Shown here one piece after another: positions 1 through 64,000 of a stretch of 64,000 nucleotides of DNA. The first letter of the stretch is position 1. Each line of letters starts with the position of its first letter. Origin of the DNA: Cyclobacterium sp. (GTDB taxonomy: Bacteria; Bacteroidota; Bacteroidia; Cytophagales; Cyclobacteriaceae); NCBI RefSeq assembly GCF_014762705.1, contig NZ_JABURL010000015.1, positions 1 to 64,000 of the forward strand, read 5' to 3'. The notes under the pieces are model-generated. The model did not search any database. It saw nothing but the letters and a program-made list of their open reading frames with translations, and was not told the origin of the DNA. A program made the translations under genes and the position numbers.

Positions 1-79
1 TAGAGAAGCACCAAATTCTTTGAGCTATTTGCGCATTCTTGGTGTTCTAGATGACTAATCTTTTGGTTTTATTGGGCAA

Positions 80-110
80 GAAAAAAGCCACGAAACACTG
101 TTTCATAGCT
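80..110 (-). terminator. Intrinsic terminator of tRNA-like RNA, copy 1
   Basis: On the minus strand AGCTATGAAAC (110-100) pairs with GTTTCGTGGCT (96-86) across a 3-nt loop, with two G-U pairs, and is followed directly by a run of T. It lies about 35 nt beyond the 3' end of the tRNA-shaped RNA, so that RNA looks like an independent transcription unit. Confidence 0.8.
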
Positions 111-144
111 TTAGTCAATTAACAATAAACCCAAAATAACCTGC

Positions 145-267
145 TGTAGGAGAAGGAGTCGAACCTCCACGGAGCAGTTAGGCAAAATACGAGCTCGCTA
201 TTTGCTTTTTCCTGTGACCTCCACCCCCGAGACAGGAGGGCATGTCTGCCAGTTTCATCATCCTACA
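145..267 (-). ncRNA. tRNA-shaped RNA with 55-nt variable arm, GUC anticodon (copy 1)
   Basis: Read on the minus strand from 267 to 145 the 123 nt fold as a cloverleaf. There is a 7-bp acceptor stem (TGTAGGA with TCCTACA), T8, a 3-bp D stem (ATG/CAT) and a D loop with A14, GG18-19 and A21. The 5-bp anticodon stem (CCCTC/GGGGG, one G-U) carries the loop CTGTCTC, and the 5-bp T stem carries the loop TTCGACT. The anticodon would be GUC (Asp, plus-strand 231-233). The loop differs from the well-known tRNA-Asp loop CUGUCAC only at position 37, and base 73 is G, also an Asp identity base. The variable region is 55 nt, far above the usual class II size, and can form GGAG/CTCC plus an inner GCAAA/TTTGC hairpin. 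CCA is not encoded. It could be an unusual working tRNA, a tRNA-derived regulatory RNA or a decaying tRNA. A tmRNA is unlikely, as no tag reading frame is seen. Confidence 0.6.
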
Positions 268-276
268 GTATTGTGT

Positions 277-311
277 CAAATATCCCGGTACCCGAAGCAA
301 GCTTCTTTACC
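277..311 (-). promoter_or_regulatory. Possible promoter and inverted repeat of the tRNA-like RNA, copy 1
   Basis: On the minus strand GATATTTG (284-277) resembles the Bacteroidota -7 box and ends 9 bases before the RNA 5' end. Upstream lies an imperfect hairpin (311-287) with arms GGTA/TACC and GAAGC/GCTTC. No TTG lies at the ideal -33 distance, so the promoter call is weak. The hairpin is kept in copy 2 although its bases differ. Confidence 0.3.
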
Positions 312-600
312 AGGTCAAGACCGTTTGTCTTTATTTGATATGTCAAAGGTAATAAAAGAATTGATTTTTTAAAATTAAAATAATAAAAATTATTTATTTT
401 TATGTTTTCTTAAATTTTAATGGCCTTTTGTTAAATCATATGTAATATAGGTTTGTGGAAGAATTGTTCTGTTGCAAATATTAAAACTGAAAGTAGCAAC
501 CAGGTCATGTATACCCTTACGGGATCGGTGGTATTCTTTTTTTTCAAACCTGGGTCCGATGTAATTTTATGACTTAATCGTCATTGGTAGAACTAATATA

Positions 601-990
601 TTAAAAAACGCAGAAATCGGGATGACGATGTGATTTTTATTAATTTGATTTTCAGAGTATTAACAAAAATGTCATCGGTAAATAGGCAAATCTAAGGTTC
701 TAAGGGGGGAGGGGGATTTTTGACGAAAACTGAAAATCACTTGTAACTCCAAACTTTTCCAAAGTTTAGAACTTTGGAAAAGTTAAGCCCAGATTTCCAA
801 ATTGATCGCGACCAAAATCTCCCTTTTTAAGGAGGCAGAGTCTGTCCCGACCAAAGTCGGGAGGGGATTTTTTCGATAACATCTTAAATATAAATTCGTT
901 ATTTGTTACTTATTTTGAAATCTTTACCGAAGCCGGGCATTGCTGTCACAGCGAAAATTTACTTTTTAAAAAACGCAGAAATCGGGATCA
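601..990. repeat. Direct repeat pair of a 25-nt motif
   Basis: A motif beginning TTAAAAAACGCAGAAATCGG occurs at 601-625 and again at 966-990, exact apart from one base near its end, 365 bases apart on the same strand. Function unknown; probably a genome repeat fragment. Confidence 0.6.
752..784. repeat. Perfect inverted repeat, 15-bp arms
   Basis: The arm AACTTTTCCAAAGTT (752-766) is followed by a 3-nt loop and its exact reverse complement (770-784). Neither strand has a clear T-run after the hairpin, so it is not an ordinary intrinsic terminator. It may be a dispersed palindromic repeat unit. Confidence 0.75.
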
Positions 991-1289
991 CGGTTTAAAT
1001 TTTTCAAAAAATTGATTTACTGTTATTTAGAAAATTCGTCATTGGTAATGCCAGGAAAGCCATCCGTACCGGAGCGTGGGCGTACGTTCTTCGAAAAATG
1101 ACAGTGAAATCAAAATGGCGTTTACCTATTCCTACAGGCTGCCGTGAGTGCCGCTGGATTTTGATCCCTTCGGCCAAATACCAGATTTGCACCCTGGCGA
1201 TGACCTAATTGGAATTGTTTTTTTTTAAGCATAACTCCTTAAGAAATTAAAAAAAAAAGACCAATATTAATACGCAAATAGGGGTGGGC

Positions 1290-2132
1290 TCAGGGAGCCA
1301 CTAACCTACCCACCATAATCCCTGACTGAGATTTATTGCCATTCAAATAGTCACTCAAAGTATTTTCAGAAATCTCTACCTGCCCGGACCGGGTACCTGC
1401 ATGCAATAAATGAATCTGTCCATTTTGTTCAATGGCAAAACCGACATGCACGATATCCAGGTTTTTCATACTTGTAGTGATGGCAATCAGATCTCCGGGC
1501 TTGATTTTATCCACATGCCTGTTCAATTCCTCCTTGGGAACAAAAAAATATTTTCTCAATTTGATCTCTTCTTCGGTAGCTTTTATCTGGACCACAAATT
1601 CAGGATTGCTCAACTGTACATAGAACCGGGGGTTGGCTGACATAAAGGAGGGTGTATTTTCATAATACCGGCCTCCCAGGTCCTTAGTAATATCCTTTAA
1701 AATCCCTTTCAGCTGGTTTTGATATAGCCAGTCTGAGAAATAATGCAATCGGGAAGTATAGCCCTTCCTGATACCGTCCCGGTACCTTACAAATTCAAGT
1801 TCCTGCTCATAATTCTCAAATGACAGGCGTTCTTGTTTGACAAGCCTGGCCAGGGTAACAACAGTCTCCAAAAACGTGGTGCAGTCCAGGCCCAACACAT
1901 CTATCACTAATTTTTCTTCACCTGGCAATTCCAGGGTTTTCTCCACGTAGGGTGTATGCATAAAGCGCCTGCCTATGTTGAGAATCAAATCATTCATGGA
2001 CATTTTTGAATATTCTGTTTGTGAAAGCTCACTGAAGGAAGCTTCAAGAATGTCTCTGCTCTCTAAAGTGCAGACCGTCTGCCCCTGAGTCATTGCTGGA
2101 ATAAATAAGAGCACTATGACAATTAATCGCAT
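1290..2132 (-). CDS. DUF1460 secreted amidase-like protein
   Basis: The protein matches the DUF1460 family (N-acetylmuramoyl-L-alanine amidase-like, related to NlpC/P60 fold cysteine hydrolases), which act on peptidoglycan fragments in the periplasm. A hydrophobic signal peptide ends near TQGQT. The likely nucleophile is the Cys in LDCTTFLE (residue 84 from this start). A histidine-bearing segment IVHVGFAI and HLLHAG near the C-terminus should supply the other active-site residues. A TTG at 2141 extends the frame by three codons, but ATG at 2132 leads straight into the signal peptide and is preferred. The gene lies alone between the two tRNA-like repeats, on the same strand. Function is known only from the family. 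Confidence 0.85.
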   Translation of the reverse strand: MRLIVIVLLFIPAMTQGQTVCTLESRDILEASFSELSQTEYSKMSMNDLILNIGRRFMHTPYVEKTLELPGEEKLVIDVLGLDCTTFLETVVTLARLVKQERLSFENYEQELEFVRYRDGIRKGYTSRLHYFSDWLYQNQLKGILKDITKDLGGRYYENTPSFMSANPRFYVQLSNPEFVVQIKATEEEIKLRKYFFVPKEELNRHVDKIKPGDLIAITTSMKNLDIVHVGFAIEQNGQIHLLHAGTRSGQVEISENTLSDYLNGNKSQSGIMVGRLVAP

Positions 2133-2141
2133 GGAATTCAA

Positions 2142-2511
2142 AAATCTAGTTACCCAAAGCCCTGGACCATTTACTGGTGGTTTTAAGTTACGAATCTTTT
2201 TAAAATTTTTGCTCTGGAATGGAAAAAAGAAAGCCTTAACGCTTTTGCGAAAAATGTAATCACAAAGAAAAGGGTATATGCAGGCTGTTAGAAAAAAGAC
2301 TCTTTTTTTGATAAGAGGCTGGGCTTAAAGGAGAATGAAGAACATATAGGCCTTTGAGAAGCTCAGCCACCTAAGGGCTGGTTTGAAAGAGATTGGCCTT
2401 CGACAGGCTGATTTTTTTTCAGTCCGACAAGCTGCCTTTTTAGGCTGAGTTTATTTCAGTCCGACAGGCTCAGGCACCGCAGGCACAATAGGGTCCCGGT
2501 TGAAAAAAATT
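2142..2511. repeat. Non-coding stretch with degenerate CCGACAGGCT repeats
   Basis: No gene is seen. Between about 2395 and 2480 the phrases TTCGACAGGCTGA, AGTCCGACAAGCTGCC and AGTCCGACAGGCTCAGG recur in tandem, each preceded by T-rich sequence. A related phrase appears at 12400-12422. These look like a dispersed intergenic repeat family typical of some Bacteroidota genomes. Confidence 0.5.
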
Positions 2512-2590
2512 TAGAGAAGCACCAAATTCTTTGAGCTATTTGCGCATTCTTGGTGTTCTAGATGACTAATCTTTTGGTTTTATTGGGCAA

Positions 2591-2621
2591 GAAAAAAGCC
2601 ACGAAACACTGTTTCATAGCT
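2591..2621 (-). terminator. Intrinsic terminator of tRNA-like RNA, copy 2
   Basis: Identical to the terminator of copy 1: an 11-bp GC-containing hairpin (with G-U pairs) followed by a T-run on the minus strand. Confidence 0.8.
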
Positions 2622-2655
2622 TTAGTCAATTAACAATAAACCCAAAATAACCTGC

Positions 2656-2778
2656 TGTAGGAGAAGGAGTCGAACCTCCACGGAGCAGTTAGGCAAAATA
2701 CGAGCTCGCTATTTGCTTTTTTCCGGACTCTCCACCCCCGAGACAGGAGGGCATGTCTGCCAGTTTCATCATCCTACA
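2656..2778 (-). ncRNA. tRNA-shaped RNA with 55-nt variable arm, GUC anticodon (copy 2)
   Basis: Same 123-nt cloverleaf as copy 1 with identical acceptor, D, anticodon and T arms. The only differences lie in an 8-nt block of the variable arm (2722-2729). There copy 2 reads GAGTCCGG on the minus strand, shifted relative to GTCACAGG in copy 1, with one more A in the adjoining A-run. The GGAG/CTCC outer pairing and the inner GCAAA/TTTGC hairpin are kept. Keeping every tRNA feature while one unpaired block differs argues against simple decay. The function is unknown. Confidence 0.6.
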
Positions 2779-2787
2779 GTATCGTGT

Positions 2788-2822
2788 CAAATTTCCCGGT
2801 AACAGAAGCAAGCTTCTTTACC
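2788..2822 (-). promoter_or_regulatory. Possible promoter and inverted repeat of the tRNA-like RNA, copy 2
   Basis: AAATTTG stands where copy 1 has ATATTTG. The upstream hairpin (2822-2798 on the minus strand) has arms GGTAA/TTACC around AGAAGC/GCTTCT. It is therefore better paired than in copy 1 despite base changes. No good -33 box is seen. Confidence 0.25.
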
Positions 2823-2863
2823 AGATCAAGACCGTTTGTCTTTGTTTGATATGTCAAAGGTAA

Positions 2864-3458
2864 ACAAAAGGGTTATAAATTAAAATTAATTTAACAAAAA
2901 GGTTTAAAAAATACATATTAACTATTTTTACTTAGCTAATAATGTAAATTCCTTAAAATAGATTCTAAAAATAACTTTGTTTTTGTCACATTTTCAGTGC
3001 TTAAAACAGGTGAAAGACTGTTTAAATGGATAAGGATAACAGAAGAACAAAAACGTCTGCTATTTTTAGATAAATCAAAAAGAAAATTCCCTTTTTCGAA
3101 TGTCTTATTAGAATAAAAATTAGTTTTTATTGGAAAGTTTTATAACTAAAACGAGACATCTTCTTTAGGTACGAAAGGCGGGTGGGCCGACAAAAAACCG
3201 GGGAGGCGAGAGGTATGTGGGGGGAAGGATTTTTTTGTCTTGAATTTTTTGTTTCTTAAGAGAGACAAAAAGAAAGGGAGTTTAGGGTTAAAAATCTGCT
3301 TTAAGTCCAATTTATGCAAAGTTGGTTCTGCATAAAGATAAAAACCAACTACTAGGTGGGAATAACTTAATATGCCTTCAGATTTTCCGATAGGCAACCT
3401 ACGGTTTTCCATAGCATAAACCTTTCAGGTCAATACCAGGCTGAAGCTTTATTACTTT
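2864..3458. other. AT-rich non-coding stretch
   Basis: No supported gene. An 88-codon open frame on the minus strand (3146-3412) has low-complexity, Lys/Phe/Pro-rich content and no recognisable domain or start signal, so it is not called. It may be a genome repeat. Confidence 0.5.
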
Positions 3459-4181
3459 TCAATCGAAGGTTTTGGAAGAGTCCGCTACCAGCGTAATTAA
3501 CTCCTCCAATTCTTTAGGCCTTAGATCTCTCCATTTGCCTACCGGAACGTCAAGTTGGATATGCATGATCCGGGTCCTTTTCAGGGCAAGCACCTCATAG
3601 CCCAGAAAATCACACATCCTTCGGATCTGCCGGTTCAGGCCCTGGGTAAGGATAATTCTGAAAGTAAATTTCCCGGTTTGCGCCACTTTGCATTTCTTGG
3701 TTACCGTATCCAAAATAGGAACCCCCTCACGCATTTGCCGGATAAAATCCACCGTAATGGGCTGCCGAACTTTTACCTGATACTCTTTCTCATGGTTGTT
3801 TTTGGACCTTAAAATCTTATTCACGATATCTCCATCACTGGTGAGCAGGATCAGCCCCTCACTGGGTTTGTCCAGTCGTCCAATGTGAAAAATCCTTTTT
3901 GGATGTTTGATATAATCAATGATATTGTCCTTTTCTCCTTCCGTATCTGTGGTGCACACGATGCCCACCGGTTTGTTAAAAGCAATGTACACATGCGCTT
4001 CTTTTGGTGTTGAAATCAACGCGCCATCTACCCTGACCTCATCCCCCGGACTGATTTTGGTGCCCATTTCCGGCACCTGCCCATTGATGGTCACCCTACC
4101 GGCCTCAATAAGTTTGTCCGCGGCCCGGCGGGAACAATAGCCTACTTCACTCAAATACTTGTTGATTCTGACCTTGTCCAT
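3459..4181 (-). CDS. rluF: 23S rRNA pseudouridine synthase RluF
   Basis: A 240-residue RsuA/RluB/E/F-type pseudouridine synthase that isomerises a uridine of 23S rRNA (position 2604 in the E. coli enzyme). An S4 RNA-binding domain covers about residues 2-60. The catalytic motif [10 protein letters not shown] contains the Asp nucleophile at residue 104. The [17 protein letters not shown] segment is the characteristic RluF C-terminal motif. The length fits the family. It follows ddl on the same strand with a 20-base gap, so the two are probably co-transcribed. The assignment to RluF rather than RluB is made on the C-terminal motif. Confidence 0.88.
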
Positions 4182-4201
4182 CTGTTCCTACATGCAATTT
4201 T

Positions 4202-5191
4202 TCATCTCCACATTTCTTCGATCAAGTCGGTATAAAAATCTTTCAGGCTCATCCCCATGGCCCTGACTTGCTGGGATATCAAACTGGTTTCAGTTTGTCC
4301 TGGTACGGTATTGATCTCGATAAAATAAAACTTTCCGGTATCTTTTTCCAAAAAATAATCCATCCTTACCGAACCCTTACAATTGAGTTTGAGGTACGCT
4401 TTTTCTGCAATCTGCTTTACCCTTTCCACTTCCCTTTCATCCATCCTTCCCGGGGTAATCTCTTCTGATACTCCGGGAATATACTTCGCTTCAAAGTCAA
4501 AAAATTCCCGGGAACTGATTATTTCTGTAGCAGGCAATACGGTAACCTGCCCCGATGTTTTGTATATGCCGATAGAAAACTCCCTGCCGGTGACAAATTC
4601 TTCCACAAGCACCTGTTTGTCCTCTTTGAATGCCTTGATCAGCGCTTCCTCCAGCTCATCTGCGCTTTTGACCTTAGACATCCCGATACTGCTGCCGCCA
4701 TTGTTGGGCTTGACGAAATAGGGGAGTTGCAACTGGCTCAGCACATGTTGTACGTTTTCGGGGCGATGGGAAAACAACTGCATGGATCTGGCCAGGTGCA
4801 GGTCTTCTATACCGGCCAGAATGGCCTTTGTATACCCCTTGTTCATGGTAATCGAAGAGGTCAGCGCATCGCAGGTGGTATAGGGCAGACCAATCATGTC
4901 AAAATACCCGGCCAGTTTGCCATCTTCTCCCGGAGTGCCGTGTATGATGTTAAAAATACCATCAAAGGCAAGCTCTTTCCCATTTTTCATAACCGTAAAC
5001 CCGTTCAGGTCTACCGGATATTTTTCCCCTTTCTCATCTTCCAGGTACCAGTTGCCCGGATAGATATGCACTTTATGCACCTCATAGCGCTCCCGGTCCA
5101 GGTGCTGGGCCACCACGGCAGCACTTTTTTCGGAGACCACCGATTCTCCTGTATAGCCGCCCATGATCAGGGCAATTTTTTTCTTCTTCAT
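4202..5191 (-). CDS. ddl: D-alanine--D-alanine ligase
   Basis: ATP-grasp ligase that joins two D-alanines for the peptidoglycan stem peptide, in the cytoplasm. The N-terminal Rossmann-like part starts with IALIMGGYTGE. A Gly/Ser-rich segment NNGGSSIGMSKV and the C-terminal magnesium-binding segment FIEINTVPGQTETS are seen as expected for the family. The length of 329 residues is normal. The ATG at 5191 is the first in frame and leads into MKKKKIALI. The gene is upstream of rluF in an apparent two-gene operon. A family paralogue on the chromosome is possible, but nothing suggests loss of activity. Confidence 0.93.
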   Translation of the reverse strand: MKKKKIALIMGGYTGESVVSEKSAAVVAQHLDRERYEVHKVHIYPGNWYLEDEKGEKYPVDLNGFTVMKNGKELAFDGIFNIIHGTPGEDGKLAGYFDMIGLPYTTCDALTSSITMNKGYTKAILAGIEDLHLARSMQLFSHRPENVQHVLSQLQLPYFVKPNNGGSSIGMSKVKSADELEEALIKAFKEDKQVLVEEFVTGREFSIGIYKTSGQVTVLPATEIISSREFFDFEAKYIPGVSEEITPGRMDEREVERVKQIAEKAYLKLNCKGSVRMDYFLEKDTGKFYFIEINTVPGQTETSLISQQVRAMGMSLKDFYTDLIEEMWR

Positions 5192-5579
5192 GAATAAAAA
5201 TTTATAGGTACGAATTACCGGAATTTTAATTTAAAATAGAAAAGTTAATTAACCTGAAAAGAAATTAATACGTGCTGAGGGTGTTGGAATTGTTTTATAA
5301 AGGATTCCCGAGTCTTTAGGCCTGCGCTGTCCGAAATTTGAAATCTCGGACGACAGATGAACAGGAATTGTAATCCTGCTTTCGTTCACTCCCGGGGATT
5401 ACAAATCCCCCTCATCAGGGCCACGAAATTACAAATTTCGCGGAGCGGCTCGCTTGATTTCCAGGTTATGAGTTGCTACCTTAACGGCCATACGTTAAAT
5501 CGAACCGCCAATTAAACCTTGATATATTGCAGAACCCTTTCCAAAGGAAACCTTACTCAGACACTACACGAAGCCTAAC
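5192..5579. other. Intergenic stretch with REP-like hairpins
   Basis: This divergent spacer separates ddl from the Crp/Fnr-type gene. It contains four consecutive hairpins (5330-5440) and GC-rich sequence CGGAGCGGCTCGC after them. No promoter with both boxes was recognised. Confidence 0.6.
5330..5440. repeat. Cluster of four REP-like hairpins with constant loop and variable stems
   Basis: Four short palindromes follow each other: 5330-5350 (stem TCCGA/TCGGA), 5362-5378 (CAGGA/TCCTG), 5394-5410 (GGGGAT/ATCCCC) and 5424-5440 (CGAAAT/ATTTCG). The last two carry the same core ATTACAAAT, and the first two carry close variants of it on the minus strand (ATTTCAAAT, ATTACAATT). The stems differ from each other but each remains self-complementary. 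This resembles REP elements mobilised by RAYT-type transposases. No transposase gene is seen nearby. Confidence 0.7.
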
Positions 5580-6140
5580 ATGAACCCATTCGATTTTTTT
5601 GACACTGTTTACATGGTCAATGCCGAAGCAAAACAGGCATTGCAGGAAATAATCCGGGAAAAGGTCTATTCGAAAAACGAAATCGTCCAGGAAATTGGAA
5701 GCAGGTGCCGGACAATTTACTTTGTAAAATCCGGAGGAGCACGTATCTTTTACTACAAAGACGGAAACGACATTACCGAGCATTTTGCTTTTGAAAATGA
5801 CATCATTGTCAGGGCGGAAAGCCTGTTTACCGGCAATCCCACCTCGAAAGGAATTCAGGCCATTGATGAAACGGTCATGATGGTCATCGATTCCGAAAAA
5901 CTCTTTCAACTTTACGACAAACACCACGACCTGGAAAGGCTATTCCGGCTCATTTTTGAGAAAGAATACGTGAATACACTCAAACGCATGGAGAGCTTCC
6001 AGTTTAAATCTGCCAAGGAACGGTACCTTGAGCTATTGGATACCACGGATTTTATCCAGAAAATTCCCCTGAAATACATCGCTTCCTACCTGGGCATCAC
6101 CCAAGTCTCCCTCAGCCGGATCCGGGCAGTAATTGATTGA
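5580..6140 (+). CDS. Crp/Fnr family transcriptional regulator
   Basis: A 186-residue regulator with a cyclic-nucleotide-binding-like beta-barrel (about residues 15-110, with YFVKSGGARIFYYKDG) and a C-terminal helix-turn-helix (PLKYIASYLGITQVSLSRIR). This matches the short Crp/Fnr regulators common in Bacteroidota. Only one Cys is present, so it cannot bind an FNR-type iron-sulphur cluster. The effector is unknown. It lies 66 bases upstream of an MFS transporter gene on the same strand and probably controls or is co-transcribed with it. No strong ribosome-binding site is seen, as is usual in this group. Confidence 0.85.
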   Translation: MNPFDFFDTVYMVNAEAKQALQEIIREKVYSKNEIVQEIGSRCRTIYFVKSGGARIFYYKDGNDITEHFAFENDIIVRAESLFTGNPTSKGIQAIDETVMMVIDSEKLFQLYDKHHDLERLFRLIFEKEYVNTLKRMESFQFKSAKERYLELLDTTDFIQKIPLKYIASYLGITQVSLSRIRAVID

Positions 6141-6167
6141 TTTTTTATCATTTGTTAATTTTTTTGT

Positions 6168-6192
6168 CCTGCATACAAAGGAACTTTGCAGG
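6168..6192 (+). promoter_or_regulatory. Inverted repeat before MFS gene
   Basis: TCCTGCA and TGCAGGA form 7-bp arms separated by 11 bases just upstream of the transporter start. It could be an operator for the neighbouring Crp/Fnr-type regulator, although it does not match the classic FNR or CRP half-sites. It could instead be an mRNA hairpin. Confidence 0.35.
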
Positions 6193-6206
6193 ATAAAATA
6201 ATTGCC

Positions 6207-7475
6207 ATGAATACAGCTGCTGTCCAACTTGGATTAAAAGAAAACTGGAAACAATTTACCATCCTGCTCATTGTAAATGCCTTTGTCGGGGGCATGATCG
6301 GCATGGAGCGAACCATTATTCCCCAATTTGCCGAGATGGAATTTGGTATCGCTTCCAAAACCGCCATCCTATCCTTTATCACAGCTTTTGGTATTACCAA
6401 GGCTATCGCCAATTACTATACGGGCCGGCTAGCCAACCGTTTTGGGAGAAAAAACCTGCTCCTATTTGGTTGGCTACTGGCCATCCCCATACCCTTTATT
6501 TTGATCTATGCAGGCAGCTGGAATTGGGTGATCTTTGCCAATGTGCTCCTGGGGATAAGCCAGGGGTTGACCTGGAGCAGCACCGTGGTCATGAAAATTG
6601 ACCTGGTAGGAGAAAAGAACCGGGGCCTGGCCATGGGCTTGAATGAATTTGCCGGCTACTTTGCCGTAGGGATTGTGGCCTTCCTAACAGGCTATGTGGC
6701 CAACCAATATGGCATTAGCCCCTATCCCTTTTACCTGGGTATCTTCATTTCTATTGCCGGTTTTATATTGACTGCCCTGTGGGTGAAAGACACCCGGGCA
6801 TTTGTGCACAAAGAAAGCGCTACAGATACTACTGCCCAGTTGAAAAATGTATTTGTTGAAACCAGCTTCAAAAACAAAACCCTGAGCTCGGTAAGCCAGG
6901 CAGGGTTGATCAACAACCTGAACGATGGCATGATCTGGGGCTTGTTGCCCATTATCCTGGTATCCCTGAATTACGACAATGAAAATATAGGCATCATCAC
7001 GGCGATATACCCTACCGTATGGGGAATAGGCCAGCTTTTTACCGGTAAGTTATCCGATCATTATTCCAAAAAGGACATGCTTTTTTGGGGCATGCTGTTG
7101 CAGGGGCTGGCCATTTTGCTCATTCCTTTCAGCCATGAATTCTACATGCTGGCATCCCTTTCCGCTGTTCTGGGTCTGGGAACAGCCCTGGTATATCCTA
7201 CATTCCTTTCCACCATTGCTCAGGCTACCAGCCCGAAACAACGTGCGGAAAGCATCGGCACTTTCAGGCTTTGGCGGGACCTGGGCTATGCCTTTGGTGC
7301 CGTAATTTCAGGAATAACCGCAGATGTATTTGGCATCGGATACGCCATTTTCCTTATTGGTGGATTGACCATTCTTTCTTCCCTGGTCATCCAGTTCCGT
7401 ATGCCCCGGAAAATCTCTCTACAATTTGGGAATGACAAAAGAAGTGTTCGTAAGCAAAATTACCCAAACAGATAA
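6207..7475 (+). CDS. MFS transporter
   Basis: A 12-helix major facilitator superfamily protein of about 422 residues. The motif GRLANRFGRKN in the first cytoplasmic loop is the MFS motif A, and a weaker copy GKLSDHYSKKD starts the second half. The substrate cannot be told from sequence. An in-frame TTG at 6186 would add seven residues. The ATG at 6207 (MNTAAVQLGL) is preferred because the upstream bases form an inverted repeat. Its partner is the Crp/Fnr-like gene upstream. The last codons overlap a small open frame of doubtful status. Confidence 0.85.
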   Translation: MNTAAVQLGLKENWKQFTILLIVNAFVGGMIGMERTIIPQFAEMEFGIASKTAILSFITAFGITKAIANYYTGRLANRFGRKNLLLFGWLLAIPIPFILIYAGSWNWVIFANVLLGISQGLTWSSTVVMKIDLVGEKNRGLAMGLNEFAGYFAVGIVAFLTGYVANQYGISPYPFYLGIFISIAGFILTALWVKDTRAFVHKESATDTTAQLKNVFVETSFKNKTLSSVSQAGLINNLNDGMIWGLLPIILVSLNYDNENIGIITAIYPTVWGIGQLFTGKLSDHYSKKDMLFWGMLLQGLAILLIPFSHEFYMLASLSAVLGLGTALVYPTFLSTIAQATSPKQRAESIGTFRLWRDLGYAFGAVISGITADVFGIGYAIFLIGGLTILSSLVIQFRMPRKISLQFGNDKRSVRKQNYPNR

Positions 7476-7650
7476 ACCCGGAGTGGATATCCTGATTTCA
7501 TTTGAGGAAGGTGATAGCAAATTCTGGGCGGCCGGATTTTTTGGCGTTTATTTTACGGGACACAAATTACCAGAAGATTTGATGGAGCTGGAAAGGCTGG
7601 GGTTGCGTAGCGGAAGGGGCCAGACCGGGGGGCAGGCAGCGCATTTCTAA
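7432..7650 (+). CDS. Small hypothetical protein (doubtful)
   Basis: A 72-codon frame starting with ATG inside the last 44 bases of the MFS gene, in another frame. The product (MTKEVFVSKITQTDKPGV...) matches no family I recognise. The middle part has a plausible amino-acid mix, while the C-terminus (RSGRGQTGGQ) looks like read-through of non-coding sequence. It may be a remnant of a truncated gene or simply spurious. Confidence 0.22.
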   Translation: MTKEVFVSKITQTDKPGVDILISFEEGDSKFWAAGFFGVYFTGHKLPEDLMELERLGLRSGRGQTGGQAAHF

Positions 7651-7772
7651 TGTTTCAACACCTCCGTTGAGGTCCTCATGGAAACCTTCCTAACAAATAA
7701 AAAAGTGGGCGTCCCTGATGGATCCCAATAAATTAATTTATATATTGACGGCGTTTTTAGTCTGAGGAGCAA

Positions 7773-7800
7773 TTGGTGCTTTTCTAACACTTTTTATTTG
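7773..7800 (+). promoter_or_regulatory. Probable promoter of the giant T9SS protein gene
   Basis: TTG at 7773-7775, a 17-base spacer and TTTATTTG at 7793-7800 fit the Bacteroidota -33/-7 pattern with one mismatch in the -7 box. The -7 box ends 25 bases before the ATG at 7826. Confidence 0.35.
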
Positions 7801-7825
7801 GCATAAATTTTTATTTCTGATTTCA

Positions 7826-10800
7826 ATGAAAAGCCTTAAATGGATATTTTTTGAGAAAGTCCGCTTTTTCTGCTGCGGTGTACTGTGCCTGTTGACAGTA
7901 GCTCCTTTTTTATCATTTGCCCAAAACGATAACCGTGTGCCCTTCAGGCATCGGGTAGGGGTCAATCCACCGGAGGGAAAGGTCTTCCGCCTAAAAGGGG
8001 ATTTTACCATGATCGGAAATACAAACCTTACCTTAGAGAATTATAGCACCTCTTCCTCAGACAATTCATTCAACAAGATGGTATTTGTTGACGTTGATGA
8101 CGATCCGGAAACCTTCAACTCCTCTACTGCCACGCTACAGTTTTCCCGGGAAAACGGAGCGGACCCTGCCTGCTCAGAAATCGTATATGCCGGTCTGTAC
8201 TGGACGGGTAAATCGATAGTCGGACAGGGGTTTACCTTTGACCGGACGAAACGGATAACGGCAAAGGTCCCCACGGAAGTCAACCATGAAGAGCAAATCG
8301 CCTATTATGGGGACGATATCCGTTACAGTTCCTACCACCTGAGCTACGAGCTGAGGGAGGATGTGGCAGGGGAAATCTTTCCCAGGTATTACTTGTTAAA
8401 CGAAAGTGGCCCACAACTTACACTGCAGTTTACAAATGACCCAGCAGCCACCGTGCAGTACCGGATTGGCGATACCGACTGGAAGGAGGTAGAAAACCTG
8501 AGTATTTCCCGATCGGAGCATACCGCTACGGCCAGCTTCGATTCCATTACTGTAGCGGATCAGGGCTTTACATTTTCGATCCATTCACTAAGCCGAACAA
8601 TAGGAAAGCCGGCAGAGGAGTACGCGCACGAGGATATGGGAGTGAAACTAACTGCTTCAGGAAGCTACTATGAGGAATACGATCATACGGTAAGCTTTGA
8701 TAAGCGAAAGGTAAAGCTTAAGGGTCCGGGAGCGGCGGAGTACCTGGATATCTTTGCTCAGGGTAATGGGATTTTGTATCCTCATTATGCTATGGAGGAC
8801 ATTTACGTCGGCTATGCAGATGTAACAGATCTGGTTAAGGGTTTTGGTCCGGGGGAGTACACCCTGGCGGATCTGGCGACCATAGATGAAAAGGGAAATG
8901 ATACCGGCTTTTTCGGCAACTGGGGCCTGGCGGTGGTTTATCAAAATTCCAAAATGAATTGGAGGGATATCAGCATTTTTGATGGCTATTCCTATGTTAG
9001 ATCCATGGATGGTGAGGAACAATTCGGCGAAATTGAAATCAAGGGGTTTGAAACCATCGACCAGGGACCTGTCAAGCTAAAGCTGGGAGTAATGACCGCC
9101 GAGGGCGACCGACAGATCAAGGGAGATTTCCTTCAAATCATGAATCAGGAGAATCAATGGCACAACCTGCGTCATCCATTGACCACGACGACCAACTTTT
9201 TCAATTCCTCTATTTATACACCGGTACTAAACCAGGAAGGTGAGCTGGAAGAAACGCCGAGGAATCCGATGCTATTGCACAATACCGGCGCCGATATCGC
9301 ACAATGGGAGGTCCCCAATCTCAATAATTCCATCATTGCCAATAATCAATCGACTTTTAGGTTTCGCTATGGCACCAATCAGGACCAATACACGATTTAT
9401 GCATTTGCTTTCTCCGTGGAAGCATTTGTACCTGAAATCCAGGTGTTCAATCAGATTAAACAGGTCAATGGTGTCCCTCCAGGGGAAACTCCCTCCCTGC
9501 AACCCGGAGAGGAAATTACCTATACCTTAAGCCTAAAAAACTTCGGAACGGAAGCTACCGGTAACAACCGCATTACTGTTCCACTGCCCCTTACGGCCAC
9601 CTTCAAGGAGGCAAAGACCTTCCCGGGGGACCATGGTATTGTCAGGTTCGATCCGGATTTGGGTGTAGCAGGATCTATTGTCTGGGAAATCGGAGAGATT
9701 CCCCTGCCGGAGGATCCGGAGGAAGTGTTGGCCCTGCTGGAATTCACCCTGATGGTCACTACGGATTGTTTTATATGGGCGAATTTCAATTGTGAATCCA
9801 CCTTTTCGGTCGATGGCCAGCTTTCAGGTACGGGAAGCATTTCACAAAGTGCCTATTCCAATGTACCCTTTGCCTCCGGCTTTATGGGGGAAGCATGCGA
9901 AGCGGCAGCCAGGTATGGACCCATAGAGGTTCCGGTAGTGGGCCAGGCTGAATTTGTGGCCAGGCAGTGCAGCGGTCAGGAAAGTGGGTCAACGTTAGGG
10001 CCCATCCAACTTCCCGATTTTTGTGAGGGTGATCCGCCTGTTGATCTGAGTACCTTAATTTCACCGAGCCGGGAGGGATTGTCGGTTTATTTTTTTACTC
10101 AGGAAGAAGGAGGTTCCCCACTTTCTGCATATCAAGTGGACACCTATACCCGTGGAATGACGCAGCTATGGGTAGCGGAGGGGCTTACCGGATCCTGTAC
10201 CGGAGCCCGGGTTCCCCTGTGGGTCAACGTCATCTCGAAGGCGCATCAGCCTTCGGTTTTTGATCTGGAAGTGTGTCAGTTCTCAAAACCAGTATTTTTT
10301 CCTGTTCGTGAAAACGAGGCCTATACGCGTAATTATTACCTGGATGATGACCCGGAAAGCATGCCATTAGACGGCATCCCCCAGGTAGATCCTGTTCGGG
10401 AAGGGTTATATAGGGTCTACGTCAGCCAATTCAGTGAAGTGGAATGTGAAAGCGAACGCGTGCCGGTTTATATCACGGTGATTGATTGTAGCTTTATACC
10501 GACTATTGAGATCGAAAAATCTGCGAGCCTGGATGAGTACACCAAGGTGAATGATACCATACAGTATACCCTTGTCGTAACCAACCCCCGGAAACTAGAC
10601 CTGGTAGACGTCCGGGTCCGGGATGAGCTGACCCAGGATTCCTGGTCAATCCCTTTCCTGAATGCCGGCGACTCCCTGACATTCACGACGACCTATAGCA
10701 TCAAACCGGAGGACATCGAACGAAGATTTGTACTAAATCAGGCCTATGCATGGGGATATACGGTAGACGGAGAATATGTCACAGACGGCGCACAGGTCGA

Positions 10801-12115
10801 GGTACCGGCGGTAATATTTCCCGATGGTTTCCTTGATTACGAAATCGCCTCCTATCCGGAAAGCTGTTCATCGGAAGAGGAAAACTCGGGAATGATAGAA
10901 ATACAATTTCCCGAGTTCTACCCTCAGACAGGTACTTACCTACTAATACGGCAAGTGGATGGTCAGGAATTCTCAGGGTCATTTGAAAACCTAACCCGTG
11001 TGAAAATTGCTGTGCCTCAGGGCGAATATAGCCTGGAATTAACTGACCTGGAAGGCAATACCCTGAACAATGCCCGGCGCTATACTGTTGCCCAAAAAGC
11101 TTTTGTAGACTTTTCTGTACCTGAAACTATTGAGGCATGCTACCCCTATTCATTTTTTCCAGAGGCCCCTGCGGCTCTGAGGTATGAACTCATCGACCCA
11201 AGTGGGGACCGGGTAACTCAAAACAACGAGGGGGGATTTGGTCTCACCGAATCGGGCGCTTACCGTATGATCGCCAACGATCCCTCCGGGATCCTATGCC
11301 CCCTGGAAAAATCATTTACTGCCAGCATCGCTCTGCCGGAATCCATTGATTTGGTACTGGCTCCCTTTTGCAGGGATGACGTGTTTACGACACTCAGCTT
11401 GCAGGAGGACGCCCCCGATTTGAGCATCCAATGGTTTTTGATTTCATCCCAGGGACCAGTTCACCTCTCAGATTACGACGAAAACCCCACACTTACCATC
11501 CAGGAGGAGGGTTTGTACGAAGCGAGGTTAACCAGCCGGCAAGGCTGCATGGTAGGAAAGGAACAGGTGGAAGTAACGCAATCTGTCTCCGTAGCACCAG
11601 TGCTGCAGGCACTTTACTCCCTTTGTGATACCAAAAACATGGCGGTAACCATAGATGCCGGGGAGTCCTTTACGGAAGCAGAATGGCTTATGGATGGACA
11701 AATACTCAGCACAAGTACCCTATTTTCTCCCCAACAACCTGGAACATACAGCCTGTGGGTCCGGGATGCTCAGGGATGTGAGTTTGTAGTCGATTTCGAA
11801 GTGGAAGATGCCTGCGATTCGCTAATAAGGTATCCGACCGCCATTCGCCCCGGAGATCCGCAACGACCCTTTGTAGTTTATCCCAACAACCTGACCGCTG
11901 AAATAACGGTATTTATTCAAAACCGCTGGGGAGAATTGATCTACTATTGTGAGGACAAAAACCTCCAGGCAAATCAGCCTTCTATCTGCCTATGGGATGG
12001 CTTTGTCAATAACCAAAAGGTTCCGAACGGAAATTACTCAGTAGTAATTCACTTTAAATCCAGGGGGGAAGACCTGCTGGTTACGGAAAAGGGATTGATA
12101 ACCGTAATCGATTAG
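7826..12115 (+). CDS. Giant secreted adhesin-like protein with T9SS type B (CHU_C) C-terminal domain
   Basis: A 1429-residue exported protein. The signal peptide ends near FLSFAQ (about residue 33). Residues about 37-530 form an extracellular region I do not recognise. A DUF11-type beta-sandwich follows near 535-650, and a second clear one (IEIEKSASLDEYTKVNDTIQ) lies near 894-1000. Further Ig/PKD-like segments with paired cysteines follow. The last about 95 residues (from IRYPTAIRPG, with NRWGELIYY and WDGFVNNQKVPNGNY) are the gliding-motility-associated C-terminal domain used for type IX secretion. It is likely an adhesin or surface structural protein; the ligand is unknown. It stands alone, without an adjacent PorP/SprF partner gene, unlike many CHU_C proteins. 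Confidence 0.85.
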   Translation: MKSLKWIFFEKVRFFCCGVLCLLTVAPFLSFAQNDNRVPFRHRVGVNPPEGKVFRLKGDFTMIGNTNLTLENYSTSSSDNSFNKMVFVDVDDDPETFNSSTATLQFSRENGADPACSEIVYAGLYWTGKSIVGQGFTFDRTKRITAKVPTEVNHEEQIAYYGDDIRYSSYHLSYELREDVAGEIFPRYYLLNESGPQLTLQFTNDPAATVQYRIGDTDWKEVENLSISRSEHTATASFDSITVADQGFTFSIHSLSRTIGKPAEEYAHEDMGVKLTASGSYYEEYDHTVSFDKRKVKLKGPGAAEYLDIFAQGNGILYPHYAMEDIYVGYADVTDLVKGFGPGEYTLADLATIDEKGNDTGFFGNWGLAVVYQNSKMNWRDISIFDGYSYVRSMDGEEQFGEIEIKGFETIDQGPVKLKLGVMTAEGDRQIKGDFLQIMNQENQWHNLRHPLTTTTNFFNSSIYTPVLNQEGELEETPRNPMLLHNTGADIAQWEVPNLNNSIIANNQSTFRFRYGTNQDQYTIYAFAFSVEAFVPEIQVFNQIKQVNGVPPGETPSLQPGEEITYTLSLKNFGTEATGNNRITVPLPLTATFKEAKTFPGDHGIVRFDPDLGVAGSIVWEIGEIPLPEDPEEVLALLEFTLMVTTDCFIWANFNCESTFSVDGQLSGTGSISQSAYSNVPFASGFMGEACEAAARYGPIEVPVVGQAEFVARQCSGQESGSTLGPIQLPDFCEGDPPVDLSTLISPSREGLSVYFFTQEEGGSPLSAYQVDTYTRGMTQLWVAEGLTGSCTGARVPLWVNVISKAHQPSVFDLEVCQFSKPVFFPVRENEAYTRNYYLDDDPESMPLDGIPQVDPVREGLYRVYVSQFSEVECESERVPVYITVIDCSFIPTIEIEKSASLDEYTKVNDTIQYTLVVTNPRKLDLVDVRVRDELTQDSWSIPFLNAGDSLTFTTTYSIKPEDIERRFVLNQAYAWGYTVDGEYVTDGAQVEVPAVIFPDGFLDYEIASYPESCSSEEENSGMIEIQFPEFYPQTGTYLLIRQVDGQEFSGSFENLTRVKIAVPQGEYSLELTDLEGNTLNNARRYTVAQKAFVDFSVPETIEACYPYSFFPEAPAALRYELIDPSGDRVTQNNEGGFGLTESGAYRMIANDPSGILCPLEKSFTASIALPESIDLVLAPFCRDDVFTTLSLQEDAPDLSIQWFLISSQGPVHLSDYDENPTLTIQEEGLYEARLTSRQGCMVGKEQVEVTQSVSVAPVLQALYSLCDTKNMAVTIDAGESFTEAEWLMDGQILSTSTLFSPQQPGTYSLWVRDAQGCEFVVDFEVEDACDSLIRYPTAIRPGDPQRPFVVYPNNLTAEITVFIQNRWGELIYYCEDKNLQANQPSICLWDGFVNNQKVPNGNYSVVIHFKSRGEDLLVTEKGLITVID

Positions 12116-12419
12116 CGACTCGAAAAATAAGATCCGTTTCCTTTTTCTGGCTACAGGTAGGTTTGTACCTTCAGCTTAAGGCCTCCCAAATAAGGTCTAT
12201 GAACCGGTTCAGATTACTTCGTCGCAGGGAGGACAATAAGGATTCTATTAATGAGGCACTTTAATTCTATTCTTCCGGATCGGCAATTGCTAACCGCTAT
12301 ATAAATTGGGTTTTCAATAGGTATTTTCGGATATAAAGAAGGATCAGATGGCAAAGGCTAGTCTGGCTATTCCTGATGAATCATAAAGGTCTCTCTGTCC
12401 CTTGACAAAGTCGAACAGG
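12116..12419. other. Convergent spacer
   Basis: About 300 bases between two convergent genes. There is no clear hairpin terminator. A fragment related to the GACAGGCT repeat family lies at 12400-12422. Nothing else was recognised. Confidence 0.5.
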
Positions 12420-14078
12420 CTAGTCGATGCGCCGGATCTCCACATCTTCAAATAAATACGGATTATCGCTAACGCGAAGATCCTTGCCACTTTCAGTAGT
12501 TACATTTTTCAGAATCACTTCTTTGGTACGCACGTGGGGGTACTTCTCCACATAGGAATCGTCCGTCATTGCCGGATTAAAATTGCCAAAAATGGCTGGC
12601 CCCTGGTAGTCCTCCGGATGATTGGAATCGTCTATGTGCAGGTTTTCAATTACGATGCGCTCTGGCATATAGGTCGTATAGCCGAAATCGTGTTGACCGG
12701 AATTGGAGCCGCCTATCAGGCTGGCGCTGGTAGTGCTGCCCCCTGCAGGTATAAATACACAATCCCGGATAATAAATTCTCCCTCCCAGGTGCTGCCATA
12801 ATCAGACCGCAAATTGATCAGGGTGCGGCCGTTTAGCGTAGAATTTTCTACCAGAAAAGTACCGGTGCCAATGGCGTTGATACCCATATGTCCAAGGGTG
12901 GAATTTTTCACGGTAGCGTTGGCTACGCCCATATGGGCATCAAAGCGGGAAAAGGTACAATGATCCAGGATCAGGTTCTTGCAAAAATTAGATCCCATAA
13001 TGCCCCAATAGGTGCGGTCATTGATGTCATTGGTCTGGCTGCAGTGCTCAAAGGACACATTCAGGGAGCGGCTCAACGATATGTCATAACTGCCCATGGA
13101 GACGGGCACTCCAGCAGAGCCAATCGTGCGATAGGTTTTGTGACCGGTCAATACGGTGTTTTTTACGGTAACATAAGCACAATCCCGAAAATTAAGAAAG
13201 CCACCATAGGGAGCGCCCTGCTCTCCCTCCCCGGTAACCCTGTGCTCCAGGCCATCCAGCAGTACATTGGATCTTCTGATGGCAATGCCGCGACTGTAAT
13301 ATGTGTATTTGGATTCATCCTGGTTGGCTATTGTGGTAAACCTGCCTCCCCTAATGGTGAGTTGGTCCTCGTCCATGGGGAGGGCGGTAATTTCGGTAAT
13401 CTGATCAAAGTCCCAGATGATTGGTGCATCTGCATCCACATTCCCATCCTTGTCTACTATAAATATATCTGTCTGCGGGGAACCGTCATTTTGGTTCGGC
13501 CCGTACCGGATATAGCGCCGGACATTGGCATCGGTCACTGTCACCAGGCAGGGACCGGGAAAATCTGCCTTTATTTTGTCCTGGTCCCTTTTCAGTGAAG
13601 TAACTCCCTTCAGGTCGAAGGGCTTCAGCGTTGAACTCACCAGAAAAACGTGCTTGGTCCGGTCCACCACTTCGGTATCGTCTATAATAAATTCGGCCGT
13701 TCCGAAATCTGTGTCAGTCTGTATCACCGCTGTCCTTAGCTTCCCACTAATGTAATAACTGTATCCCTCATCTGCCTTTACTGGCAGGTCTTGTTGATTG
13801 GCAAGAGCATGAGCGGCAGCAATGGCATCCATATCGTCCGATTTGCCATCTCCTTTGGCACCCAAATCGCTATAGCGGACAAATCCCTGACTTTTAAACT
13901 TACGAAGGTCCTCAGGGGAAACGTTGACCGCTAAAGCTCCGTCTTCATTGACCTTCACCTGGGTTTCACCCTGTTCATGGCTAATCAACACATTTTCGTG
14001 AGGAGCTGTCTCCTGAGCTGATGCAGGCAGCAGGCTCACAAACGCATACAAAAAGAAAAACGACAACAAATATTTCAT
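12420..14078 (-). CDS. Secreted right-handed parallel beta-helix protein
   Basis: A 552-residue exported protein with a signal peptide ending near LPASAQ. The segment YSDLGAKGDGKSDDMDAIAAA is the typical opening of pectate-lyase-3 type beta-helix proteins (pectinases, tailspike-like and glycan-lyase enzymes). Repeated short strands with Asn and Gly turns (VKNTVLTGH, LILDHCTFSR, VKNSTLGHMG) show the helix coils. Such proteins usually bind or cleave polysaccharides. No catalytic triad could be assigned by eye, so substrate and activity are unknown. A strong hairpin terminator lies beyond its start, between it and the next minus-strand gene. Confidence 0.75.
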   Translation of the reverse strand: MKYLLSFFFLYAFVSLLPASAQETAPHENVLISHEQGETQVKVNEDGALAVNVSPEDLRKFKSQGFVRYSDLGAKGDGKSDDMDAIAAAHALANQQDLPVKADEGYSYYISGKLRTAVIQTDTDFGTAEFIIDDTEVVDRTKHVFLVSSTLKPFDLKGVTSLKRDQDKIKADFPGPCLVTVTDANVRRYIRYGPNQNDGSPQTDIFIVDKDGNVDADAPIIWDFDQITEITALPMDEDQLTIRGGRFTTIANQDESKYTYYSRGIAIRRSNVLLDGLEHRVTGEGEQGAPYGGFLNFRDCAYVTVKNTVLTGHKTYRTIGSAGVPVSMGSYDISLSRSLNVSFEHCSQTNDINDRTYWGIMGSNFCKNLILDHCTFSRFDAHMGVANATVKNSTLGHMGINAIGTGTFLVENSTLNGRTLINLRSDYGSTWEGEFIIRDCVFIPAGGSTTSASLIGGSNSGQHDFGYTTYMPERIVIENLHIDDSNHPEDYQGPAIFGNFNPAMTDDSYVEKYPHVRTKEVILKNVTTESGKDLRVSDNPYLFEDVEIRRID

Positions 14079-14197
14079 AGCCTTTGGGTTTATGGGATTG
14101 GGTTCGATCGGATGTAAATCCTTTAAATTACTATAAGATGATCAAAAACTAGGAATTTTCCCGCATAAACCCAAAGCAATTTCAATCAACGGGATAA

Positions 14198-14253
14198 ATT
14201 ATAAAAATCAGGGGCCTGTTTCAGCATTGAAACAGGCCCCTGATTTTTATAAT
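14198..14253. terminator. Bidirectional intrinsic terminator with 26-bp perfect stem
   Basis: Arms 14198-14223 and 14228-14253 are exact reverse complements with a 4-nt loop. The GC-rich core GGGGCCTGTTTCA is flanked by A-run and T-run, so it can work on either strand. It follows the small lipoprotein genes on the minus strand and insulates the beta-helix gene. Confidence 0.9.
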
Positions 14254-14300
14254 CCTATAAACTTTGTTTGCAACTACTTTTTTTTGACAAATATCCGTGT

Positions 14301-14825
14301 TTAAAGAGCTTCAATTCGTGCTATTTTGATGCCGATAAAACAATCATCGACGCAATTATTTTCCACATAACCACAGGTGGAGATCATCCCGTTGTTCTCC
14401 CTCTCAAAATAGGTTACAGCGTTTTCTCTTTCCACAAGCCATTCTTGTTGGGCTTTTGTATACACTTCGTCCAGGGTCAATGGTTCGGCTCCGTTTTGAT
14501 GGCTGCCCAGTTCGCCTTCCTCTTCCGTCCATTCCAATTCTTCTTCCGGGATCTCCTCTGACAAGTCTTCTGGTAGGGTTGTATATTTAAAATGTCTCTT
14601 AGCAACCGACCCATCGATTACAGTAAGGGTGGTTTCCCAGGAAAAACCTACCCAACTTCCGAAAACGACTGTGTAGGTATAGGAATTGTCCGACGATTCT
14701 TTAAAGTTCATCCAGGTTGCTTGACTTGCTTCGAAGTCATTTTGATGTTCCAGAACACCGGATTCACAAGAGTAAACCATATTACAAAATAAAAGTAGTG
14801 CCAATAAATAGAATGTTTTTTTCAT
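14301..14825 (-). CDS. Small lipoprotein of unknown function
   Basis: A 174-residue protein with a lipoprotein signal peptide whose lipobox MVYSC places the lipidated Cys at residue 20, so it is likely anchored in the periplasm or outer membrane. The middle part is very acidic (EEIPEEELEWTEEEGE). Three cysteines cluster near the C-terminus (ISTCGYVENNCVDDCFIG) and could form a disulphide or bind metal. No known domain is recognised. It follows a second, amber-interrupted lipoprotein gene on the same strand and probably forms a unit with it. Confidence 0.65.
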   Translation of the reverse strand: MKKTFYLLALLLFCNMVYSCESGVLEHQNDFEASQATWMNFKESSDNSYTYTVVFGSWVGFSWETTLTVIDGSVAKRHFKYTTLPEDLSEEIPEEELEWTEEEGELGSHQNGAEPLTLDEVYTKAQQEWLVERENAVTYFERENNGMISTCGYVENNCVDDCFIGIKIARIEAL

Positions 14826-14886
14826 TTTTTAGGTTGATTAAATTTATGTTTTTTACTTGCTCCTATATTGAAAAAAATCTGGTAAC

Positions 14887-15396
14887 TCAAGCTAAAGGAG
14901 ATACCCTTGAATACACCGGATTGGGTGCGCACATGGAAAGTAACACATCATTGCATTCCGTGATAATAACCAATTTTGACCCCTCTTCCCTATATTCCAA
15001 AGTAGAAATTACAGGTTGGGCATCGGCATTGATTTCCATTTCAATAAGGTCATCCATGGTTCCCCATGTCGCTTCGTTTCCGATAAAAAGATCTTGTTCG
15101 GCCTCAAAAACGATCGTTTCGGCCTCAAGGGTAAAACTTCCCTCCTGAAAATGGTAATAGCCAACGATTGCTTCCGTCTCGAGATCACGATAAGTTATAG
15201 ATTTTTGGTAGCTCCCATCCCGATTTAGCACCAGGGAATTGACCTAGTTCAATTGGTGGTGCTCGTGAAAATCAACCATTTTCCAGGAACCGTAAAGTCC
15301 AGCATGGTCAAAGTCTTCTCCGGAGTCGGTGCAGGCCTGGACAACTATAAATAGCAGTGTTATAAAAAGGGAAACATGTAAATGATGTTTGGTCAT
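14887..15396 (-). pseudogene. Lipocalin-like lipoprotein gene interrupted by an in-frame TAG
   Basis: From ATG at 15396 the frame encodes a lipoprotein signal (MTKHHLHVSLFITLLFIVV then QAC, lipobox Cys at residue 22). The segment AGLYGSWKMVDFHEHHQLN follows, then TAG (15246-15244, codon 51), then continues in the same frame as NSLVLNRDGSYQKSITYRD to a stop at 14887. The whole would be 169 codons. GSWKMVD followed by LVLNRDGSY is the usual opening of small lipocalin-like or META-like lipoproteins of Bacteroidota. The frame is otherwise intact, so this is a fresh nonsense mutation, a sequencing error or, less likely, a read-through site. It precedes a second lipoprotein gene with a 61-base gap. 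Confidence 0.75.
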
Positions 15397-15504
15397 ACCT
15401 TTTAAAATTTAGTTTTAGCCTATACGAAAGCAATAACCAATATGTCCTGCCGATATATAAAAAAAATTGAATGCTGCTATAGCATTCCAATCCTATTTAG
15501 GATA

Positions 15505-15543
15505 AAAAAGGGTCTGACGGATTAGACCTGTCAGACCCTTTTT
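15505..15543. terminator. Bidirectional intrinsic terminator
   Basis: AAAAAGGGTCTGAC (15505-15518) and GTCAGACCCTTTTT (15530-15543) form a 14-bp hairpin with flanking A and T runs. It lies about 30 bases beyond the stop of the NHL-repeat gene, at the end of the minus-strand PSD1 operon. Confidence 0.88.
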
Positions 15544-15570
15544 AAACCCTCAGACACTTCTTACAAAAAT

Positions 15571-16638
15571 TTACACCCGCTCCAACTTCACCGGATAGGT
15601 TTTTTGGGAAGCCCACTGAGGCACGTAGATGTTTTCATCCCGGTCTACACAGACATCATGTGGATGCATAAAGCCCTGAAAACTCAGATCTTTTCGCTGT
15701 TCCTGAAGTTTTCCGTTCACATATTCAGGAGCCGTCCCTCCGGGTGTCGACACTACCTGGTCATTGGCATCCAATACGGTGATGTAACCGGAGTTGGGAT
15801 AAGATTGGGAAGTGCTGCGGTATACAGCAGCATAGACATTTTGCCCTCTCAAAACAGGCCTGCAGACAAATGAACCTGGCATGGGTATGGTTTTGATGTA
15901 TTTTCCATCAAGGGTAAATCTTTTGTACTGCATATGACCCCGGTCTGTTATCAGCAAGGTGGGGTTGGCCTGGTCCCGGGTATCTACCAGTATACCATGA
16001 CAACAATTGAAGGTTTCATCGCTTTCGCCTGAACCACCAAATTGCCGGATTAGATTGCCTTTGGCATCATATTGGGTAACGTAATTCCTGCCATAACCGT
16101 CGACGATATAAATGTCTCCATTGGCCGGATTGATGGCAGTTTCGGTTGGCACAAACTGACGGGGATAATCGTAATTCCCGGTTTCTTTGGGATAATCCAG
16201 CACCATGATTTCATTCCCTTTCAGATCGGTTTTGATGACCTGACTACGGGTATTGTCGGCAATGTACAAAAACTCCTCTCCACCCTCATCACTGATGGTC
16301 AGGCCGTGGGCACCGGGGTAACTGGTACCCCAGGTTTCGAGTAATTTACCAGACTTGTCATAAATGATGACATTATTTTTGGTTTCATTGGTCAGCAAAA
16401 TCAACCTGCCCTTTGCGTCTTCAACCATTTCGTGGCAATCATTGACGGGGTTTTTGGAAGGGTCCAGGTTTCCCCAACCTTCAATGACCCGGTACCGGTG
16501 AGATCCGTGTCCCAAAATAGTTTCTTTCTTCATGGCGTAGGTTTTGTTGATGATGATATTGGGAACCACCGCGCCTGCCAATACTGAAAGGCCGGTTTTC
16601 CTGATAAATTCCCTTCTTGGGTTTAAGTTGTTTTTCAT
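15571..16638 (-). CDS. Tat-exported NHL-repeat beta-propeller protein
   Basis: A 355-residue protein with a twin-arginine signal (PRREFIRKTGLSVLAG). It is followed by NHL/6-bladed propeller repeats such as HEMVEDAKGRLILLTN, HGLTISDEGGEEFLYIADN, FVPTETAINPANGDIYIVDGYG and HPHDVCVDRDENIYVPQW. Propellers of this kind serve as binding scaffolds or, in some families, as lyases. The specific role is unknown. It is the last gene of a minus-strand operon after the PSD1/DUF2231 protein and a DUF1501 protein, with a gap of only 9 bases to the latter. It probably acts with them in the periplasm. Confidence 0.8.
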   Translation of the reverse strand: MKNNLNPRREFIRKTGLSVLAGAVVPNIIINKTYAMKKETILGHGSHRYRVIEGWGNLDPSKNPVNDCHEMVEDAKGRLILLTNETKNNVIIYDKSGKLLETWGTSYPGAHGLTISDEGGEEFLYIADNTRSQVIKTDLKGNEIMVLDYPKETGNYDYPRQFVPTETAINPANGDIYIVDGYGRNYVTQYDAKGNLIRQFGGSGESDETFNCCHGILVDTRDQANPTLLITDRGHMQYKRFTLDGKYIKTIPMPGSFVCRPVLRGQNVYAAVYRSTSQSYPNSGYITVLDANDQVVSTPGGTAPEYVNGKLQEQRKDLSFQGFMHPHDVCVDRDENIYVPQWASQKTYPVKLERV

Positions 16639-16647
16639 TTTTTTTAA

Positions 16648-18075
16648 TTAAGCCAGTAAATCCATTTCTGCCTCTCCCTCTCCATCCGGAGTGGTATAAA
16701 AAGGTCTCTTTTCAATCTCGTAATTGGTTTCGGGGTCTATGCCCAGTGCATGATAAATGGTCTGGTGCAAAGCAGCAATTTTTATGGGTTTCTCAATGCT
16801 CTTGCAAGGCCGCTCATCTGCTGTCTTACCATACACATGTCCCCTTTTGACGCCTCCACCAAACATCAATACAGAACAACCATCTGTAAAATGCCGGTGC
16901 ATGCCGTAGTTTTTCATGTCTTCAATGATATCCGGTACCTCCACCTGGTCCTTGACCTTGGCACCGGGCCTGCCCTCTGTAAGCATGTCGCGGCTGAATT
17001 CGCTAGCCACAATGACCATGGTACGGTCCAGACGGCCACTTTCATCCAGGTCCTTGATCAGCTGGGCTATGGGGGCATCTATCAGTTTTTTCATGTCCAC
17101 CAGGCGGGTATGTCCATTCTCATGGGTATCCCAGCCTACAAAGGGTTCATATTCTGAAGTTACACTAATAAAACGTGCTCCCTGATCTACCAGCCTTTTG
17201 GCCATCAGACAACCTAGTCCAAATTTACCTGTATTGTAAATATCGTATTTTTCTTTGGGCTCTTGACTCAGGTCAAAAGCTTTTGCCTCAGGGGAATTAA
17301 GCAGCATATAGGCCTGTTCCATGGACCGCTTCAGCGATTCCTTTTGGTAATCAGAGCCAAACTCACCCATTGCACTTTCCTGAACCAGACGTTCATACAA
17401 TTGGTTTCTGGCTTCAAACCGTTTATTGGACATGCCCACCGGCGGCCGCACACTATCCAGCCCGGAAGTAGGGTCGGGTATCAGAAAAGGGCCGTATTCA
17501 CTGCCTAAAAATCCCGCACTGTGAAAAGCCTTTAACTCTTCTCCTTCACCCACAGTAAACCTTTGTCCGATATTGATAAAGGGTGGAATAACGGGATTAA
17601 CAGGGCCAAGTTCTTTGGCCATCCAGGATCCCATATGCGGAACGGCCACTGATTGAGGCGGTTCATAACAAGTGTGCCAATGATATTGGTGACGGGTATG
17701 CAGGATATGCCCCAAATCTGCAGCCACATAGGATCGGATAAGTGTCCCCCGATCCATTATCTGCCCAATATTTTCCAAACCTTCTGAAAATTCAATACCA
17801 TCAAGCGCAGTAGGAAAGGATGGAAAGGTACTCAATACCTCCTTCGATTCCATTCCTTTGCGGAATGGCGTATATTTTTTTGGGTCGAAAGTCTCTGTAT
17901 GGGCCATGCCCCCCGCCATATAAAGAAGGATTACTGTATCGGCGGAACTTTTTATTTTCTCCTTTGTGGAACATGAAGAAAGCAAGCCCGACATGGGCAT
18001 GCCTGCAGCCATAGCTGCAATGCTCGCTGCACTTGTCTTTTTTAGAAAATCCCTTCTTTTCCAGTTATAATTCAT
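16648..18075 (-). CDS. DUF1501 protein, Tat lipoprotein
   Basis: A 475-residue member of DUF1501, an alkaline-phosphatase/sulfatase-like fold family abundant in Planctomycetes and also found in Bacteroidota. Its enzymatic role is not established. The N-terminus has a Tat motif (WKRRDFLKK) and a lipobox-like LLSSCS with Cys at 35, so the folded protein is probably exported and lipidated. Family features seen are the opening VILLYMAGGMAHTETFDPK, the segment GWDTHENGHTR and RTMVIVASEFSRD. It lies 16 bases after the PSD1/DUF2231 gene and 9 before the NHL gene. A paralogue sits in the divergent operon at 23615-25075. Confidence 0.85.
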   Translation of the reverse strand: MNYNWKRRDFLKKTSAASIAAMAAGMPMSGLLSSCSTKEKIKSSADTVILLYMAGGMAHTETFDPKKYTPFRKGMESKEVLSTFPSFPTALDGIEFSEGLENIGQIMDRGTLIRSYVAADLGHILHTRHQYHWHTCYEPPQSVAVPHMGSWMAKELGPVNPVIPPFINIGQRFTVGEGEELKAFHSAGFLGSEYGPFLIPDPTSGLDSVRPPVGMSNKRFEARNQLYERLVQESAMGEFGSDYQKESLKRSMEQAYMLLNSPEAKAFDLSQEPKEKYDIYNTGKFGLGCLMAKRLVDQGARFISVTSEYEPFVGWDTHENGHTRLVDMKKLIDAPIAQLIKDLDESGRLDRTMVIVASEFSRDMLTEGRPGAKVKDQVEVPDIIEDMKNYGMHRHFTDGCSVLMFGGGVKRGHVYGKTADERPCKSIEKPIKIAALHQTIYHALGIDPETNYEIEKRPFYTTPDGEGEAEMDLLA

Positions 18076-18091
18076 CGCTAATTGCTTTTGA

Positions 18092-20584
18092 TCAGTAAAT
18101 TAATTGAAATTCAGGCAACAACAAAACTGCCCAAAATAAATCCTGAATGGCTGCGGGTTCGGGATCCTCTCCCAAAACCTCCATGGCCACATTGAATTCA
18201 TTTTGATGGGGGTCTCTTCCCAGAAGTTGGCGATAGGTTTCATGCACAATAATGTCACCATCATTGTATTTCTCTTTCCACTTCATGGCACCATCTTTTA
18301 AGGCCTCGTTCAGGGTTTCGCCGTTGGTAAGCTCCAGGGCTTGTAGCAAGCTGGCCTGGCTGTCCCTGCTGGTCGATACTACCTCACGGTTTGGCCGGCC
18401 CAGGGCTTTCAGGAAGTCATTATTGGCTACCAGTGATGCCCTGGCAAAAGGCATAGATGGCTCTTCCGATACTGCCAGCTCATTCGGATTGTATTTCAAT
18501 GCCTCCATCTCAAAAAGCGGATTGATATTTTGACTCACACCATCGGCAAATTGCTCAGCCGTCAATCTCCTTCTCACCACTCCTTCGAATACAAAATCAT
18601 CATCTGTCAGGTACTGCGGATCTTCCACCCCTATCGAAGGTTGCTGGTAAGCCTTTGATATTGCAATTTTATATATCAGGTTTTTCAAGTCATAACCATT
18701 GTCTTCAAAATCAGTAGCCATCCAATCCAGTAAATCCTGGCTCCAGGGTAAATTGTCCATCTCATCAGCAGGCTCCACCAAACCTCTTCCCATCATTTGC
18801 TTCCATATCCGATTTACAATGGTCCTGTACATCCTGCCATTGGCAGGTTGCACGAGGTATTCTGCCAGTTGCTCCAGTTTTTTGTCCCTGCTTGCTGTGC
18901 TGTCAATTTCTCCCAATTCCTCCCATAAAATTTTTGTGCTGGCCTTTTTTCCTATCGGGGTTTCGCAGCGGCTTACTTCAAGGGTGGTATCCGCAAATAT
19001 ATTGGCAAAGGCATAGGCCTCTTCCAATTTCCAATCACTGATAAAACTGTCATGGCAGGATGCGCATTTAAGGTTCAGGCCCAGGATCACCTGCCCCACA
19101 TTTTGTGCTGCCTGCATTTCCGTAACCTGGCTGGCGTTCACATCTCCCCGCCAGCGAATGCCTTCAATAAATCCTTTGGACTTTTCATCAGGATCAAGCA
19201 GTTGTTTGACAAACTGGTCATAGGGCTTGTTTTCCCTCAAAGAAGTATACAACCAATCGGTAATGGCGTACCTGCCCTTGGTAATGTAACCCGTACCGGT
19301 ATAATCGTTTCTTAAAGCATCATTCCAGAAGGTCATCCAATGGGTGGCGTAATCGTCATTTCGGTTGAGCAATTCTTCCACCCAGGCAGCCCTTTTATTT
19401 GGTCGGGAATCTTCCAGAAAAGCCTTGTAGGTCTCCGGATCTGGTAGCAAGCCGATGATATCCAGATATATTCTTCTCAGGTATGTCTTATCATCTACCG
19501 GATCTTTCCATGTAATGTCCTGTTCCTGAAAATATTCATCCACCCAAATATCTATGGGCTGGTTCATACCTTTTCTTGGAGCGGGTACATTGGGTCTTCT
19601 TGGTTCCAGGGCAGCCACCCTGTATTCACTTACCTCACTGGCCGCATCTGGCCATGGTGCACCTCTTTCGACCCAAAAAGAAATCAAGGCAATTTCATCG
19701 GTTGAAAGCACCTTACCTTTGGAAGGCATGGCGTCTTCATGGTCCTTTGGCAGCTTGATCCTTCTTACCAGGTCGCTTTTACCAGGATTTCCGGGAACGA
19801 TCACAGGACCGGATTCCCCTCCTTCAAAAACATATTCCCGCTCATCCAGCCTTAATTCTCCCTTGATCTTGGCATCACTGTGGCATTTGTAACAATTATG
19901 GGCAAAAACAGCCCTTACTTTTCCCACCAGCTCCACCTGCTTCTGTTCACTGAGCTCGCCTTCTTCTCCAAAAGCTACCAAATCAATATTAAGATCTTCG
20001 GGGGAATAGTCATCCTCATTCCAGGGAAATGTACTGGTAAGGTAGTCTTCCCCATGGGTAAGAGAAGCACCGAAGTGACCGGCCACGGATACCCCAACGG
20101 CTGAAATAAATAACACGGAACGAAATGCCTTAACTGCCTGCAGATTATTCCCGTTTTCGGATTTTCTCAAAAAATAAATGAGCAGTAAACCAAGGAATGC
20201 CGTGGTAATACCTGTCCACTGATGTACATCCAGGGTATTGCCCCCATAATCCTCCACTGTAGCCAGGACCCAGCCAAGTACAGCGGCAAGCACCGCTCCG
20301 GCTACCCCTGCCCATACCAGCAAATCAATACCCGGCCTCAGCTTGTGATTAAAATTTTTCAGCGTAAATAGTTCCAGAACAGCCGCAAACAACAATAAAC
20401 TTACCGGAAAGTGAACTGCCAGCGGATGCAATCGTCCCAAAAATTTCCATAACCAGAAAGGTTCGCTTTCTACAGCCTGTTCCTGAAGTGCTGCAGCCAG
20501 CAATCCATCTCCCGGAATTGTGATTAGCAAAACAGCTGCTATCAGCCATATAATGGCCATAATTCTATGTTTCATGAAATTCAT
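18092..20584 (-). CDS. DUF2231-PSD1-DUF1549-DUF1553 membrane cytochrome-like protein
   Basis: An 830-residue multidomain protein. Residues about 10-170 form several membrane helices with the HPLAVHFPVSLL motif of DUF2231. A planctomycete cytochrome C-like (PSD1) domain with CYKCH at 231-235 follows, then DUF1549 (with a second CXXCH, CASCH at 507-511) and DUF1553 at the C-terminus (GRMYRTIVNRIWKQMMGRG). The two CXXCH motifs could bind haem c, so an electron-transfer role is possible but unproven in this family. It is the first gene of a three-gene minus-strand operon with DUF1501 and NHL proteins. The paralogue at 20869-23613 lacks the DUF2231 part. Confidence 0.82.
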   Translation of the reverse strand: MNFMKHRIMAIIWLIAAVLLITIPGDGLLAAALQEQAVESEPFWLWKFLGRLHPLAVHFPVSLLLFAAVLELFTLKNFNHKLRPGIDLLVWAGVAGAVLAAVLGWVLATVEDYGGNTLDVHQWTGITTAFLGLLLIYFLRKSENGNNLQAVKAFRSVLFISAVGVSVAGHFGASLTHGEDYLTSTFPWNEDDYSPEDLNIDLVAFGEEGELSEQKQVELVGKVRAVFAHNCYKCHSDAKIKGELRLDEREYVFEGGESGPVIVPGNPGKSDLVRRIKLPKDHEDAMPSKGKVLSTDEIALISFWVERGAPWPDAASEVSEYRVAALEPRRPNVPAPRKGMNQPIDIWVDEYFQEQDITWKDPVDDKTYLRRIYLDIIGLLPDPETYKAFLEDSRPNKRAAWVEELLNRNDDYATHWMTFWNDALRNDYTGTGYITKGRYAITDWLYTSLRENKPYDQFVKQLLDPDEKSKGFIEGIRWRGDVNASQVTEMQAAQNVGQVILGLNLKCASCHDSFISDWKLEEAYAFANIFADTTLEVSRCETPIGKKASTKILWEELGEIDSTASRDKKLEQLAEYLVQPANGRMYRTIVNRIWKQMMGRGLVEPADEMDNLPWSQDLLDWMATDFEDNGYDLKNLIYKIAISKAYQQPSIGVEDPQYLTDDDFVFEGVVRRRLTAEQFADGVSQNINPLFEMEALKYNPNELAVSEEPSMPFARASLVANNDFLKALGRPNREVVSTSRDSQASLLQALELTNGETLNEALKDGAMKWKEKYNDGDIIVHETYRQLLGRDPHQNEFNVAMEVLGEDPEPAAIQDLFWAVLLLPEFQLIY

Positions 20585-20868
20585 TTCTTTCTTACAAAAC
20601 TTTTTATTTTCGCTTCAAATCAACTTTTCAGATCAGGAAAAGCGTAAAATGATGTTCTGCCCTCACCAACTGGAAATAAAGCATTACAATTATAATTAAA
20701 TTGGTGGACAAAACTAGCCTGTACTATCCTGTCTATAACTCAAAATATAAATAAAACAACATTAAATAGCAAACTGTTTTATACCTGCTCTACAGCACAG
20801 TACAGGATTGGGTTTTGACAATGATGGCATAATTTGCTACTTTGTGGATCTATGGAAAGCCCGATTAA
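20585..20868. other. Divergent promoter region of the two PSD1 operons
   Basis: This 284-base spacer lies between two divergent PSD1 genes. It is AT-rich around 20690-20770. Near-matches to the -7 box (TAATTTG at 20830-20836 and TACTTTG at 20838-20844) occur shortly before the plus-strand gene, with TTTTGAC at 20814-20820. No confident two-box promoter or operator was found. Confidence 0.35.
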
Positions 20869-23613
20869 ATGAAGTACCGGAACCTGATATTTGTATTGCC
20901 CCTTTTTGCCTTGGCCATTTATTGGGCATGGCCAAAGGACGACAAGATAAGTTACAACCGGGACATCCGTCCTATTGTCAATAATAAATGCATCTCCTGT
21001 CACGGTGGAGTCAAGCAATCCGGGGGGTTTTCAATGCTATTTGAATCTGAGGCAAAAATGCCCACAGAATCCGGTAAACCGGCCATTGTACCGGGAGATG
21101 CATCCGCATCCGAGATGGTAAAACGCTTGAGTCATCATGATCCGGAAATGCGCATGCCACTGGGTAAAGCACCTTTGTCCGATCAGGAAATTGAACTGAT
21201 TAAAAAATGGATCAACCAGGGCGCAGTCTGGGAAAAACACTGGGCCTACATCCCTCCTGATGATGATATTACCCCTCCCACTATACCAAAAGGTATGGAA
21301 GCAAAAAATGGAATCGATCATTTTATATTCGGCAAGCTGGAAGAAATGGAACTTGCGCCCAATCCGGAAGCCTCCAAAGAAATCCTCCTGAGAAGACTCG
21401 CCCTGGATATTACCGGCATTCCTCCCAGTCTCGAAGACTATGAGGCATTTAAAAATGACAGCTCTCCCGAGGCCTATGAAACTGCGGTGGACCGTTTGCT
21501 CGATTCGCCCCACTTCGGGGAAAAATGGGCTTCCTTTTGGATGGACCTGGCCAGGTATGCTGACTCCAAAGGATATGAAAAAGACCTCCACAGGGAAATT
21601 TGGAAATACAGGGACTGGTTGATTGAGGCTTTTAACAAGGACATGCCCTACGATACTTTTACCATTGCTCAGATCGCCGGGGACCTATTGCCCCAAGCCA
21701 GGGAAAAGGACCTGCTTGCCACTGCTTTTCACAGAAATACCATGGCCAATGATGAAGGGGGCACCAATGATGAGGAATTCAGGGTTGCTGCCACTATGGA
21801 AAGGGTGGGCACTACTTTTGAAGTCTGGCAGGGCACCACCATGGCCTGTGTGCAATGCCACAGCCACCCTTATGATCCCATCCGGCATGAAGATTTTTAT
21901 AAATCCATGGCCTTTTTTAATAATACGCAGGACAAGGACCTCTATAATGAACAACCCAAGGTTTTTACCTATGAACCTGCCGAAAAGGAAAAGGTCAAAA
22001 AGCTGCTTACCTGGGTAAATGAACAGCTGGAACCAGCAGATAAATTAGCCCATGTCTCTGATGAATTCCTGCATCAGCAAAAGCAGGAATTGCTTTATAC
22101 CCTGGGGCACCGCAGGGTGGAAGCAGAGGAGTTTCAGGACAAAAGCCGCTTCATCGAATTGGTTGCCCACGATCAGGCTTCCATATGGCAGGTACAGGAC
22201 AGTTCCTGGATCAAGTTTGAGCAGGTAGACCTGACGGAGGTGGAAGCCATTTCCCTGGGCTATGCCTCCCTTACAGGTGCCAGGGTAGAAATAAGACTGG
22301 ATTCCATACTGGGCAGCAAAATAGGAGAGGGGACTTTTCAGGTAACTGGTCAGGGCTTCCCCGGTAACCGTCCCGCAAAATGGAATACGTTAAAAATACC
22401 CATTACCCCTGTAAAGGGTAAAAGAGATGTTTATTACTATTTTAAAAAAGACCGGATTTTTGCCCAGGATCTGGTAAGGGTGGATTGGCTGTATTACCAT
22501 GAAAAGGCTCCCGCGAAAGACCAGTATCCTCAAGCCTTGCAACAAAAATTGGATGAGCTATTGGCTGTAAAAGTAGTTCAAACGCCGATCCTACGTGATT
22601 TGCCAGAAAATAAATCCAGGAAGACCCATGTCTTTGAGCGCGGAGATTGGAGATCTGCAGGTAAGGAAGTTCAGGCTGGTATTCCCGAAATCATGGGCAG
22701 CATTAACGAGCCAGACCCGGACAGGATGGATTTTGCCACCTGGCTGGTAAGTGAAGAAAACCCGTTAACGGCAAGAGTCATGGTAAACCGGATCTGGGAA
22801 CAGCTATTTGGTTTTGGCATTGTGGAAAGTATGGAAGATTTTGGCAGCCAGGGCATAGCTCCTACCCATCCCGAGCTACTGGACTGGTTGGCGGTGACCT
22901 TCAGAGAGGACCACAACTGGTCCATGAAATCCCTCATCAAAATGATCGTGATGTCTGCAAGTTACCGTCAGAGTTCGGTCAGCAGCGATGTAAAATTAGC
23001 CAAGGACCCTTACAACAAATACCTTTCCAGGGGATCCCGGACCCGGCTCCCGGCGGAAACCATCCGGGATCAGGCACTGGCTATCAGCGGTTTGCTGAAC
23101 AGGGAACTTTACGGCCCTAGCGTAATGCCTTATCAACCGGAAAATATCATCGGTTTCGGTGGAAGGTTCTGGTTTGAAAGCGAGGGCCAGGACAAATACC
23201 GGAGAGCGGTTTACACCTATTGGAAAAGAACACATCCCTACCCCTCCATGGTGACTTTCGACAGTCCATCCAGGGAAGTATGTACCTCCAGAAGAGTAAG
23301 GACAAACACTCCGTTGCAATCCCTCGTTTTATTGAATGACCCTGTATATGTAGAGGCTGCCAGTGCCTGGGCAAAGAGAATTTTGGAAGAAAGTGGGGAA
23401 GATATCAAAGCAGGTATTGAAAAAAACCTTCAGCTGGTTACAGCAAAACCTCCCGAGCAGGAAAAGGTGGAAGTCTTACACCAGCTTTATCAGGAGTCTT
23501 TGGCGTATTACGAGCAGGAAGGCAAAGACCTGGACGCAAACCCAAAATTGGCCGCCATGCGATTGGTGAGTAATGCCATGCTGAATTTAGATGAATTTAT
23601 AACCAGAAGATAA
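20869..23613 (+). CDS. PSD1-DUF1549-DUF1553 cytochrome-like protein
   Basis: A 914-residue protein with an N-terminal membrane or signal segment (LIFVLPLFALAIYWAW). It has a PSD1 cytochrome domain (NRDIRPIVNNKCISCHGG, CXXCH at 41-45), then DUF1549 with a second CXXCH (CVQCH at 327-331), a carbohydrate-binding-like insert in the middle and DUF1553 (ARVMVNRIWEQLFGFGIV, RTNTPLQSLVLLNDP). This is the usual architecture known from Planctomycetes and Verrucomicrobia. Its function has not been established. The following DUF1501 gene starts 2 bases after its stop, so the pair is certainly co-transcribed. Confidence 0.87.
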   Translation: MKYRNLIFVLPLFALAIYWAWPKDDKISYNRDIRPIVNNKCISCHGGVKQSGGFSMLFESEAKMPTESGKPAIVPGDASASEMVKRLSHHDPEMRMPLGKAPLSDQEIELIKKWINQGAVWEKHWAYIPPDDDITPPTIPKGMEAKNGIDHFIFGKLEEMELAPNPEASKEILLRRLALDITGIPPSLEDYEAFKNDSSPEAYETAVDRLLDSPHFGEKWASFWMDLARYADSKGYEKDLHREIWKYRDWLIEAFNKDMPYDTFTIAQIAGDLLPQAREKDLLATAFHRNTMANDEGGTNDEEFRVAATMERVGTTFEVWQGTTMACVQCHSHPYDPIRHEDFYKSMAFFNNTQDKDLYNEQPKVFTYEPAEKEKVKKLLTWVNEQLEPADKLAHVSDEFLHQQKQELLYTLGHRRVEAEEFQDKSRFIELVAHDQASIWQVQDSSWIKFEQVDLTEVEAISLGYASLTGARVEIRLDSILGSKIGEGTFQVTGQGFPGNRPAKWNTLKIPITPVKGKRDVYYYFKKDRIFAQDLVRVDWLYYHEKAPAKDQYPQALQQKLDELLAVKVVQTPILRDLPENKSRKTHVFERGDWRSAGKEVQAGIPEIMGSINEPDPDRMDFATWLVSEENPLTARVMVNRIWEQLFGFGIVESMEDFGSQGIAPTHPELLDWLAVTFREDHNWSMKSLIKMIVMSASYRQSSVSSDVKLAKDPYNKYLSRGSRTRLPAETIRDQALAISGLLNRELYGPSVMPYQPENIIGFGGRFWFESEGQDKYRRAVYTYWKRTHPYPSMVTFDSPSREVCTSRRVRTNTPLQSLVLLNDPVYVEAASAWAKRILEESGEDIKAGIEKNLQLVTAKPPEQEKVEVLHQLYQESLAYYEQEGKDLDANPKLAAMRLVSNAMLNLDEFITRR

Positions 23614-23614
23614 C

Positions 23615-25075
23615 ATGAACATTTGGGAAGAAGCTTTTATCCGCAAGGCACAATACAACAGCAGGAGACATTTCTTAAAAAAATGTACGTCTGGACTGGG
23701 TGCATTGGCACTGGGATCCATAATGGGATGTGGGGAACAGCATCCCGAAGCTAAATCCGGAGCAGGCCTGGCAGGAAAAGGCCCCCATTTTGCCCCAAAA
23801 GCAAAAAGTGTCATTTTCCTGCACATGGCGGGAGGGCCATCTCATCTGGAGCTTTTTGACTTTAAACCGACCCTTCTGCAGCTGAATGGCAAAGATACCC
23901 CCAAATCCCTCATGGAAGGGAAGGAATTTGCCTTCCTGAAAGGAACTCCTAAACTACTTGGCCCTCAGGCTAACTTTGGCAGACACGGACAGTCTGGAAC
24001 GTATGTATCAGATTACATGCCCGAATTTGCCCAAATGGTGGATGAGGTTAGTTTGCTGAAGGCCATGCATACCAATGAATTTAATCATGCCCCTGCACAG
24101 CTTTTCATGCATACCGGTAGCCCAAGACTTGGCAAACCTAGCATTGGCGCCTGGTCTGTGTATGGTTTGGGATCTGAAAATAAAGATTTGCCGGGTTATG
24201 TGGTATTGACTTCCGGTGGTGGTGCCATCAGTGCTGGAAAAAGTGCCTGGGGAAGTGGCTTTTTACCTACCGTTTATCAGGGGGTACAGTGCCGCTCGGA
24301 AGGCGATCCGGTACTTTTTTTATCCAATCCAAACTCCATAGATGCCCCTTTGCGCAAAAAATCCATAGCGGCCATCAACAAGATCAATGAAATGGAATAC
24401 CAACAATCCGGGGATCCCGAAATACTCACCCGGATTTCCCAATATGAACTGGCATTCCGCATGCAGACCTCTGTACCGGAAACCATGAATATAAATGATG
24501 AGCCAGACTATATCCATCAGATGTATGGAACTTCTCCGGGAAAAGCCTCCTTTGCCAACAATTGCCTGCTGGCCAGAAGGTTGGTAGAAAAAGGCGTACG
24601 GTTCATTCAATTGTTTGATAACCGTTGGGACACCCATGGTGTGGGTGCCGGAAATGGTGTGGGAGATGGGATGCGCCGGTCCTGCAAAGCCATTGATCAA
24701 CCCATTGCAGCCCTACTAAAGGATCTGAAACAAAGAGGTCTTTTGGAAGAAACCCTGGTGGTCTGGGGAGGGGAGTTTGGGCGTACCCCTATGATGGAAG
24801 CGCGAACAGGAGTAGGTTTTGACGGTAGGGACCATCACCTGGAAGCCTTTACCATGTGGATGGCAGGAGCTGGTATCAAAAAGGGAAAAGTGCATGGAGA
24901 GACAGATGAAATAGGCTATTATGGTATTGAAGGGAGAACCCACGTGCATGACCTGCAAGCCACCATTCTGGAAAGGCTGGGATTTGACCATGAGCAATTG
25001 ACCTATGAATTCCAGGGCAGGAACTTCAGGCTGACCGATGTGCACGGAAATGTGATCAAAGAAATCCTCTCCTGA
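23615..25075 (+). CDS. DUF1501 protein, Tat lipoprotein
   Basis: A 486-residue DUF1501 member. It has a Tat signal (NSRRHFLKKCTSG) and a lipobox-like LGSIMGC with Cys at 39. Family segments seen are VIFLHMAGGPSHLELFDFK, FDNRWDTHGVG and VVWGGEFGRTPM, with GRDHHLEAF near the C-terminus. The His and Asp residues in these motifs resemble metal ligands of the alkaline phosphatase superfamily, but catalysis is unproven. It forms a tight pair with the PSD1 gene upstream. The pair mirrors the divergent operon at 16648-20584. Confidence 0.87.
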   Translation: MNIWEEAFIRKAQYNSRRHFLKKCTSGLGALALGSIMGCGEQHPEAKSGAGLAGKGPHFAPKAKSVIFLHMAGGPSHLELFDFKPTLLQLNGKDTPKSLMEGKEFAFLKGTPKLLGPQANFGRHGQSGTYVSDYMPEFAQMVDEVSLLKAMHTNEFNHAPAQLFMHTGSPRLGKPSIGAWSVYGLGSENKDLPGYVVLTSGGGAISAGKSAWGSGFLPTVYQGVQCRSEGDPVLFLSNPNSIDAPLRKKSIAAINKINEMEYQQSGDPEILTRISQYELAFRMQTSVPETMNINDEPDYIHQMYGTSPGKASFANNCLLARRLVEKGVRFIQLFDNRWDTHGVGAGNGVGDGMRRSCKAIDQPIAALLKDLKQRGLLEETLVVWGGEFGRTPMMEARTGVGFDGRDHHLEAFTMWMAGAGIKKGKVHGETDEIGYYGIEGRTHVHDLQATILERLGFDHEQLTYEFQGRNFRLTDVHGNVIKEILS

Positions 25076-25120
25076 TAACTCCTTTGGATTGAGGAAAAAG
25101 CTGGTTTAGAAAAAATTACC

Positions 25121-26521
25121 CTAAAAGGCGAGAACAGGTCTGCTACCCGCCTGCGCTTGTTCCTTCCCCTGCTTTGCAGGATTTGTCACCATCCGGAAAA
25201 GACCCTCTTCTGCAGTTGGAAGTGATTTGTCCGCCTCAGTTAATGCTTTTCCCTGACCGGAAATCAGCATGCCGTTGATCGCCATCAGCTCCCCTTCCTT
25301 GTCATCCATCAAGAAACTGAAATCGTTGCCCCCTACCCGTATGGAATAATTGACTTCACGGGTAGCTGCAATCAGTTCAATAGCGGAGTATTTTTGAACA
25401 GGTCGTTGGCGCTTCCTGAAGTCAGTCTCCGAGAGGTGTTTTCCGTCAGCCACATGACCAGCTTCCCAAAGCAATTCTCCCTTTGCATTGAATTTGCTCA
25501 GGTAAAAGCCGTTGTAATTCTGCGCTTTAAAGTGAAATGGATTTTTTCCAAAAGATTCTTCCCCTGAAAGCCCGCTGATATAAAAAGCTCCTGTTTGTTC
25601 ATCAAGCGTAAAGCCAAAAAATGCACCTATCCTGTATGCCTTCCCGGAGGGAGCAGGACCAAAGGAAGCATAGCCCAGGTAATTGTAGTCCGTTGCCAGG
25701 ACAAAATTGCGGTCATTGTCATCCACGTGAAAGGAGGGGCGTATGGATTGCTTTCCAGGGGTATAATTCAGCTCAAAATTCCTCATTAAATGACCATCAT
25801 GGTCAAAACTGATTACCTCGCAATGGAGTGTATTTGAAAACAGATCTGCATCTTTCAGAACCATGTACTTTTCCTGACCTACCTGCCCGGCAAAAGTCCA
25901 TAGCGGATTCCACCTGCTGTCGGGAATTTGGGGAAGTTCAACACTGACCTGATCAAAGAAAAGATCCCTGGTGCTGAAACGGTTGAGCAAAAAACTCATT
26001 TTCGGGGCCTTACCCATCCTGAATTTGTCCGGATCCTGATCTGCGGTCAAAAAATACAGATACGCTTTATCCGCAAATACGGCATGCAGCGATTCACCCA
26101 TCAGTTTTTGCTGGTCTTCAAAAGCCAGGGTTCTGATCAACTTGCCTTTACGGATCTGGTGAATGAGTGCTGTTCCCGGTCCTTTTAAGGATGGACTTAT
26201 GGCAAGCACAAAAATCTCCCCGCCATCTGCAGAAGCAATCAGATCAAATTTGGAATTCGCCGATGTTTTAGGAAGTTGAAGCTCCCAAAGTTTTTGCCCA
26301 TTGTTGTGGTATTGCATCAGGGTAAACTGTCCCCTATCACCTGCAAAACCTTCCAGGCTTCCATTTTGATCAAGATCCACTATTTGCCGCTGCACAGCCA
26401 TTTGGTTGACACTGCAAGCATTTTGTCTGGCATCCAACCAGGTACTGCTGATCAAAAGAAAAATCAAAGTAAAAATTACCACCGCCCTCATATGCTGTCT
26501 GTTGAAATAATAATATTTCAA
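25121..26521 (-). CDS. Secreted protein of unknown function, propeller-like
   Basis: A 466-residue protein with an N-terminal hydrophobic signal (VVIFTLIFLLISSTWLDA). The ATG at 26491 inside the first residues (MRAVVIF) is an alternative start. Repeated patterns such as FTLMQYHNNGQKLWELQLP, YLSKFNAKGELLWEAGHVA and VISFDHDGHLMRNFEL look like beta-propeller blades, and DLDQNGSLEG resembles a calcium-binding FG-GAP-type loop. No family is assigned. It is convergent with the DUF1501 gene (45-base gap) and has its own promoter, so it need not belong to the PSD1 system. Confidence 0.7.
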   Translation of the reverse strand: MKYYYFNRQHMRAVVIFTLIFLLISSTWLDARQNACSVNQMAVQRQIVDLDQNGSLEGFAGDRGQFTLMQYHNNGQKLWELQLPKTSANSKFDLIASADGGEIFVLAISPSLKGPGTALIHQIRKGKLIRTLAFEDQQKLMGESLHAVFADKAYLYFLTADQDPDKFRMGKAPKMSFLLNRFSTRDLFFDQVSVELPQIPDSRWNPLWTFAGQVGQEKYMVLKDADLFSNTLHCEVISFDHDGHLMRNFELNYTPGKQSIRPSFHVDDNDRNFVLATDYNYLGYASFGPAPSGKAYRIGAFFGFTLDEQTGAFYISGLSGEESFGKNPFHFKAQNYNGFYLSKFNAKGELLWEAGHVADGKHLSETDFRKRQRPVQKYSAIELIAATREVNYSIRVGGNDFSFLMDDKEGELMAINGMLISGQGKALTEADKSLPTAEEGLFRMVTNPAKQGKEQAQAGSRPVLAF

Positions 26522-26546
26522 ATTACATAATAATTTATTTGAAATA

Positions 26547-26577
26547 CAAATTTATAGGCATAAAAATGATTTACAAA
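26547..26577 (-). promoter_or_regulatory. Bacteroidota-type promoter of the secreted orphan gene
   Basis: On the minus strand TTTG (26577-26574), a 19-base spacer and TAAATTTG (26554-26547) match the -33 TTG / -7 TAnnTTTG consensus exactly. The -7 box ends 25 bases before the ATG at 26521. Confidence 0.6.
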
Positions 26578-26770
26578 ATAAGGTGCTTTCTTCCTGATTG
26601 GGTAGTAGATTTTGTATTTGATGGAGAAAATAAAAAGCAATCAGGTCTTACCTTGGTTTTTATAGGAGAAGTAAATAAAAATATGATTTTTTTTATTTAT
26701 TTTTAATCAGTGCCATAATCAAACTCGAATTGCATGTAATCCTGAAAATCGCTTTAACAAACCAGGTTTA

Positions 26771-28924
26771 ATGTCAGAAATAAGATTGAAAAAAAACTTG
26801 CGGCTTTTTGATGTGTACGCCATCAGCACAGGCGCCATGTTCAGTTCAGGCTTTTTCTTATTGCCAGGACTTGCTGCGGCCATGACTGGTCCTTCGGTAG
26901 TATTGGCCTATCTGGTAGCTGGCTTCATGATGTACCCCACCATGCTCAGTGTAGCTGAATTGGCCACAGCAATGCCGAGGGCCGGAGGGGCGTATTATTT
27001 TATAGACCGGAGTTTGGGTCCCTTATTCGGAACCATAGGTGGCATTGGATCCTGGTTTGCCCTGATATTCAAAAGTGCATTCGCACTCATTGGTATGGGA
27101 GCATATATTGCGCTATTCATTGATGTGCCTATCACGCCCGTGGCCATTGGTCTTACCCTCACTTTTGGGTTCACCAACATCATCGGCTCCAAAGAAGCGG
27201 GTTGGTTGCAAAAAGTATTGGTTGCTACCCTGGTATTGATCTTAACTTTTTATGCCATTCAGGGTTTGACAAGTGTTTTTCAATATGATTTTTTCACCCA
27301 TTTGAGGGAAGAGTATGATGTGTTATTCCTGAATGGAACCACTGGATTTTTTGGTTCCATCGGCCTGGTTTTTGTTTCCTATGCAGGTTTGACCAAAGTC
27401 GCCAGTGTGGCGGAAGAAGTCAGGGATCCTGACAGAAACATTCCTCTGGCCATGATCTATTCGCTGGCAACGGCCACCATTATCTATGTAATCGGTGTTT
27501 TTATCATGGTATCATTACTGGAAAAGGAGGTTTTCTTTTCTGATCTGACACCTGTGGCGACAGCAGGGGAGCTGTTTATGAACTGGTTACCCGGCAAGAC
27601 AGGCCTGATCCTCGTAGTCACTGCAGCCATCGCAGCATTTGCTTCTACTGCAAATGCAGGAATCATGTCTGCTGCCAGGTACCCTCTTGGAATGGCCAGA
27701 GACAAGTTGATTCCAGCCTATTTCGGAAAACTGGGAAAATTCCAAACCCCATTTTATGCAACAGTGGCCACTACAGGACTGATGGTTTTTTTGTTGCTAA
27801 TGTTTAATGTAGAATCCGTCGCCAAAATTGCGAGCACCTTTCAACTCATGCTTTTTGGGTTATTGAATATTTGTGTGATCGTTATGCGTGAGAGCGAATT
27901 GAAAGGTTATGACCCCGGATTCAGGTCACCCTATTATCCCTGGGTACAGATCACCGGCCTTTTGTTTTCCTTGTTTTTGATAATTGAAATGGGTTTCTTA
28001 TCGCTCATTTTTACATTTTTAATCATCGGTGCCAGCATTTTTTGGTACTTCAGCTATGCCAAAGATAAGGTCAAAAGGGAAGGCGCCATGTTTCATGTCT
28101 ACAGCAAACTGGGGCAAAGAAGGTATGATGGCCTTGAAATGGAGCTTTGGAACATGATGAAGGAGAGAGGCCTGAGAGCAGAAGATCCCTACGAAAGGGT
28201 TATCAGCCGGGCCCTGATCCTGGATGCAGGGGCAGAGGAATACGACTACGGGCAATTGTTGGAAAAAGTGTCAGAGCACTTTACCAGGAGGACTGGCCTT
28301 AAAAAGAAAAGTTTGATGAAGGCTTTTCAGGATGAAAAAGAAGAGGGATTGATTGCCATCGGAAAAACCACTGCTTTAAAGCATATTCGCTTTGAGGAAG
28401 ACATTGATTCAGAGGTGGCCATTGCCCGTTTCAAAGAGGGGATTCCGGTTAAGTTCGGGTATTTTGAGTTGTTCAAGGCAAAAAAGAGAAACTGGCACAA
28501 AAAATTACATGCTGTGATTTTTTTAATCAGTTCCAAGAAACATTCCGGCCAACATCTGAGAATGCTGGCCCATCTGGCAGAAATCCTGGACAATGAAAAC
28601 TTTCCCAAAAGATGGCTGGACGCTGAGGATGAAAACGCACTGCGGCAAATCCTGCTTAGGGATGAACGCTTTATCAACATCCTACTTGAGGAGAGTAAGC
28701 CCTCAGGCGTGCTGATCGGAAAGATGATTCAGGAATTACGTCTACCGCAGAAATCTCTGATTACAGTCATCAAAAGACAAGGTAAGATCATTTTTCCACA
28801 TGGCAATTCGGTATTAAAAGCAAAAGATGAATTGTCAATCATAGGAGAAAAGCAGGAAATTGATGAAATTCGCAGCCAATACCAGGATGCTTCCTTTTCA
28901 ACTGAAGAGAAAGCACCTGGATAA
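26771..28924 (+). CDS. APC-family permease fused to PTS EIIA-like and TrkA-C domains
   Basis: A 717-residue inner-membrane protein. Residues about 1-430 form 12 helices of the amino acid/polyamine/cation (APC) permease family (YAISTGAMFSSGFFLLPGLAAA, PRAGGAYYFIDRSLGP). Residues about 490-630 match a PTS EIIA type 2 (fructose/nitrogen) domain. The segment IAIGKTTALKHIRF places His538 where EIIA proteins carry the phosphorylated His, although the usual Pro before it is Lys here. The last about 75 residues look like an RCK/TrkA C-terminal ligand-binding domain (GVLIGKMIQELRLPQKSLI). The fusion suggests transport gated by phosphorylation and by a small ligand. Substrate unknown. The MFS gene follows by 31 bases. 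Confidence 0.82.
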   Translation: MSEIRLKKNLRLFDVYAISTGAMFSSGFFLLPGLAAAMTGPSVVLAYLVAGFMMYPTMLSVAELATAMPRAGGAYYFIDRSLGPLFGTIGGIGSWFALIFKSAFALIGMGAYIALFIDVPITPVAIGLTLTFGFTNIIGSKEAGWLQKVLVATLVLILTFYAIQGLTSVFQYDFFTHLREEYDVLFLNGTTGFFGSIGLVFVSYAGLTKVASVAEEVRDPDRNIPLAMIYSLATATIIYVIGVFIMVSLLEKEVFFSDLTPVATAGELFMNWLPGKTGLILVVTAAIAAFASTANAGIMSAARYPLGMARDKLIPAYFGKLGKFQTPFYATVATTGLMVFLLLMFNVESVAKIASTFQLMLFGLLNICVIVMRESELKGYDPGFRSPYYPWVQITGLLFSLFLIIEMGFLSLIFTFLIIGASIFWYFSYAKDKVKREGAMFHVYSKLGQRRYDGLEMELWNMMKERGLRAEDPYERVISRALILDAGAEEYDYGQLLEKVSEHFTRRTGLKKKSLMKAFQDEKEEGLIAIGKTTALKHIRFEEDIDSEVAIARFKEGIPVKFGYFELFKAKKRNWHKKLHAVIFLISSKKHSGQHLRMLAHLAEILDNENFPKRWLDAEDENALRQILLRDERFINILLEESKPSGVLIGKMIQELRLPQKSLITVIKRQGKIIFPHGNSVLKAKDELSIIGEKQEIDEIRSQYQDASFSTEEKAPG

Positions 28925-28955
28925 GCCTCTTTTTTCCATCTGCAGCTCAGCTTTA

Positions 28956-30122
28956 ATGATTCATGTGAAAGACAAATCCAGCAATAACTGGCTGATTTTA
29001 GGCATTTTGTTGGTGTCTTTTAATCTCCGCCCCTCCATTACCGCCGTAGGTCCCCTGATACCATTTATCAGGGAGGACATGAACCTGTCCAACGGACTGG
29101 CCGGCTTCCTTACTACATTGCCCCTATTGACTTTCGCCACTTTTTCTCTTTTTTCAGCGGCTATAGGCAATCGTTTGGGAAAGGCAAAAGCCATTTTTGT
29201 AGGTTTGCTGGTATTAGGAACGGGTTCTATACTTCGTGTATCTGCCGGGCCTTTTGCACTTTACCTGGGCACTGCCCTTACCGGTATAGGCATTGTTATC
29301 TGCAATGTACTGCTGATTCCGTTGGTGAAATCCAGGATGCCTTCCAAAACCGGAAAAGTGATGGGTATGTTCAGTACCGGTATGTCCTTAATGGCAGCTA
29401 TTGCAACGGCCCTCAGCGTTCCCCTGGCCGTAAATTTAGGTTGGAGAGGATCACTATTGTTTTGGACCATATTTCTTTTTTTGGCCCTGCTTGTCTGGTG
29501 GCCACAATTAAAATTAAACCCCAAACCCTCAGGTCAAAACCAGGAATCGGGAAAATCTGTATGGCGCTCCATTTTGGCCTGGCAGGTGAGTTTGTTTATG
29601 GGAGTGCAGTCGCTGCTCTTCTTTACCCTCATCACCTGGCTTCCCGACATGATGATCGATAGAGGGCTAAGCGCTGCACAGGCAGGCCTGATAGCTTCCA
29701 TGATGCAGATGGTTGGACTGATAGGTACCTTCCTTTCTCCGGTCATTGCCACCAAATTCAGCCAGCAATCCGGAATGGCAGTGGCGATTGGTGTCATTTA
29801 TATTTTAGGTTTCAGCAGTCTCTTCTCTTATGAGATATGGTTGAATGTAATGGGAATAGGTATGGTTGGATTGGGCATGGGAGCCAGCCTCAGCCTGGCC
29901 TATACCCTTATTGCCTTGCGGACCAGGAATGACCTTTACACGTCAGGTCTTTCAGGAATGGCACAATCTTCTGGATATTTTTTGGCAGCATTTGGTCCCA
30001 TGCTGTTTGGCATTGCCTTTGACCTATGGCAAGATTGGAACCTCTTGATTTACCTGATGCTGGGTGCTTCTTTCTTTTTTATGTTCTTTGGGTACTTTGC
30101 AGGTAAAAACCGAACCATCTGA
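28956..30122 (+). CDS. CynX/NimT-family MFS transporter
   Basis: An MFS protein of about 388 residues. The opening NWLILGILLVSFNLRPSITAVGPLIP is typical of the CynX/NimT (cyanate/2-nitroimidazole) transporter family. The substrate is not predictable. The longer frame from 28860 overlaps the end of the permease gene and encodes a non-family N-terminus, so ATG 28956, 31 bases after the permease stop, is chosen. The short gap suggests co-transcription with the upstream permease. Confidence 0.82.
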   Translation: MIHVKDKSSNNWLILGILLVSFNLRPSITAVGPLIPFIREDMNLSNGLAGFLTTLPLLTFATFSLFSAAIGNRLGKAKAIFVGLLVLGTGSILRVSAGPFALYLGTALTGIGIVICNVLLIPLVKSRMPSKTGKVMGMFSTGMSLMAAIATALSVPLAVNLGWRGSLLFWTIFLFLALLVWWPQLKLNPKPSGQNQESGKSVWRSILAWQVSLFMGVQSLLFFTLITWLPDMMIDRGLSAAQAGLIASMMQMVGLIGTFLSPVIATKFSQQSGMAVAIGVIYILGFSSLFSYEIWLNVMGIGMVGLGMGASLSLAYTLIALRTRNDLYTSGLSGMAQSSGYFLAAFGPMLFGIAFDLWQDWNLLIYLMLGASFFFMFFGYFAGKNRTI

Positions 30123-30203
30123 TCTCTTACAAGTATTTACAGATTATGGCCATAAATCTCGAGGATTAATTAATTTTGTGAAGTCTAACAGATCCTAAGA
30201 TAC

Positions 30204-30806
30204 ATGCAGGAATTCTTTGCGTCCTTTGGCATTTCGCAGCCTATTTTCGATTATCTGCTCATGCCTTTATTTATATTTTTAGCCAGGGTAGTAGATGTAT
30301 CCATCAATACCCTGAGAATCATGTTCGTCCTGAACGGCAAAAAGACGGTGGCTCCCGTTCTGGGTTTCTTTGAAGCTCTGATCTGGCTGCTCGCCATCGG
30401 GCAGATTTTTCAAAACATTAACAACCCCATGTCTTATGTTGCCTATGCAGGAGGGTATGCCATGGGAACTTATGTGGGCATGGTGATAGAGGAAAGGCTC
30501 GCCTTAGGGAGGGTACTCGTCAGGATAATTACTCCGGAGCCTTTGCCCGAGTTGGTGGAATACATGAAAGATAAAGAATACCGTTTTACCTCTGTCGGCG
30601 CTGAGGGCAGATATGGCAAAGTGATTTTGATGTTTACTGTTATCAAAAGAGAGTTTTTGCCTGGTTTCATTGGTAAACTGAAAGAGAGCAATGAAAAGGC
30701 ATTCTACACCATTGAGAGTGTGAAAAGAATTTCTGAAGATGATTTGAATGTTATGGAAGATCGGCCCAGATTCACCACCCGGCTCCGAAATCTCATTAGA
30801 AAATAA
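30204..30806 (+). CDS. DUF2179 (UPF0316) membrane protein
   Basis: A 200-residue protein with three or four N-terminal membrane helices (LLMPLFIFLARVVDVSINTLRIMFVLNG is the DUF5698 core) followed by a soluble DUF2179 domain (EYRFTSVGAEGRYGKVILMFTVIKR). DUF2179 occurs in YitT-like and YebE-like membrane proteins and is thought to bind a small ligand. The function is unknown. The length fits the UPF0316 family. It is convergent with mtgA, with only 3 bases between stops. Confidence 0.82.
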   Translation: MQEFFASFGISQPIFDYLLMPLFIFLARVVDVSINTLRIMFVLNGKKTVAPVLGFFEALIWLLAIGQIFQNINNPMSYVAYAGGYAMGTYVGMVIEERLALGRVLVRIITPEPLPELVEYMKDKEYRFTSVGAEGRYGKVILMFTVIKREFLPGFIGKLKESNEKAFYTIESVKRISEDDLNVMEDRPRFTTRLRNLIRK

Positions 30807-30809
30807 GGC

Positions 30810-31514
30810 TCAATTTTTCTCGCTGATTTCCAATTCTCCCAGGTTATTCATGTTTCTGAGGATCCATTTTTGCCTTCCCCTGATATAGCTGGTAGGTTGA
30901 TCCGGGCGCCATCGCAAAGGGTTGGGCAAAACGGCTGCTATCAATGCCGCTTCCTGCCTGCTGAGATCTGCTGCTGCCTTACCAAAATAAAATTGAGCTG
31001 CTGCTTCAGCTCCATAAATGCCATCGCCCATTTCAATGACATTCAGGTAAACCTCCATAATCCTTTCCTTAGACCAGAAAAATTCTATCAGAAAAGTAAA
31101 ATAGGCCTCCAGCCCTTTCCTTAGCCAATTCCGCTGAGGCCATAAAAAGACATTTTTTGCCGTTTGATTGCTAATGGTACTTCCCCCCTTAATCCTTTTA
31201 CCAGCACGGTTTCCCTCAAAAGCCTTTTCTATGGCCTCCCAGTCAAAACCCTGATGTTCCAAAAATTTTTGGTCTTCGGCTGCAATTACCGCCCGATACA
31301 AATGGGGTGAGACCTCATCAAGGTTGACCCAGTCCTTTTTAAACCGAAAATCCCTATTTTCATCGAAGCCCTGCTCTATTGCCCGCAAGCCCATTAAAGG
31401 GGTAAATAAAACAGGAATACTGCCGTAGAAAATTACAGTAAGGATAGAGAAAAGACAAAGTCCAAACAGAATATAAAAGACCCAATGAAATATTTTTTTT
31501 ACCTGTTTTTTCAC
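30810..31514 (-). CDS. mtgA: Monofunctional peptidoglycan glycosyltransferase
   Basis: A GT51 glycosyltransferase that polymerises lipid II into glycan strands at the inner membrane. One membrane helix (VFYILFGLCLFSILTVIFYG) is followed by the GT51 motifs AVIAAEDQKFLEHQGFD (catalytic Glu), KGGSTISNQTAKNVFLW, RNWLRKGLEAYFTFLIE and KERIMEVYLNVIEMGDGIYGAEAAA. No transpeptidase domain is present. The frame is open to an ATG at 31667, but the extra 51 residues are unlike the family, and a promoter-like sequence lies inside them (31559-31592). The GTG at 31514 gives 234 residues, normal for MtgA, and is preferred with moderate confidence. Confidence 0.85.
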   Translation of the reverse strand: MKKQVKKIFHWVFYILFGLCLFSILTVIFYGSIPVLFTPLMGLRAIEQGFDENRDFRFKKDWVNLDEVSPHLYRAVIAAEDQKFLEHQGFDWEAIEKAFEGNRAGKRIKGGSTISNQTAKNVFLWPQRNWLRKGLEAYFTFLIEFFWSKERIMEVYLNVIEMGDGIYGAEAAAQFYFGKAAADLSRQEAALIAAVLPNPLRWRPDQPTSYIRGRQKWILRNMNNLGELEISEKN

Positions 31515-31558
31515 AAAGACGATAGCATTAGTTATTTTATTCCACCATGTAATGTTTA

Positions 31559-31592
31559 CAAAGTTACAGATATGCCTGATCCAAATTTTCAA
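31559..31592 (-). promoter_or_regulatory. Probable promoter of mtgA
   Basis: On the minus strand TTG (31592-31590), a 23-base spacer and TAACTTTG (31566-31559) fit the Bacteroidota promoter consensus. It lies about 45 bases upstream of the GTG at 31514 and inside the longer frame from 31667. This supports the shorter protein. Confidence 0.45.
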
Positions 31593-31667
31593 TCCCCACC
31601 AATAAATTTCACCGGATAGGTATTGGAAGGCATATATAAAACCGGTTTTCTGGAAAGCCCATGGCAA

Positions 31668-31985
31668 TCAGATACAAATGTGAATGCCAGAACTTTTCCC
31701 ACTTTAACCCTACCGAAATAAATTCTCTGGGACAATGCAAGCAGTTTATAATTAATAGTAGCCAAAATTCAGGCCTATGGCAAGTTTCTGTTTCATCTCA
31801 ATCCTATTCTTCCCTGAACTATCCCTGAAGGTGGTATTTTCATTCTTAAAAAAACCCATCACCCTGTCTGTAAAAGACAGGGGATGGGTGTTGGTCAAAC
31901 ATAGGGGTTTGAATACCGTTTGGATCAAGAAACAGGTTCACCGATCGATCAATTATCAAAAAGATGGGCCTACCGGGGCAACTGA
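31668..31985. other. Spacer between hflX and mtgA
   Basis: About 320 bases with no gene. It contains the hflX terminator hairpin (31847-31889). The rest is unremarkable AT-rich sequence. Confidence 0.6.
31847..31889 (-). terminator. Intrinsic terminator downstream of hflX
   Basis: On the minus strand ACCCATCCCCTGTCT and AGACAGGGTGATGGGT form a long stem (one bulged base) followed by seven T. It lies about 95 bases after the hflX stop. Confidence 0.85.
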
Positions 31986-33251
31986 TCATTCTTCCATCCC
32001 AAAACTGCTTAAATCAAAAACTTCGTCTTCCAGATAATGGGGATAGATCTTCTGATGAATTTTTTTCACCTCTGCTGTGATCACCTTCCTGAATTCGTCA
32101 ATATTGGTACCATTGCCCGCAGACATAAAAACAGGTTTTATAGCAGATTTCCTGGTATAGCTTTCCTCAAGTTTTCCAAAATCAATAAAGTTTGCACTTT
32201 CTACCTCAAGTTCAGACATCAGCATCAATTCAGCCTCTGAAGGCATTTTAGGTGCGATATCTATTTTATTAAAGACCATAATCACAGGTTTATCTCCGGC
32301 TCCCATTTCATTCAATGTCTGGTTAACTACCGAAATCTGATCCTGGTACCCGGGATGGGAAAGGTCTACTACATGAACCAAAAGATCTGCCTCCTTGATC
32401 TCTGCAAGCGTTGATTTAAAAGATTCAATGAGATGGGTAGGAAGTTTACGGATAAATCCTACCGTATCGGATATCAGAAATGGAATATTTTCCAAAACAA
32501 CCTTCCTTACGGTAGCATCTACGGTGGCAAATAATTTATTTTCGGCCAGGATATCTGCTTTGGTCAACAGGTTCATGAGCGTACTTTTTCCGACATTGGT
32601 ATATCCCACCAGTGCTACCCTAACGATCCCTTTTCTACCCTTTCTTTGGGTATTTCCCTGTTTTTCAATTTTCTTGAGTTTCCCTTTGAGCAGGTCAATT
32701 TTTTGCCGTATATCCCTTTTATCGGTTTCGATCTCCTTTTCACCGGCTCCACCCCGGGTTGCCGTTCCACCTCTTTGTCTTTCCAGGTGCGTCCACATAC
32801 GGGTCAGCCTTGGCAGCAGGTATTGGTACCGGGCCAGTTCTACCTGGGTCTTTGCCTGGGCGGTTTGGGCCCTGCTCAGAAAGATATCCAGGATAAGCAT
32901 GGACCTGTCGTACACTTTTATTTTGAGCTCATTTTCAAGAATTTTAACCTGAGACGGGCTCAAATCTTCATCAAAAATAGCCATGTCCACGGCAAAATAT
33001 TCAATATAGGATTTGATCTCTTCCAGTTTTCCGGAACCAACAAAAGTCCTTGCATCCGGTTTTTCCATTTTCTGGGTAAAACGATGTATGGCTTTCGCCC
33101 CCAGGGTATCTGTAAGGAAGGCCAGTTCATCCAAATGTTCCTGCACCAATACATCTGACTCATGCTGGTGAATCAGCGCTACCAAAACTGCCGTTTCCTG
33201 TTTGGGCGCCGTATCTGTTAATTTTGCAAGTTTTCTACTGTATTTACTCAT
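31986..33251 (-). CDS. hflX: GTPase HflX
   Basis: A 421-residue ribosome-associated GTPase. The N-terminal HflX domain (GSGKLEEIKSYIEYFAVDMAIFDEDLSPSQ) and the helical linker with RGGTATRGGAGEKEIETDKR are typical. The G domain starts at VALVGYTNVGKSTL (G1), followed by FATVDATVRK (switch I), DTVGFI (G3) and FNKID (G4). HflX splits stalled or heat-damaged 70S ribosomes in other bacteria. The ATG at 33251 fits the family start. It stands alone with its own terminator. A -7-like box TATTTTTG lies on the minus strand at 33316-33309, but no good -33 box is seen. Confidence 0.93.
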   Translation of the reverse strand: MSKYSRKLAKLTDTAPKQETAVLVALIHQHESDVLVQEHLDELAFLTDTLGAKAIHRFTQKMEKPDARTFVGSGKLEEIKSYIEYFAVDMAIFDEDLSPSQVKILENELKIKVYDRSMLILDIFLSRAQTAQAKTQVELARYQYLLPRLTRMWTHLERQRGGTATRGGAGEKEIETDKRDIRQKIDLLKGKLKKIEKQGNTQRKGRKGIVRVALVGYTNVGKSTLMNLLTKADILAENKLFATVDATVRKVVLENIPFLISDTVGFIRKLPTHLIESFKSTLAEIKEADLLVHVVDLSHPGYQDQISVVNQTLNEMGAGDKPVIMVFNKIDIAPKMPSEAELMLMSELEVESANFIDFGKLEESYTRKSAIKPVFMSAGNGTNIDEFRKVITAEVKKIHQKIYPHYLEDEVFDLSSFGMEE

Positions 33252-33484
33252 TCAATGTGATTCATCTTACTTTTAATCCTTTACCAGAAGGATAATAACG
33301 TAAAAGCCCAAAAATAGATTCAAATTCAAAATCATTGGTAAAGTCAATGATGCCGTTTGTTTTCCTTCCATAAGTGATCCATAACTTCAAGGCGATACAT
33401 CTTGTTAAAATTCGTTTGAAATTGATATATTTTCATTACTTATTTGCCAAATTGCAATGTTTTTAGACATCATAATCAGTAAAC

Positions 33485-34036
33485 ATGGAAATCAGGGAAA
33501 CGCCAATCAGCGATGTATATGAAATCTACCCAAAAATTTTTAAAGATCCAAGGGGGTATTTTTTGGAAAGCTACAGGGAGGACCTGTTTGAAGCGCATGG
33601 CATGAACACCAAATGGGTACAGGATAACCAATCTTATTCCACGGCAGGGATCGTCAGGGGATTGCACTTCCAAAGCGGCCACCATGCCCAGGCCAAGTTG
33701 GTGCGTGTGATTTCGGGAAAAGTATTGGATGTGTGTGTAGATTTACGCAAAAATTCCCCTACTTTCGGAAAGGCCCATACTGTGGTTTTGGATGAATCGT
33801 TACAAAACATGCTCTATGTGCCCACTGGTTTTGCCCATGGTTTTGCGGTTTGGGACGACGCCGTCTTTACATACAAGTGCTCCAACCTCTACCATAAAGA
33901 GAGCGAAGGTGGAATCATTTGGAATGATAAACAGTTAAACATAGATTGGGGAGTGGATGATCCGCTTCTGTCAGAAAAGGATCAAAACTGGCCCGATCTG
34001 AAAAAATTTCAAGAAATAAGCAGAGGAGGACTTTAA
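33485..34036 (+). CDS. rfbC: dTDP-4-dehydrorhamnose 3,5-epimerase
   Basis: A 183-residue cupin epimerase of the RmlC family, which epimerises dTDP-4-keto-6-deoxyglucose on the way to dTDP-L-rhamnose for surface polysaccharide. The signature IVRGLHFQ carries the catalytic His (residue 61). VPTGFAHGFAVWDD and FTYKCSNLYHKESEGGIIWND carry the other family motifs, including the tyrosine. The other rml genes are not beside it. Its stop overlaps the start of the PHP phosphatase gene (TAATG), so the two are translationally coupled. Confidence 0.9.
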   Translation: MEIRETPISDVYEIYPKIFKDPRGYFLESYREDLFEAHGMNTKWVQDNQSYSTAGIVRGLHFQSGHHAQAKLVRVISGKVLDVCVDLRKNSPTFGKAHTVVLDESLQNMLYVPTGFAHGFAVWDDAVFTYKCSNLYHKESEGGIIWNDKQLNIDWGVDDPLLSEKDQNWPDLKKFQEISRGGL

Positions 34037-34791
34037 TGTCTATATTCGATATATTCAACAAATTTCAAAAATCTGCCGATGGCCAAAAGCTGGATCTTAC
34101 CTGGATGCAGGCTGACATGCACAGCCACCTGATACCAGGAATTGATGACGGGGCTCAAACCATGGATGAATCGCTGGTTTTGATCGGGAGGCTGGCCTCT
34201 TTTGGATTAAAAAAGCTTATCATTACTCCTCATATCATGAGCGAGTTTTTCAGAAACACCCCTGAAATCATCACAGATGGGCTGAATGATCTAAAAAAAG
34301 CTACCGCGTCTGCCGGAATCAACATTGAACTGGAAGCAGCAGCGGAATATTACCTGGATGAAATTTTTTTTGAGAAGGTAGAAAAAAACGAGCACCTTCT
34401 CTCCTTCGGGGAAAATAAAATGTTGCTCCTTGAAACAGGCTTTATGAGTAAGCCCCACATATTACTGGAGACATTTTTCCGGCTCGAAATGGCAGGGTAC
34501 CAACCGGTATTTGCCCATCCCGAGAGGTATATCTATTTACATCAGGAAAAAGACACACTGGAGGCTTTGGCAGATCGGAACATCCCTTTTCAATTAAATT
34601 TGCTTTCCCTGACCGGTTATTATTCCAAAGGTGTAAAGAAATTTGCTGAAAAGATCATCGATATGGGCCTGGTCAAATTGGTGGGTACAGATTGCCACAA
34701 TGAAAAGTACCTGGATGCGTTGGAAAAATTACCCGGTGAAAAATATTTCGAAAAATTAAAGGACTTGGACCTTTGGAACAAAAACCTGTAA
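34036..34791 (+). CDS. CpsB/CapC-type tyrosine-protein phosphatase (PHP domain)
   Basis: A 251-residue PHP-fold phosphoesterase of the CpsB/YwqE family, which dephosphorylates tyrosine kinases that control capsule export. Metal-ligand motifs are clear: QADMHSHLIPGIDDGA (His29, His31), ITPHIMSEF, FAHPERYIYLH and GTDCHN. No cognate tyrosine kinase gene (Wzc/CapB) lies in this window. It overlaps rfbC upstream and an epimerase gene downstream, which supports a role in surface polysaccharide. Length fits the family. Confidence 0.87.
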   Translation: MSIFDIFNKFQKSADGQKLDLTWMQADMHSHLIPGIDDGAQTMDESLVLIGRLASFGLKKLIITPHIMSEFFRNTPEIITDGLNDLKKATASAGINIELEAAAEYYLDEIFFEKVEKNEHLLSFGENKMLLLETGFMSKPHILLETFFRLEMAGYQPVFAHPERYIYLHQEKDTLEALADRNIPFQLNLLSLTGYYSKGVKKFAEKIIDMGLVKLVGTDCHNEKYLDALEKLPGEKYFEKLKDLDLWNKNL

Positions 34792-35783
34792 ACCCAAGCC
34801 CGGAACCTGATGAACCAGTGAAAAAAATATTAATCACCGGCATTACGGGGCTTTTGGGAAGTTATCTGGCCAAAAAATTAGCCGGAGAAGCACAGTTATC
34901 GGGAATAAAAAGACCCGGTAGCTCCACCCATTTATTGGGTGGGCTTGCGGAAAACATTAATTGGTACGAAGGTGAAATCACAGACGTGGAAATGTTGGCA
35001 GAAGCCTGTAGCAAGCAGGATCTGGTAATCCATTCTGCCGGATTGGTATCCTTTGACGATTCAAAAAAAGAGGCTTTGCTCAAAACCAACACCTATGCTA
35101 CGGCCTGTCTGGTTAATGCATTGTTAACGCTGAAAAAACCAAAATTGGTATTTATCAGTTCGGTCGCAGCATTGGGCAGGGAGGGTAACGGCTCCCCCAT
35201 AAACGAAGAAAAAAAATGGGTCAATTCTGAAAAGAATACACCCTATGGCATATCGAAGCACCTTGCTGAGCTTGAGGTATGGAGAGGCGCTCAGGAAGGA
35301 TTGCAGGTTATGGTTTTTAACCCTTCAGTTTTGTTGGGGAAAGTTAAAGATGAAAGAAGCAGCAGTCAGATATACCGCTATGTCCTGGATGAAAACAGGT
35401 ATTTCCCCCTGGGAAATGTAAACTATATTGACATCAGAGATGCAGTGAATATCATGGTTCAGCTGATAGATAAGGGAGAATGGAATGAACGCTATATCAT
35501 CAGCAAAGAGAGTCTTTCTTATGAGACCTTTTTCAGGGAGATGGCCGCTGTATTCGGAAAAAAAGCACCCCAAAAGCCTCTCAGCAATTGGCTTTCCAGT
35601 TTGGTGGTCAGCTGGGCCAGCTTTCAGAACAGATTTAGCAAAAACAAAATCCCTATCAGCCGTCAAACCATACGGGCAGCTCAATCCAGGATAGTCTATG
35701 ACAATGGTAAAATAAAAAACATTACTGGTTTTTCCTTTACCCCGTTAAGAGACACCTTACAATGGGCGATGGATAAAACCTGA
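34773..35783 (+). CDS. NAD-dependent epimerase/dehydratase (extended SDR)
   Basis: A Rossmann-fold extended SDR protein. It has the NAD(P)-binding motif ILITGITGLLGSYL, the SSVAALG segment and the catalytic YGISK (Tyr-Lys). The substrate is likely a nucleotide sugar or a dihydroflavonol-reductase-like compound and cannot be fixed. The frame opens with TTG at 34773, inside the end of the phosphatase gene. GTG at 34818 (KKILITG) is an alternative start that removes a Pro/Glu-rich leader and gives 321 residues. The overlap shows translational coupling with the two upstream polysaccharide-related genes. Confidence 0.8.
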   Translation: MEQKPVNPSPEPDEPVKKILITGITGLLGSYLAKKLAGEAQLSGIKRPGSSTHLLGGLAENINWYEGEITDVEMLAEACSKQDLVIHSAGLVSFDDSKKEALLKTNTYATACLVNALLTLKKPKLVFISSVAALGREGNGSPINEEKKWVNSEKNTPYGISKHLAELEVWRGAQEGLQVMVFNPSVLLGKVKDERSSSQIYRYVLDENRYFPLGNVNYIDIRDAVNIMVQLIDKGEWNERYIISKESLSYETFFREMAAVFGKKAPQKPLSNWLSSLVVSWASFQNRFSKNKIPISRQTIRAAQSRIVYDNGKIKNITGFSFTPLRDTLQWAMDKT

Positions 35784-35879
35784 ATTAAAATTTCTATTAA
35801 TGGATAATAAATTAAAGCGGGGAATATTACCGGCATTGAAAATATTTGGTATCTTAAGCAATAAATTTATATCAAACCT

Positions 35880-37292
35880 ATGACAGGAGATTTTGACAAT
35901 CATTCGGATCAGGAAAAAGAATTGGTACAAAGGTTTGAAAATTCGCTTAAATCAAACCTGGAAATTTTCTTCGGGGAAGAGGAATTGGAAGATATAGTCA
36001 GGTATTACCATGACCATTTACAGTACAAAAAGGCTTTCAAAACCTGTGAATTGGCACTCCAAAAATTCCCTTTTTCCATGGAAATCAAATTATTGATGGC
36101 TCAATCGCTTTTGTTCATGGATGAAGTGGAAGATAGCCTGGACATGCTTGAAAACCTGAACAACCTCTCTCCAAACAATGAAGAGATCGTTTTAACCATG
36201 GCCAATGCGCTATCACTTCTGGATCAAAGTGGGGAAGCCATTATATTACTCAATGGTTTTTTACCCCTGGCAGAGGACAAGGCAGAGGTGTATTACTTAT
36301 TGGGCAACTTTTATCGCATAGAGAAAAAAGACAGCGAGGCAATTTCCTGTTTTAAAGAAGCCGTTAAATTAAAAATCAATCATGAAGATGCCTTGTTTCA
36401 GCTGGCCATGATGACGGAGGAGGAAGGCTCTTTTGATGAAATTTTAAAATTTTACCAGGAATTTATAGATCAGGATCCTTATAACGCCAATGCCTGGTAT
36501 AATTTGGGAGTGGTTTATAACAGACTGGGCAAATTTGAAGCAGCTATTGAAGCCTACGATTATGCCCTTTTGATAGATGATGCTTTTGCTTCGGCTTATT
36601 TCAATTTGGGAAATGCCCTGATGAATACCAACCAGTATGAAAAAGCATTGGAGGCCTATCAGAATACCATCAATTGTGAAGGGAGCAATGCAGAGAATTG
36701 CTGTTACCTGGCTGCATCCTATGAAAAACTTGACCAAATTGACATGGCTTTCAAGTATTTCAAAAAATCAGCCAAACTGGACCCCGAGTATGATGATGCC
36801 TGGTTTGGCCTGGGAATGTGCATGATCAAAAAGAAAAAGTATTTCGAAGCGATCCATTATTTTAAAAAAGCCCTGAAACTGACTTCCGAAAACGCCAACT
36901 ATTGGGTAGGGCTTGCAGGCGCTGAGTACCAGCTGGGCAATCTTCAGGCCAGTTCGGAAGCTTATGAAGAGGCCATCAACCTGGAACCAGGGATAATCGA
37001 AACCTATATCAATCTCTCCCTGATCTATTTTGACCAGAACCGGTTTGAAGAAGCAGAAGACGTGATCAAAGAAGGTATGGAGGAGTTACCAGAAGAAGCA
37101 GAACTGTATTACCGCCTGGTGGTTTACCTGATTAAGACCGGTAAATACAAAGAAGCCTTTTCAATTTTGGAAAATGCATTAACTTTGGACTTTGAAAAAC
37201 ACATTTTGCTTTTCGATCTGATGCCTGAACTGGAACAACAGAAAGCAATTTACAAAATTATCAATCAGTATAGAGAAGATTTTAAAGGATAA
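35880..37292 (+). CDS. TPR-repeat protein
   Basis: A 470-residue soluble protein made almost entirely of about ten tetratricopeptide repeats, such as AEVYYLLGNFYRIEKKDSEA, ANAWYNLGVVYNRLGKFEAA, ASAYFNLGNALMNTNQYEKA and DDAWFGLGMCMIKKKKYFEA. No signal peptide or membrane segment is seen, so it should be cytoplasmic. TPR proteins act as protein-protein scaffolds; the partner is unknown. It precedes the phosphosulfolactate-synthase-like gene by 36 bases on the same strand. Confidence 0.85.
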   Translation: MTGDFDNHSDQEKELVQRFENSLKSNLEIFFGEEELEDIVRYYHDHLQYKKAFKTCELALQKFPFSMEIKLLMAQSLLFMDEVEDSLDMLENLNNLSPNNEEIVLTMANALSLLDQSGEAIILLNGFLPLAEDKAEVYYLLGNFYRIEKKDSEAISCFKEAVKLKINHEDALFQLAMMTEEEGSFDEILKFYQEFIDQDPYNANAWYNLGVVYNRLGKFEAAIEAYDYALLIDDAFASAYFNLGNALMNTNQYEKALEAYQNTINCEGSNAENCCYLAASYEKLDQIDMAFKYFKKSAKLDPEYDDAWFGLGMCMIKKKKYFEAIHYFKKALKLTSENANYWVGLAGAEYQLGNLQASSEAYEEAINLEPGIIETYINLSLIYFDQNRFEEAEDVIKEGMEELPEEAELYYRLVVYLIKTGKYKEAFSILENALTLDFEKHILLFDLMPELEQQKAIYKIINQYREDFKG

Positions 37293-37328
37293 AATTCCTA
37301 TTAATCTATTTTACCAAAATTTTATTGA

Positions 37329-38090
37329 ATGAATTACATGCTTAATAGCATCCCTTCGAGGACAGCCAAGCCCAGAAATTCCGGATTTACAATGGCCATG
37401 GATAAAGGATTGAGTCTGCGGGAAGTGGAGGATTTTATTGAAACCAGCGGAGATTTTATAGACATTGTCAAATTAGGATGGGCAACCTCATTTGTCACCA
37501 AGAAACTCAAGGAAAAAATTGAAATCTACCGGGCGGCAGGTATTCCTGTTTATTTTGGGGGCACTCTTTTTGAAGCTTTTGTCATTCGCAATCAGTTTGA
37601 AGACTATATTAACTTGTTGAATGAGTATCAACTTACTTTTGCAGAAGTATCCGATGGATCGATTACTTTGGATCACGATATTAAATGTAAATATATAGAG
37701 ACTTTAGCCAAGGAGGTTACAGTCCTCTCCGAAGTAGGATCAAAAGATGCTGCTAAAATTATTCCTCCTTATAAATGGATCGATCAAATGCAAAAGGAAC
37801 TTAATGCAGGTGCCTGGAAAGTGATCGGTGAGTCCAGGGAAGGGGGGACAGTCGGTCTCTTCAGGGATTCCGGGGAAGTAAGACAAGGTTTAGTAGAAGA
37901 AATTCTTACCCAGGTGCCAGAAGAAAAGATCATTTGGGAGGCCCCTCAAAAAGAACAGCAAGTTTGGTTTATCAAATTATTGGGATCAAATGTCAATTTG
38001 GGAAACATTGCGCCAAATGAAATCATACCCCTTGAAACCCTGAGGCTGGGACTCCGGGGAGATACTTTTGATTTCTTCCTGAACAAATAA
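37329..38090 (+). CDS. ComA-family phosphosulfolactate synthase
   Basis: A 253-residue TIM-barrel protein of the ComA family. In methanogens the enzyme adds sulphite to phosphoenolpyruvate to form phosphosulfolactate, the first step of coenzyme M synthesis. Family motifs are KLGWATSFV, YFGGTLFEAFV, EVSDGSITL, VLSEVGSKD, VIGESREGG and IWEAPQKEQQ. Bacteroidota have no coenzyme M pathway of this kind. The product may feed sulfolactate or sulfonate-containing lipid metabolism, but this is inference. No other sulphonate gene is nearby. Confidence 0.85.
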   Translation: MNYMLNSIPSRTAKPRNSGFTMAMDKGLSLREVEDFIETSGDFIDIVKLGWATSFVTKKLKEKIEIYRAAGIPVYFGGTLFEAFVIRNQFEDYINLLNEYQLTFAEVSDGSITLDHDIKCKYIETLAKEVTVLSEVGSKDAAKIIPPYKWIDQMQKELNAGAWKVIGESREGGTVGLFRDSGEVRQGLVEEILTQVPEEKIIWEAPQKEQQVWFIKLLGSNVNLGNIAPNEIIPLETLRLGLRGDTFDFFLNK

Positions 38091-38128
38091 ATTAAACTGA
38101 TTTTATCCTGTAAATAATAGGCCAGGTA

Positions 38129-39064
38129 ATGAATAGGATAGGTGAGAGGATTATTTTATTCCTTAAGGGAATGGGCATGGGAAGTGCGGATATCGTGCCG
38201 GGGGTTTCCGGGGGTTCTATTGCTTTGGTTACCAAAATTTATGAAGAGTTACTGGAAAGCATCAATTCTTTCGACCTTGCGGCACTAAAGTTGTTAATTC
38301 AGTTTAATATTCTAGGATTCTGGAAAAAAATCAACGGCAGCTTCTTATTCCCCCTGGTTCTGGGAATATTTACCAGCATTTTCGCTTTTTCAAAAGCCAT
38401 TACTTTTCTGATAGAACATTTTCCTATTCCCCTTTGGTCCTTTTTCTGTGGACTGATTCTGATCAGTGCCATCATCATACTCAGGGATATCAAGCGCTGG
38501 AGCCTTATGGCGATATTCATGTTTCCTGTTGGGATAGTCCTTGCGTATTTCATTACAGAACTACCAATGGTCTCCCTGCCTAATAATATTTGGCTGACGT
38601 TCATATCGGGTGCCATTGCTATTTGCGCCATGATCTTGCCGGGTATTTCGGGAAGTTTTTTGCTGCTAATTTTAGGCAAGTACGAATATATCCTGATGGC
38701 GGTCAATGACCGTAATTTTCTGGTTTTGGGCATCTTTGCTCTGGGATGTGTCACCGGCCTTTTGCTTTTCAGCAGGGTCATTTCCTGGTTTTTAAAAAAC
38801 TTTCATGGGCTGACCCTTTCATTTTTGTCCGGCTTTATGATTGGCTCCATCAATAAAATCTGGCCTTGGAAAAAAGTACTTACTTACCGAATTTCGAGTA
38901 TGGGTATTCAAAAGCCGTTATTGACAGAAAACATTCTTCCCCATATTTACCTTGCTGAAACCGGGGAAGAACCAGCCTTTTTAGTTGCCATACTTGCTTT
39001 TCTGATCGGGGTCGTATTGGTAGTGGGAATAGAAAGACTGGCTCAAAGCTTAAGTAAAGAATGA
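38129..39064 (+). CDS. DUF368 undecaprenyl-phosphate translocase (PopT-type)
   Basis: A 311-residue polytopic membrane protein of DUF368. Two copies of the family signature are seen, GMGMGSADIVPGVSGGSIALVTK near the N-terminus and MILPGISGSFLLLILGKYE in the middle, consistent with an internal repeat. DUF368 proteins were shown in other bacteria to recycle undecaprenyl phosphate across the inner membrane for wall and surface polysaccharide synthesis. The following aroE gene overlaps its stop (ATGA), so they are coupled. Confidence 0.87.
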   Translation: MNRIGERIILFLKGMGMGSADIVPGVSGGSIALVTKIYEELLESINSFDLAALKLLIQFNILGFWKKINGSFLFPLVLGIFTSIFAFSKAITFLIEHFPIPLWSFFCGLILISAIIILRDIKRWSLMAIFMFPVGIVLAYFITELPMVSLPNNIWLTFISGAIAICAMILPGISGSFLLLILGKYEYILMAVNDRNFLVLGIFALGCVTGLLLFSRVISWFLKNFHGLTLSFLSGFMIGSINKIWPWKKVLTYRISSMGIQKPLLTENILPHIYLAETGEEPAFLVAILAFLIGVVLVVGIERLAQSLSKE

Positions 39065-39807
39065 AAAAATTTGGTTTGATTGGATTTCCCCTGACACATT
39101 CCTTTTCTAAAAAATACTTTACAGATAAATTCGAACGGGAAGGCAAATCTGATTGTCAATATGAACTGTATGAAATCCCCAACATACAGTCATTCCCTGC
39201 GATATTGGTGAAGGAACCAACCCTCATTGGCCTGAATGTGACCATCCCTTACAAGGAACAGGTGATTCCCTTCCTCGATAGATTGAGTCCCGCATGTAAA
39301 GCCATTGGGGCAGTTAATTGTATCAAAATTTCAGCTGAAGAGCTGGTAGGATTCAATACCGATTATTTTGGTTTTAAAACCTCACTGGTAAATTGGCTGG
39401 GACCGAATAGGCCTGCAGCCTTGATACTTGGGACAGGCGGTGCATCAAAAGCCGTAGCACAGGCTTTAAAAGACCTGAACATACCTTTCATGAAGGTATC
39501 CAGGGATACCCCACAGGGTTCAAATAATATTCTTTCCTATAAAAAGCTACGGGAACGCCCAGAGCTGATGAAAGAATTTCCTTTGCTTATCAATACTACG
39601 CCTTTGGGTACTTTTCCTAAAACAGAGGAAATGGCCGATATACCTCTTGAATCCATCAACCAGAACCATTGGGTATATGACCTGGTATATAACCCAACAA
39701 CAACAGTCTTCATGCGGGAAGCTGAGAAGAGAGGGGCAAAAACTAAAAATGGATTAGAGATGCTTCATCTACAGGCCGAGGCTGCCTGGGAAATATGGAA
39801 TGAATAG
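39061..39807 (+). CDS. aroE: Shikimate dehydrogenase
   Basis: A 248-residue NADP-dependent enzyme that reduces 3-dehydroshikimate in aromatic amino acid synthesis. It has GFPLTHSFSKKYF (substrate loop), LNVTIPYKEQVIPFLD (catalytic Lys), GAVNCIK, NTDYFGF, the nucleotide-binding ILGTGGASKAV and NGLEMLHLQAEAAWEIW. The length is slightly shorter than the E. coli enzyme but normal for Bacteroidota. It overlaps the DUF368 gene by 4 bases. Confidence 0.92.
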   Translation: MKKFGLIGFPLTHSFSKKYFTDKFEREGKSDCQYELYEIPNIQSFPAILVKEPTLIGLNVTIPYKEQVIPFLDRLSPACKAIGAVNCIKISAEELVGFNTDYFGFKTSLVNWLGPNRPAALILGTGGASKAVAQALKDLNIPFMKVSRDTPQGSNNILSYKKLRERPELMKEFPLLINTTPLGTFPKTEEMADIPLESINQNHWVYDLVYNPTTTVFMREAEKRGAKTKNGLEMLHLQAEAAWEIWNE

Positions 39808-40004
39808 CTTATCACCTTTTTTGAGATTTGGTTTCCTTCAAAAATATACCTGTGTGAGGTTAAAGGTAAATTACAGGGATTAAACAAGTTAGCTTTTAAA
39901 AAAAAAAGAACTTCCTTGTTCACCACTTTTATTTAGGGGATTTCATTAAGCATTATGGATTAAAATAATTATTATTAAGCCTCATTCAACATCAATCAGA
40001 TTTT

Positions 40005-41366
40005 ATGGTGAAGAAAGCAGCTACTCCTTCCAGAAAAATTTTTGTTCTTGACACTTCTGTCATCCTGTACGATCACCAGTCCATCATGAACTTTGCAGAG
40101 CATGATGTGGTCATTCCAATTACCGTACTTGAGGAACTGGATCAGTTTAAGAAAGGTAACGACACCAAAAATTTTGAAGCCAGGGGCTTTATCCGACTTT
40201 TGGACAAATTGTCAAAAGACCAAATGATCCAGCACTGGACAGCCCTCAACGGAAAAAACAAAGGGTCCTTTAAAGTGATGATGAACCCTGAGAATGCCCT
40301 GAATGCCAACGAGATTTTTGGAGAGGAAAAGAATGACCACAAAATATTGAATGCGGCTCTAAGCCTGAAGCAAACAGAAAAAGACAGAAAAGTGATTTTG
40401 GTCAGTAAGGATATCAATCTCAGGCTAAAAGCGAAATCACTTGACATTCTGGCGGAGGATTACGAAACCGGAAAAATCAAAAACATCTCAGAAATAGAAA
40501 ACACAGGCAAGGAGACGTTGGAAAACATCAATCCGGAAACGATCAATGACCTGTACGAACACAGCACCCTGGAGGCAAAAGCTATCTTTGGACGAAGTAA
40601 AAAAAATATTCCCCAAAACAACACTTTTTTCATTTTGAAAGGTGTTTCAAATAGTGCCTCCATTTTGGCTTTCTTCCAGGCATCAGACAACAGTTTCCAC
40701 AAAATTTCCAAATCCAAAGCCTACAATATCAATCCAAAAAATGCTGAGCAGGCTTTTGCCCTGCATGCCATTTTGGATCCGAATATCAAGCTGGTAAGCA
40801 TTCAGGGAGTAGCGGGAACAGGCAAAACGCTTTTGGCACTGGCCGGTGCATTGGAGCAACGCAGTAATTTTAAACAAATATTTCTTGCCCGGCCCATTGT
40901 TCCGCTCAGCAACAAAGACATAGGGTATTTGCCAGGCGACATCAAGTCCAAGCTTAATCCTTATATGGAGCCACTATGGGATAACCTGAAGTTCATTCAA
41001 AATCAGTATAAAGAAAGTGACAAGGAATATCAGCGAATAACAGAAATGGTCAACCAGGAAAAATTGGTCATTCAACCCCTGGCCTATATTCGTGGCCGGT
41101 CGCTATCCAATATTTTCTTCATCGTAGATGAGGCCCAAAACCTTACCCCACATGAGGTAAAAACCATCATCAGCAGGGCTGGTGAAAACACCAAAATTAT
41201 TTTTACAGGAGATGTCTTTCAAATAGACACACCTTATCTGGACAGCCAGAGCAACGGGCTTTCTTACCTCATTGACAGGGTCAGAAAGCATCCCCTTTAT
41301 GCCCATATAAAATTGGAAAAAGGGGAACGTTCCGAACTGGCAAATCTGGCAAACGACTTATTGTAA
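40005..41366 (+). CDS. PIN-PhoH family ribonuclease/helicase-like ATPase
   Basis: A 453-residue protein with an N-terminal PIN nuclease domain (KIFVLDTSVILYD, Asp16, and ITVLEELDQFKKG) and a C-terminal PhoH ATPase with Walker A GVAGTGKTLLALAG (near residue 268), ARPIVPLSNKDIGYLPGD and Walker B FFIVDEAQNLTPHEVK. This matches the PhoH2/YlaK type, proposed to unwind and cut RNA. It is preceded by a 197-base spacer with no recognised promoter and is the last gene of the plus-strand run. Confidence 0.9.
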   Translation: MVKKAATPSRKIFVLDTSVILYDHQSIMNFAEHDVVIPITVLEELDQFKKGNDTKNFEARGFIRLLDKLSKDQMIQHWTALNGKNKGSFKVMMNPENALNANEIFGEEKNDHKILNAALSLKQTEKDRKVILVSKDINLRLKAKSLDILAEDYETGKIKNISEIENTGKETLENINPETINDLYEHSTLEAKAIFGRSKKNIPQNNTFFILKGVSNSASILAFFQASDNSFHKISKSKAYNINPKNAEQAFALHAILDPNIKLVSIQGVAGTGKTLLALAGALEQRSNFKQIFLARPIVPLSNKDIGYLPGDIKSKLNPYMEPLWDNLKFIQNQYKESDKEYQRITEMVNQEKLVIQPLAYIRGRSLSNIFFIVDEAQNLTPHEVKTIISRAGENTKIIFTGDVFQIDTPYLDSQSNGLSYLIDRVRKHPLYAHIKLEKGERSELANLANDLL

Positions 41367-41378
41367 AACAGTGTGGTA

Positions 41379-42134
41379 TTAACTTTCCGTAATGGTATTG
41401 AGTTTTGCCAAAAAGCTATTGTAGTATTGTCTACCAACCTGCACCACGTCACCTGTTTTGAGGTTAATTTCTTTGGTATTGAAACTTTCTATCTGGCCCA
41501 GCTGCACAATATAAGATTTTTGTACCCTAAGGAACAGGTTAGCAGGTAATTTTTCCTCCATGTCCTTCATGGATTTGCGAATGGTAAAATTCCTGTTTTT
41601 GGTAAATATGGTTACCATGTTGCCATTGGCCTCAACATAATAAATATCTCCGTAATCCACCCGCTCAAAGCTATTGTCCGCTTTGATATAAACCGCATCC
41701 ACTACCAGGTAGGGGCTTTCTACAAGCTTGGTGCTCACACCCTCCGACAAAGCCGGTCTGGTTCTTTGGTTGTAAAGTACGATCTCCACCATGGCATGGA
41801 TATCGTTGCTGTTAAAGGGTTTTACAATAAAACCGGCCGGATGTGTTCGTTTTGCCCTTTCTATTATGGCAGGGTCACTGTAGGAAGTAACATAAACAAT
41901 GGGTGCATCCACCATCTGTTGAATAATCTCCCCTAGTTCGATACCATCTTTATCGCCTTTCAGTTTGATATCCATAAATACCATGTCTGGCCGGTATTTC
42001 TTGACCACTTTGATAGCCTGGTTAGCAGAATTGGCAATATCGATGTTTACATAACCTAAAAGTTGTAAAATTTCCTCGATGTTTTCTGAAATATTAATGT
42101 CATCTTCTACTATCAGTATCCTTTCTTCTTTCAT
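41379..42134 (-). CDS. Response regulator with REC and LytTR domains
   Basis: A 251-residue regulator. The receiver domain covers residues 1-120 with Asp10-Asp12 acidic pocket residues and the phosphoacceptor Asp55 in VFMDIKLKGD. The LytTR DNA-binding domain fills the C-terminus (YVEANGNMVTIFTKNRNFTIRKSMKD). A 126-base gap separates it from the second regulator operon, so it is probably a separate transcription unit. No kinase gene is directly adjacent in the same unit; the kinase at 43009-44058 may serve both. Target genes are unknown. Confidence 0.88.
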   Translation of the reverse strand: MKEERILIVEDDINISENIEEILQLLGYVNIDIANSANQAIKVVKKYRPDMVFMDIKLKGDKDGIELGEIIQQMVDAPIVYVTSYSDPAIIERAKRTHPAGFIVKPFNSNDIHAMVEIVLYNQRTRPALSEGVSTKLVESPYLVVDAVYIKADNSFERVDYGDIYYVEANGNMVTIFTKNRNFTIRKSMKDMEEKLPANLFLRVQKSYIVQLGQIESFNTKEINLKTGDVVQVGRQYYNSFLAKLNTITES

Positions 42135-42260
42135 GGTTTAATTATTTAAGGGAAAAATTTAAATAAAAGCTGTTTCGACTAATTTACAAATTAAAATACA
42201 AACTAAAGCAAAAAACTACCAGCAAACTGCATTAATATTGGTTGATCTCTAAAACTTTTG

Positions 42261-42995
42261 CTATAAACTCATCAAATCTTTAAACCTGGCTGCCTGTCTT
42301 CTGCTCACTTCAATTCTTTCACCACCTTTTAAAGTAACGACCAGGCCTCCATTAAACCATGGTTCTATGGTCTCTACCCAACTCAGGTTGATGATGTGTT
42401 TCCTGCTGGCCCTGAAAAAAGATTTCTCATCCAATCGCTCATCCAGGGCATTAAGGGATTTATGTATCATAGGCTTGTTGTTTTCGAAGTATACCTTGAT
42501 ATAATTACCGTCTGATTCAAAAAGCCTCACATTGGAAAGCTTCACAAACCAACACTTGTCGCCATCTTTGACAAACACCTGATCATTCAGTGAAAGTTTG
42601 GATTTGGGGGTATCTTCGGAAGTCTCTTCCTCCTTCTTGAGTTCTTCCAGCTTTTTTTCCAGCTTTTTAAGCGTCTCGGTTAACCTTTCAGGTTCAATGG
42701 GCTTCAGCAGGTAATCAAGCGCATTGACTTGAAAAGCCTGTAATGCAAACTCGTCATAGGCAGTGATAAAAACAACAAGAGGCACATGATCCAACTCCTC
42801 AAGCAGGTCAAAACCTGTTTTTTCAGGCATTTGAATATCCAGAAAAAGTACATCCGGTTGCAATGACTCTATCTTTTCCTTTGCATCATCCACGTTGGCA
42901 GCCTCTCCCAAAACCTCAATATTCTGATTTTGATTCAAGAGGTTAATGAGTTCCTTCCTGGCCAATCTTTCATCATCTACTACTAATACACGCAT
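42261..42995 (-). CDS. LytTR response regulator (LytR/AlgR type)
   Basis: A 244-residue regulator with a receiver domain (MRVLVVDDE, phosphoacceptor Asp53 in LFLDIQMPEKTG), a charged linker (KKLEELKKEEETSEDTPKSK) and a LytTR domain (VRLFESDGNYIKVYFENNKPMIHKS, SRRQAARFKDL). It starts 13 bases after the sensor kinase gene and forms a canonical LytS/LytR-type pair with it. The pair follows a moxR gene by 30 bases, so all three may be one operon. Confidence 0.9.
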   Translation of the reverse strand: MRVLVVDDERLARKELINLLNQNQNIEVLGEAANVDDAKEKIESLQPDVLFLDIQMPEKTGFDLLEELDHVPLVVFITAYDEFALQAFQVNALDYLLKPIEPERLTETLKKLEKKLEELKKEEETSEDTPKSKLSLNDQVFVKDGDKCWFVKLSNVRLFESDGNYIKVYFENNKPMIHKSLNALDERLDEKSFFRASRKHIINLSWVETIEPWFNGGLVVTLKGGERIEVSRRQAARFKDLMSL

Positions 42996-43008
42996 ATTTC
43001 TTTTAATT

Positions 43009-44058
43009 TTAGTCTAAATTAAGGCTTTGTTTTGGAATTTTTAATTCTGTCACCACAAATTCGTCTCCATAGTTGAAAATTTTAAAGCTGGCCCGGTTTC
43101 CATAAATCAATTTTAATCGCTGTATGGTGTTGGAAATCCCATGACCTTCGCCCTTTTTTTTTGTGTTGCCGTCCTGCTTGAGGTGCCCACTATTCCGAAC
43201 CCAAATATACAAATCGTCCAGTAAGCCAATCGTACATTTGATTTCAATCAAGCCCCCCCTGATCAAATTAGAAATACCATGTTTGATCCCATTTTCTACA
43301 ATTGTCTGCAACATCATGGGGGGTATCCTGTATTGCTGAGCTTCTTTCTCGATATCATAGATCACCTTCAGCCGCTCCTCAAATCTTATAGATTCCAAAT
43401 TCAGGTAATCCTTAACGGTATTCATTTCCTCAGAAAGCGGAATGGTTTTGTGTTTATCCATGATAAGCGAATACCGAAGGATATTGGATAATTGGGTAAT
43501 CGCAGATTTTGCCTTGGCGGGATTTTCATCCACCAGGGCCCTGACACTATTTAATGCATTAAATATAAAATGAGGATTCAGTTGATTTCTTAAATGAATC
43601 AATTTGATTTCGTTGATTCTTGCCTGATATTTCAAGCTGGCGTTATAGTTATCCAAAAAATAAAACAAGAAATACATCAGGGACCAGAGCGAATAATAAA
43701 GAAAACTGGTAAACAGATTGGCCAGCAATACCAGAGGCCTGAAATCCTCCAACATGTGTAAGGTGCCGAATATCCAGTTAATAATGATCTGGGCAAATGT
43801 GTTTAAGATGCTCAACACCAAAACCGCAATCAGTACATGACTGATCAATTTGGTCAACGGATATTCCAGCCAATTCTTGTTTTTGATCAAAAACCTGAAA
43901 AAATGTGTAGAAAGGAAATAGAATATGGCCAGCGAAAAATACGCACCTATTTGTATGGGAGTTATTCCCCTTGCCAGGGATACAAAGAACAGGTTGACCA
44001 AGGCAAAACTCAGCCAGCCGAATATTTGTAACAACCAATATAGCTTATACTTTTCCAT
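43009..44058 (-). CDS. LytS-type sensor histidine kinase
   Basis: A 349-residue kinase of the His_kinase (LytS/YehU) family. Four N-terminal membrane helices (residues about 8-136) lack a separate sensor domain. The dimerisation/phosphoacceptor segment LRNQLNPHFIFNALNS contains His163, and the ATPase domain has MMLQTIVENGIKHGIS (N box) and KGEGHGISNTIQRL (G box). It lies between moxR and the LytTR regulator gene on the minus strand and phosphorylates the latter by analogy with the family. The stimulus is unknown. Confidence 0.9.
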   Translation of the reverse strand: MEKYKLYWLLQIFGWLSFALVNLFFVSLARGITPIQIGAYFSLAIFYFLSTHFFRFLIKNKNWLEYPLTKLISHVLIAVLVLSILNTFAQIIINWIFGTLHMLEDFRPLVLLANLFTSFLYYSLWSLMYFLFYFLDNYNASLKYQARINEIKLIHLRNQLNPHFIFNALNSVRALVDENPAKAKSAITQLSNILRYSLIMDKHKTIPLSEEMNTVKDYLNLESIRFEERLKVIYDIEKEAQQYRIPPMMLQTIVENGIKHGISNLIRGGLIEIKCTIGLLDDLYIWVRNSGHLKQDGNTKKKGEGHGISNTIQRLKLIYGNRASFKIFNYGDEFVVTELKIPKQSLNLD

Positions 44059-44088
44059 TCAAATCCCCACAGGTCCAGACCCTATCAG

Positions 44089-45060
44089 CTATCGGGCGCC
44101 AATGGTCTTATTCAAGGGTATTTTTTCGAGGATTTTATGAATCAAATCCCTGGTACTTACATTATCTGCTTCTGCCTCATAGTTCAGAATAATCCGGTGA
44201 TTCAGAACATCCTCCGCAATAGACTTAATATCTTCGGGGAGCACATAATCCCTGCCATCCAGGAAAGCGATCGCCTTTGCTCCAAGATTCAGATTGATTG
44301 AAGCCCTTGGCGAGGCTCCAAACTGAATGTATTTTGCCTCTTCCTGCATGCCATACTTTTCTGGAAATCTGGTCGAAAAAACCAACTCGATAATGTAGTT
44401 TTCCAAAGCCTCAGCAATCTGAACATCGTTGATGGCATTCCGAATGGAAAAAATATCCTCCTTATCCAGAACGGGATTAACTTCAGAGGCAAAATGAGCA
44501 TTTGTCATTCGGCGCATAACCTCCAATTCATCTATTTTTGAGGGATAATCGATATTCACCTTCATCATAAACCGGTCTACCTGGGCTTCAGGGAGTGGAT
44601 AGGTTCCTTCCTGATCTACTGGGTTCTGAGTGGCAAGGACCAGAAATGGCTTGTCCAGGGTATAAGTGGTTTCGCCTATGGTTACCTGCTTTTCCTGCAT
44701 GGCCTCCAGCAATGCGGACTGCACCTTGGCAGGTGATCGGTTTACCTCATCTGCAAGGATTATATTGGAAAAAATCGGCCCTTTCTTTACTTCAAAATTG
44801 GCATTTTGCTGGTTATAGATCATGGTGCCCACCAAATCTGAAGGCAATAAATCAGGAGTGAACTGTATCCTCTTGAAATCTAAATGAAGCACCTTTGATA
44901 AGGTGTTAACAGTCAATGTCTTGGCAAGGCCCGGTACACCTTCCAATAAAATATGCCCATTGGTAAATAAGCCTATCAGTAACCTGTTCACCATCTTGTC
45001 CTGACCGACAACGACTTTTTTAACTTCATTGATAACTTCTTGTATCTTCTCCTGATGCAT
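44089..45060 (-). CDS. MoxR-family AAA+ ATPase
   Basis: A 323-residue MoxR ATPase. Walker A is GVPGLAKT (41-48), Walker B is IILADEVNRSPAK and the sensor region is LVLATQNPVDQEGTYPLPEAQVDRFMM. MoxR proteins act as chaperones in metal or cofactor insertion or stress responses, usually next to DUF58 and von Willebrand factor A genes. Here none follows; instead the next genes encode a LytS kinase and a LytTR regulator. The 30-base gap suggests a shared operon. The linkage is unusual and the client is unknown. Confidence 0.9.
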   Translation of the reverse strand: MHQEKIQEVINEVKKVVVGQDKMVNRLLIGLFTNGHILLEGVPGLAKTLTVNTLSKVLHLDFKRIQFTPDLLPSDLVGTMIYNQQNANFEVKKGPIFSNIILADEVNRSPAKVQSALLEAMQEKQVTIGETTYTLDKPFLVLATQNPVDQEGTYPLPEAQVDRFMMKVNIDYPSKIDELEVMRRMTNAHFASEVNPVLDKEDIFSIRNAINDVQIAEALENYIIELVFSTRFPEKYGMQEEAKYIQFGASPRASINLNLGAKAIAFLDGRDYVLPEDIKSIAEDVLNHRIILNYEAEADNVSTRDLIHKILEKIPLNKTIGAR

Positions 45061-45160
45061 AGTGGAATCTAATTATTTCAATAGTGTTTTTTCTATCTAA
45101 AATTAAGAACTCTGTTCAAAATAGAAGCCTAAATTAGAATAATTCGCGGTCTATAACAAT

Positions 45161-45817
45161 TCAGAACCTTTTCTTCTTTTTTGTTTTATGAAATTTGGGC
45201 CTGTGCCCGGTCAATATCCTGCCTTCTGGTACAGGAATGCCCAAAGATCCATATATAATCTCTTGCTCAACTTTCTGAACCTCCCCTACCTGAAAACCTT
45301 CCAGGGTCAATCCCTCAATCGCCCATCGCACAAGCCGGAGTGTGGGAAAGCCCACCGCTGCTGTCATCTTTCGGACTTGTCGGTTTTTCCCTTCATTTAA
45401 AGTCAGCGCAATCCACGATTCAGGAATATTCTTTCTATACCGAATGGGAGGATCCCTATCCGGCAAAACCGATCCAGCCCTGTCCAAAACGCCAACCTTT
45501 GCTTTAGCCGTTTGATGGTCTTTTCCATTGATGGTAATCCTGAGACCAGCTTCCAGTTCCTTGACCGCCTCAGGCGTTATTTCACCTTCCACCTGAACCC
45601 AATAGGTTCGTTTATGGCCGTAAATCGGATCCAGTAAACGGTGATTAAGGTATTTATCATTTGTAAGCAATAGCAGTCCCTCACTGTCCTTATCCAAACG
45701 CCCTACAGGATATACATCATCCGGAAAATCCGCAAGTTCACCCAATGTGTGGTCCTCTCCACTGAATTGGCTTAGCGTGCCGTATGGCTTGTATACCAAA
45801 TAATACCTGTAATCCAT
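45161..45817 (-). CDS. rluE: 23S rRNA pseudouridine synthase RluE-type
   Basis: A 218-residue pseudouridine synthase without an S4 domain, as in RluE (pseudouridine 2457 of 23S rRNA in E. coli). Motifs are YYLVYKPYGTLSQFS, PVGRLDKDSEGLLLLTND (Asp42 catalytic) and TLNEGKNRQVRKMTAAVGFPTLRLVR. The C-terminus is Lys-rich (FHKTKKKKRF). It starts 9 bases after the OmpA-like gene, so it is likely co-transcribed with it. Confidence 0.88.
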   Translation of the reverse strand: MDYRYYLVYKPYGTLSQFSGEDHTLGELADFPDDVYPVGRLDKDSEGLLLLTNDKYLNHRLLDPIYGHKRTYWVQVEGEITPEAVKELEAGLRITINGKDHQTAKAKVGVLDRAGSVLPDRDPPIRYRKNIPESWIALTLNEGKNRQVRKMTAAVGFPTLRLVRWAIEGLTLEGFQVGEVQKVEQEIIYGSLGIPVPEGRILTGHRPKFHKTKKKKRF

Positions 45818-45826
45818 CCGTTTCTA

Positions 45827-46666
45827 TTATTGCAACAACTCAAACAATTCATTCAATCGTGGGGTAAGGATAATTTCGGTCCTCCTGTTCTTGGACCTTC
45901 CCTCTTCCGTATCATTGGAAGCCTTGGGATAATAATAGCTCCTGCCTGCAGCAATTACCCGCTCCGGGATTACATCATACGTCTCTGTCAGAATCCGCAC
46001 AATCGCTGATGCCCTTGCCGTACTCAGGGCCCAGTTATCTTCAAATCTCCCCTTTATCGGTACATTGTCTGTATGTCCTTCTACCATGACCTGAATATCA
46101 GGACTGTTGTTCAACACTTCCGCCAATTTTCCCAATGCCCCTCTTCCATCTTTGTTTACAGTGGCACTTCCTGAAGGAAAAAGCAATTTGTCCTGCATGG
46201 AAACGTACAATTTACCATCTTGCTCGTAAACCTGTAGTTCATCAGATTGATATTGCACCAGGGCTTTGTCCATGGTTGTTTTTAAATTTTCCATTACGGC
46301 TCTTTGCTCATCCAAAAGCTGTTGGAGCATATCCAGTCTTTCCTGCTGTTCCATCAGCCGTTGCTCTTTATCTGATAGTTCCTGGCGAACTGACGAAGAG
46401 GTTGACATGGCCGATTCCAGCCTGGAGGCCAATTCTGCCTTTTCCTGCTGTTCCCTAGCCAGGGAATCCTTCAGGTTGGCAATGGATTTTTGAAGCATTT
46501 CTACGCTTTGTTGGGTACTATCCAAATCGCTTTCCGTGTCTCTTAAAGAACGCATCATTTCCGCATTCCTTACATTCACTGCATGGTATTTCTTTTGGGG
46601 TACACAAGAACTGACCAGACATATCCCAAGAAAACAACCAGCTATTATCAAACTTTTCTTCATCAT
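45827..46666 (-). CDS. OmpA-family peptidoglycan-binding lipoprotein
   Basis: A 279-residue protein with a lipoprotein signal (CLVSSC lipobox, Cys at 21), a long coiled coil of about residues 30-135 (MMRSLRDTESDLDSTQQSVE onward) and a C-terminal OmpA/Pal domain (VMVEGHTDNVPIKG, NWALSTARASAIVRIL, GRSYYYPKASNDTEEGRSKN). It should be anchored in the outer membrane and bind peptidoglycan. It starts with two Met codons. The downstream rluE is 9 bases away. Confidence 0.88.
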   Translation of the reverse strand: MMKKSLIIAGCFLGICLVSSCVPQKKYHAVNVRNAEMMRSLRDTESDLDSTQQSVEMLQKSIANLKDSLAREQQEKAELASRLESAMSTSSSVRQELSDKEQRLMEQQERLDMLQQLLDEQRAVMENLKTTMDKALVQYQSDELQVYEQDGKLYVSMQDKLLFPSGSATVNKDGRGALGKLAEVLNNSPDIQVMVEGHTDNVPIKGRFEDNWALSTARASAIVRILTETYDVIPERVIAAGRSYYYPKASNDTEEGRSKNRRTEIILTPRLNELFELLQ

Positions 46667-46751
46667 CTATCTGTATTTTATCCATTTACCACTATAAACA
46701 TACCAATTTAAATCCTTCCCCTAAAACTTTACTGCTTTTGCAAAAATAAGT

Positions 46752-48845
46752 TCAGGAAATCCTGCTCCAGTTGAGTTCATTTTTCCTGAGACGGGAAACC
46801 TGATCCGCTATTGGCCTGTTATCCTCCTGGATAAGACCGGGATCCGCTTCCAATATTGCTTTGGCTGCCGCCCTTGCCCGAACCAATATACCGCCATCCC
46901 TTCCCAAATCCGCCAATTTTAGATCCATAATTCCAGATTGCTGGGTTCCGGAAAGGTCTCCAGGCCCTCGTAAACGCAGATCAACATCCGCAATTTCGAA
47001 ACCATTATTGGTTCTGACCATGGTCTCCAACCTGGTCCTGCTGTCCTTTCCCAACTCGTATTTGCTCATAAGGATACAATAGGATTGGTCTGATCCCCGA
47101 CCTACTCTGCCCCTCAACTGGTGCAACTGGGAAAGTCCGAAGCGTTCCGCATTTTCAATCACCATCACCGAGGCATTGGGTACATTTACACCTACCTCGA
47201 TCACGGTGGTAGCAACCATAATTTTGGTCTCCCCCTTTACAAACCGCGCCATCTCAAAGTCCTTGTCGGCAGCCTTCATGTTCCCATGCAATATGCCGAT
47301 GGGAAGTCCATTGAAAGCCCTGCAAATGCTCTCATATCCATCCATCAGGCTTTTCAAATCGCTTTTCAGAGATTCCTCAATCAAAGGATAAACAATATAC
47401 ACCTGCCTGCCTTTGGCTATTTCCTTCCTAAGAAAACCAAAAACTTTTAGCCGGTCTTTGTCATACCGGTGCACGGTTTGAATCGCCTTCCTTCCTGCAG
47501 GCAATTCATCAATTACTGAAATATCCAGGTCTCCATACAAGGTCATGGCCAGCGTCCTGGGAATAGGTGTGGCTGTCATTACCAGTACATGGGGATAAAA
47601 ATCCTTGTTTTTAGCCCATAATTTTGCCCGCTGGGCCACTCCAAAACGGTGTTGTTCATCTATTATAGCCAGGCCCAATTGTTGAAAAACCACCACATCT
47701 TCCAAGAGAGCATGTGTCCCGATCAATAAGTGAAGTCTTCCCGAGGCCAGCTCCTGATGAATAGCCTCTCGTTGCTTTTTGGTACTTGAGCCAGTCAGTA
47801 AGGCAATTTTAAGTCCCATCTGTTCGGTAAATGGCTTCAAACCTTCGTAATGCTGGTTGGCTAAAATCTCAGTAGGAGCCATAAGGCAGGTCTGGTAACC
47901 TGAGTCTACGGCAACCAACAGGCAAATAAAGGCTACGATGGTTTTACCGGAACCTACATCCCCCTGGATGAGGCGGTTCATCTGCAATCCGGACTTGAGG
48001 TCGGCGTAAATCTCTTTGATAACCCTTTTTTGTGCCCCTGTAAGCTCAAAAGGCAGGTGTTCTTTGTAAAATTGCGTTAATAATTGGGTCTGACCCAGCA
48101 CTTTGCCCCTGAATTTCTCCGTCCTTGCCAACTTCAATTTCAATAAGCGTAGCTGCAAAAAGAAAAACTCTTCAAATTTCAACCGGTAACTGGCCTTCCT
48201 GAGGTTCTCGGGGCTGGAAGGAAAGTGGATTTCCTTTATGGCTACTTGCTTTGAAAGCAGTTGCATGGACTCACATAGCCTGGAAGGTAGCGTTTCGGGT
48301 ATCTTAGAAAAAGCCAGGGGCAACAAGCCGGCCAGAATCCGGGAAATTCCCCTACTGTCAAGAAATTTGGCTCTCAACTTTTCCGTTGTGTGATAAACGG
48401 GTTGAAAATATGGCCCTTTGTCCTGCTTTCCTGTCAGGGGTTCAAGCTCGGGATGTGCCATACTGAATCGACTGCCAAAAAGCTGGGGCTTGCCAAAAGC
48501 CACCAGGGCCACTCCTTTTACCAGCTTCTTATTCACCCACTGTATGCCCTTGAACCAGGTGAGCTCCATGCTTCCTGTTTCATCGGCAAATTGCGCCACC
48601 AGTCTTTTCTTCCTGCCCTCACCTATAACCTGTACGGAAATTATCCTTCCGATAACCTGCACCTGCTGCAGTTCCGGTTTGATTTCCCTTATTTTATAAA
48701 ACTTTGTCCTGTCCTCATACCTGAAAGGATAGTACTGCAACATCTCCCCAAAAGTGAAAATATCCAGCTCCTTATTCAGTAAGGCTCCCTTTTGGGGGCC
48801 CACTCCTTTCAGGTATTCGATTTTGGTTTCAAAAAATCCGGTCAA
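46752..48845 (-). CDS. recG: ATP-dependent DNA helicase RecG
   Basis: A 697-residue superfamily 2 helicase that reverses stalled replication forks and processes Holliday junctions. The N-terminal wedge region with an OB fold is followed by RLIQGDVGSGKTIVA (Walker A), IIDEQHRFG (motif II, DEQH), VMTATPIPRTLAMT (motif III) and QLRGRVGRG (motif VI). The start appears to be TTG at 48845: an in-frame stop lies two codons upstream, and TGFFETKIEYLKGVGPQKG is the family N-terminus. It follows a NahK-like gene by 23 bases. Confidence 0.93.
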   Translation of the reverse strand: MTGFFETKIEYLKGVGPQKGALLNKELDIFTFGEMLQYYPFRYEDRTKFYKIREIKPELQQVQVIGRIISVQVIGEGRKKRLVAQFADETGSMELTWFKGIQWVNKKLVKGVALVAFGKPQLFGSRFSMAHPELEPLTGKQDKGPYFQPVYHTTEKLRAKFLDSRGISRILAGLLPLAFSKIPETLPSRLCESMQLLSKQVAIKEIHFPSSPENLRKASYRLKFEEFFFLQLRLLKLKLARTEKFRGKVLGQTQLLTQFYKEHLPFELTGAQKRVIKEIYADLKSGLQMNRLIQGDVGSGKTIVAFICLLVAVDSGYQTCLMAPTEILANQHYEGLKPFTEQMGLKIALLTGSSTKKQREAIHQELASGRLHLLIGTHALLEDVVVFQQLGLAIIDEQHRFGVAQRAKLWAKNKDFYPHVLVMTATPIPRTLAMTLYGDLDISVIDELPAGRKAIQTVHRYDKDRLKVFGFLRKEIAKGRQVYIVYPLIEESLKSDLKSLMDGYESICRAFNGLPIGILHGNMKAADKDFEMARFVKGETKIMVATTVIEVGVNVPNASVMVIENAERFGLSQLHQLRGRVGRGSDQSYCILMSKYELGKDSRTRLETMVRTNNGFEIADVDLRLRGPGDLSGTQQSGIMDLKLADLGRDGGILVRARAAAKAILEADPGLIQEDNRPIADQVSRLRKNELNWSRIS

Positions 48846-48868
48846 GATTTACAGCTTTAGTCTCATTT

Positions 48869-49942
48869 TTATAAAGATAATGTATGTTTCAGTTTATCCT
48901 CCAAAGCCTCAATCTCCCCCCTTTTACCTATCAATGCCCTGAGCAAGGCAGCCTGGTTTTGGGCCCGGTGAAGGTTTTGCTCCGGATAATCCACTTGATA
49001 ATACACATTCCCATTGAGGTGGTCCGTTAAAAACCTAAGCCCCATGATCAATGTCATCATTTCTCCTCCATATGGCAGAGATTCCAATTCCTGAGGCAAC
49101 AACTTTCCGCCCAATACTCCATAAAAACCCTTCAACAGCCCTTCATACTTATCCATATCCACCTGAATGCTATCCCATTCCAGAGACGATTCATCCTGCG
49201 TACAAGCCACCGTCCGTACCAAATCCCCAAAGTCATAAAAAACGTAACCCGCCATGATGGTGTCCAGGTCAATCAAAGCATTTACTTTTTCCATATCTTC
49301 ACCAAAAATCAGGTTATTGATCTTCGTATCATTATGGGTCACCCTTAGGGGAAGCTCCAGGCGATAAGCCTGGTATTTTTCCTGCAACTCTCTCATTCCA
49401 TCGTAAAAAGCGATCATTTTCCGGGTAATGCCATCGGGCTGTATCTTTGGAGACTTCAGCGCGGCATCAAACTGCTCAAAACGTTTATTCAAGTCATGAA
49501 AATGAACAATGGTGTCCTCTAATTTTTTCGCATCCGCCTGCAAAAACACCAGAATAAAATAAGCGAAAGCCTCTGCGGCTCTTTCTGCCTGATCGGCCTG
49601 CTCTATGGCATCTTTTGTAATACCATTGACAAAAGGAAATAGGCGGTATAATTCCCCTCCCAGATCGGTAAAAAAATGTCCTTTATCATTGACTATGGGC
49701 AAAGGAAGGGAAAAGGGCAAATCCTTTGGATCAAAGTAATCCATTAAATACTGCTGGTTACCGGAAATCCGCTCAGGATACTTAAATACCAGATCATTAA
49801 ACGCCTGTAATATATAGGATTCTGAACCCGCAAAAACACGGTAAGTCTTGTGGATATGCCCGGAACCAAACCTCTTTACGTCAATCGTTTGCGAGGGCAA
49901 ACCATATGTCCCTTTCAATGCATTCAAAATACCTTCCTTCAT
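48869..49942 (-). CDS. Aminoglycoside-phosphotransferase-fold sugar kinase (NahK-like)
   Basis: A 357-residue kinase of the APH/choline kinase fold. The glycine-rich segment GSGHIHKTYRV, the catalytic loop RVTHNDTKINNLIF (HxDxxxxN pattern) and the metal-binding ALIDLDTIMAG are present. It most resembles N-acetylhexosamine 1-kinases and related proteins, which make sugar 1-phosphates from amino sugars. The exact substrate is inference. It is upstream of recG on the same strand. A -7-like TAAATTTG lies at 49981-49974, with TTG 25 bases further up, slightly beyond the normal spacing. Confidence 0.78.
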   Translation of the reverse strand: MKEGILNALKGTYGLPSQTIDVKRFGSGHIHKTYRVFAGSESYILQAFNDLVFKYPERISGNQQYLMDYFDPKDLPFSLPLPIVNDKGHFFTDLGGELYRLFPFVNGITKDAIEQADQAERAAEAFAYFILVFLQADAKKLEDTIVHFHDLNKRFEQFDAALKSPKIQPDGITRKMIAFYDGMRELQEKYQAYRLELPLRVTHNDTKINNLIFGEDMEKVNALIDLDTIMAGYVFYDFGDLVRTVACTQDESSLEWDSIQVDMDKYEGLLKGFYGVLGGKLLPQELESLPYGGEMMTLIMGLRFLTDHLNGNVYYQVDYPEQNLHRAQNQAALLRALIGKRGEIEALEDKLKHTLSL

Positions 49943-50231
49943 ATCATGTAAATGGTTGGTTAATCTTTATATTCAAATTTAATAAGGGATGAGAATGGTA
50001 AAATTACAATACTTTTAAATATATATAATTGAAAGGCTTTATATTTACCAACAGGGAACAAAAGCATCACCGGAAATGGGCCTGGAAATATTGCAGGTCA
50101 AATTTTATCTGAATTATTTAAAATTATTAAAAATGTTTTATTTATTTGGGAAAATTTTCCTAAAACTTAAAAGGAATATTTTCAAGAAAACACCCCGCAA
50201 CATATAAATTACATATTAACCTAGTTTAACC

Positions 50232-52007
50232 ATGCATATTTCGATTATCGATTGGGTCATCATCGTTCTATTTTTTGTCGTTTCCTTGTTGATTGGTGTC
50301 ATTGCCTCCAGAACGGCGGGAAAAAACGCAAAAGAATTTTTCCTTTCGGGTAGAAACATGCCCTGGTGGCTTTTGGGTGTCAGCATGGTTGCGACCACAT
50401 TTTCGGCAGATACGCCAAATTTGGTTACCGATATTGTCCGAAAGAACGGTGTTTCCGGAAACTGGGTATGGTGGGCCTTTTTGTTAACGGGAATGTTAAC
50501 GGTGTTTGTTTATGCTAAATTATGGAGACGCTCGGAAGTTACCACCGATTTGGAATTTTATGAACTGCGGTATGGAGGCAAGGGAGCTGCCTTTCTCCGG
50601 GCGTTCAGGGCAGTTTACCTCGGCGTATTTTTCAATGTGGTAATCATGGCTACTGTTTCGCTTGCGGCCATAAAAATTTTCGGGGTGATGTTGGGATTAA
50701 GCTCCTGGGAAACCCTGCTAATCGTTTCGGTAGTTACGGTTTTTTACAGTTCTTTGGGAGGTTTAAAAGGCGTACTATTAACTGATTTTTTTCAATTTTT
50801 CTTTGCCATGGCAGGTGCTTTTGGTGCGGCCATATATGTGGTAGGCCTACCTGAAATTGGTGGTCTGAACAATCTCCTTACCCATCCCAATGTGGTTGGA
50901 AAATTAAATATTATTCCGGATTTCAGTGACTGGAATTTATTGATTCCCCTATTTATCATGCCGCTGGCAGTACAGTGGTGGGCCACCTGGTACCCTGGTG
51001 CTGAGCCCGGGGGTGGGGGATACATTGCCCAAAGAATGTTATCGGCAAAAAATGAAAAGAATGCTATTGGTGCAACCCTTTTGTTTAACATCACCCATTA
51101 TGCCATAAGACCATGGCCCTGGATCATCATTGCCTTATCATCCCTGGTTTTATTCCCGCAATTGAGTGACATGCAGGAAGCTTTTCCAAACATTGAAGAA
51201 GGAAAATTAGGAGATGACCTTGCCTATTCAGCCATGTTGACCTTTTTGCCCTCTGGCCTGGCAGGCGTTGTTCTTGCTTCTTTGATTGCCGCAGTAATGT
51301 CTACCCTTTCCACTCACCTTAACTGGGGCTCTTCTTATGTGGTAAATGATTTTTACTCCCGATTTATCAAGCCTCAGGCTTCCGATAAAGAATTGGTAGC
51401 GGTAGGAAGGATCTCCACTGTTGGCTTAATGGTATTGGCCGCATTATTGGCTACCGTGCTTTCCAATGCGTTGGAAGCATTTAATATATTACTACAGATC
51501 GGAGCAGGAACAGGACTTATATTTATTCTTCGGTGGTTTTGGTGGAGAATCAACGCTTACACGGAAATTTCGGCAATGATTGTTTCCTTTATTGTCGCCA
51601 TTTATTTTGAATCCATTCACAATAAACTCGGCTTTTGGCCCATTCCCGATGAAATGGCTTACCTTAAACTGGTATTTGGGGTTTCCTTGACCACCCTTAC
51701 CTGGGTAGCGGTCACGCTGCTAACCAAACCAGAAGACGATAAGGTTCTCCTCAGCTTTTACCGTAAAGTTAGACCGGCCTCCTGGGGTTGGAAAAAACTA
51801 TTGGCCAAATACCCGGATGAAAAAGAGGAGGTAGGTCAGCTGCCTATGGAAATCGGACTAATGCTAATTGCTTCAATCATGGTATATGCTGCCCTTTTTG
51901 CCGCAGGCTTCTGGATTTATGGTCAGGTAATCGCAGCATCCACAGCCACGTTAATAGCCATTATTGGTGGTTTCCTTGTATTTAAAGGATGGAAAAAAAT
52001 GAGATAA
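50232..52007 (+). CDS. Sodium:solute symporter family protein
   Basis: A 591-residue membrane protein with about 14 helices of the SSS family. It has the typical opening DWVIIVLFFVVSLLIGVIASR, FFLSGRNMPWWLLGVSMVATTFSADTPN and, later, AAVMSTLSTHLNWGSSYVVNDFY (the sodium-site region). The family moves sugars, amino acids, sialic acid or other solutes with Na+. The substrate is unknown. It lies alone behind an AT-rich 290-base spacer without a recognised promoter. Confidence 0.87.
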   Translation: MHISIIDWVIIVLFFVVSLLIGVIASRTAGKNAKEFFLSGRNMPWWLLGVSMVATTFSADTPNLVTDIVRKNGVSGNWVWWAFLLTGMLTVFVYAKLWRRSEVTTDLEFYELRYGGKGAAFLRAFRAVYLGVFFNVVIMATVSLAAIKIFGVMLGLSSWETLLIVSVVTVFYSSLGGLKGVLLTDFFQFFFAMAGAFGAAIYVVGLPEIGGLNNLLTHPNVVGKLNIIPDFSDWNLLIPLFIMPLAVQWWATWYPGAEPGGGGYIAQRMLSAKNEKNAIGATLLFNITHYAIRPWPWIIIALSSLVLFPQLSDMQEAFPNIEEGKLGDDLAYSAMLTFLPSGLAGVVLASLIAAVMSTLSTHLNWGSSYVVNDFYSRFIKPQASDKELVAVGRISTVGLMVLAALLATVLSNALEAFNILLQIGAGTGLIFILRWFWWRINAYTEISAMIVSFIVAIYFESIHNKLGFWPIPDEMAYLKLVFGVSLTTLTWVAVTLLTKPEDDKVLLSFYRKVRPASWGWKKLLAKYPDEKEEVGQLPMEIGLMLIASIMVYAALFAAGFWIYGQVIAASTATLIAIIGGFLVFKGWKKMR

Positions 52008-52079
52008 GGGTCCAGGCAGGGCTGTTGATCAAAAGAAACGGGAATTATTCTTTGAAAAAAAGAGTTAAACAAAGAAATT

Positions 52080-52095
52080 GGCCCATATATGGGCC
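52080..52095. promoter_or_regulatory. Perfect 16-bp palindrome before the Fur-family gene
   Basis: GGCCCATATATGGGCC is a perfect palindrome 27 bases upstream of the fur-like ATG. It could be an autoregulatory operator, although it is unlike the classic AT-rich Fur box. It could also be part of an end-of-transcript hairpin for the SSS gene, but no T-run follows. Confidence 0.4.
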
Positions 52096-52122
52096 TGATT
52101 TAATCGCAATAAACCTGATGTG

Positions 52123-52539
52123 ATGGCAGTTAATACAGCTGATATATTAAAGGAAAGTAATTTAAGGGTTACCAGTTGTAGAAGAGACGTTTTGAAAACT
52201 TTTTTGGGAAGGCAGGTGGCTTTATCCCATTCAGATCTGGAAGATGCCCTGAAAGAAAACTTTGACAGGGTCACCATATACAGAACCTTAAAGACTTTTT
52301 TAGAGAACGACCTGATTCACAAAGTGCTCGATGACACTGGTGCTGCAAAATATGCCCTATGCCACCATAGTGCCGAAGAACCGCACCATGATCATGAGCA
52401 TGTTCACTTTAAGTGTGAAATATGCGGAAACACCAATTGCCTGGAAGAAATATCACTACCTAAAATTGAGCTTCCAAAAGGGTATTTACCCAAGGAAATG
52501 AGCTTATTGATACAGGGAAAGTGTAAAAATTGCAGTTAA
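52123..52539 (+). CDS. Fur-family transcriptional regulator
   Basis: A 138-residue metal-dependent regulator. The winged helix contains VTSCRRDVLKTFLGRQVALSHSDLEDAL and FDRVTIYRTLKTF. Zinc-binding residues include the His cluster EEPHHDHEHVHF and the Cys pairs CEICGNTNC and GKCKNC, which supply the structural zinc site. Whether it senses iron, zinc or peroxide cannot be told; the Cys/His content is compatible with Zur- or Fur-like sensing. A GTG at 52120 adds one residue; the ATG is preferred. Confidence 0.85.
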   Translation: MAVNTADILKESNLRVTSCRRDVLKTFLGRQVALSHSDLEDALKENFDRVTIYRTLKTFLENDLIHKVLDDTGAAKYALCHHSAEEPHHDHEHVHFKCEICGNTNCLEEISLPKIELPKGYLPKEMSLLIQGKCKNCS

Positions 52540-52543
52540 AATA

Positions 52544-52774
52544 TCAAAGGGTTACGGGTTTTTTAGATTTGTCCTGATCTTCCCCGGGCCATACGATACC
52601 TGGTGGCAAATCTATTTTAGGAGGCGTGAGGTCTTCTACTCCTCCATCACCATCATCATCGTTGTTGTTCCTATTTCTTTTAATTTTAGCTTTTGTCAGG
52701 GTAGCCACAAAGTAAATCAAGACCACGTAGGCTACTCCACACAATATTAAATCGATTACCAGGCTACTCATCAT
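52544..52774 (-). CDS. Small single-pass membrane protein
   Basis: A 76-residue protein with one membrane helix (LVIDLILCGVAYVVLIYFVATL), a basic stretch (TKAKIKRNRNNND) and an acidic, Pro-rich tail (PPKIDLPPGIVWPGEDQDKSK). The layout suggests a cytoplasmic tail after an N-terminal anchor. I do not recognise the family. It is convergent with the Fur-like gene (4 bases between stops). Confidence 0.6.
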   Translation of the reverse strand: MMSSLVIDLILCGVAYVVLIYFVATLTKAKIKRNRNNNDDDGDGGVEDLTPPKIDLPPGIVWPGEDQDKSKKPVTL

Positions 52775-52887
52775 TCCGAAAGATTTGAATCAAATTACAA
52801 TATAATTTTTAATAAATCAACAAGTTAACCTTAAGATTGGGAGCTTTGTTAGAAAAAAATAAAATTCCCAAGGGAAACAAAATAAAC

Positions 52888-52918
52888 TTGCTATCTAAAG
52901 GATTAGATAAGATATTTG
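52888..52918 (+). promoter_or_regulatory. Possible promoter of the YcxB-like gene
   Basis: TTG at 52888-52890, a 20-base spacer and GATATTTG at 52911-52918 fit the Bacteroidota pattern with one mismatch. The -7 box ends 23 bases before the ATG at 52942. Confidence 0.35.
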
Positions 52919-52941
52919 CCCATCAAAATGAAAACTGAATA

Positions 52942-53415
52942 ATGATTGTCAAAACAAAAAAATATAAGCTCGAAACCGGAACCTATATCAAACAGGGATT
53001 AAAAAATATTTTAAAAGAACAATGGTGGGTAGCCCTTATTGCGATTGCAATTGCCTGCGGTTATTTTTGGATCGCCTCCTGGTGGTGGATCAGCATGGCA
53101 CTGCTGGCATATGCCCTTTATTGGCTTTTCTGGGTAATACAGTTTGCCGGAGTGACCCAAATGGAGCAAAATAAGGTCATGTTTGAAAAGCTTTCCTACG
53201 AAATTGACAGCCGGCAGGTAATGATGAAAATCAATTCAAAACAAGGAATGCCCATAAAATGGGAGATGGTCAAGGATGCTCAGGTAAAAAAAGATGCGTA
53301 TATTCTAGTATTATCCAAGGCCCAGTTTATTCACTTGCCTTTTAAAATATTCAACAGCCCTAACGAAATAAAATTTGTGGAAACCATCTTAAAAAGAAAA
53401 GGCTTTTTAGATTAA
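52942..53415 (+). CDS. YcxB-like membrane protein
   Basis: A 157-residue protein with two adjacent membrane helices (WWVALIAIAIACGYFWIAS and WWISMALLAYALYWLFWVIQF) followed by a small beta domain (YEIDSRQVMMKINSKQGMPIKWEMVKDAQVKKDAYILVLSK) that resembles the YcxB C-terminal domain. The function is unknown. It stands alone, with a strong intrinsic terminator after its stop. Confidence 0.7.
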   Translation: MIVKTKKYKLETGTYIKQGLKNILKEQWWVALIAIAIACGYFWIASWWWISMALLAYALYWLFWVIQFAGVTQMEQNKVMFEKLSYEIDSRQVMMKINSKQGMPIKWEMVKDAQVKKDAYILVLSKAQFIHLPFKIFNSPNEIKFVETILKRKGFLD

Positions 53416-53439
53416 AGCTTCCCCTGCACAAATAATAAG

Positions 53440-53471
53440 AAGGGAAAGGCTATAAATGCCTTTCCCTTTTT
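53440..53471. terminator. Bidirectional intrinsic terminator
   Basis: AAGGGAAAGGC and GCCTTTCCCTT form an 11-bp stem with a 7-nt loop and a T-run on the plus strand. It serves the YcxB-like gene and may also end the convergent minus-strand operon at 53493-56738. Confidence 0.88.
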
Positions 53472-53492
53472 GTATTTTAAAAATTGAATCTA

Positions 53493-54413
53493 TTAAAGAA
53501 AACTATCTGCTTTTCTATAAGCTTCAATCACGGCCTTTTCTCCTTCAATACCAGGGTTGGCATTTCCGTGCTCCATACCACAAACACCTTTGAACCCCTT
53601 CTCATAAATGTATTTGAATACATTCTGATAATTGATTTCTCCAGTGCCCGGCTCCTTTCTTCCCGGGTTGTCGCCAATCTGTATGTAGGCGATTTCTTCC
53701 CAGCACATGTCCATTAAGGTAATCAAATGCCCTTCATTTTTTTGCTGATGGTATATGTCATAAAGGATTTTACAACTCGGGCTATTGACCCCTTTACAGA
53801 TCAAGTAAGTTTGGGGAGAATACCTCAAAAACAGGTTTGGCGTATCACTCAGGGGTTCCAACACCATGGTCAGTCCATGTGGTTCAAGAATTTCAGCCCC
53901 TTTTCTCAATGCCTCTATGACATTGGCAGTCTGAATGTCCAAAGGTAGGTCTCTCTGGTAATCTCCCGGAACGACAGTGGTCCATTTGGCATTCACCCTT
54001 TTGGCTACCTCCACGGCCCTTCTGCAGCCATCCAGGAAAATATCCACATGCTCTTGTTTACCGGCCGCCAGGGTGTTGGCCCCGTTTCCACCTTTGTCCA
54101 ATACAAAAACACCCATGGTCATGCCCAGCCTGGACATGTGGTTGGCAATTTTTTCCTGCATTTCCGGCGTCCTTCTCATCATGCCATTGTCTTCCAGGCT
54201 ACGGAAGCCCCTTTCATGCATGAAAGTAATCTGATCCAAAAGATCCTCACCAGCATGATGTTTGAACATCCCAAAGTGAGGGGCATAGTCGAGATTAAAG
54301 GTTTCATCCGCCTTTACCTGTAAACGCTGTCTGGCATGAATTTCACTAACTCCTGCAAAACCAGCTGCTGCTGTACCCAGGGAAACATTCCTGATAAATT
54401 TTCTTCTTTCCAT
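53493..54413 (-). CDS. Tat-exported TIM-barrel sugar isomerase/epimerase (hydroxypyruvate isomerase-like)
   Basis: A 306-residue protein with a Tat signal (MERRKFIRNVSLGTAAAGFAG) and an AP-endonuclease-2 type TIM barrel. Likely metal and substrate residues lie in LTMVLEPLSD, KILYDIYHQQKNEGHL, EEIAYIQIGDNPGRKEPGTGEIN and GVCGMEHGN. It resembles hydroxypyruvate isomerase and xylose isomerase-like enzymes, and the exported form suggests action on periplasmic sugars. It is the last gene of a three-gene operon, 5 bases after the Gfo/Idh/MocA gene. Confidence 0.83.
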   Translation of the reverse strand: MERRKFIRNVSLGTAAAGFAGVSEIHARQRLQVKADETFNLDYAPHFGMFKHHAGEDLLDQITFMHERGFRSLEDNGMMRRTPEMQEKIANHMSRLGMTMGVFVLDKGGNGANTLAAGKQEHVDIFLDGCRRAVEVAKRVNAKWTTVVPGDYQRDLPLDIQTANVIEALRKGAEILEPHGLTMVLEPLSDTPNLFLRYSPQTYLICKGVNSPSCKILYDIYHQQKNEGHLITLMDMCWEEIAYIQIGDNPGRKEPGTGEINYQNVFKYIYEKGFKGVCGMEHGNANPGIEGEKAVIEAYRKADSFL

Positions 54414-54418
54414 AAAAC

Positions 54419-55738
54419 TTATACTACTTTGGTTTTTCCTGGTACGGCAAAAGCATAATATCCTTCTTCATTGGGCACTACCTTTGGCATGGCATCCCAG
54501 GCAAGGCGCTCCGGCATCAGGCTGATATCTGAATTGATGGCTTCATCCCAGGTGATCACCTTACCGGAGTAGGTCGCATTTCTACCCAGCAGCGAGGTCA
54601 TGGTACTTTTGGCTGCATTTTCGGCATCTGCAAATTTGTATTCTCCTTTTACAATGGCCGCAAATAACTTATCATGCTCTACCTGATAAGGATTGGCATT
54701 GTTTTCACCATCATGCTCATACAAGCTATTTCCTTTGTAATCGCTCAATCTTCCGGTATGTCCGGCATTCATGTAAGCTCTTCCCTTTGTACCCTGGAAC
54801 CCTTCGTCTACCCTGTTGGTGGCTCCGGGAAAATGACGGCATTCACTATGGATGACTGTGCCGTCTTCATAGGTAAACAGCACCACATGGTGATCAAATA
54901 TCTCTCCGTGGTCTTTGCCTCTGCGCACCGTTCTTCCGCCAGTTCCTTCCGCTTTGACAGGGTAACCATTCTTCACCCAGTTGGCCACATCAATGTTGTG
55001 CACATGCTGTTCGGTAATGTGGTCACCACAAAGCCAGTTGAAATAATACCAGTTTCTCATCTGATACTCCATCTCGGTTTGTCCGGGTTGCCGCTCTCTT
55101 ACCCAGACCCCGCCATCATTCCAGAAAACCTGGCCTCCAATGATATCGCCTATAGCCCCATCATGGATACGGTCAATGGTCTGTATGTAATTGTCCTGGT
55201 AATGCCTTTGCAGACCGACCACCACATTCAATTTCTTTTCCCTGGCGATTTCCGCAGCAGCCAATACCCTGCGTATGCCCACTGCATCGGTGGCAACCGG
55301 CTTTTCCATGAATATTTGCTTTTCCTGCCTTACTGCCTCTTCAAAATGATCCGGGCGGAATCCGGGAGGTGTGGCAATAATGACCACATCTGCCGCCTCG
55401 ATGGCTTTCTTATATCCATCAAAACCAACCAGTTTCATCTCCTCGGGAACGACCACCTTGTCCTTGCCATACTTTTTAAAGATGCGCTCGTAACTTTGGT
55501 CCAGTCGGTCCTTAAAAGCATCTGCCATGGCCACCAGTTTGATATTGTGTCCCGTTTCAAAGGCTTGAAAAACTGCGCCAGTTCCTCTGCCGCCACATCC
55601 AATGACGGCAATTTTAATGGCATCCTCACCGGCAGCATAAGCTCCAGGAAGGGAAAAAGGACTGAGCATTGCTCCACCTGTAATCAGGGCAGAAGTTTTA
55701 AGGAAATCCCTTCTCTGGTTATTCTTGATAATTTTCAT
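54419..55738 (-). CDS. Tat-exported Gfo/Idh/MocA-family oxidoreductase
   Basis: A 439-residue NAD(P)-dependent sugar oxidoreductase with a Tat signal (NQRRDFLKTSALITGG). The Rossmann motif IKIAVIGCGGRGTGAVFQA, IFMEKPVATDAVG (catalytic Lys region) and GDHITEQHVHNIDVANWV are family features. Folded export with a bound nucleotide cofactor is consistent with the Tat route. Such proteins in Bacteroidota act on glycosides or sugars by an oxidation-based mechanism; here the substrate is unknown. It is the middle gene of the operon. Confidence 0.87.
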   Translation of the reverse strand: MKIIKNNQRRDFLKTSALITGGAMLSPFSLPGAYAAGEDAIKIAVIGCGGRGTGAVFQAFETGHNIKLVAMADAFKDRLDQSYERIFKKYGKDKVVVPEEMKLVGFDGYKKAIEAADVVIIATPPGFRPDHFEEAVRQEKQIFMEKPVATDAVGIRRVLAAAEIAREKKLNVVVGLQRHYQDNYIQTIDRIHDGAIGDIIGGQVFWNDGGVWVRERQPGQTEMEYQMRNWYYFNWLCGDHITEQHVHNIDVANWVKNGYPVKAEGTGGRTVRRGKDHGEIFDHHVVLFTYEDGTVIHSECRHFPGATNRVDEGFQGTKGRAYMNAGHTGRLSDYKGNSLYEHDGENNANPYQVEHDKLFAAIVKGEYKFADAENAAKSTMTSLLGRNATYSGKVITWDEAINSDISLMPERLAWDAMPKVVPNEEGYYAFAVPGKTKVV

Positions 55739-55757
55739 ATTATTTTGAGTTAGGTAA

Positions 55758-56738
55758 TTAATAATCTTCCATCGGCGTAGTGCCGTAATATTTTTCTATC
55801 TCTTCGGGGCTGGGAGGGTTGAGTGGCCGAACCACCCGCATTCCCAAAAACGGTGCTTCCGGAAACCACCACTGGCTTTTGGGGATTTGTGGATCAATCC
55901 GCTTCCATTCAGGCGTGCTGGCAAAACGCTTGCTGCTACGCAACATGTCCGCCTCACTTTTGTAACTGCCCCCACGTATAACTTTGGGGTAGAGTTCCTC
56001 TGATTCAAAGGAGGGATTCACTGATTTGTTTCCCCTTTTTTGGTAAGCATCTGCATGGTAATGATCCTGTGTCCACTCATTCACATTTCCCAGAATATCA
56101 TATAGGCCCCAGGGGTTCGGTTCTTTCTGGCCTACTTTATGCGTGGTGCCATCGCTATTGGCAGCATACCAGGCATACCTTTCAAGTTCTCCAGGATCAT
56201 CTCCGAAAAAATACTTCGTTTCTGATCCCGCCTTTGCAGCATACTCCCATTCGGCCTCAGTTGGTAGCCGGTAAAATTCACCCGTTTTTAGGTAAAGCCA
56301 CCTGCAAAATTGAATCGCCCCATATTGGGTCATGGCTATGGCTGGTTTGTTCTCTTTACCCATCCCAAAAGTCATGTCCAGATAGGGTATGGAAGGTCTG
56401 CTCAAACCATCCACTTCCGGATTTAGGGGCCCTTCACTGATCGATGCTTCAAATCCCTTATCCAAAAACAATTCGAATAAATCCCAGGTAACTTCATGTG
56501 AAGCCATCCAAAAAGGGTCTATCTCGACTTCATATACGGGTTGCTCATCCGGATCTCCGCCATTACTCCCCATTTTAAAAGTACCCTCAGGTATAGGGAC
56601 CATATCAAATGACAATCCAGTGCCAGGAATTTTTTGTTGATAAGGGTCGAAAGGGCGTTCTGACTGATAAGCACTGAATAATAACAGTGCCAAACATGAT
56701 GCCACTAAGACACCCGTTGCTTTTAAGGTTTTAAACAT
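55758..56738 (-). CDS. SUMF1/FGE-domain protein lacking the catalytic cysteines
   Basis: A 326-residue exported protein with the formylglycine-generating-enzyme (SUMF1) fold: FDMVPIPEGTFKMGSNGG, VEIDPFWMASHEVTWDLF, RLPTEAEWEYAAKAGSET, YDILGNVNEWTQDHYH and VIRGGSYKSEADMLRSSKRF. The signal segment is ATGVLVASCLALLLFSAYQS. Where true sulphatase-maturing enzymes carry two cysteines, this protein has ADMLRSSKRFAS with no Cys, so formylglycine formation is unlikely. It is the first gene of the operon with the Gfo/Idh/MocA and TIM-barrel genes. Its role may be binding or another oxidative reaction. Confidence 0.82.
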   Translation of the reverse strand: MFKTLKATGVLVASCLALLLFSAYQSERPFDPYQQKIPGTGLSFDMVPIPEGTFKMGSNGGDPDEQPVYEVEIDPFWMASHEVTWDLFELFLDKGFEASISEGPLNPEVDGLSRPSIPYLDMTFGMGKENKPAIAMTQYGAIQFCRWLYLKTGEFYRLPTEAEWEYAAKAGSETKYFFGDDPGELERYAWYAANSDGTTHKVGQKEPNPWGLYDILGNVNEWTQDHYHADAYQKRGNKSVNPSFESEELYPKVIRGGSYKSEADMLRSSKRFASTPEWKRIDPQIPKSQWWFPEAPFLGMRVVRPLNPPSPEEIEKYYGTTPMEDY

Positions 56739-57122
56739 GAACTAAAATAAAGAATTGCTTGTATTGATTATTATTAACTTTTCCCTGATTTCACATCAGG
56801 TGGGGAATTTACTGTTAATTTTTAATAATTGAAAGCACAATCATAAAGACGGCGATAACCCAATTTTTTCGGTTTAGTTCCAGTAAGTGATTTTCTTTCA
56901 GTTATATATTGATAAACGCAAAGCAATATCTTTATAAAGCAAAGTTTTTTGGGGACCAGGATCTGATCCATTTGTGAGTTTTACCGGCAACCTCATGTGT
57001 AAAGCGCTCGGAATCGTTAAAATTATAGCCAATTCTTGAAGCCATTCGACCGGTAAAAATCCAATAATAAGAAAAGAACTTTAGATCAGGTGCCCAGCCC
57101 TATTTCAGGGTCCATATAATCC
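56739..57122. other. Spacer between uvrA and the sugar operon
   Basis: About 380 bases with no gene. A short hairpin CCTGAT/ATCAGG (56784-56800) is not followed by a T-run. No clear promoter or terminator was found. Confidence 0.5.
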
Positions 57123-59951
57123 CTAAGCGGAGCCGTTTTTCTTTAACTCCCTGAGGAATTCCCCTGTAAAATTTCCTTTTTGGTGAATCAATTCTTCAGG
57201 GATGCCCTCAAAGGTTACCTTTCCTCCTTTTTCTCCTCCTTCGGGTCCAAGATCAATGACCCAATCGGCTGCACTGATCACCTCCGTATTGTGTTCGATA
57301 ATAAGTACGGTATGCCCCTGATCGATCAAGGCATTGATGGAATGCAAAAGTTTTTTAATATCGTGAAAATGAAGCCCTGTAGTTGGTTCATCGAAAATAA
57401 ACAAAATATTATCCTTTGCCCGGGTATCATTTTTACCTAAAAATGAGGCTAATTTTACACGTTGCGCTTCACCTCCACTGAGGGTATTGGAGGATTGTCC
57501 AAGGCCTATATATCCAAGACCCACCTCCTGAAGGGGCTTAAGCTTTTGGATAACTCCATTGACGCCCACAAAAAACTCCATCGCTTCATCAATGGTCATG
57601 GCCAACACATCAGCAATATTTTTTTCATTGTACCTGACATCGAGGATTTCATTTTTAAATCTTTTCCCTTTACACGATTCACAGGTAAGGTAAATATCGG
57701 CCATAAATTGCATTTCAATTTTTTGGGTGCCTTCTCCCTGGCAGGCTTCACACCTGCCGCCATCTACATTAAAGCTGAAAAAAGCTGGCTTATATGCCCT
57801 TTGCCTCGAAAGGGGTAGGTCAGCAAATAAGGCCCGAATGCCATCATAGGCCTTTACATAGGTTACCGGATTGGATCGTGATGATTTGCCAATTGGGTTT
57901 TGATCCACAAACTCCACACGATTTATTAGCCGGTAATCTCCGTCCAGCTTTTCCAGTTTTCCTGACTCATCTGATACGCTCCCCAATATTTTACCTAAGG
58001 CAGGGTAGAGCACTTTCTTGACCAGGGTGGATTTTCCCGAGCCACTGACACCGGTGACAACCGTTAGCACACCGAGTGGAATTTTCACGGTAATGTTTTT
58101 CAGATTATTTTCTTTTGCCCCTTTGACCAAAATATATTTGTCCCATTTCCTGTTTTCCTTTTTCACGCTTATAGACTCCTGACCATTAATATATCTGGCC
58201 GTATAGGTTTTGCCATCGCGTAACAATTCCTCAAGGCTTCCCTGAAAAACAAGCTCACCACCATGAATGCCTGCATCCGGACCTATATCAATCACCTGAT
58301 CGGCCGATCTGATTATTTTTTCCTCATGTTCTACTACGATGACGGTATTTCCCAGATCCCGAAGGGTTTTCAGCACTTCTATCAGGCGCATGGTATCTCT
58401 GGGGTGGAGACCTATGCTTGGCTCATCCAAAATATACATGGAGCCCACCAAAGCACTTCCCAATGAGGTGGCCAACTTGATCCGTTGAAACTCTCCCCCG
58501 GACAAGGAGGCTGTAAGTCTGTTTAAGGTAAGATATCCCAAACCTACCTGATCAAGATATTCCAACCTGTTAATGATTTCTTTTAATAACCTTTGTGCCA
58601 CTTTCTCCTCAGCGGGAGTAAGGTTGATGTTTTGGAAAAAGATTAAAGCTTTTTCCAAAGGAAGCAAGACCATGTCTGTAATGGACTTGCCATCAATCTT
58701 TACATAGGAAGCATCTCTTCTGATCCTTGTTCCCTTGCAATCCGGACAGGTGGTTCTGCCCCTGAACCTGGACAGCATTACCCGGTATTGAATTTTGTGA
58801 AGTTTGCTTTCTATGAAAGCAAAAAAGTCATCAATCCCTTTAAAATAAGAATTACCCTTCCATAATACCTTTTTTTCCTCCTCATTCAAATCTTCAAATG
58901 GTCTGTGTATGGGAAAATCAAACCGAATGCCGTTCTTCAACAATGGTTCCAGCCACTTTTTGGTAGTTTCCCCTCTCCAGGGTGCAATGGCGCCTTCAAA
59001 AACAGACAGGGTTTTATCAGGAATTACCAGGTCGGGATCAATGCCCAAAACAGAACCAAACCCTTCACATGTCCTGCAGGCCCCATATGGATTATTAAAG
59101 CTAAAAAAATTAACAGACGGCAATTCAAACCTGATTCCATCCAATTCAAACTTATCACTAAAGGTTCTTTTTGCTTTTTCCGGAACCACGATGGTACAGG
59201 CCCCGTGCCCCTCAAAAAATGCGGTCTGAACACTATCTGCAATCCTGAATTGATTGTCTTCGTCTTCAATGATAACTGAAACCCTGTCTATCAGGATCTC
59301 ATAACTCCCCTGGGGAAAATCCTTTCTTTCCAGAATATCTTCTACAAAATAAGCTTCTCCATCTATCAATATTCTGGTATAGCCCTTTTGAAGTAGTATT
59401 TCCAATTCCTTCTCCTTATTTCTTCCTTCATTAAAATGCAGCGGACAACTGATCATGACCTTTTCGCCTTCCCCAAAACTGTGGATAAAATCGACCACAT
59501 CTGTAACAGTATGGTGTTTAACCTCCTCTCCGCTAACAGGCGAATAGGTTCTGCCAATCCTGCTGAACAGGAGTTTCAGGTAATCATACACTTCAGTGGT
59601 AGTGCCAACAGTGGACCTTGGATTTTTGGTGTTTACACTTTGTTGAATGGCTATGGCAGGGGAAACCCCTTTGATGTACTCCACCTCTGGCTTTTCCATG
59701 CGCCCTAAAAATTGCCTGGCGTAAGAACTCAGGCTTTCTACGTACATCCGCTGCCCCTCGGCAAATAAGGTATCAAAGGCCAGGGAAGACTTTCCCGATC
59801 CAGATAAACCGGTAACCACCACGAGCTTATTTCTGGGAATGGCAATGCTCAGGTTTTTAAGATTGTTTACCCGGGCATTCTTAATGATAATAAAGGATTT
59901 TGGATCCAGTTTTTCCAGTTCGGTTGTATTCTCGGTATGCTTTGTCCCCAT
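57123..59951 (-). CDS. uvrA: Excinuclease ABC subunit UvrA
   Basis: A 942-residue damage-recognition ATPase of nucleotide excision repair. Two ABC modules are seen with Walker [19 protein letters not shown] and [16 protein letters not shown], signatures [17 protein letters not shown] and [16 protein letters not shown], and zinc-finger cysteines ([32 protein letters not shown]). The frame extends to TTG at 59969, but ATG 59951 ([14 protein letters not shown]) is preferred because a promoter -7 box overlaps the longer leader. Confidence 0.94.
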
Positions 59952-59957
59952 AACTTG

Positions 59958-59965
59958 CAAAGATA
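59958..59965 (-). promoter_or_regulatory. Possible -7 box directly before uvrA
   Basis: TATCTTTG matches TAnnTTTG exactly and ends only 6 bases before the uvrA ATG at 59951, which would give a very short or leaderless mRNA. No good TTG lies at the -33 distance, so this is tentative. Confidence 0.35.
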
Positions 59966-60039
59966 CCAAGCCAACCCTAGAAATGATAAATTGTTATTGA
60001 AAATATAAGGCTCCGTTTACTCCTCCATGATTCTACCGG

Positions 60040-62151
60040 TCAGCGTTTCATTATTTTATGGGCAATTCTTTCTTTATCCGTTTCAAGAATTAGCAAATAG
60101 TGGGCACTTGGATAATCCCTCATATCAATCCGGTACCTGCCTTCGCCAATTTGCTCTATTTTTGCTGTTGTATTGATCCGCTGGTCCTGACTGCTGAGCC
60201 TCACCCTGAGAATTTTTGCCTCAGAATCAAAATGTATGAAATCCATGGTGGGATTAGGAAAAGGAAGCGGCTTCTTTTTCAGAAAATGGTTTTCTACTCT
60301 GATCACATCTGAATAAACAAATGTTCCATCCCGATCCACCTGCCTGAGTCTGTAAAATACTTGTTTGTCTGCCACGGAACCGTCTTCGGCCTGATAGGCC
60401 AGTAATGACTTGCTTTGACCACGAGCAGGAACGGTGATTGGCAAGGCTTCCCATTCGTGCCCATTCAGGGATTTTTCTATCACAAAATGACTGGTGTTTT
60501 TCTCCTGAACCGTGGTCCAATTCAGGCAATTCCTTTCCCCACATGCTTGTCCTGAAAAATCTCCCCACTGTAATGGCAGGACCAAACTTTCCAGATCGTA
60601 GTTAAAATCAATGGTGTTTCCACCTGTGGCTTCATAATACTCCATTACCAAATCCAGGGATTCAATCCCTGCAATCACTTCGTATTGAGCCGTATAAGTC
60701 TTGGCAGTACTTCCACCTGATTCCCATTGTCCCGAAAGCAACCATGTCACCCCACCATCTACACTTAACCGAAACCCATCATCGGCTTTTACACTAAATC
60801 TCAACGTTCCTGGCTCAACACTCAGCCTCATTTTATACCTTATAGAGAACCTGTCTGTCAGGAAGGGACATCCATAATCAGGAGTAAAGGTAACCGGAGC
60901 CAGGCCGTTATAGTCAAAATTCTGGACGAATATATCTTGCTCCACCATTCTGCCTAAATAATCACCAGCATCAAAGTTTTTAATTCCGGAGTAAATATGG
61001 CCTATCCATTTATCAACTCCGTATTCACTTTGATCCAAATCCTCTATAATGCTAATGTTCACTTCCAGAATATTGGAAGCAAAAGTATTGACAAGTGTAT
61101 TGCCCTCCCCATCCACTGCGGTATTCTGAGCTTTCCTCCTAAAATATCTGGTACCTGTCCAGTTGCTGTCAGGATTGCTCTCATCATATTGAGGCACATC
61201 ATAGGTCAGGTCTGTTGCACCCGAAATATCGATCCAATCCCCTTCAGCAGGATTGGGCTGCGTGGTGTACTGCCATTGGTACTCGGGTAAGGTTCCTTCC
61301 GCAAAAACTGCCGGACCCAGGGACTCAAATGGCTCGGGATCCGGGGCAATGCCACAATAGGACCTTACCCCACCCGCATTGCCTGGATTGGCTATCTCCC
61401 CGGGGCCAAAATACAATTCAAAACTAAAACTTAACCGGTTATTACCGGTCTTCTCATAGTAATGCAAGTCCATCCAAATGATCTCCCCACCATCAAAAGG
61501 AATGTAGTAGTTTCTTATATTTTCTCCGTAAACAAAATCATACAATCCATCACTGCCATCCTTAAACCAGTTGTCATGTGCAACAGGGTCCCCGTTTACG
61601 TCCTCTGTGATATCGGAAGTCTTACCATTTTCGAACATCCGGAAAAAAGATCCGTCGTCACTCCCTACCCGTACCCTGTAAATACCGGGTTCGCCAATCG
61701 TCTTTTTGCTCCTTAAAATTACCCCAAAGTTGGATAGTTGGGTATCGCAGCCTCCCGCTACTGTCTGACTTGTGCCTGTAGGAAAAAAATCGGCATCTTT
61801 GCTGAAGCCATCTACACTGTATTCCGAAAAGCGGGTATCAAAGGCAAGCCCAGATGTGGACAAATAATGATTGCCATCCCTGAGCAAATATCCTTTGTAT
61901 TTACGGTTTGCTCCGGATAATCCTTGAAAATCCCGGTTCCAATCGTTTTTTGGTTGATAATCGGGAGATATTTGAAAAACATAACCATCCCAATTGTCCG
62001 CTGGCCGAACCCAGGGTTTCGTAAAATTGGCAGGTATGGTACCTTCACAGGCCAATTGGGCAAAACCCGTTCCTATGGCGCTAAACCAAATGCCCAAAGT
62101 GATAAGAATTCCCCAAATTGGAAATTCCTTTTGCTGTTTAATTACTCTCAA
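60040..62151 (-). CDS. Secreted PA14-like protein with T9SS C-terminal sorting domain
   Basis: A 703-residue exported protein. The signal peptide ends near IGTGFAQ. Two similar beta-sandwich modules of PA14/fibro-slime type are seen: YRVRVGSDDGSFFRMFENG with LHYYEKTGNNRLSFSFEL, and LRFSVKADDGFRLSVDGG with VMEYYEATGGNTIDFNY. An Ig-like module (QWQYTTQPNPAEGDWIDISGA) sits between them. The last about 75 residues (PFPNPTMDFIHFDSE to YLLILETDKERIAHKIMKR) are the PNP-motif type A T9SS sorting domain. A sugar-binding or adhesive role is likely. Confidence 0.78.
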   Translation of the reverse strand: MRVIKQQKEFPIWGILITLGIWFSAIGTGFAQLACEGTIPANFTKPWVRPADNWDGYVFQISPDYQPKNDWNRDFQGLSGANRKYKGYLLRDGNHYLSTSGLAFDTRFSEYSVDGFSKDADFFPTGTSQTVAGGCDTQLSNFGVILRSKKTIGEPGIYRVRVGSDDGSFFRMFENGKTSDITEDVNGDPVAHDNWFKDGSDGLYDFVYGENIRNYYIPFDGGEIIWMDLHYYEKTGNNRLSFSFELYFGPGEIANPGNAGGVRSYCGIAPDPEPFESLGPAVFAEGTLPEYQWQYTTQPNPAEGDWIDISGATDLTYDVPQYDESNPDSNWTGTRYFRRKAQNTAVDGEGNTLVNTFASNILEVNISIIEDLDQSEYGVDKWIGHIYSGIKNFDAGDYLGRMVEQDIFVQNFDYNGLAPVTFTPDYGCPFLTDRFSIRYKMRLSVEPGTLRFSVKADDGFRLSVDGGVTWLLSGQWESGGSTAKTYTAQYEVIAGIESLDLVMEYYEATGGNTIDFNYDLESLVLPLQWGDFSGQACGERNCLNWTTVQEKNTSHFVIEKSLNGHEWEALPITVPARGQSKSLLAYQAEDGSVADKQVFYRLRQVDRDGTFVYSDVIRVENHFLKKKPLPFPNPTMDFIHFDSEAKILRVRLSSQDQRINTTAKIEQIGEGRYRIDMRDYPSAHYLLILETDKERIAHKIMKR

Positions 62152-62432
62152 AGCTCCTCCTGTTTTAAAAATAAAAATAATTGAAAAGCGTTTTTGATGC
62201 TGTTAAATACAAATTTATATATTTAAAAATTGTATTCCAAATAGTAATGAAAAAAATTATAAGCCAAACGACTGAAAATCAATGTGCATTCGCCTACAGT
62301 CATGCCAGGGCTTGAACAAGGAGTACCGGATTTTGAGCCAGGTATTGAGGTAGCTTAGTTAAGGCAAGCCTGATCGATAGAGACAGTAAAAAATCGCTCG
62401 GGATTGGCCGTTGGTTTAGGCGTGAATGGATA
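62152..62432. other. Spacer before the helicase gene end
   Basis: About 280 bases with no supported gene and no clear terminator hairpin for the helicase gene. The left part is AT-rich and holds the upstream region of the PA14 gene. Confidence 0.4.
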
Positions 62433-63968
62433 CTAGCGGCTTTTCTGTCTTTCCTCCAGCCAGGGCTTTACCATTAGAAACTGTTTCCATTTGGCATAAG
62501 CGGTGATGTCATGAATTTTTTGTACGGCTTCAAAAATTGCCTTTGCCTTGTCAAAATCTCCCTTAATATAAGCATCCAGGGCATAAGGAAGGGATGCCAA
62601 AGCCCTTTGCAATTTTAACTCCTCCTCAATCTCTGCTTCTTCATGTCGCTGCAGGCTGAAATTCACACTGTCCTTGCTCACCTTTACACTTTGCATTCCT
62701 ATTGGAGATTTCAAAACCAATCCCTCCAAATCGGTACAACGGCTGAGTGCGACATATACCTGCCCTGCTTCAAAGGACCTGCCTATGTCTACGATACATT
62801 TGTCAAATGTCAGGCCCTGGCTCTTGTGTACCGTAATGGCCCAGGCAAGTTTTAAGGGAAATTGAGTGAACTTCCCGATTACCTCGGAGTCCACTCTCTC
62901 TTCCTTTTCATTGTAGCGGAAATCAACATTTTCCCAAACCTCTCTCTCTACCTCATAAAAAGCACCGTTGTTTCCTTCAACCGTGATTTTATTGGTTTCC
63001 AACTCCACTACTTTTCCTATCATGCCATTGTAATAATTCTTTTCGGTATTGTTGCGCATAAAAATCACCTGAGCACCCACTTTCAAGGTAAGGTCAATGG
63101 GATCAAAAGGGGCCATGGAAGGAGGGAAATCATCTTCAATGCTGGCCTTATAATCTTTGGAAGGAGTCTGTAATAATTCCAGTTTCTGTTGGTTGATTTG
63201 TAATATGGAATGATTGTGGGTTCCCAACAAAATATAACCGCGATCTAAAAGGTCAAAATGATAGGCTTTTGCCCTTTCATTTAGAAAACGAATGTCCTCA
63301 TAGGTATGCCGGCTTTCCCTGATCCTGTTCAAAAGATCTTTGAAGGTGCCATCTTTTTGCCTGTAAATTTTTTGGAGGGCAATATGGTAAGGATTGAGTT
63401 GCCTGAAAGCGTAAGAACTAAAAAAAAACCGGGTTTCATAGTGATTGGAAAGGATGGACCAGTCCCCGTCCCGGACCACCGGTGGTAGCTGAAAAGGGTC
63501 CCCAATCAATATTAGCTGAACTCCTCCAAAAGGCAGGTGCATTTTTTTACGAAATACCCGAAGTATCTTATCAAGGATATCCAATATTTCTACCCTAACC
63601 ATGGAAATTTCATCGATCACCAGAATATCCAGGCTTCTGATCACTCTCCTTCTGCTTGCAGAATACTTGAAGGTATCAAAAATAGATTCCCTGGTTCCCT
63701 TAGCTTTGGGCTGCAATCTTGGATCACCTGGCAAAAATAACTGTCGGGGATTAATTTGGAAAAAACTATGGATGGTCTTCCCCCTCGCATTTATCGCCGC
63801 CACTCCTGTAGGGGCAACAACGGCCATGTTTTTTGTGGCATTTAATTTCCTTAAGGTATGCAAAAAGGTGGTTTTCCCTGTTCCTGCCCTGCCGGTAAGA
63901 AAAAGCGATTTTTGGGTGTGCAAGGCAATTTCCAAAGCCTGAATGAATGGCTCATTGGCCATGTCCAA
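62433..63968 (-). CDS. Pif1/RecD-like AAA helicase (start near window edge)
   Basis: A superfamily 1 helicase of about 510 residues. Walker A is FLTGRAGTGKTTFLHTL, Walker B is LDILVIDEISMV, motif III is GDPFQLPPV and the C-terminal UvrD_C_2 part is LAWAITVHKSQGLTFDKCIVDIGRSFEAGQVYVALSRC. This matches the Pif1-like/RecD-like helicases of Bacteroidota, which unwind 5' to 3'. The frame starts at TTG 63968 or ATG 63962 (MANEPFIQALEIAL), and it stays open to the window end. The gene could therefore begin further upstream, but the family N-terminus fits here. Confidence 0.82.
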   Translation of the reverse strand: MDMANEPFIQALEIALHTQKSLFLTGRAGTGKTTFLHTLRKLNATKNMAVVAPTGVAAINARGKTIHSFFQINPRQLFLPGDPRLQPKAKGTRESIFDTFKYSASRRRVIRSLDILVIDEISMVRVEILDILDKILRVFRKKMHLPFGGVQLILIGDPFQLPPVVRDGDWSILSNHYETRFFFSSYAFRQLNPYHIALQKIYRQKDGTFKDLLNRIRESRHTYEDIRFLNERAKAYHFDLLDRGYILLGTHNHSILQINQQKLELLQTPSKDYKASIEDDFPPSMAPFDPIDLTLKVGAQVIFMRNNTEKNYYNGMIGKVVELETNKITVEGNNGAFYEVEREVWENVDFRYNEKEERVDSEVIGKFTQFPLKLAWAITVHKSQGLTFDKCIVDIGRSFEAGQVYVALSRCTDLEGLVLKSPIGMQSVKVSKDSVNFSLQRHEEAEIEEELKLQRALASLPYALDAYIKGDFDKAKAIFEAVQKIHDITAYAKWKQFLMVKPWLEERQKSR

Positions 63969-64000
63969 ACCCTTGGATTCAAACTCTTGCCTGAAAAATG

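Follow-up and report, generated by a model that had tools for sequence, protein, structure and literature searches.

The minus strand of positions 144-267 of the DNA analysed here, a stretch of 64,000 nucleotides referred to as the window, encodes one copy of a conserved RNA family whose members are shaped like tRNAs and have an unusually large side arm. Its fold, its family and the linkage of the family to an AsnC-type regulator gene were shown by computation. We tentatively regard the RNA as a dedicated tRNA paralogue working outside ordinary codon reading, a view to which we give somewhat less than an even chance.

A tRNA-shaped RNA with a large variable arm

The RNA (copy 1) starts with nucleotide 1 at position 267 and has G73 at 144, one position beyond the 145-267 span assigned to it in an earlier note on this DNA; the class II fold and the 55-nt variable region described there were upheld. 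The minus strand fits a complete 7/5 class II cloverleaf: a 7-bp acceptor stem (UGUAGGA/UCCUACA), a 3-bp D stem (AUG/CAU) with a Leu-type D loop, an anticodon arm CCCUC-CUGUCUC-GGGGG with a 5-bp stem and a T arm GGAGG-UUCGACU-CCUUC, also with a 5-bp stem and with the loop UUCGACU. The anticodon loop CUGUCUC has U33 but U37, and differs from the tRNA-Asp loop of the same genome (CUGUCAC, L247) solely at position 37, as had been claimed for standard tRNA-Asp.

Single-sequence folding of copy 1 gave a z of -1.10, with 23 of 200 shuffles folding equally well or better, and the minimum-energy fold differs from the full cloverleaf. What raises copy 1 above chance is the comparative evidence, namely family model scores and covariation, and not single-sequence energy. 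The family covariance models R1 and R2 scored it at 147.9 and 133.2 bits, both window copies being among the sequences used to build R2.

The possibility that a known RNA family would match the segment better found no support: ARAGORN called neither a tRNA nor a tmRNA in the window, and Rfam gave no gathering-level match anywhere in it. A permissive Rfam search (E up to 10) of window positions 1-1300 gave no tRNA match; it returned chance matches, one of them a 6.6-bit tmRNA fragment that falls on the T arm. A tmRNA, with its tRNA-Ala-like end and tag frame, was rejected on the basis of this lone fragment and of the ARAGORN result. With the tRNA model RF00005 (29-bit gathering threshold), copy 1 was not among the 37 matches of its own genome, and no copy in the loci of seven relatives was matched. 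Separately, a near-perfect 17-bp inverted repeat at window positions 749-787 (ACTTTTCCAAAGTT...) matched several microRNA models by chance in the permissive search.

On the minus strand, a terminator-like hairpin followed by a T run (84-112), which a pattern scan identified as a consensus match only, starts 31 nt beyond G73. The intrinsic terminator of the earlier note would correspond to this hairpin, at 112-84. Such sites are not rare there: six occur in 3.3 kb, against a shuffled mean of 3.2. A TAnnTTTG-type -7 box, TACCTTTG, was read by eye at 344-351 (minus strand), 76 nt upstream of nucleotide 1.

A second copy (copy 2; 2655-2778, minus strand; 131.6 bits with R2) is 96% identical to copy 1 over 201 nt including flanks; most of the differences fall in the 5' portion of the variable arm. 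It is followed by its own terminator-like hairpin and T run (2595-2623, minus strand; pattern scan) and preceded, again by 76 nt, by a -7-like box TACCTTTG (2855-2862, minus strand; read by eye). The two RNAs, together with leader and terminator, lie in a near-identical duplication in which positions of about 1-352 correspond to 2512-2863; the duplicated stretch flanks an AmiA-like amidase gene (1290-2141). The genome as a whole holds four full copies and a 50-nt start at a contig end. The fourth copy (contig 56) differs from the others in leader and terminator and keeps the fold through paired changes, for example from AUG/CAU to UUG/CAA in the D stem.

A DNA search with this fourth copy gave matches in 79 of 99 relatives, a count that includes partial matches of about 50 nt; some were tandem arrays with a spacing of about 175 nt. 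The search of Bacteroidota genomes with a covariance model that the earlier note had proposed was carried out with R1, built from 19 sequences, and gave 40 of 395 genomes of the phylum at E <= 5e-17. The 350 of 395 genomes with any R1 match were rejected as a measure of prevalence: 310 of these genomes match less well, and most of the places listed among the weaker matches span 82-86 nt, just as ordinary class II tRNAs do. Families f25, f26 and f30 gave no R1 match at family-level scores. A pattern scan of 84,980 species genomes yielded at least 120 named loci, and all 120 listed belong to Bacteroidota in the broad sense. They include three Ignavibacteria metagenome-assembled genomes (L091, L169, L175) and one Kapaibacterium (L201), which we take to fall within the Bacteroidota phylum in GTDB. 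Among open-licence papers, judged by title and the start of the abstract, no description of such an RNA was found.

Covariation was assessed in an alignment of 128 matches from 91 chosen sources (126 distinct sequences), in which 96.1% of the cells pair and 24 of 34 pairs changed on both sides; none of 500 shuffles was as good and slid controls paired at 50-57%, the alignment being fitted to the structure and so leaning towards the model. When 19 copies were aligned by MAFFT on sequence only, 96.9% paired, with 14 of 34 double changes, 0 of 500 shuffles as good and slid controls at 49-60%; here the T and anticodon stems hardly vary, and the acceptor, D and variable-arm stems provide most of the support. 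The many homologues with covarying stems support the original proposal of a non-canonical tRNA or a tRNA-mimic RNA.

The base stem of the variable arm covaries (GGAG/CUCC, GGGG/CCCC, GAAG/CUUC, GAGG/CCUC), and a purine-rich internal loop, AAA/CUAA, recurs. Motifs seen by eye in the distal arm are a GAGCUC loop in copies of the Cyclobacteriaceae type and a GGGU(U/A/C/G)GACCAC segment in many other cellular and phage copies; short forms have almost no distal arm. Since the distal arm differs among lineages, this part is accessory. A kissing-loop homodimer through self-pairing loops (GAGCUC, UGAUCA, GGUCGACC) was rejected as a general feature: over 77 non-redundant variable-arm segments, out of 170, the longest palindrome averaged 5.01, and shuffling gave 5.19.

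In two of four tandem copies of one genome (L027:1142-1273 and 1322-1453, minus strand), a ATCCCGATAGCTATCGGGA-like palindromic insert replaces part of the D and anticodon arms. Comparable TCCCGATAGCTATCGGGA inserts were seen within or close to copies in L062, L112 and L206; insertion of a small palindromic repeat element into these RNAs would give such a picture.

AsnC-type regulator, promoter motifs and viral copies

An AsnC-type open reading frame was found divergent to the RNA in 81 of the 120 named loci listed, the nearest such frame lying 56-335 nt from the RNA as measured from the limit of the open frame. The other 39 listed loci showed no such neighbour; in at least seven of them (L119, L156, L165, L184, L188, L196, L201) the RNA lies less than 200 nt from the end of the stretch on the relevant side. 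Separate clustering of the neighbours in the 120 listed loci placed the regulator family at 80, on the opposite strand in 80 of 80. No second partner gene was found in this listed set; the next commonest neighbour family, near 20 of the 120 loci, fits lineage synteny.

For the converse test, the best 30 regulator loci of 119 class genomes were chosen by the protein alone: 17 carry the RNA alongside, all in divergent orientation, and 13, including that of the window's own genome, do not. Across the 119 genomes, the regulator was present in 24 of 24 RNA-positive genomes, one of which (G072) rests on a short 68-bit match, and in 13 of 95 RNA-negative ones (Fisher p 4e-16, a value inflated by shared ancestry). 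In the window's own genome no RNA lies beside the AsnC gene. Upstream of that genome's own AsnC gene, at the site occupied by the RNA in relatives, a short minus-strand segment (L207:838-852; CTACAGGTTATTTTG) resembles the 3' end of a copy with its trailer and is possibly a remnant of a lost RNA copy.

The regulator of Chitinophaga pinensis has an Lrp/AsnC ligand domain, and its best PDB match is E. coli AsnC (2.1e-32, versus 8.7e-9 for Lrp). According to a published account, local Lrp/AsnC regulators often control a divergent neighbour, and asnA is activated by AsnC, asparagine lowering the activation (PMC8707732).

Motifs were counted in 70 non-redundant intergenic stretches between AsnC-type genes and the RNA. 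The pattern TTTG-N17-23-TAnnTTTG pointing at the RNA occurred in 27 (shuffled mean 0.96) and on the other strand in none of the 70; the other 43 stretches lacked the full promoter pattern. The element TAnnTTTG alone, which corresponds to the sigma-A -7 box consensus of flavobacteria as given in PMC9723704, was present in 50 of 70, against 14.3 after shuffling. The palindrome AAATATTT, found in 36 of the 70 stretches versus 6.7 in shuffled ones, could be an operator. Two further enrichments were seen in the same stretches: AAGTTCTT-like words (AGTTCTT, 13 of 70 versus shuffled 1.5) and TTGTCAAG (13 of 70 versus shuffled 0.33).

The RNA pattern used to scan the species genomes also matched 35 viral contigs. 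The family model confirmed 34 of them, at 78-117 bits, and in the 35th (L231) the contig ends within the RNA. Fifteen of the 35 were analysed with ARAGORN, and in several of these the RNA proved to be surrounded by a large tRNA array, with 22 tRNA genes in L237 and 14 each in L215, L216 and L241. In L237, L215 and L241 the RNA is embedded between ordinary tRNA genes; in L237, for example, it occupies 4806-4952, between tRNA-Ser (4716-4801) and tRNA-Leu (4958-5040). The program called four of the 15 viral copies, all short forms, as tRNA-Asp(GTC) and missed the other 11. An ordinary tRNA-Asp(GUC) accompanies the RNA in the phage stretches L216, L237 and L241. Five of ten proteins from viral stretches had PHROG matches, including a portal protein and an RNA ligase.

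Comparison by blastn of the window copy with named phages and plasmids gave no match; of four phage-type copies compared with named phages, three had none and one had a single match of 74.7%, in an unannotated record. A phage stretch also encodes, at L221:3960-4367 (minus strand), a tmRNA (ARAGORN; 132 bits in Rfam) with an overlapping 57-bit permuted tmRNA match.

Fixed residues and competing explanations

Residues were counted in 59 distinct copies picked without regard to loop sequence, 19 of which built R1, so that the set is partly dependent on the model. G2-C71 and G73 were present in 59 of 59. The loop is 7 nt long in 57 copies; every one of these has U35, C36, C38 and a pyrimidine at position 37, while 53 have G34 and 51 have U33. 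A larger set, selected by regular expression, comprised 186 cellular and 15 viral copies. All of these have G73 (186/186 and 15/15), followed in 201 of 201 by C74, as in the nine ordinary tRNA genes of the window's own genome that were read. U33 was kept in 157 of the cellular copies and lost in 29; G34 was replaced in 17. U1-A72 was present in 185 of 186, and position 10 was A or U in 158. CCA is encoded in 21 of the 186, little more than the roughly 12 expected with C74 fixed. Of 124 copies counted separately for the 11:24 pair, 103 have U-A and 17 have C-G.

In two published accounts, bacterial Asp identity is ascribed to G73, G34, U35, C36, C38 and G10, with G2-C71 as a minor element (PMC9976931, PMC6523644); the first also gives G1-C72 as conserved in bacterial tRNA-Asp and A73 as required for Leu identity (PMC9976931). 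Copy 1 has G73, G34, U35, C36 and C38, and the agreement of the fixed loop and acceptor residues with the bacterial tRNA-Asp set strengthens the label "tRNA-Asp-like" given in the earlier note. The cellular copies lack the G1-C72 and, usually, the G10 of tRNA-Asp, and G73 replaces the A73 of tRNA-Leu. A canonical decoding loop of 7 nt, with U33 and a purine at 37, was not found in any of the 57 copies. In its anatomy the RNA combines the body of a tRNA-Leu with identity residues of the Asp type, and its loop is poorly suited to decoding.

The main rival explanation is a tRNA-mimic small RNA that would never be charged, its tRNA fold serving stability or processing, its variable-arm domain mediating its action and an AsnC-type protein controlling its level. 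Such an RNA might, for example, bind a protein, pair with mRNA or act as a decoy for tRNA-cleaving nucleases. Its variable arm does have conserved parts of its own (the covarying base stem, the AAA/CUAA loop and, in many copies, the GGGU(U/A/C/G)GACCAC segment), the pyrimidine at 37 and the drift at 33 and 34 suit a non-decoding RNA, and the stretch of one phage copy also encodes an RNA ligase. We nevertheless consider a mimic rather unlikely: short phage and cellular copies that lack the distal arm keep G73, C74, G2-C71 and a UCUC-type loop, so that the fixed part is the part that a synthetase would read.

The GUC anticodon, accompanied by U33 in most copies, and the carriage of the RNA by phages among ordinary tRNAs would also suit a decoding tRNA, a rare isoacceptor for GAC/GAU or related codons under special conditions. 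This is improbable in view of the pyrimidine at 37 in every counted copy, of the loss of U33 or G34 in part of the cellular copies and of the ordinary tRNA-Asp(GUC) found both beside the phage copies and in the window's own genome. The tRNA set of this genome looks full, and its tRNA-Asp(GUC) means that the RNA is not needed for Asp codons.

Still less credit is due to the idea of a class II tRNA that accepts serine and bears a foreign anticodon, similar to an allo-tRNA. G73, G2-C71 and a large variable region belong to bacterial Ser identity too, together with C72 and C11-G24, according to Table 1 of PMC9976931, and allo-tRNAs with GUC anticodons are known (PMC7609411). In the RNA described here, C72 and C11-G24 are absent or rare, A72 being nearly universal and the 11:24 pair mostly U-A; the D arm is of the Leu type, the acceptor and T stems have 7 and 5 pairs and not 8/4 or 9/3, and Ser identity leaves the fixed U35, C36 and C38 unexplained.

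A functionless tRNA copy, whether decaying or selfish, such as a pseudogene, an integration-site remnant or a repeat element, is disfavoured to the point of being scarcely credible: the multiple copies in some genomes, the tandem arrays and the duplicated flank in the window would agree with it, but covariation extends to all arms, the divergent linkage to one gene is kept across families, and the promoters are kept as well.

Proposed role and comparison with known systems

Transcription, charging and function of the RNA are what we infer for the preferred reading, that of a paralogue outside codon reading. Its computed steps are the class II cloverleaf, which is conserved and covaries and joins a body of the tRNA-Leu type to an additional domain in the variable arm; the TTTG/TAnnTTTG promoter pointing at the RNA upstream of many AsnC-linked copies; the divergent linkage to, and co-occurrence with, the AsnC-type regulator; and the carriage of the RNA by phages inside tRNA arrays. 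The transcript would begin with a 5' leader, be trimmed as tRNAs are and receive CCA. AspRS would charge it, because G73, U35, C36, C38 and G2-C71 are invariant in the counted copies and G34 is mostly kept. It would decode seldom or never, given the pyrimidine at 37 and the loss of U33 or G34 in some lineages. The AsnC-type protein would set its level according to an amino acid, asparagine or aspartate being the natural guess. In its charged or its uncharged form, the RNA might then donate aspartyl groups or sense the aspartate/asparagine status. Phages may bring their own copy as they do with ordinary tRNAs, so that the function is kept when host tRNAs are attacked or scarce.

Several observations weigh against parts of this reading. 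The A or U usually found in place of G10, and U1-A72 in place of G1-C72, speak against Asp charging, and the U33 still present in most cellular copies would allow decoding. The replacement of G34 in some copies, the low number with encoded CCA, the RNA-free AsnC gene of the window's genome, the listed loci that lack a regulator neighbour and the confounding of co-occurrence by ancestry count against the paralogue reading. So does the synthetase complement: the genome has three class IIb synthetase genes only, which leaves no dedicated synthetase of that class. The full form of the reading, that Bacteroidota and large phages hold an extra tRNA class that is Asp-charged, non-decoding, under an AsnC sensing asparagine or aspartate and important enough for phages to carry it, is a possibility that we put below an even chance.

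If the reading is right, ARAGORN and Rfam pass over a tRNA that has been missing from the known set of a large bacterial phylum. With its fixed charging residues and apparently disabled decoding loop, such a tRNA would lend itself well to testing what tRNAs do apart from translation. The presence of the RNA in phage tRNA arrays raises the question of whether it is replaced because hosts or defence systems remove it, and the AsnC link offers an experimental handle on the controlling amino acid and on what the RNA changes.

Among known RNAs, the tRNA-Leu(GAG) of the same genome (L047) has the closest D arm in its own tRNA set (score 10.7; the next, tRNA-Gln, 8.6) and shares the class II shape, G26 and U44. 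The RNA differs from tRNA-Leu in having G73 and not A73, U1-A72, the loop NNNUC(U/C)C and, in copy 1, the 55-nt variable region. With tRNA-Asp it has in common a nearly identical loop (CUGUCUC versus CUGUCAC), G73, U35, C36, C38, G2-C71 and mostly G34; unlike tRNA-Asp, it has a class II body and a pyrimidine at 37, lacks G1-C72 and usually lacks G10.

GcvA and GcvB form a divergent pair of a regulator and a small RNA, and GcvB is not tRNA-like. The arrangement described here is similar in that the RNA gene is divergent from a local amino-acid regulator, and differs in the tRNA fold of the RNA.

The allo-tRNAs and selC* tRNA-Cys, as described in PMC7609411, are likewise non-canonical class II tRNAs, some with GUC anticodons, in which identity is independent of shape. 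Their acceptor and T stems have 8/4 or 9/3 pairs, in contrast to 7/5 here, and they come from Clostridia, Proteobacteria, Acidobacteria and others (PMC7609411), whereas the present RNA was found here in Bacteroidota and viral contigs.
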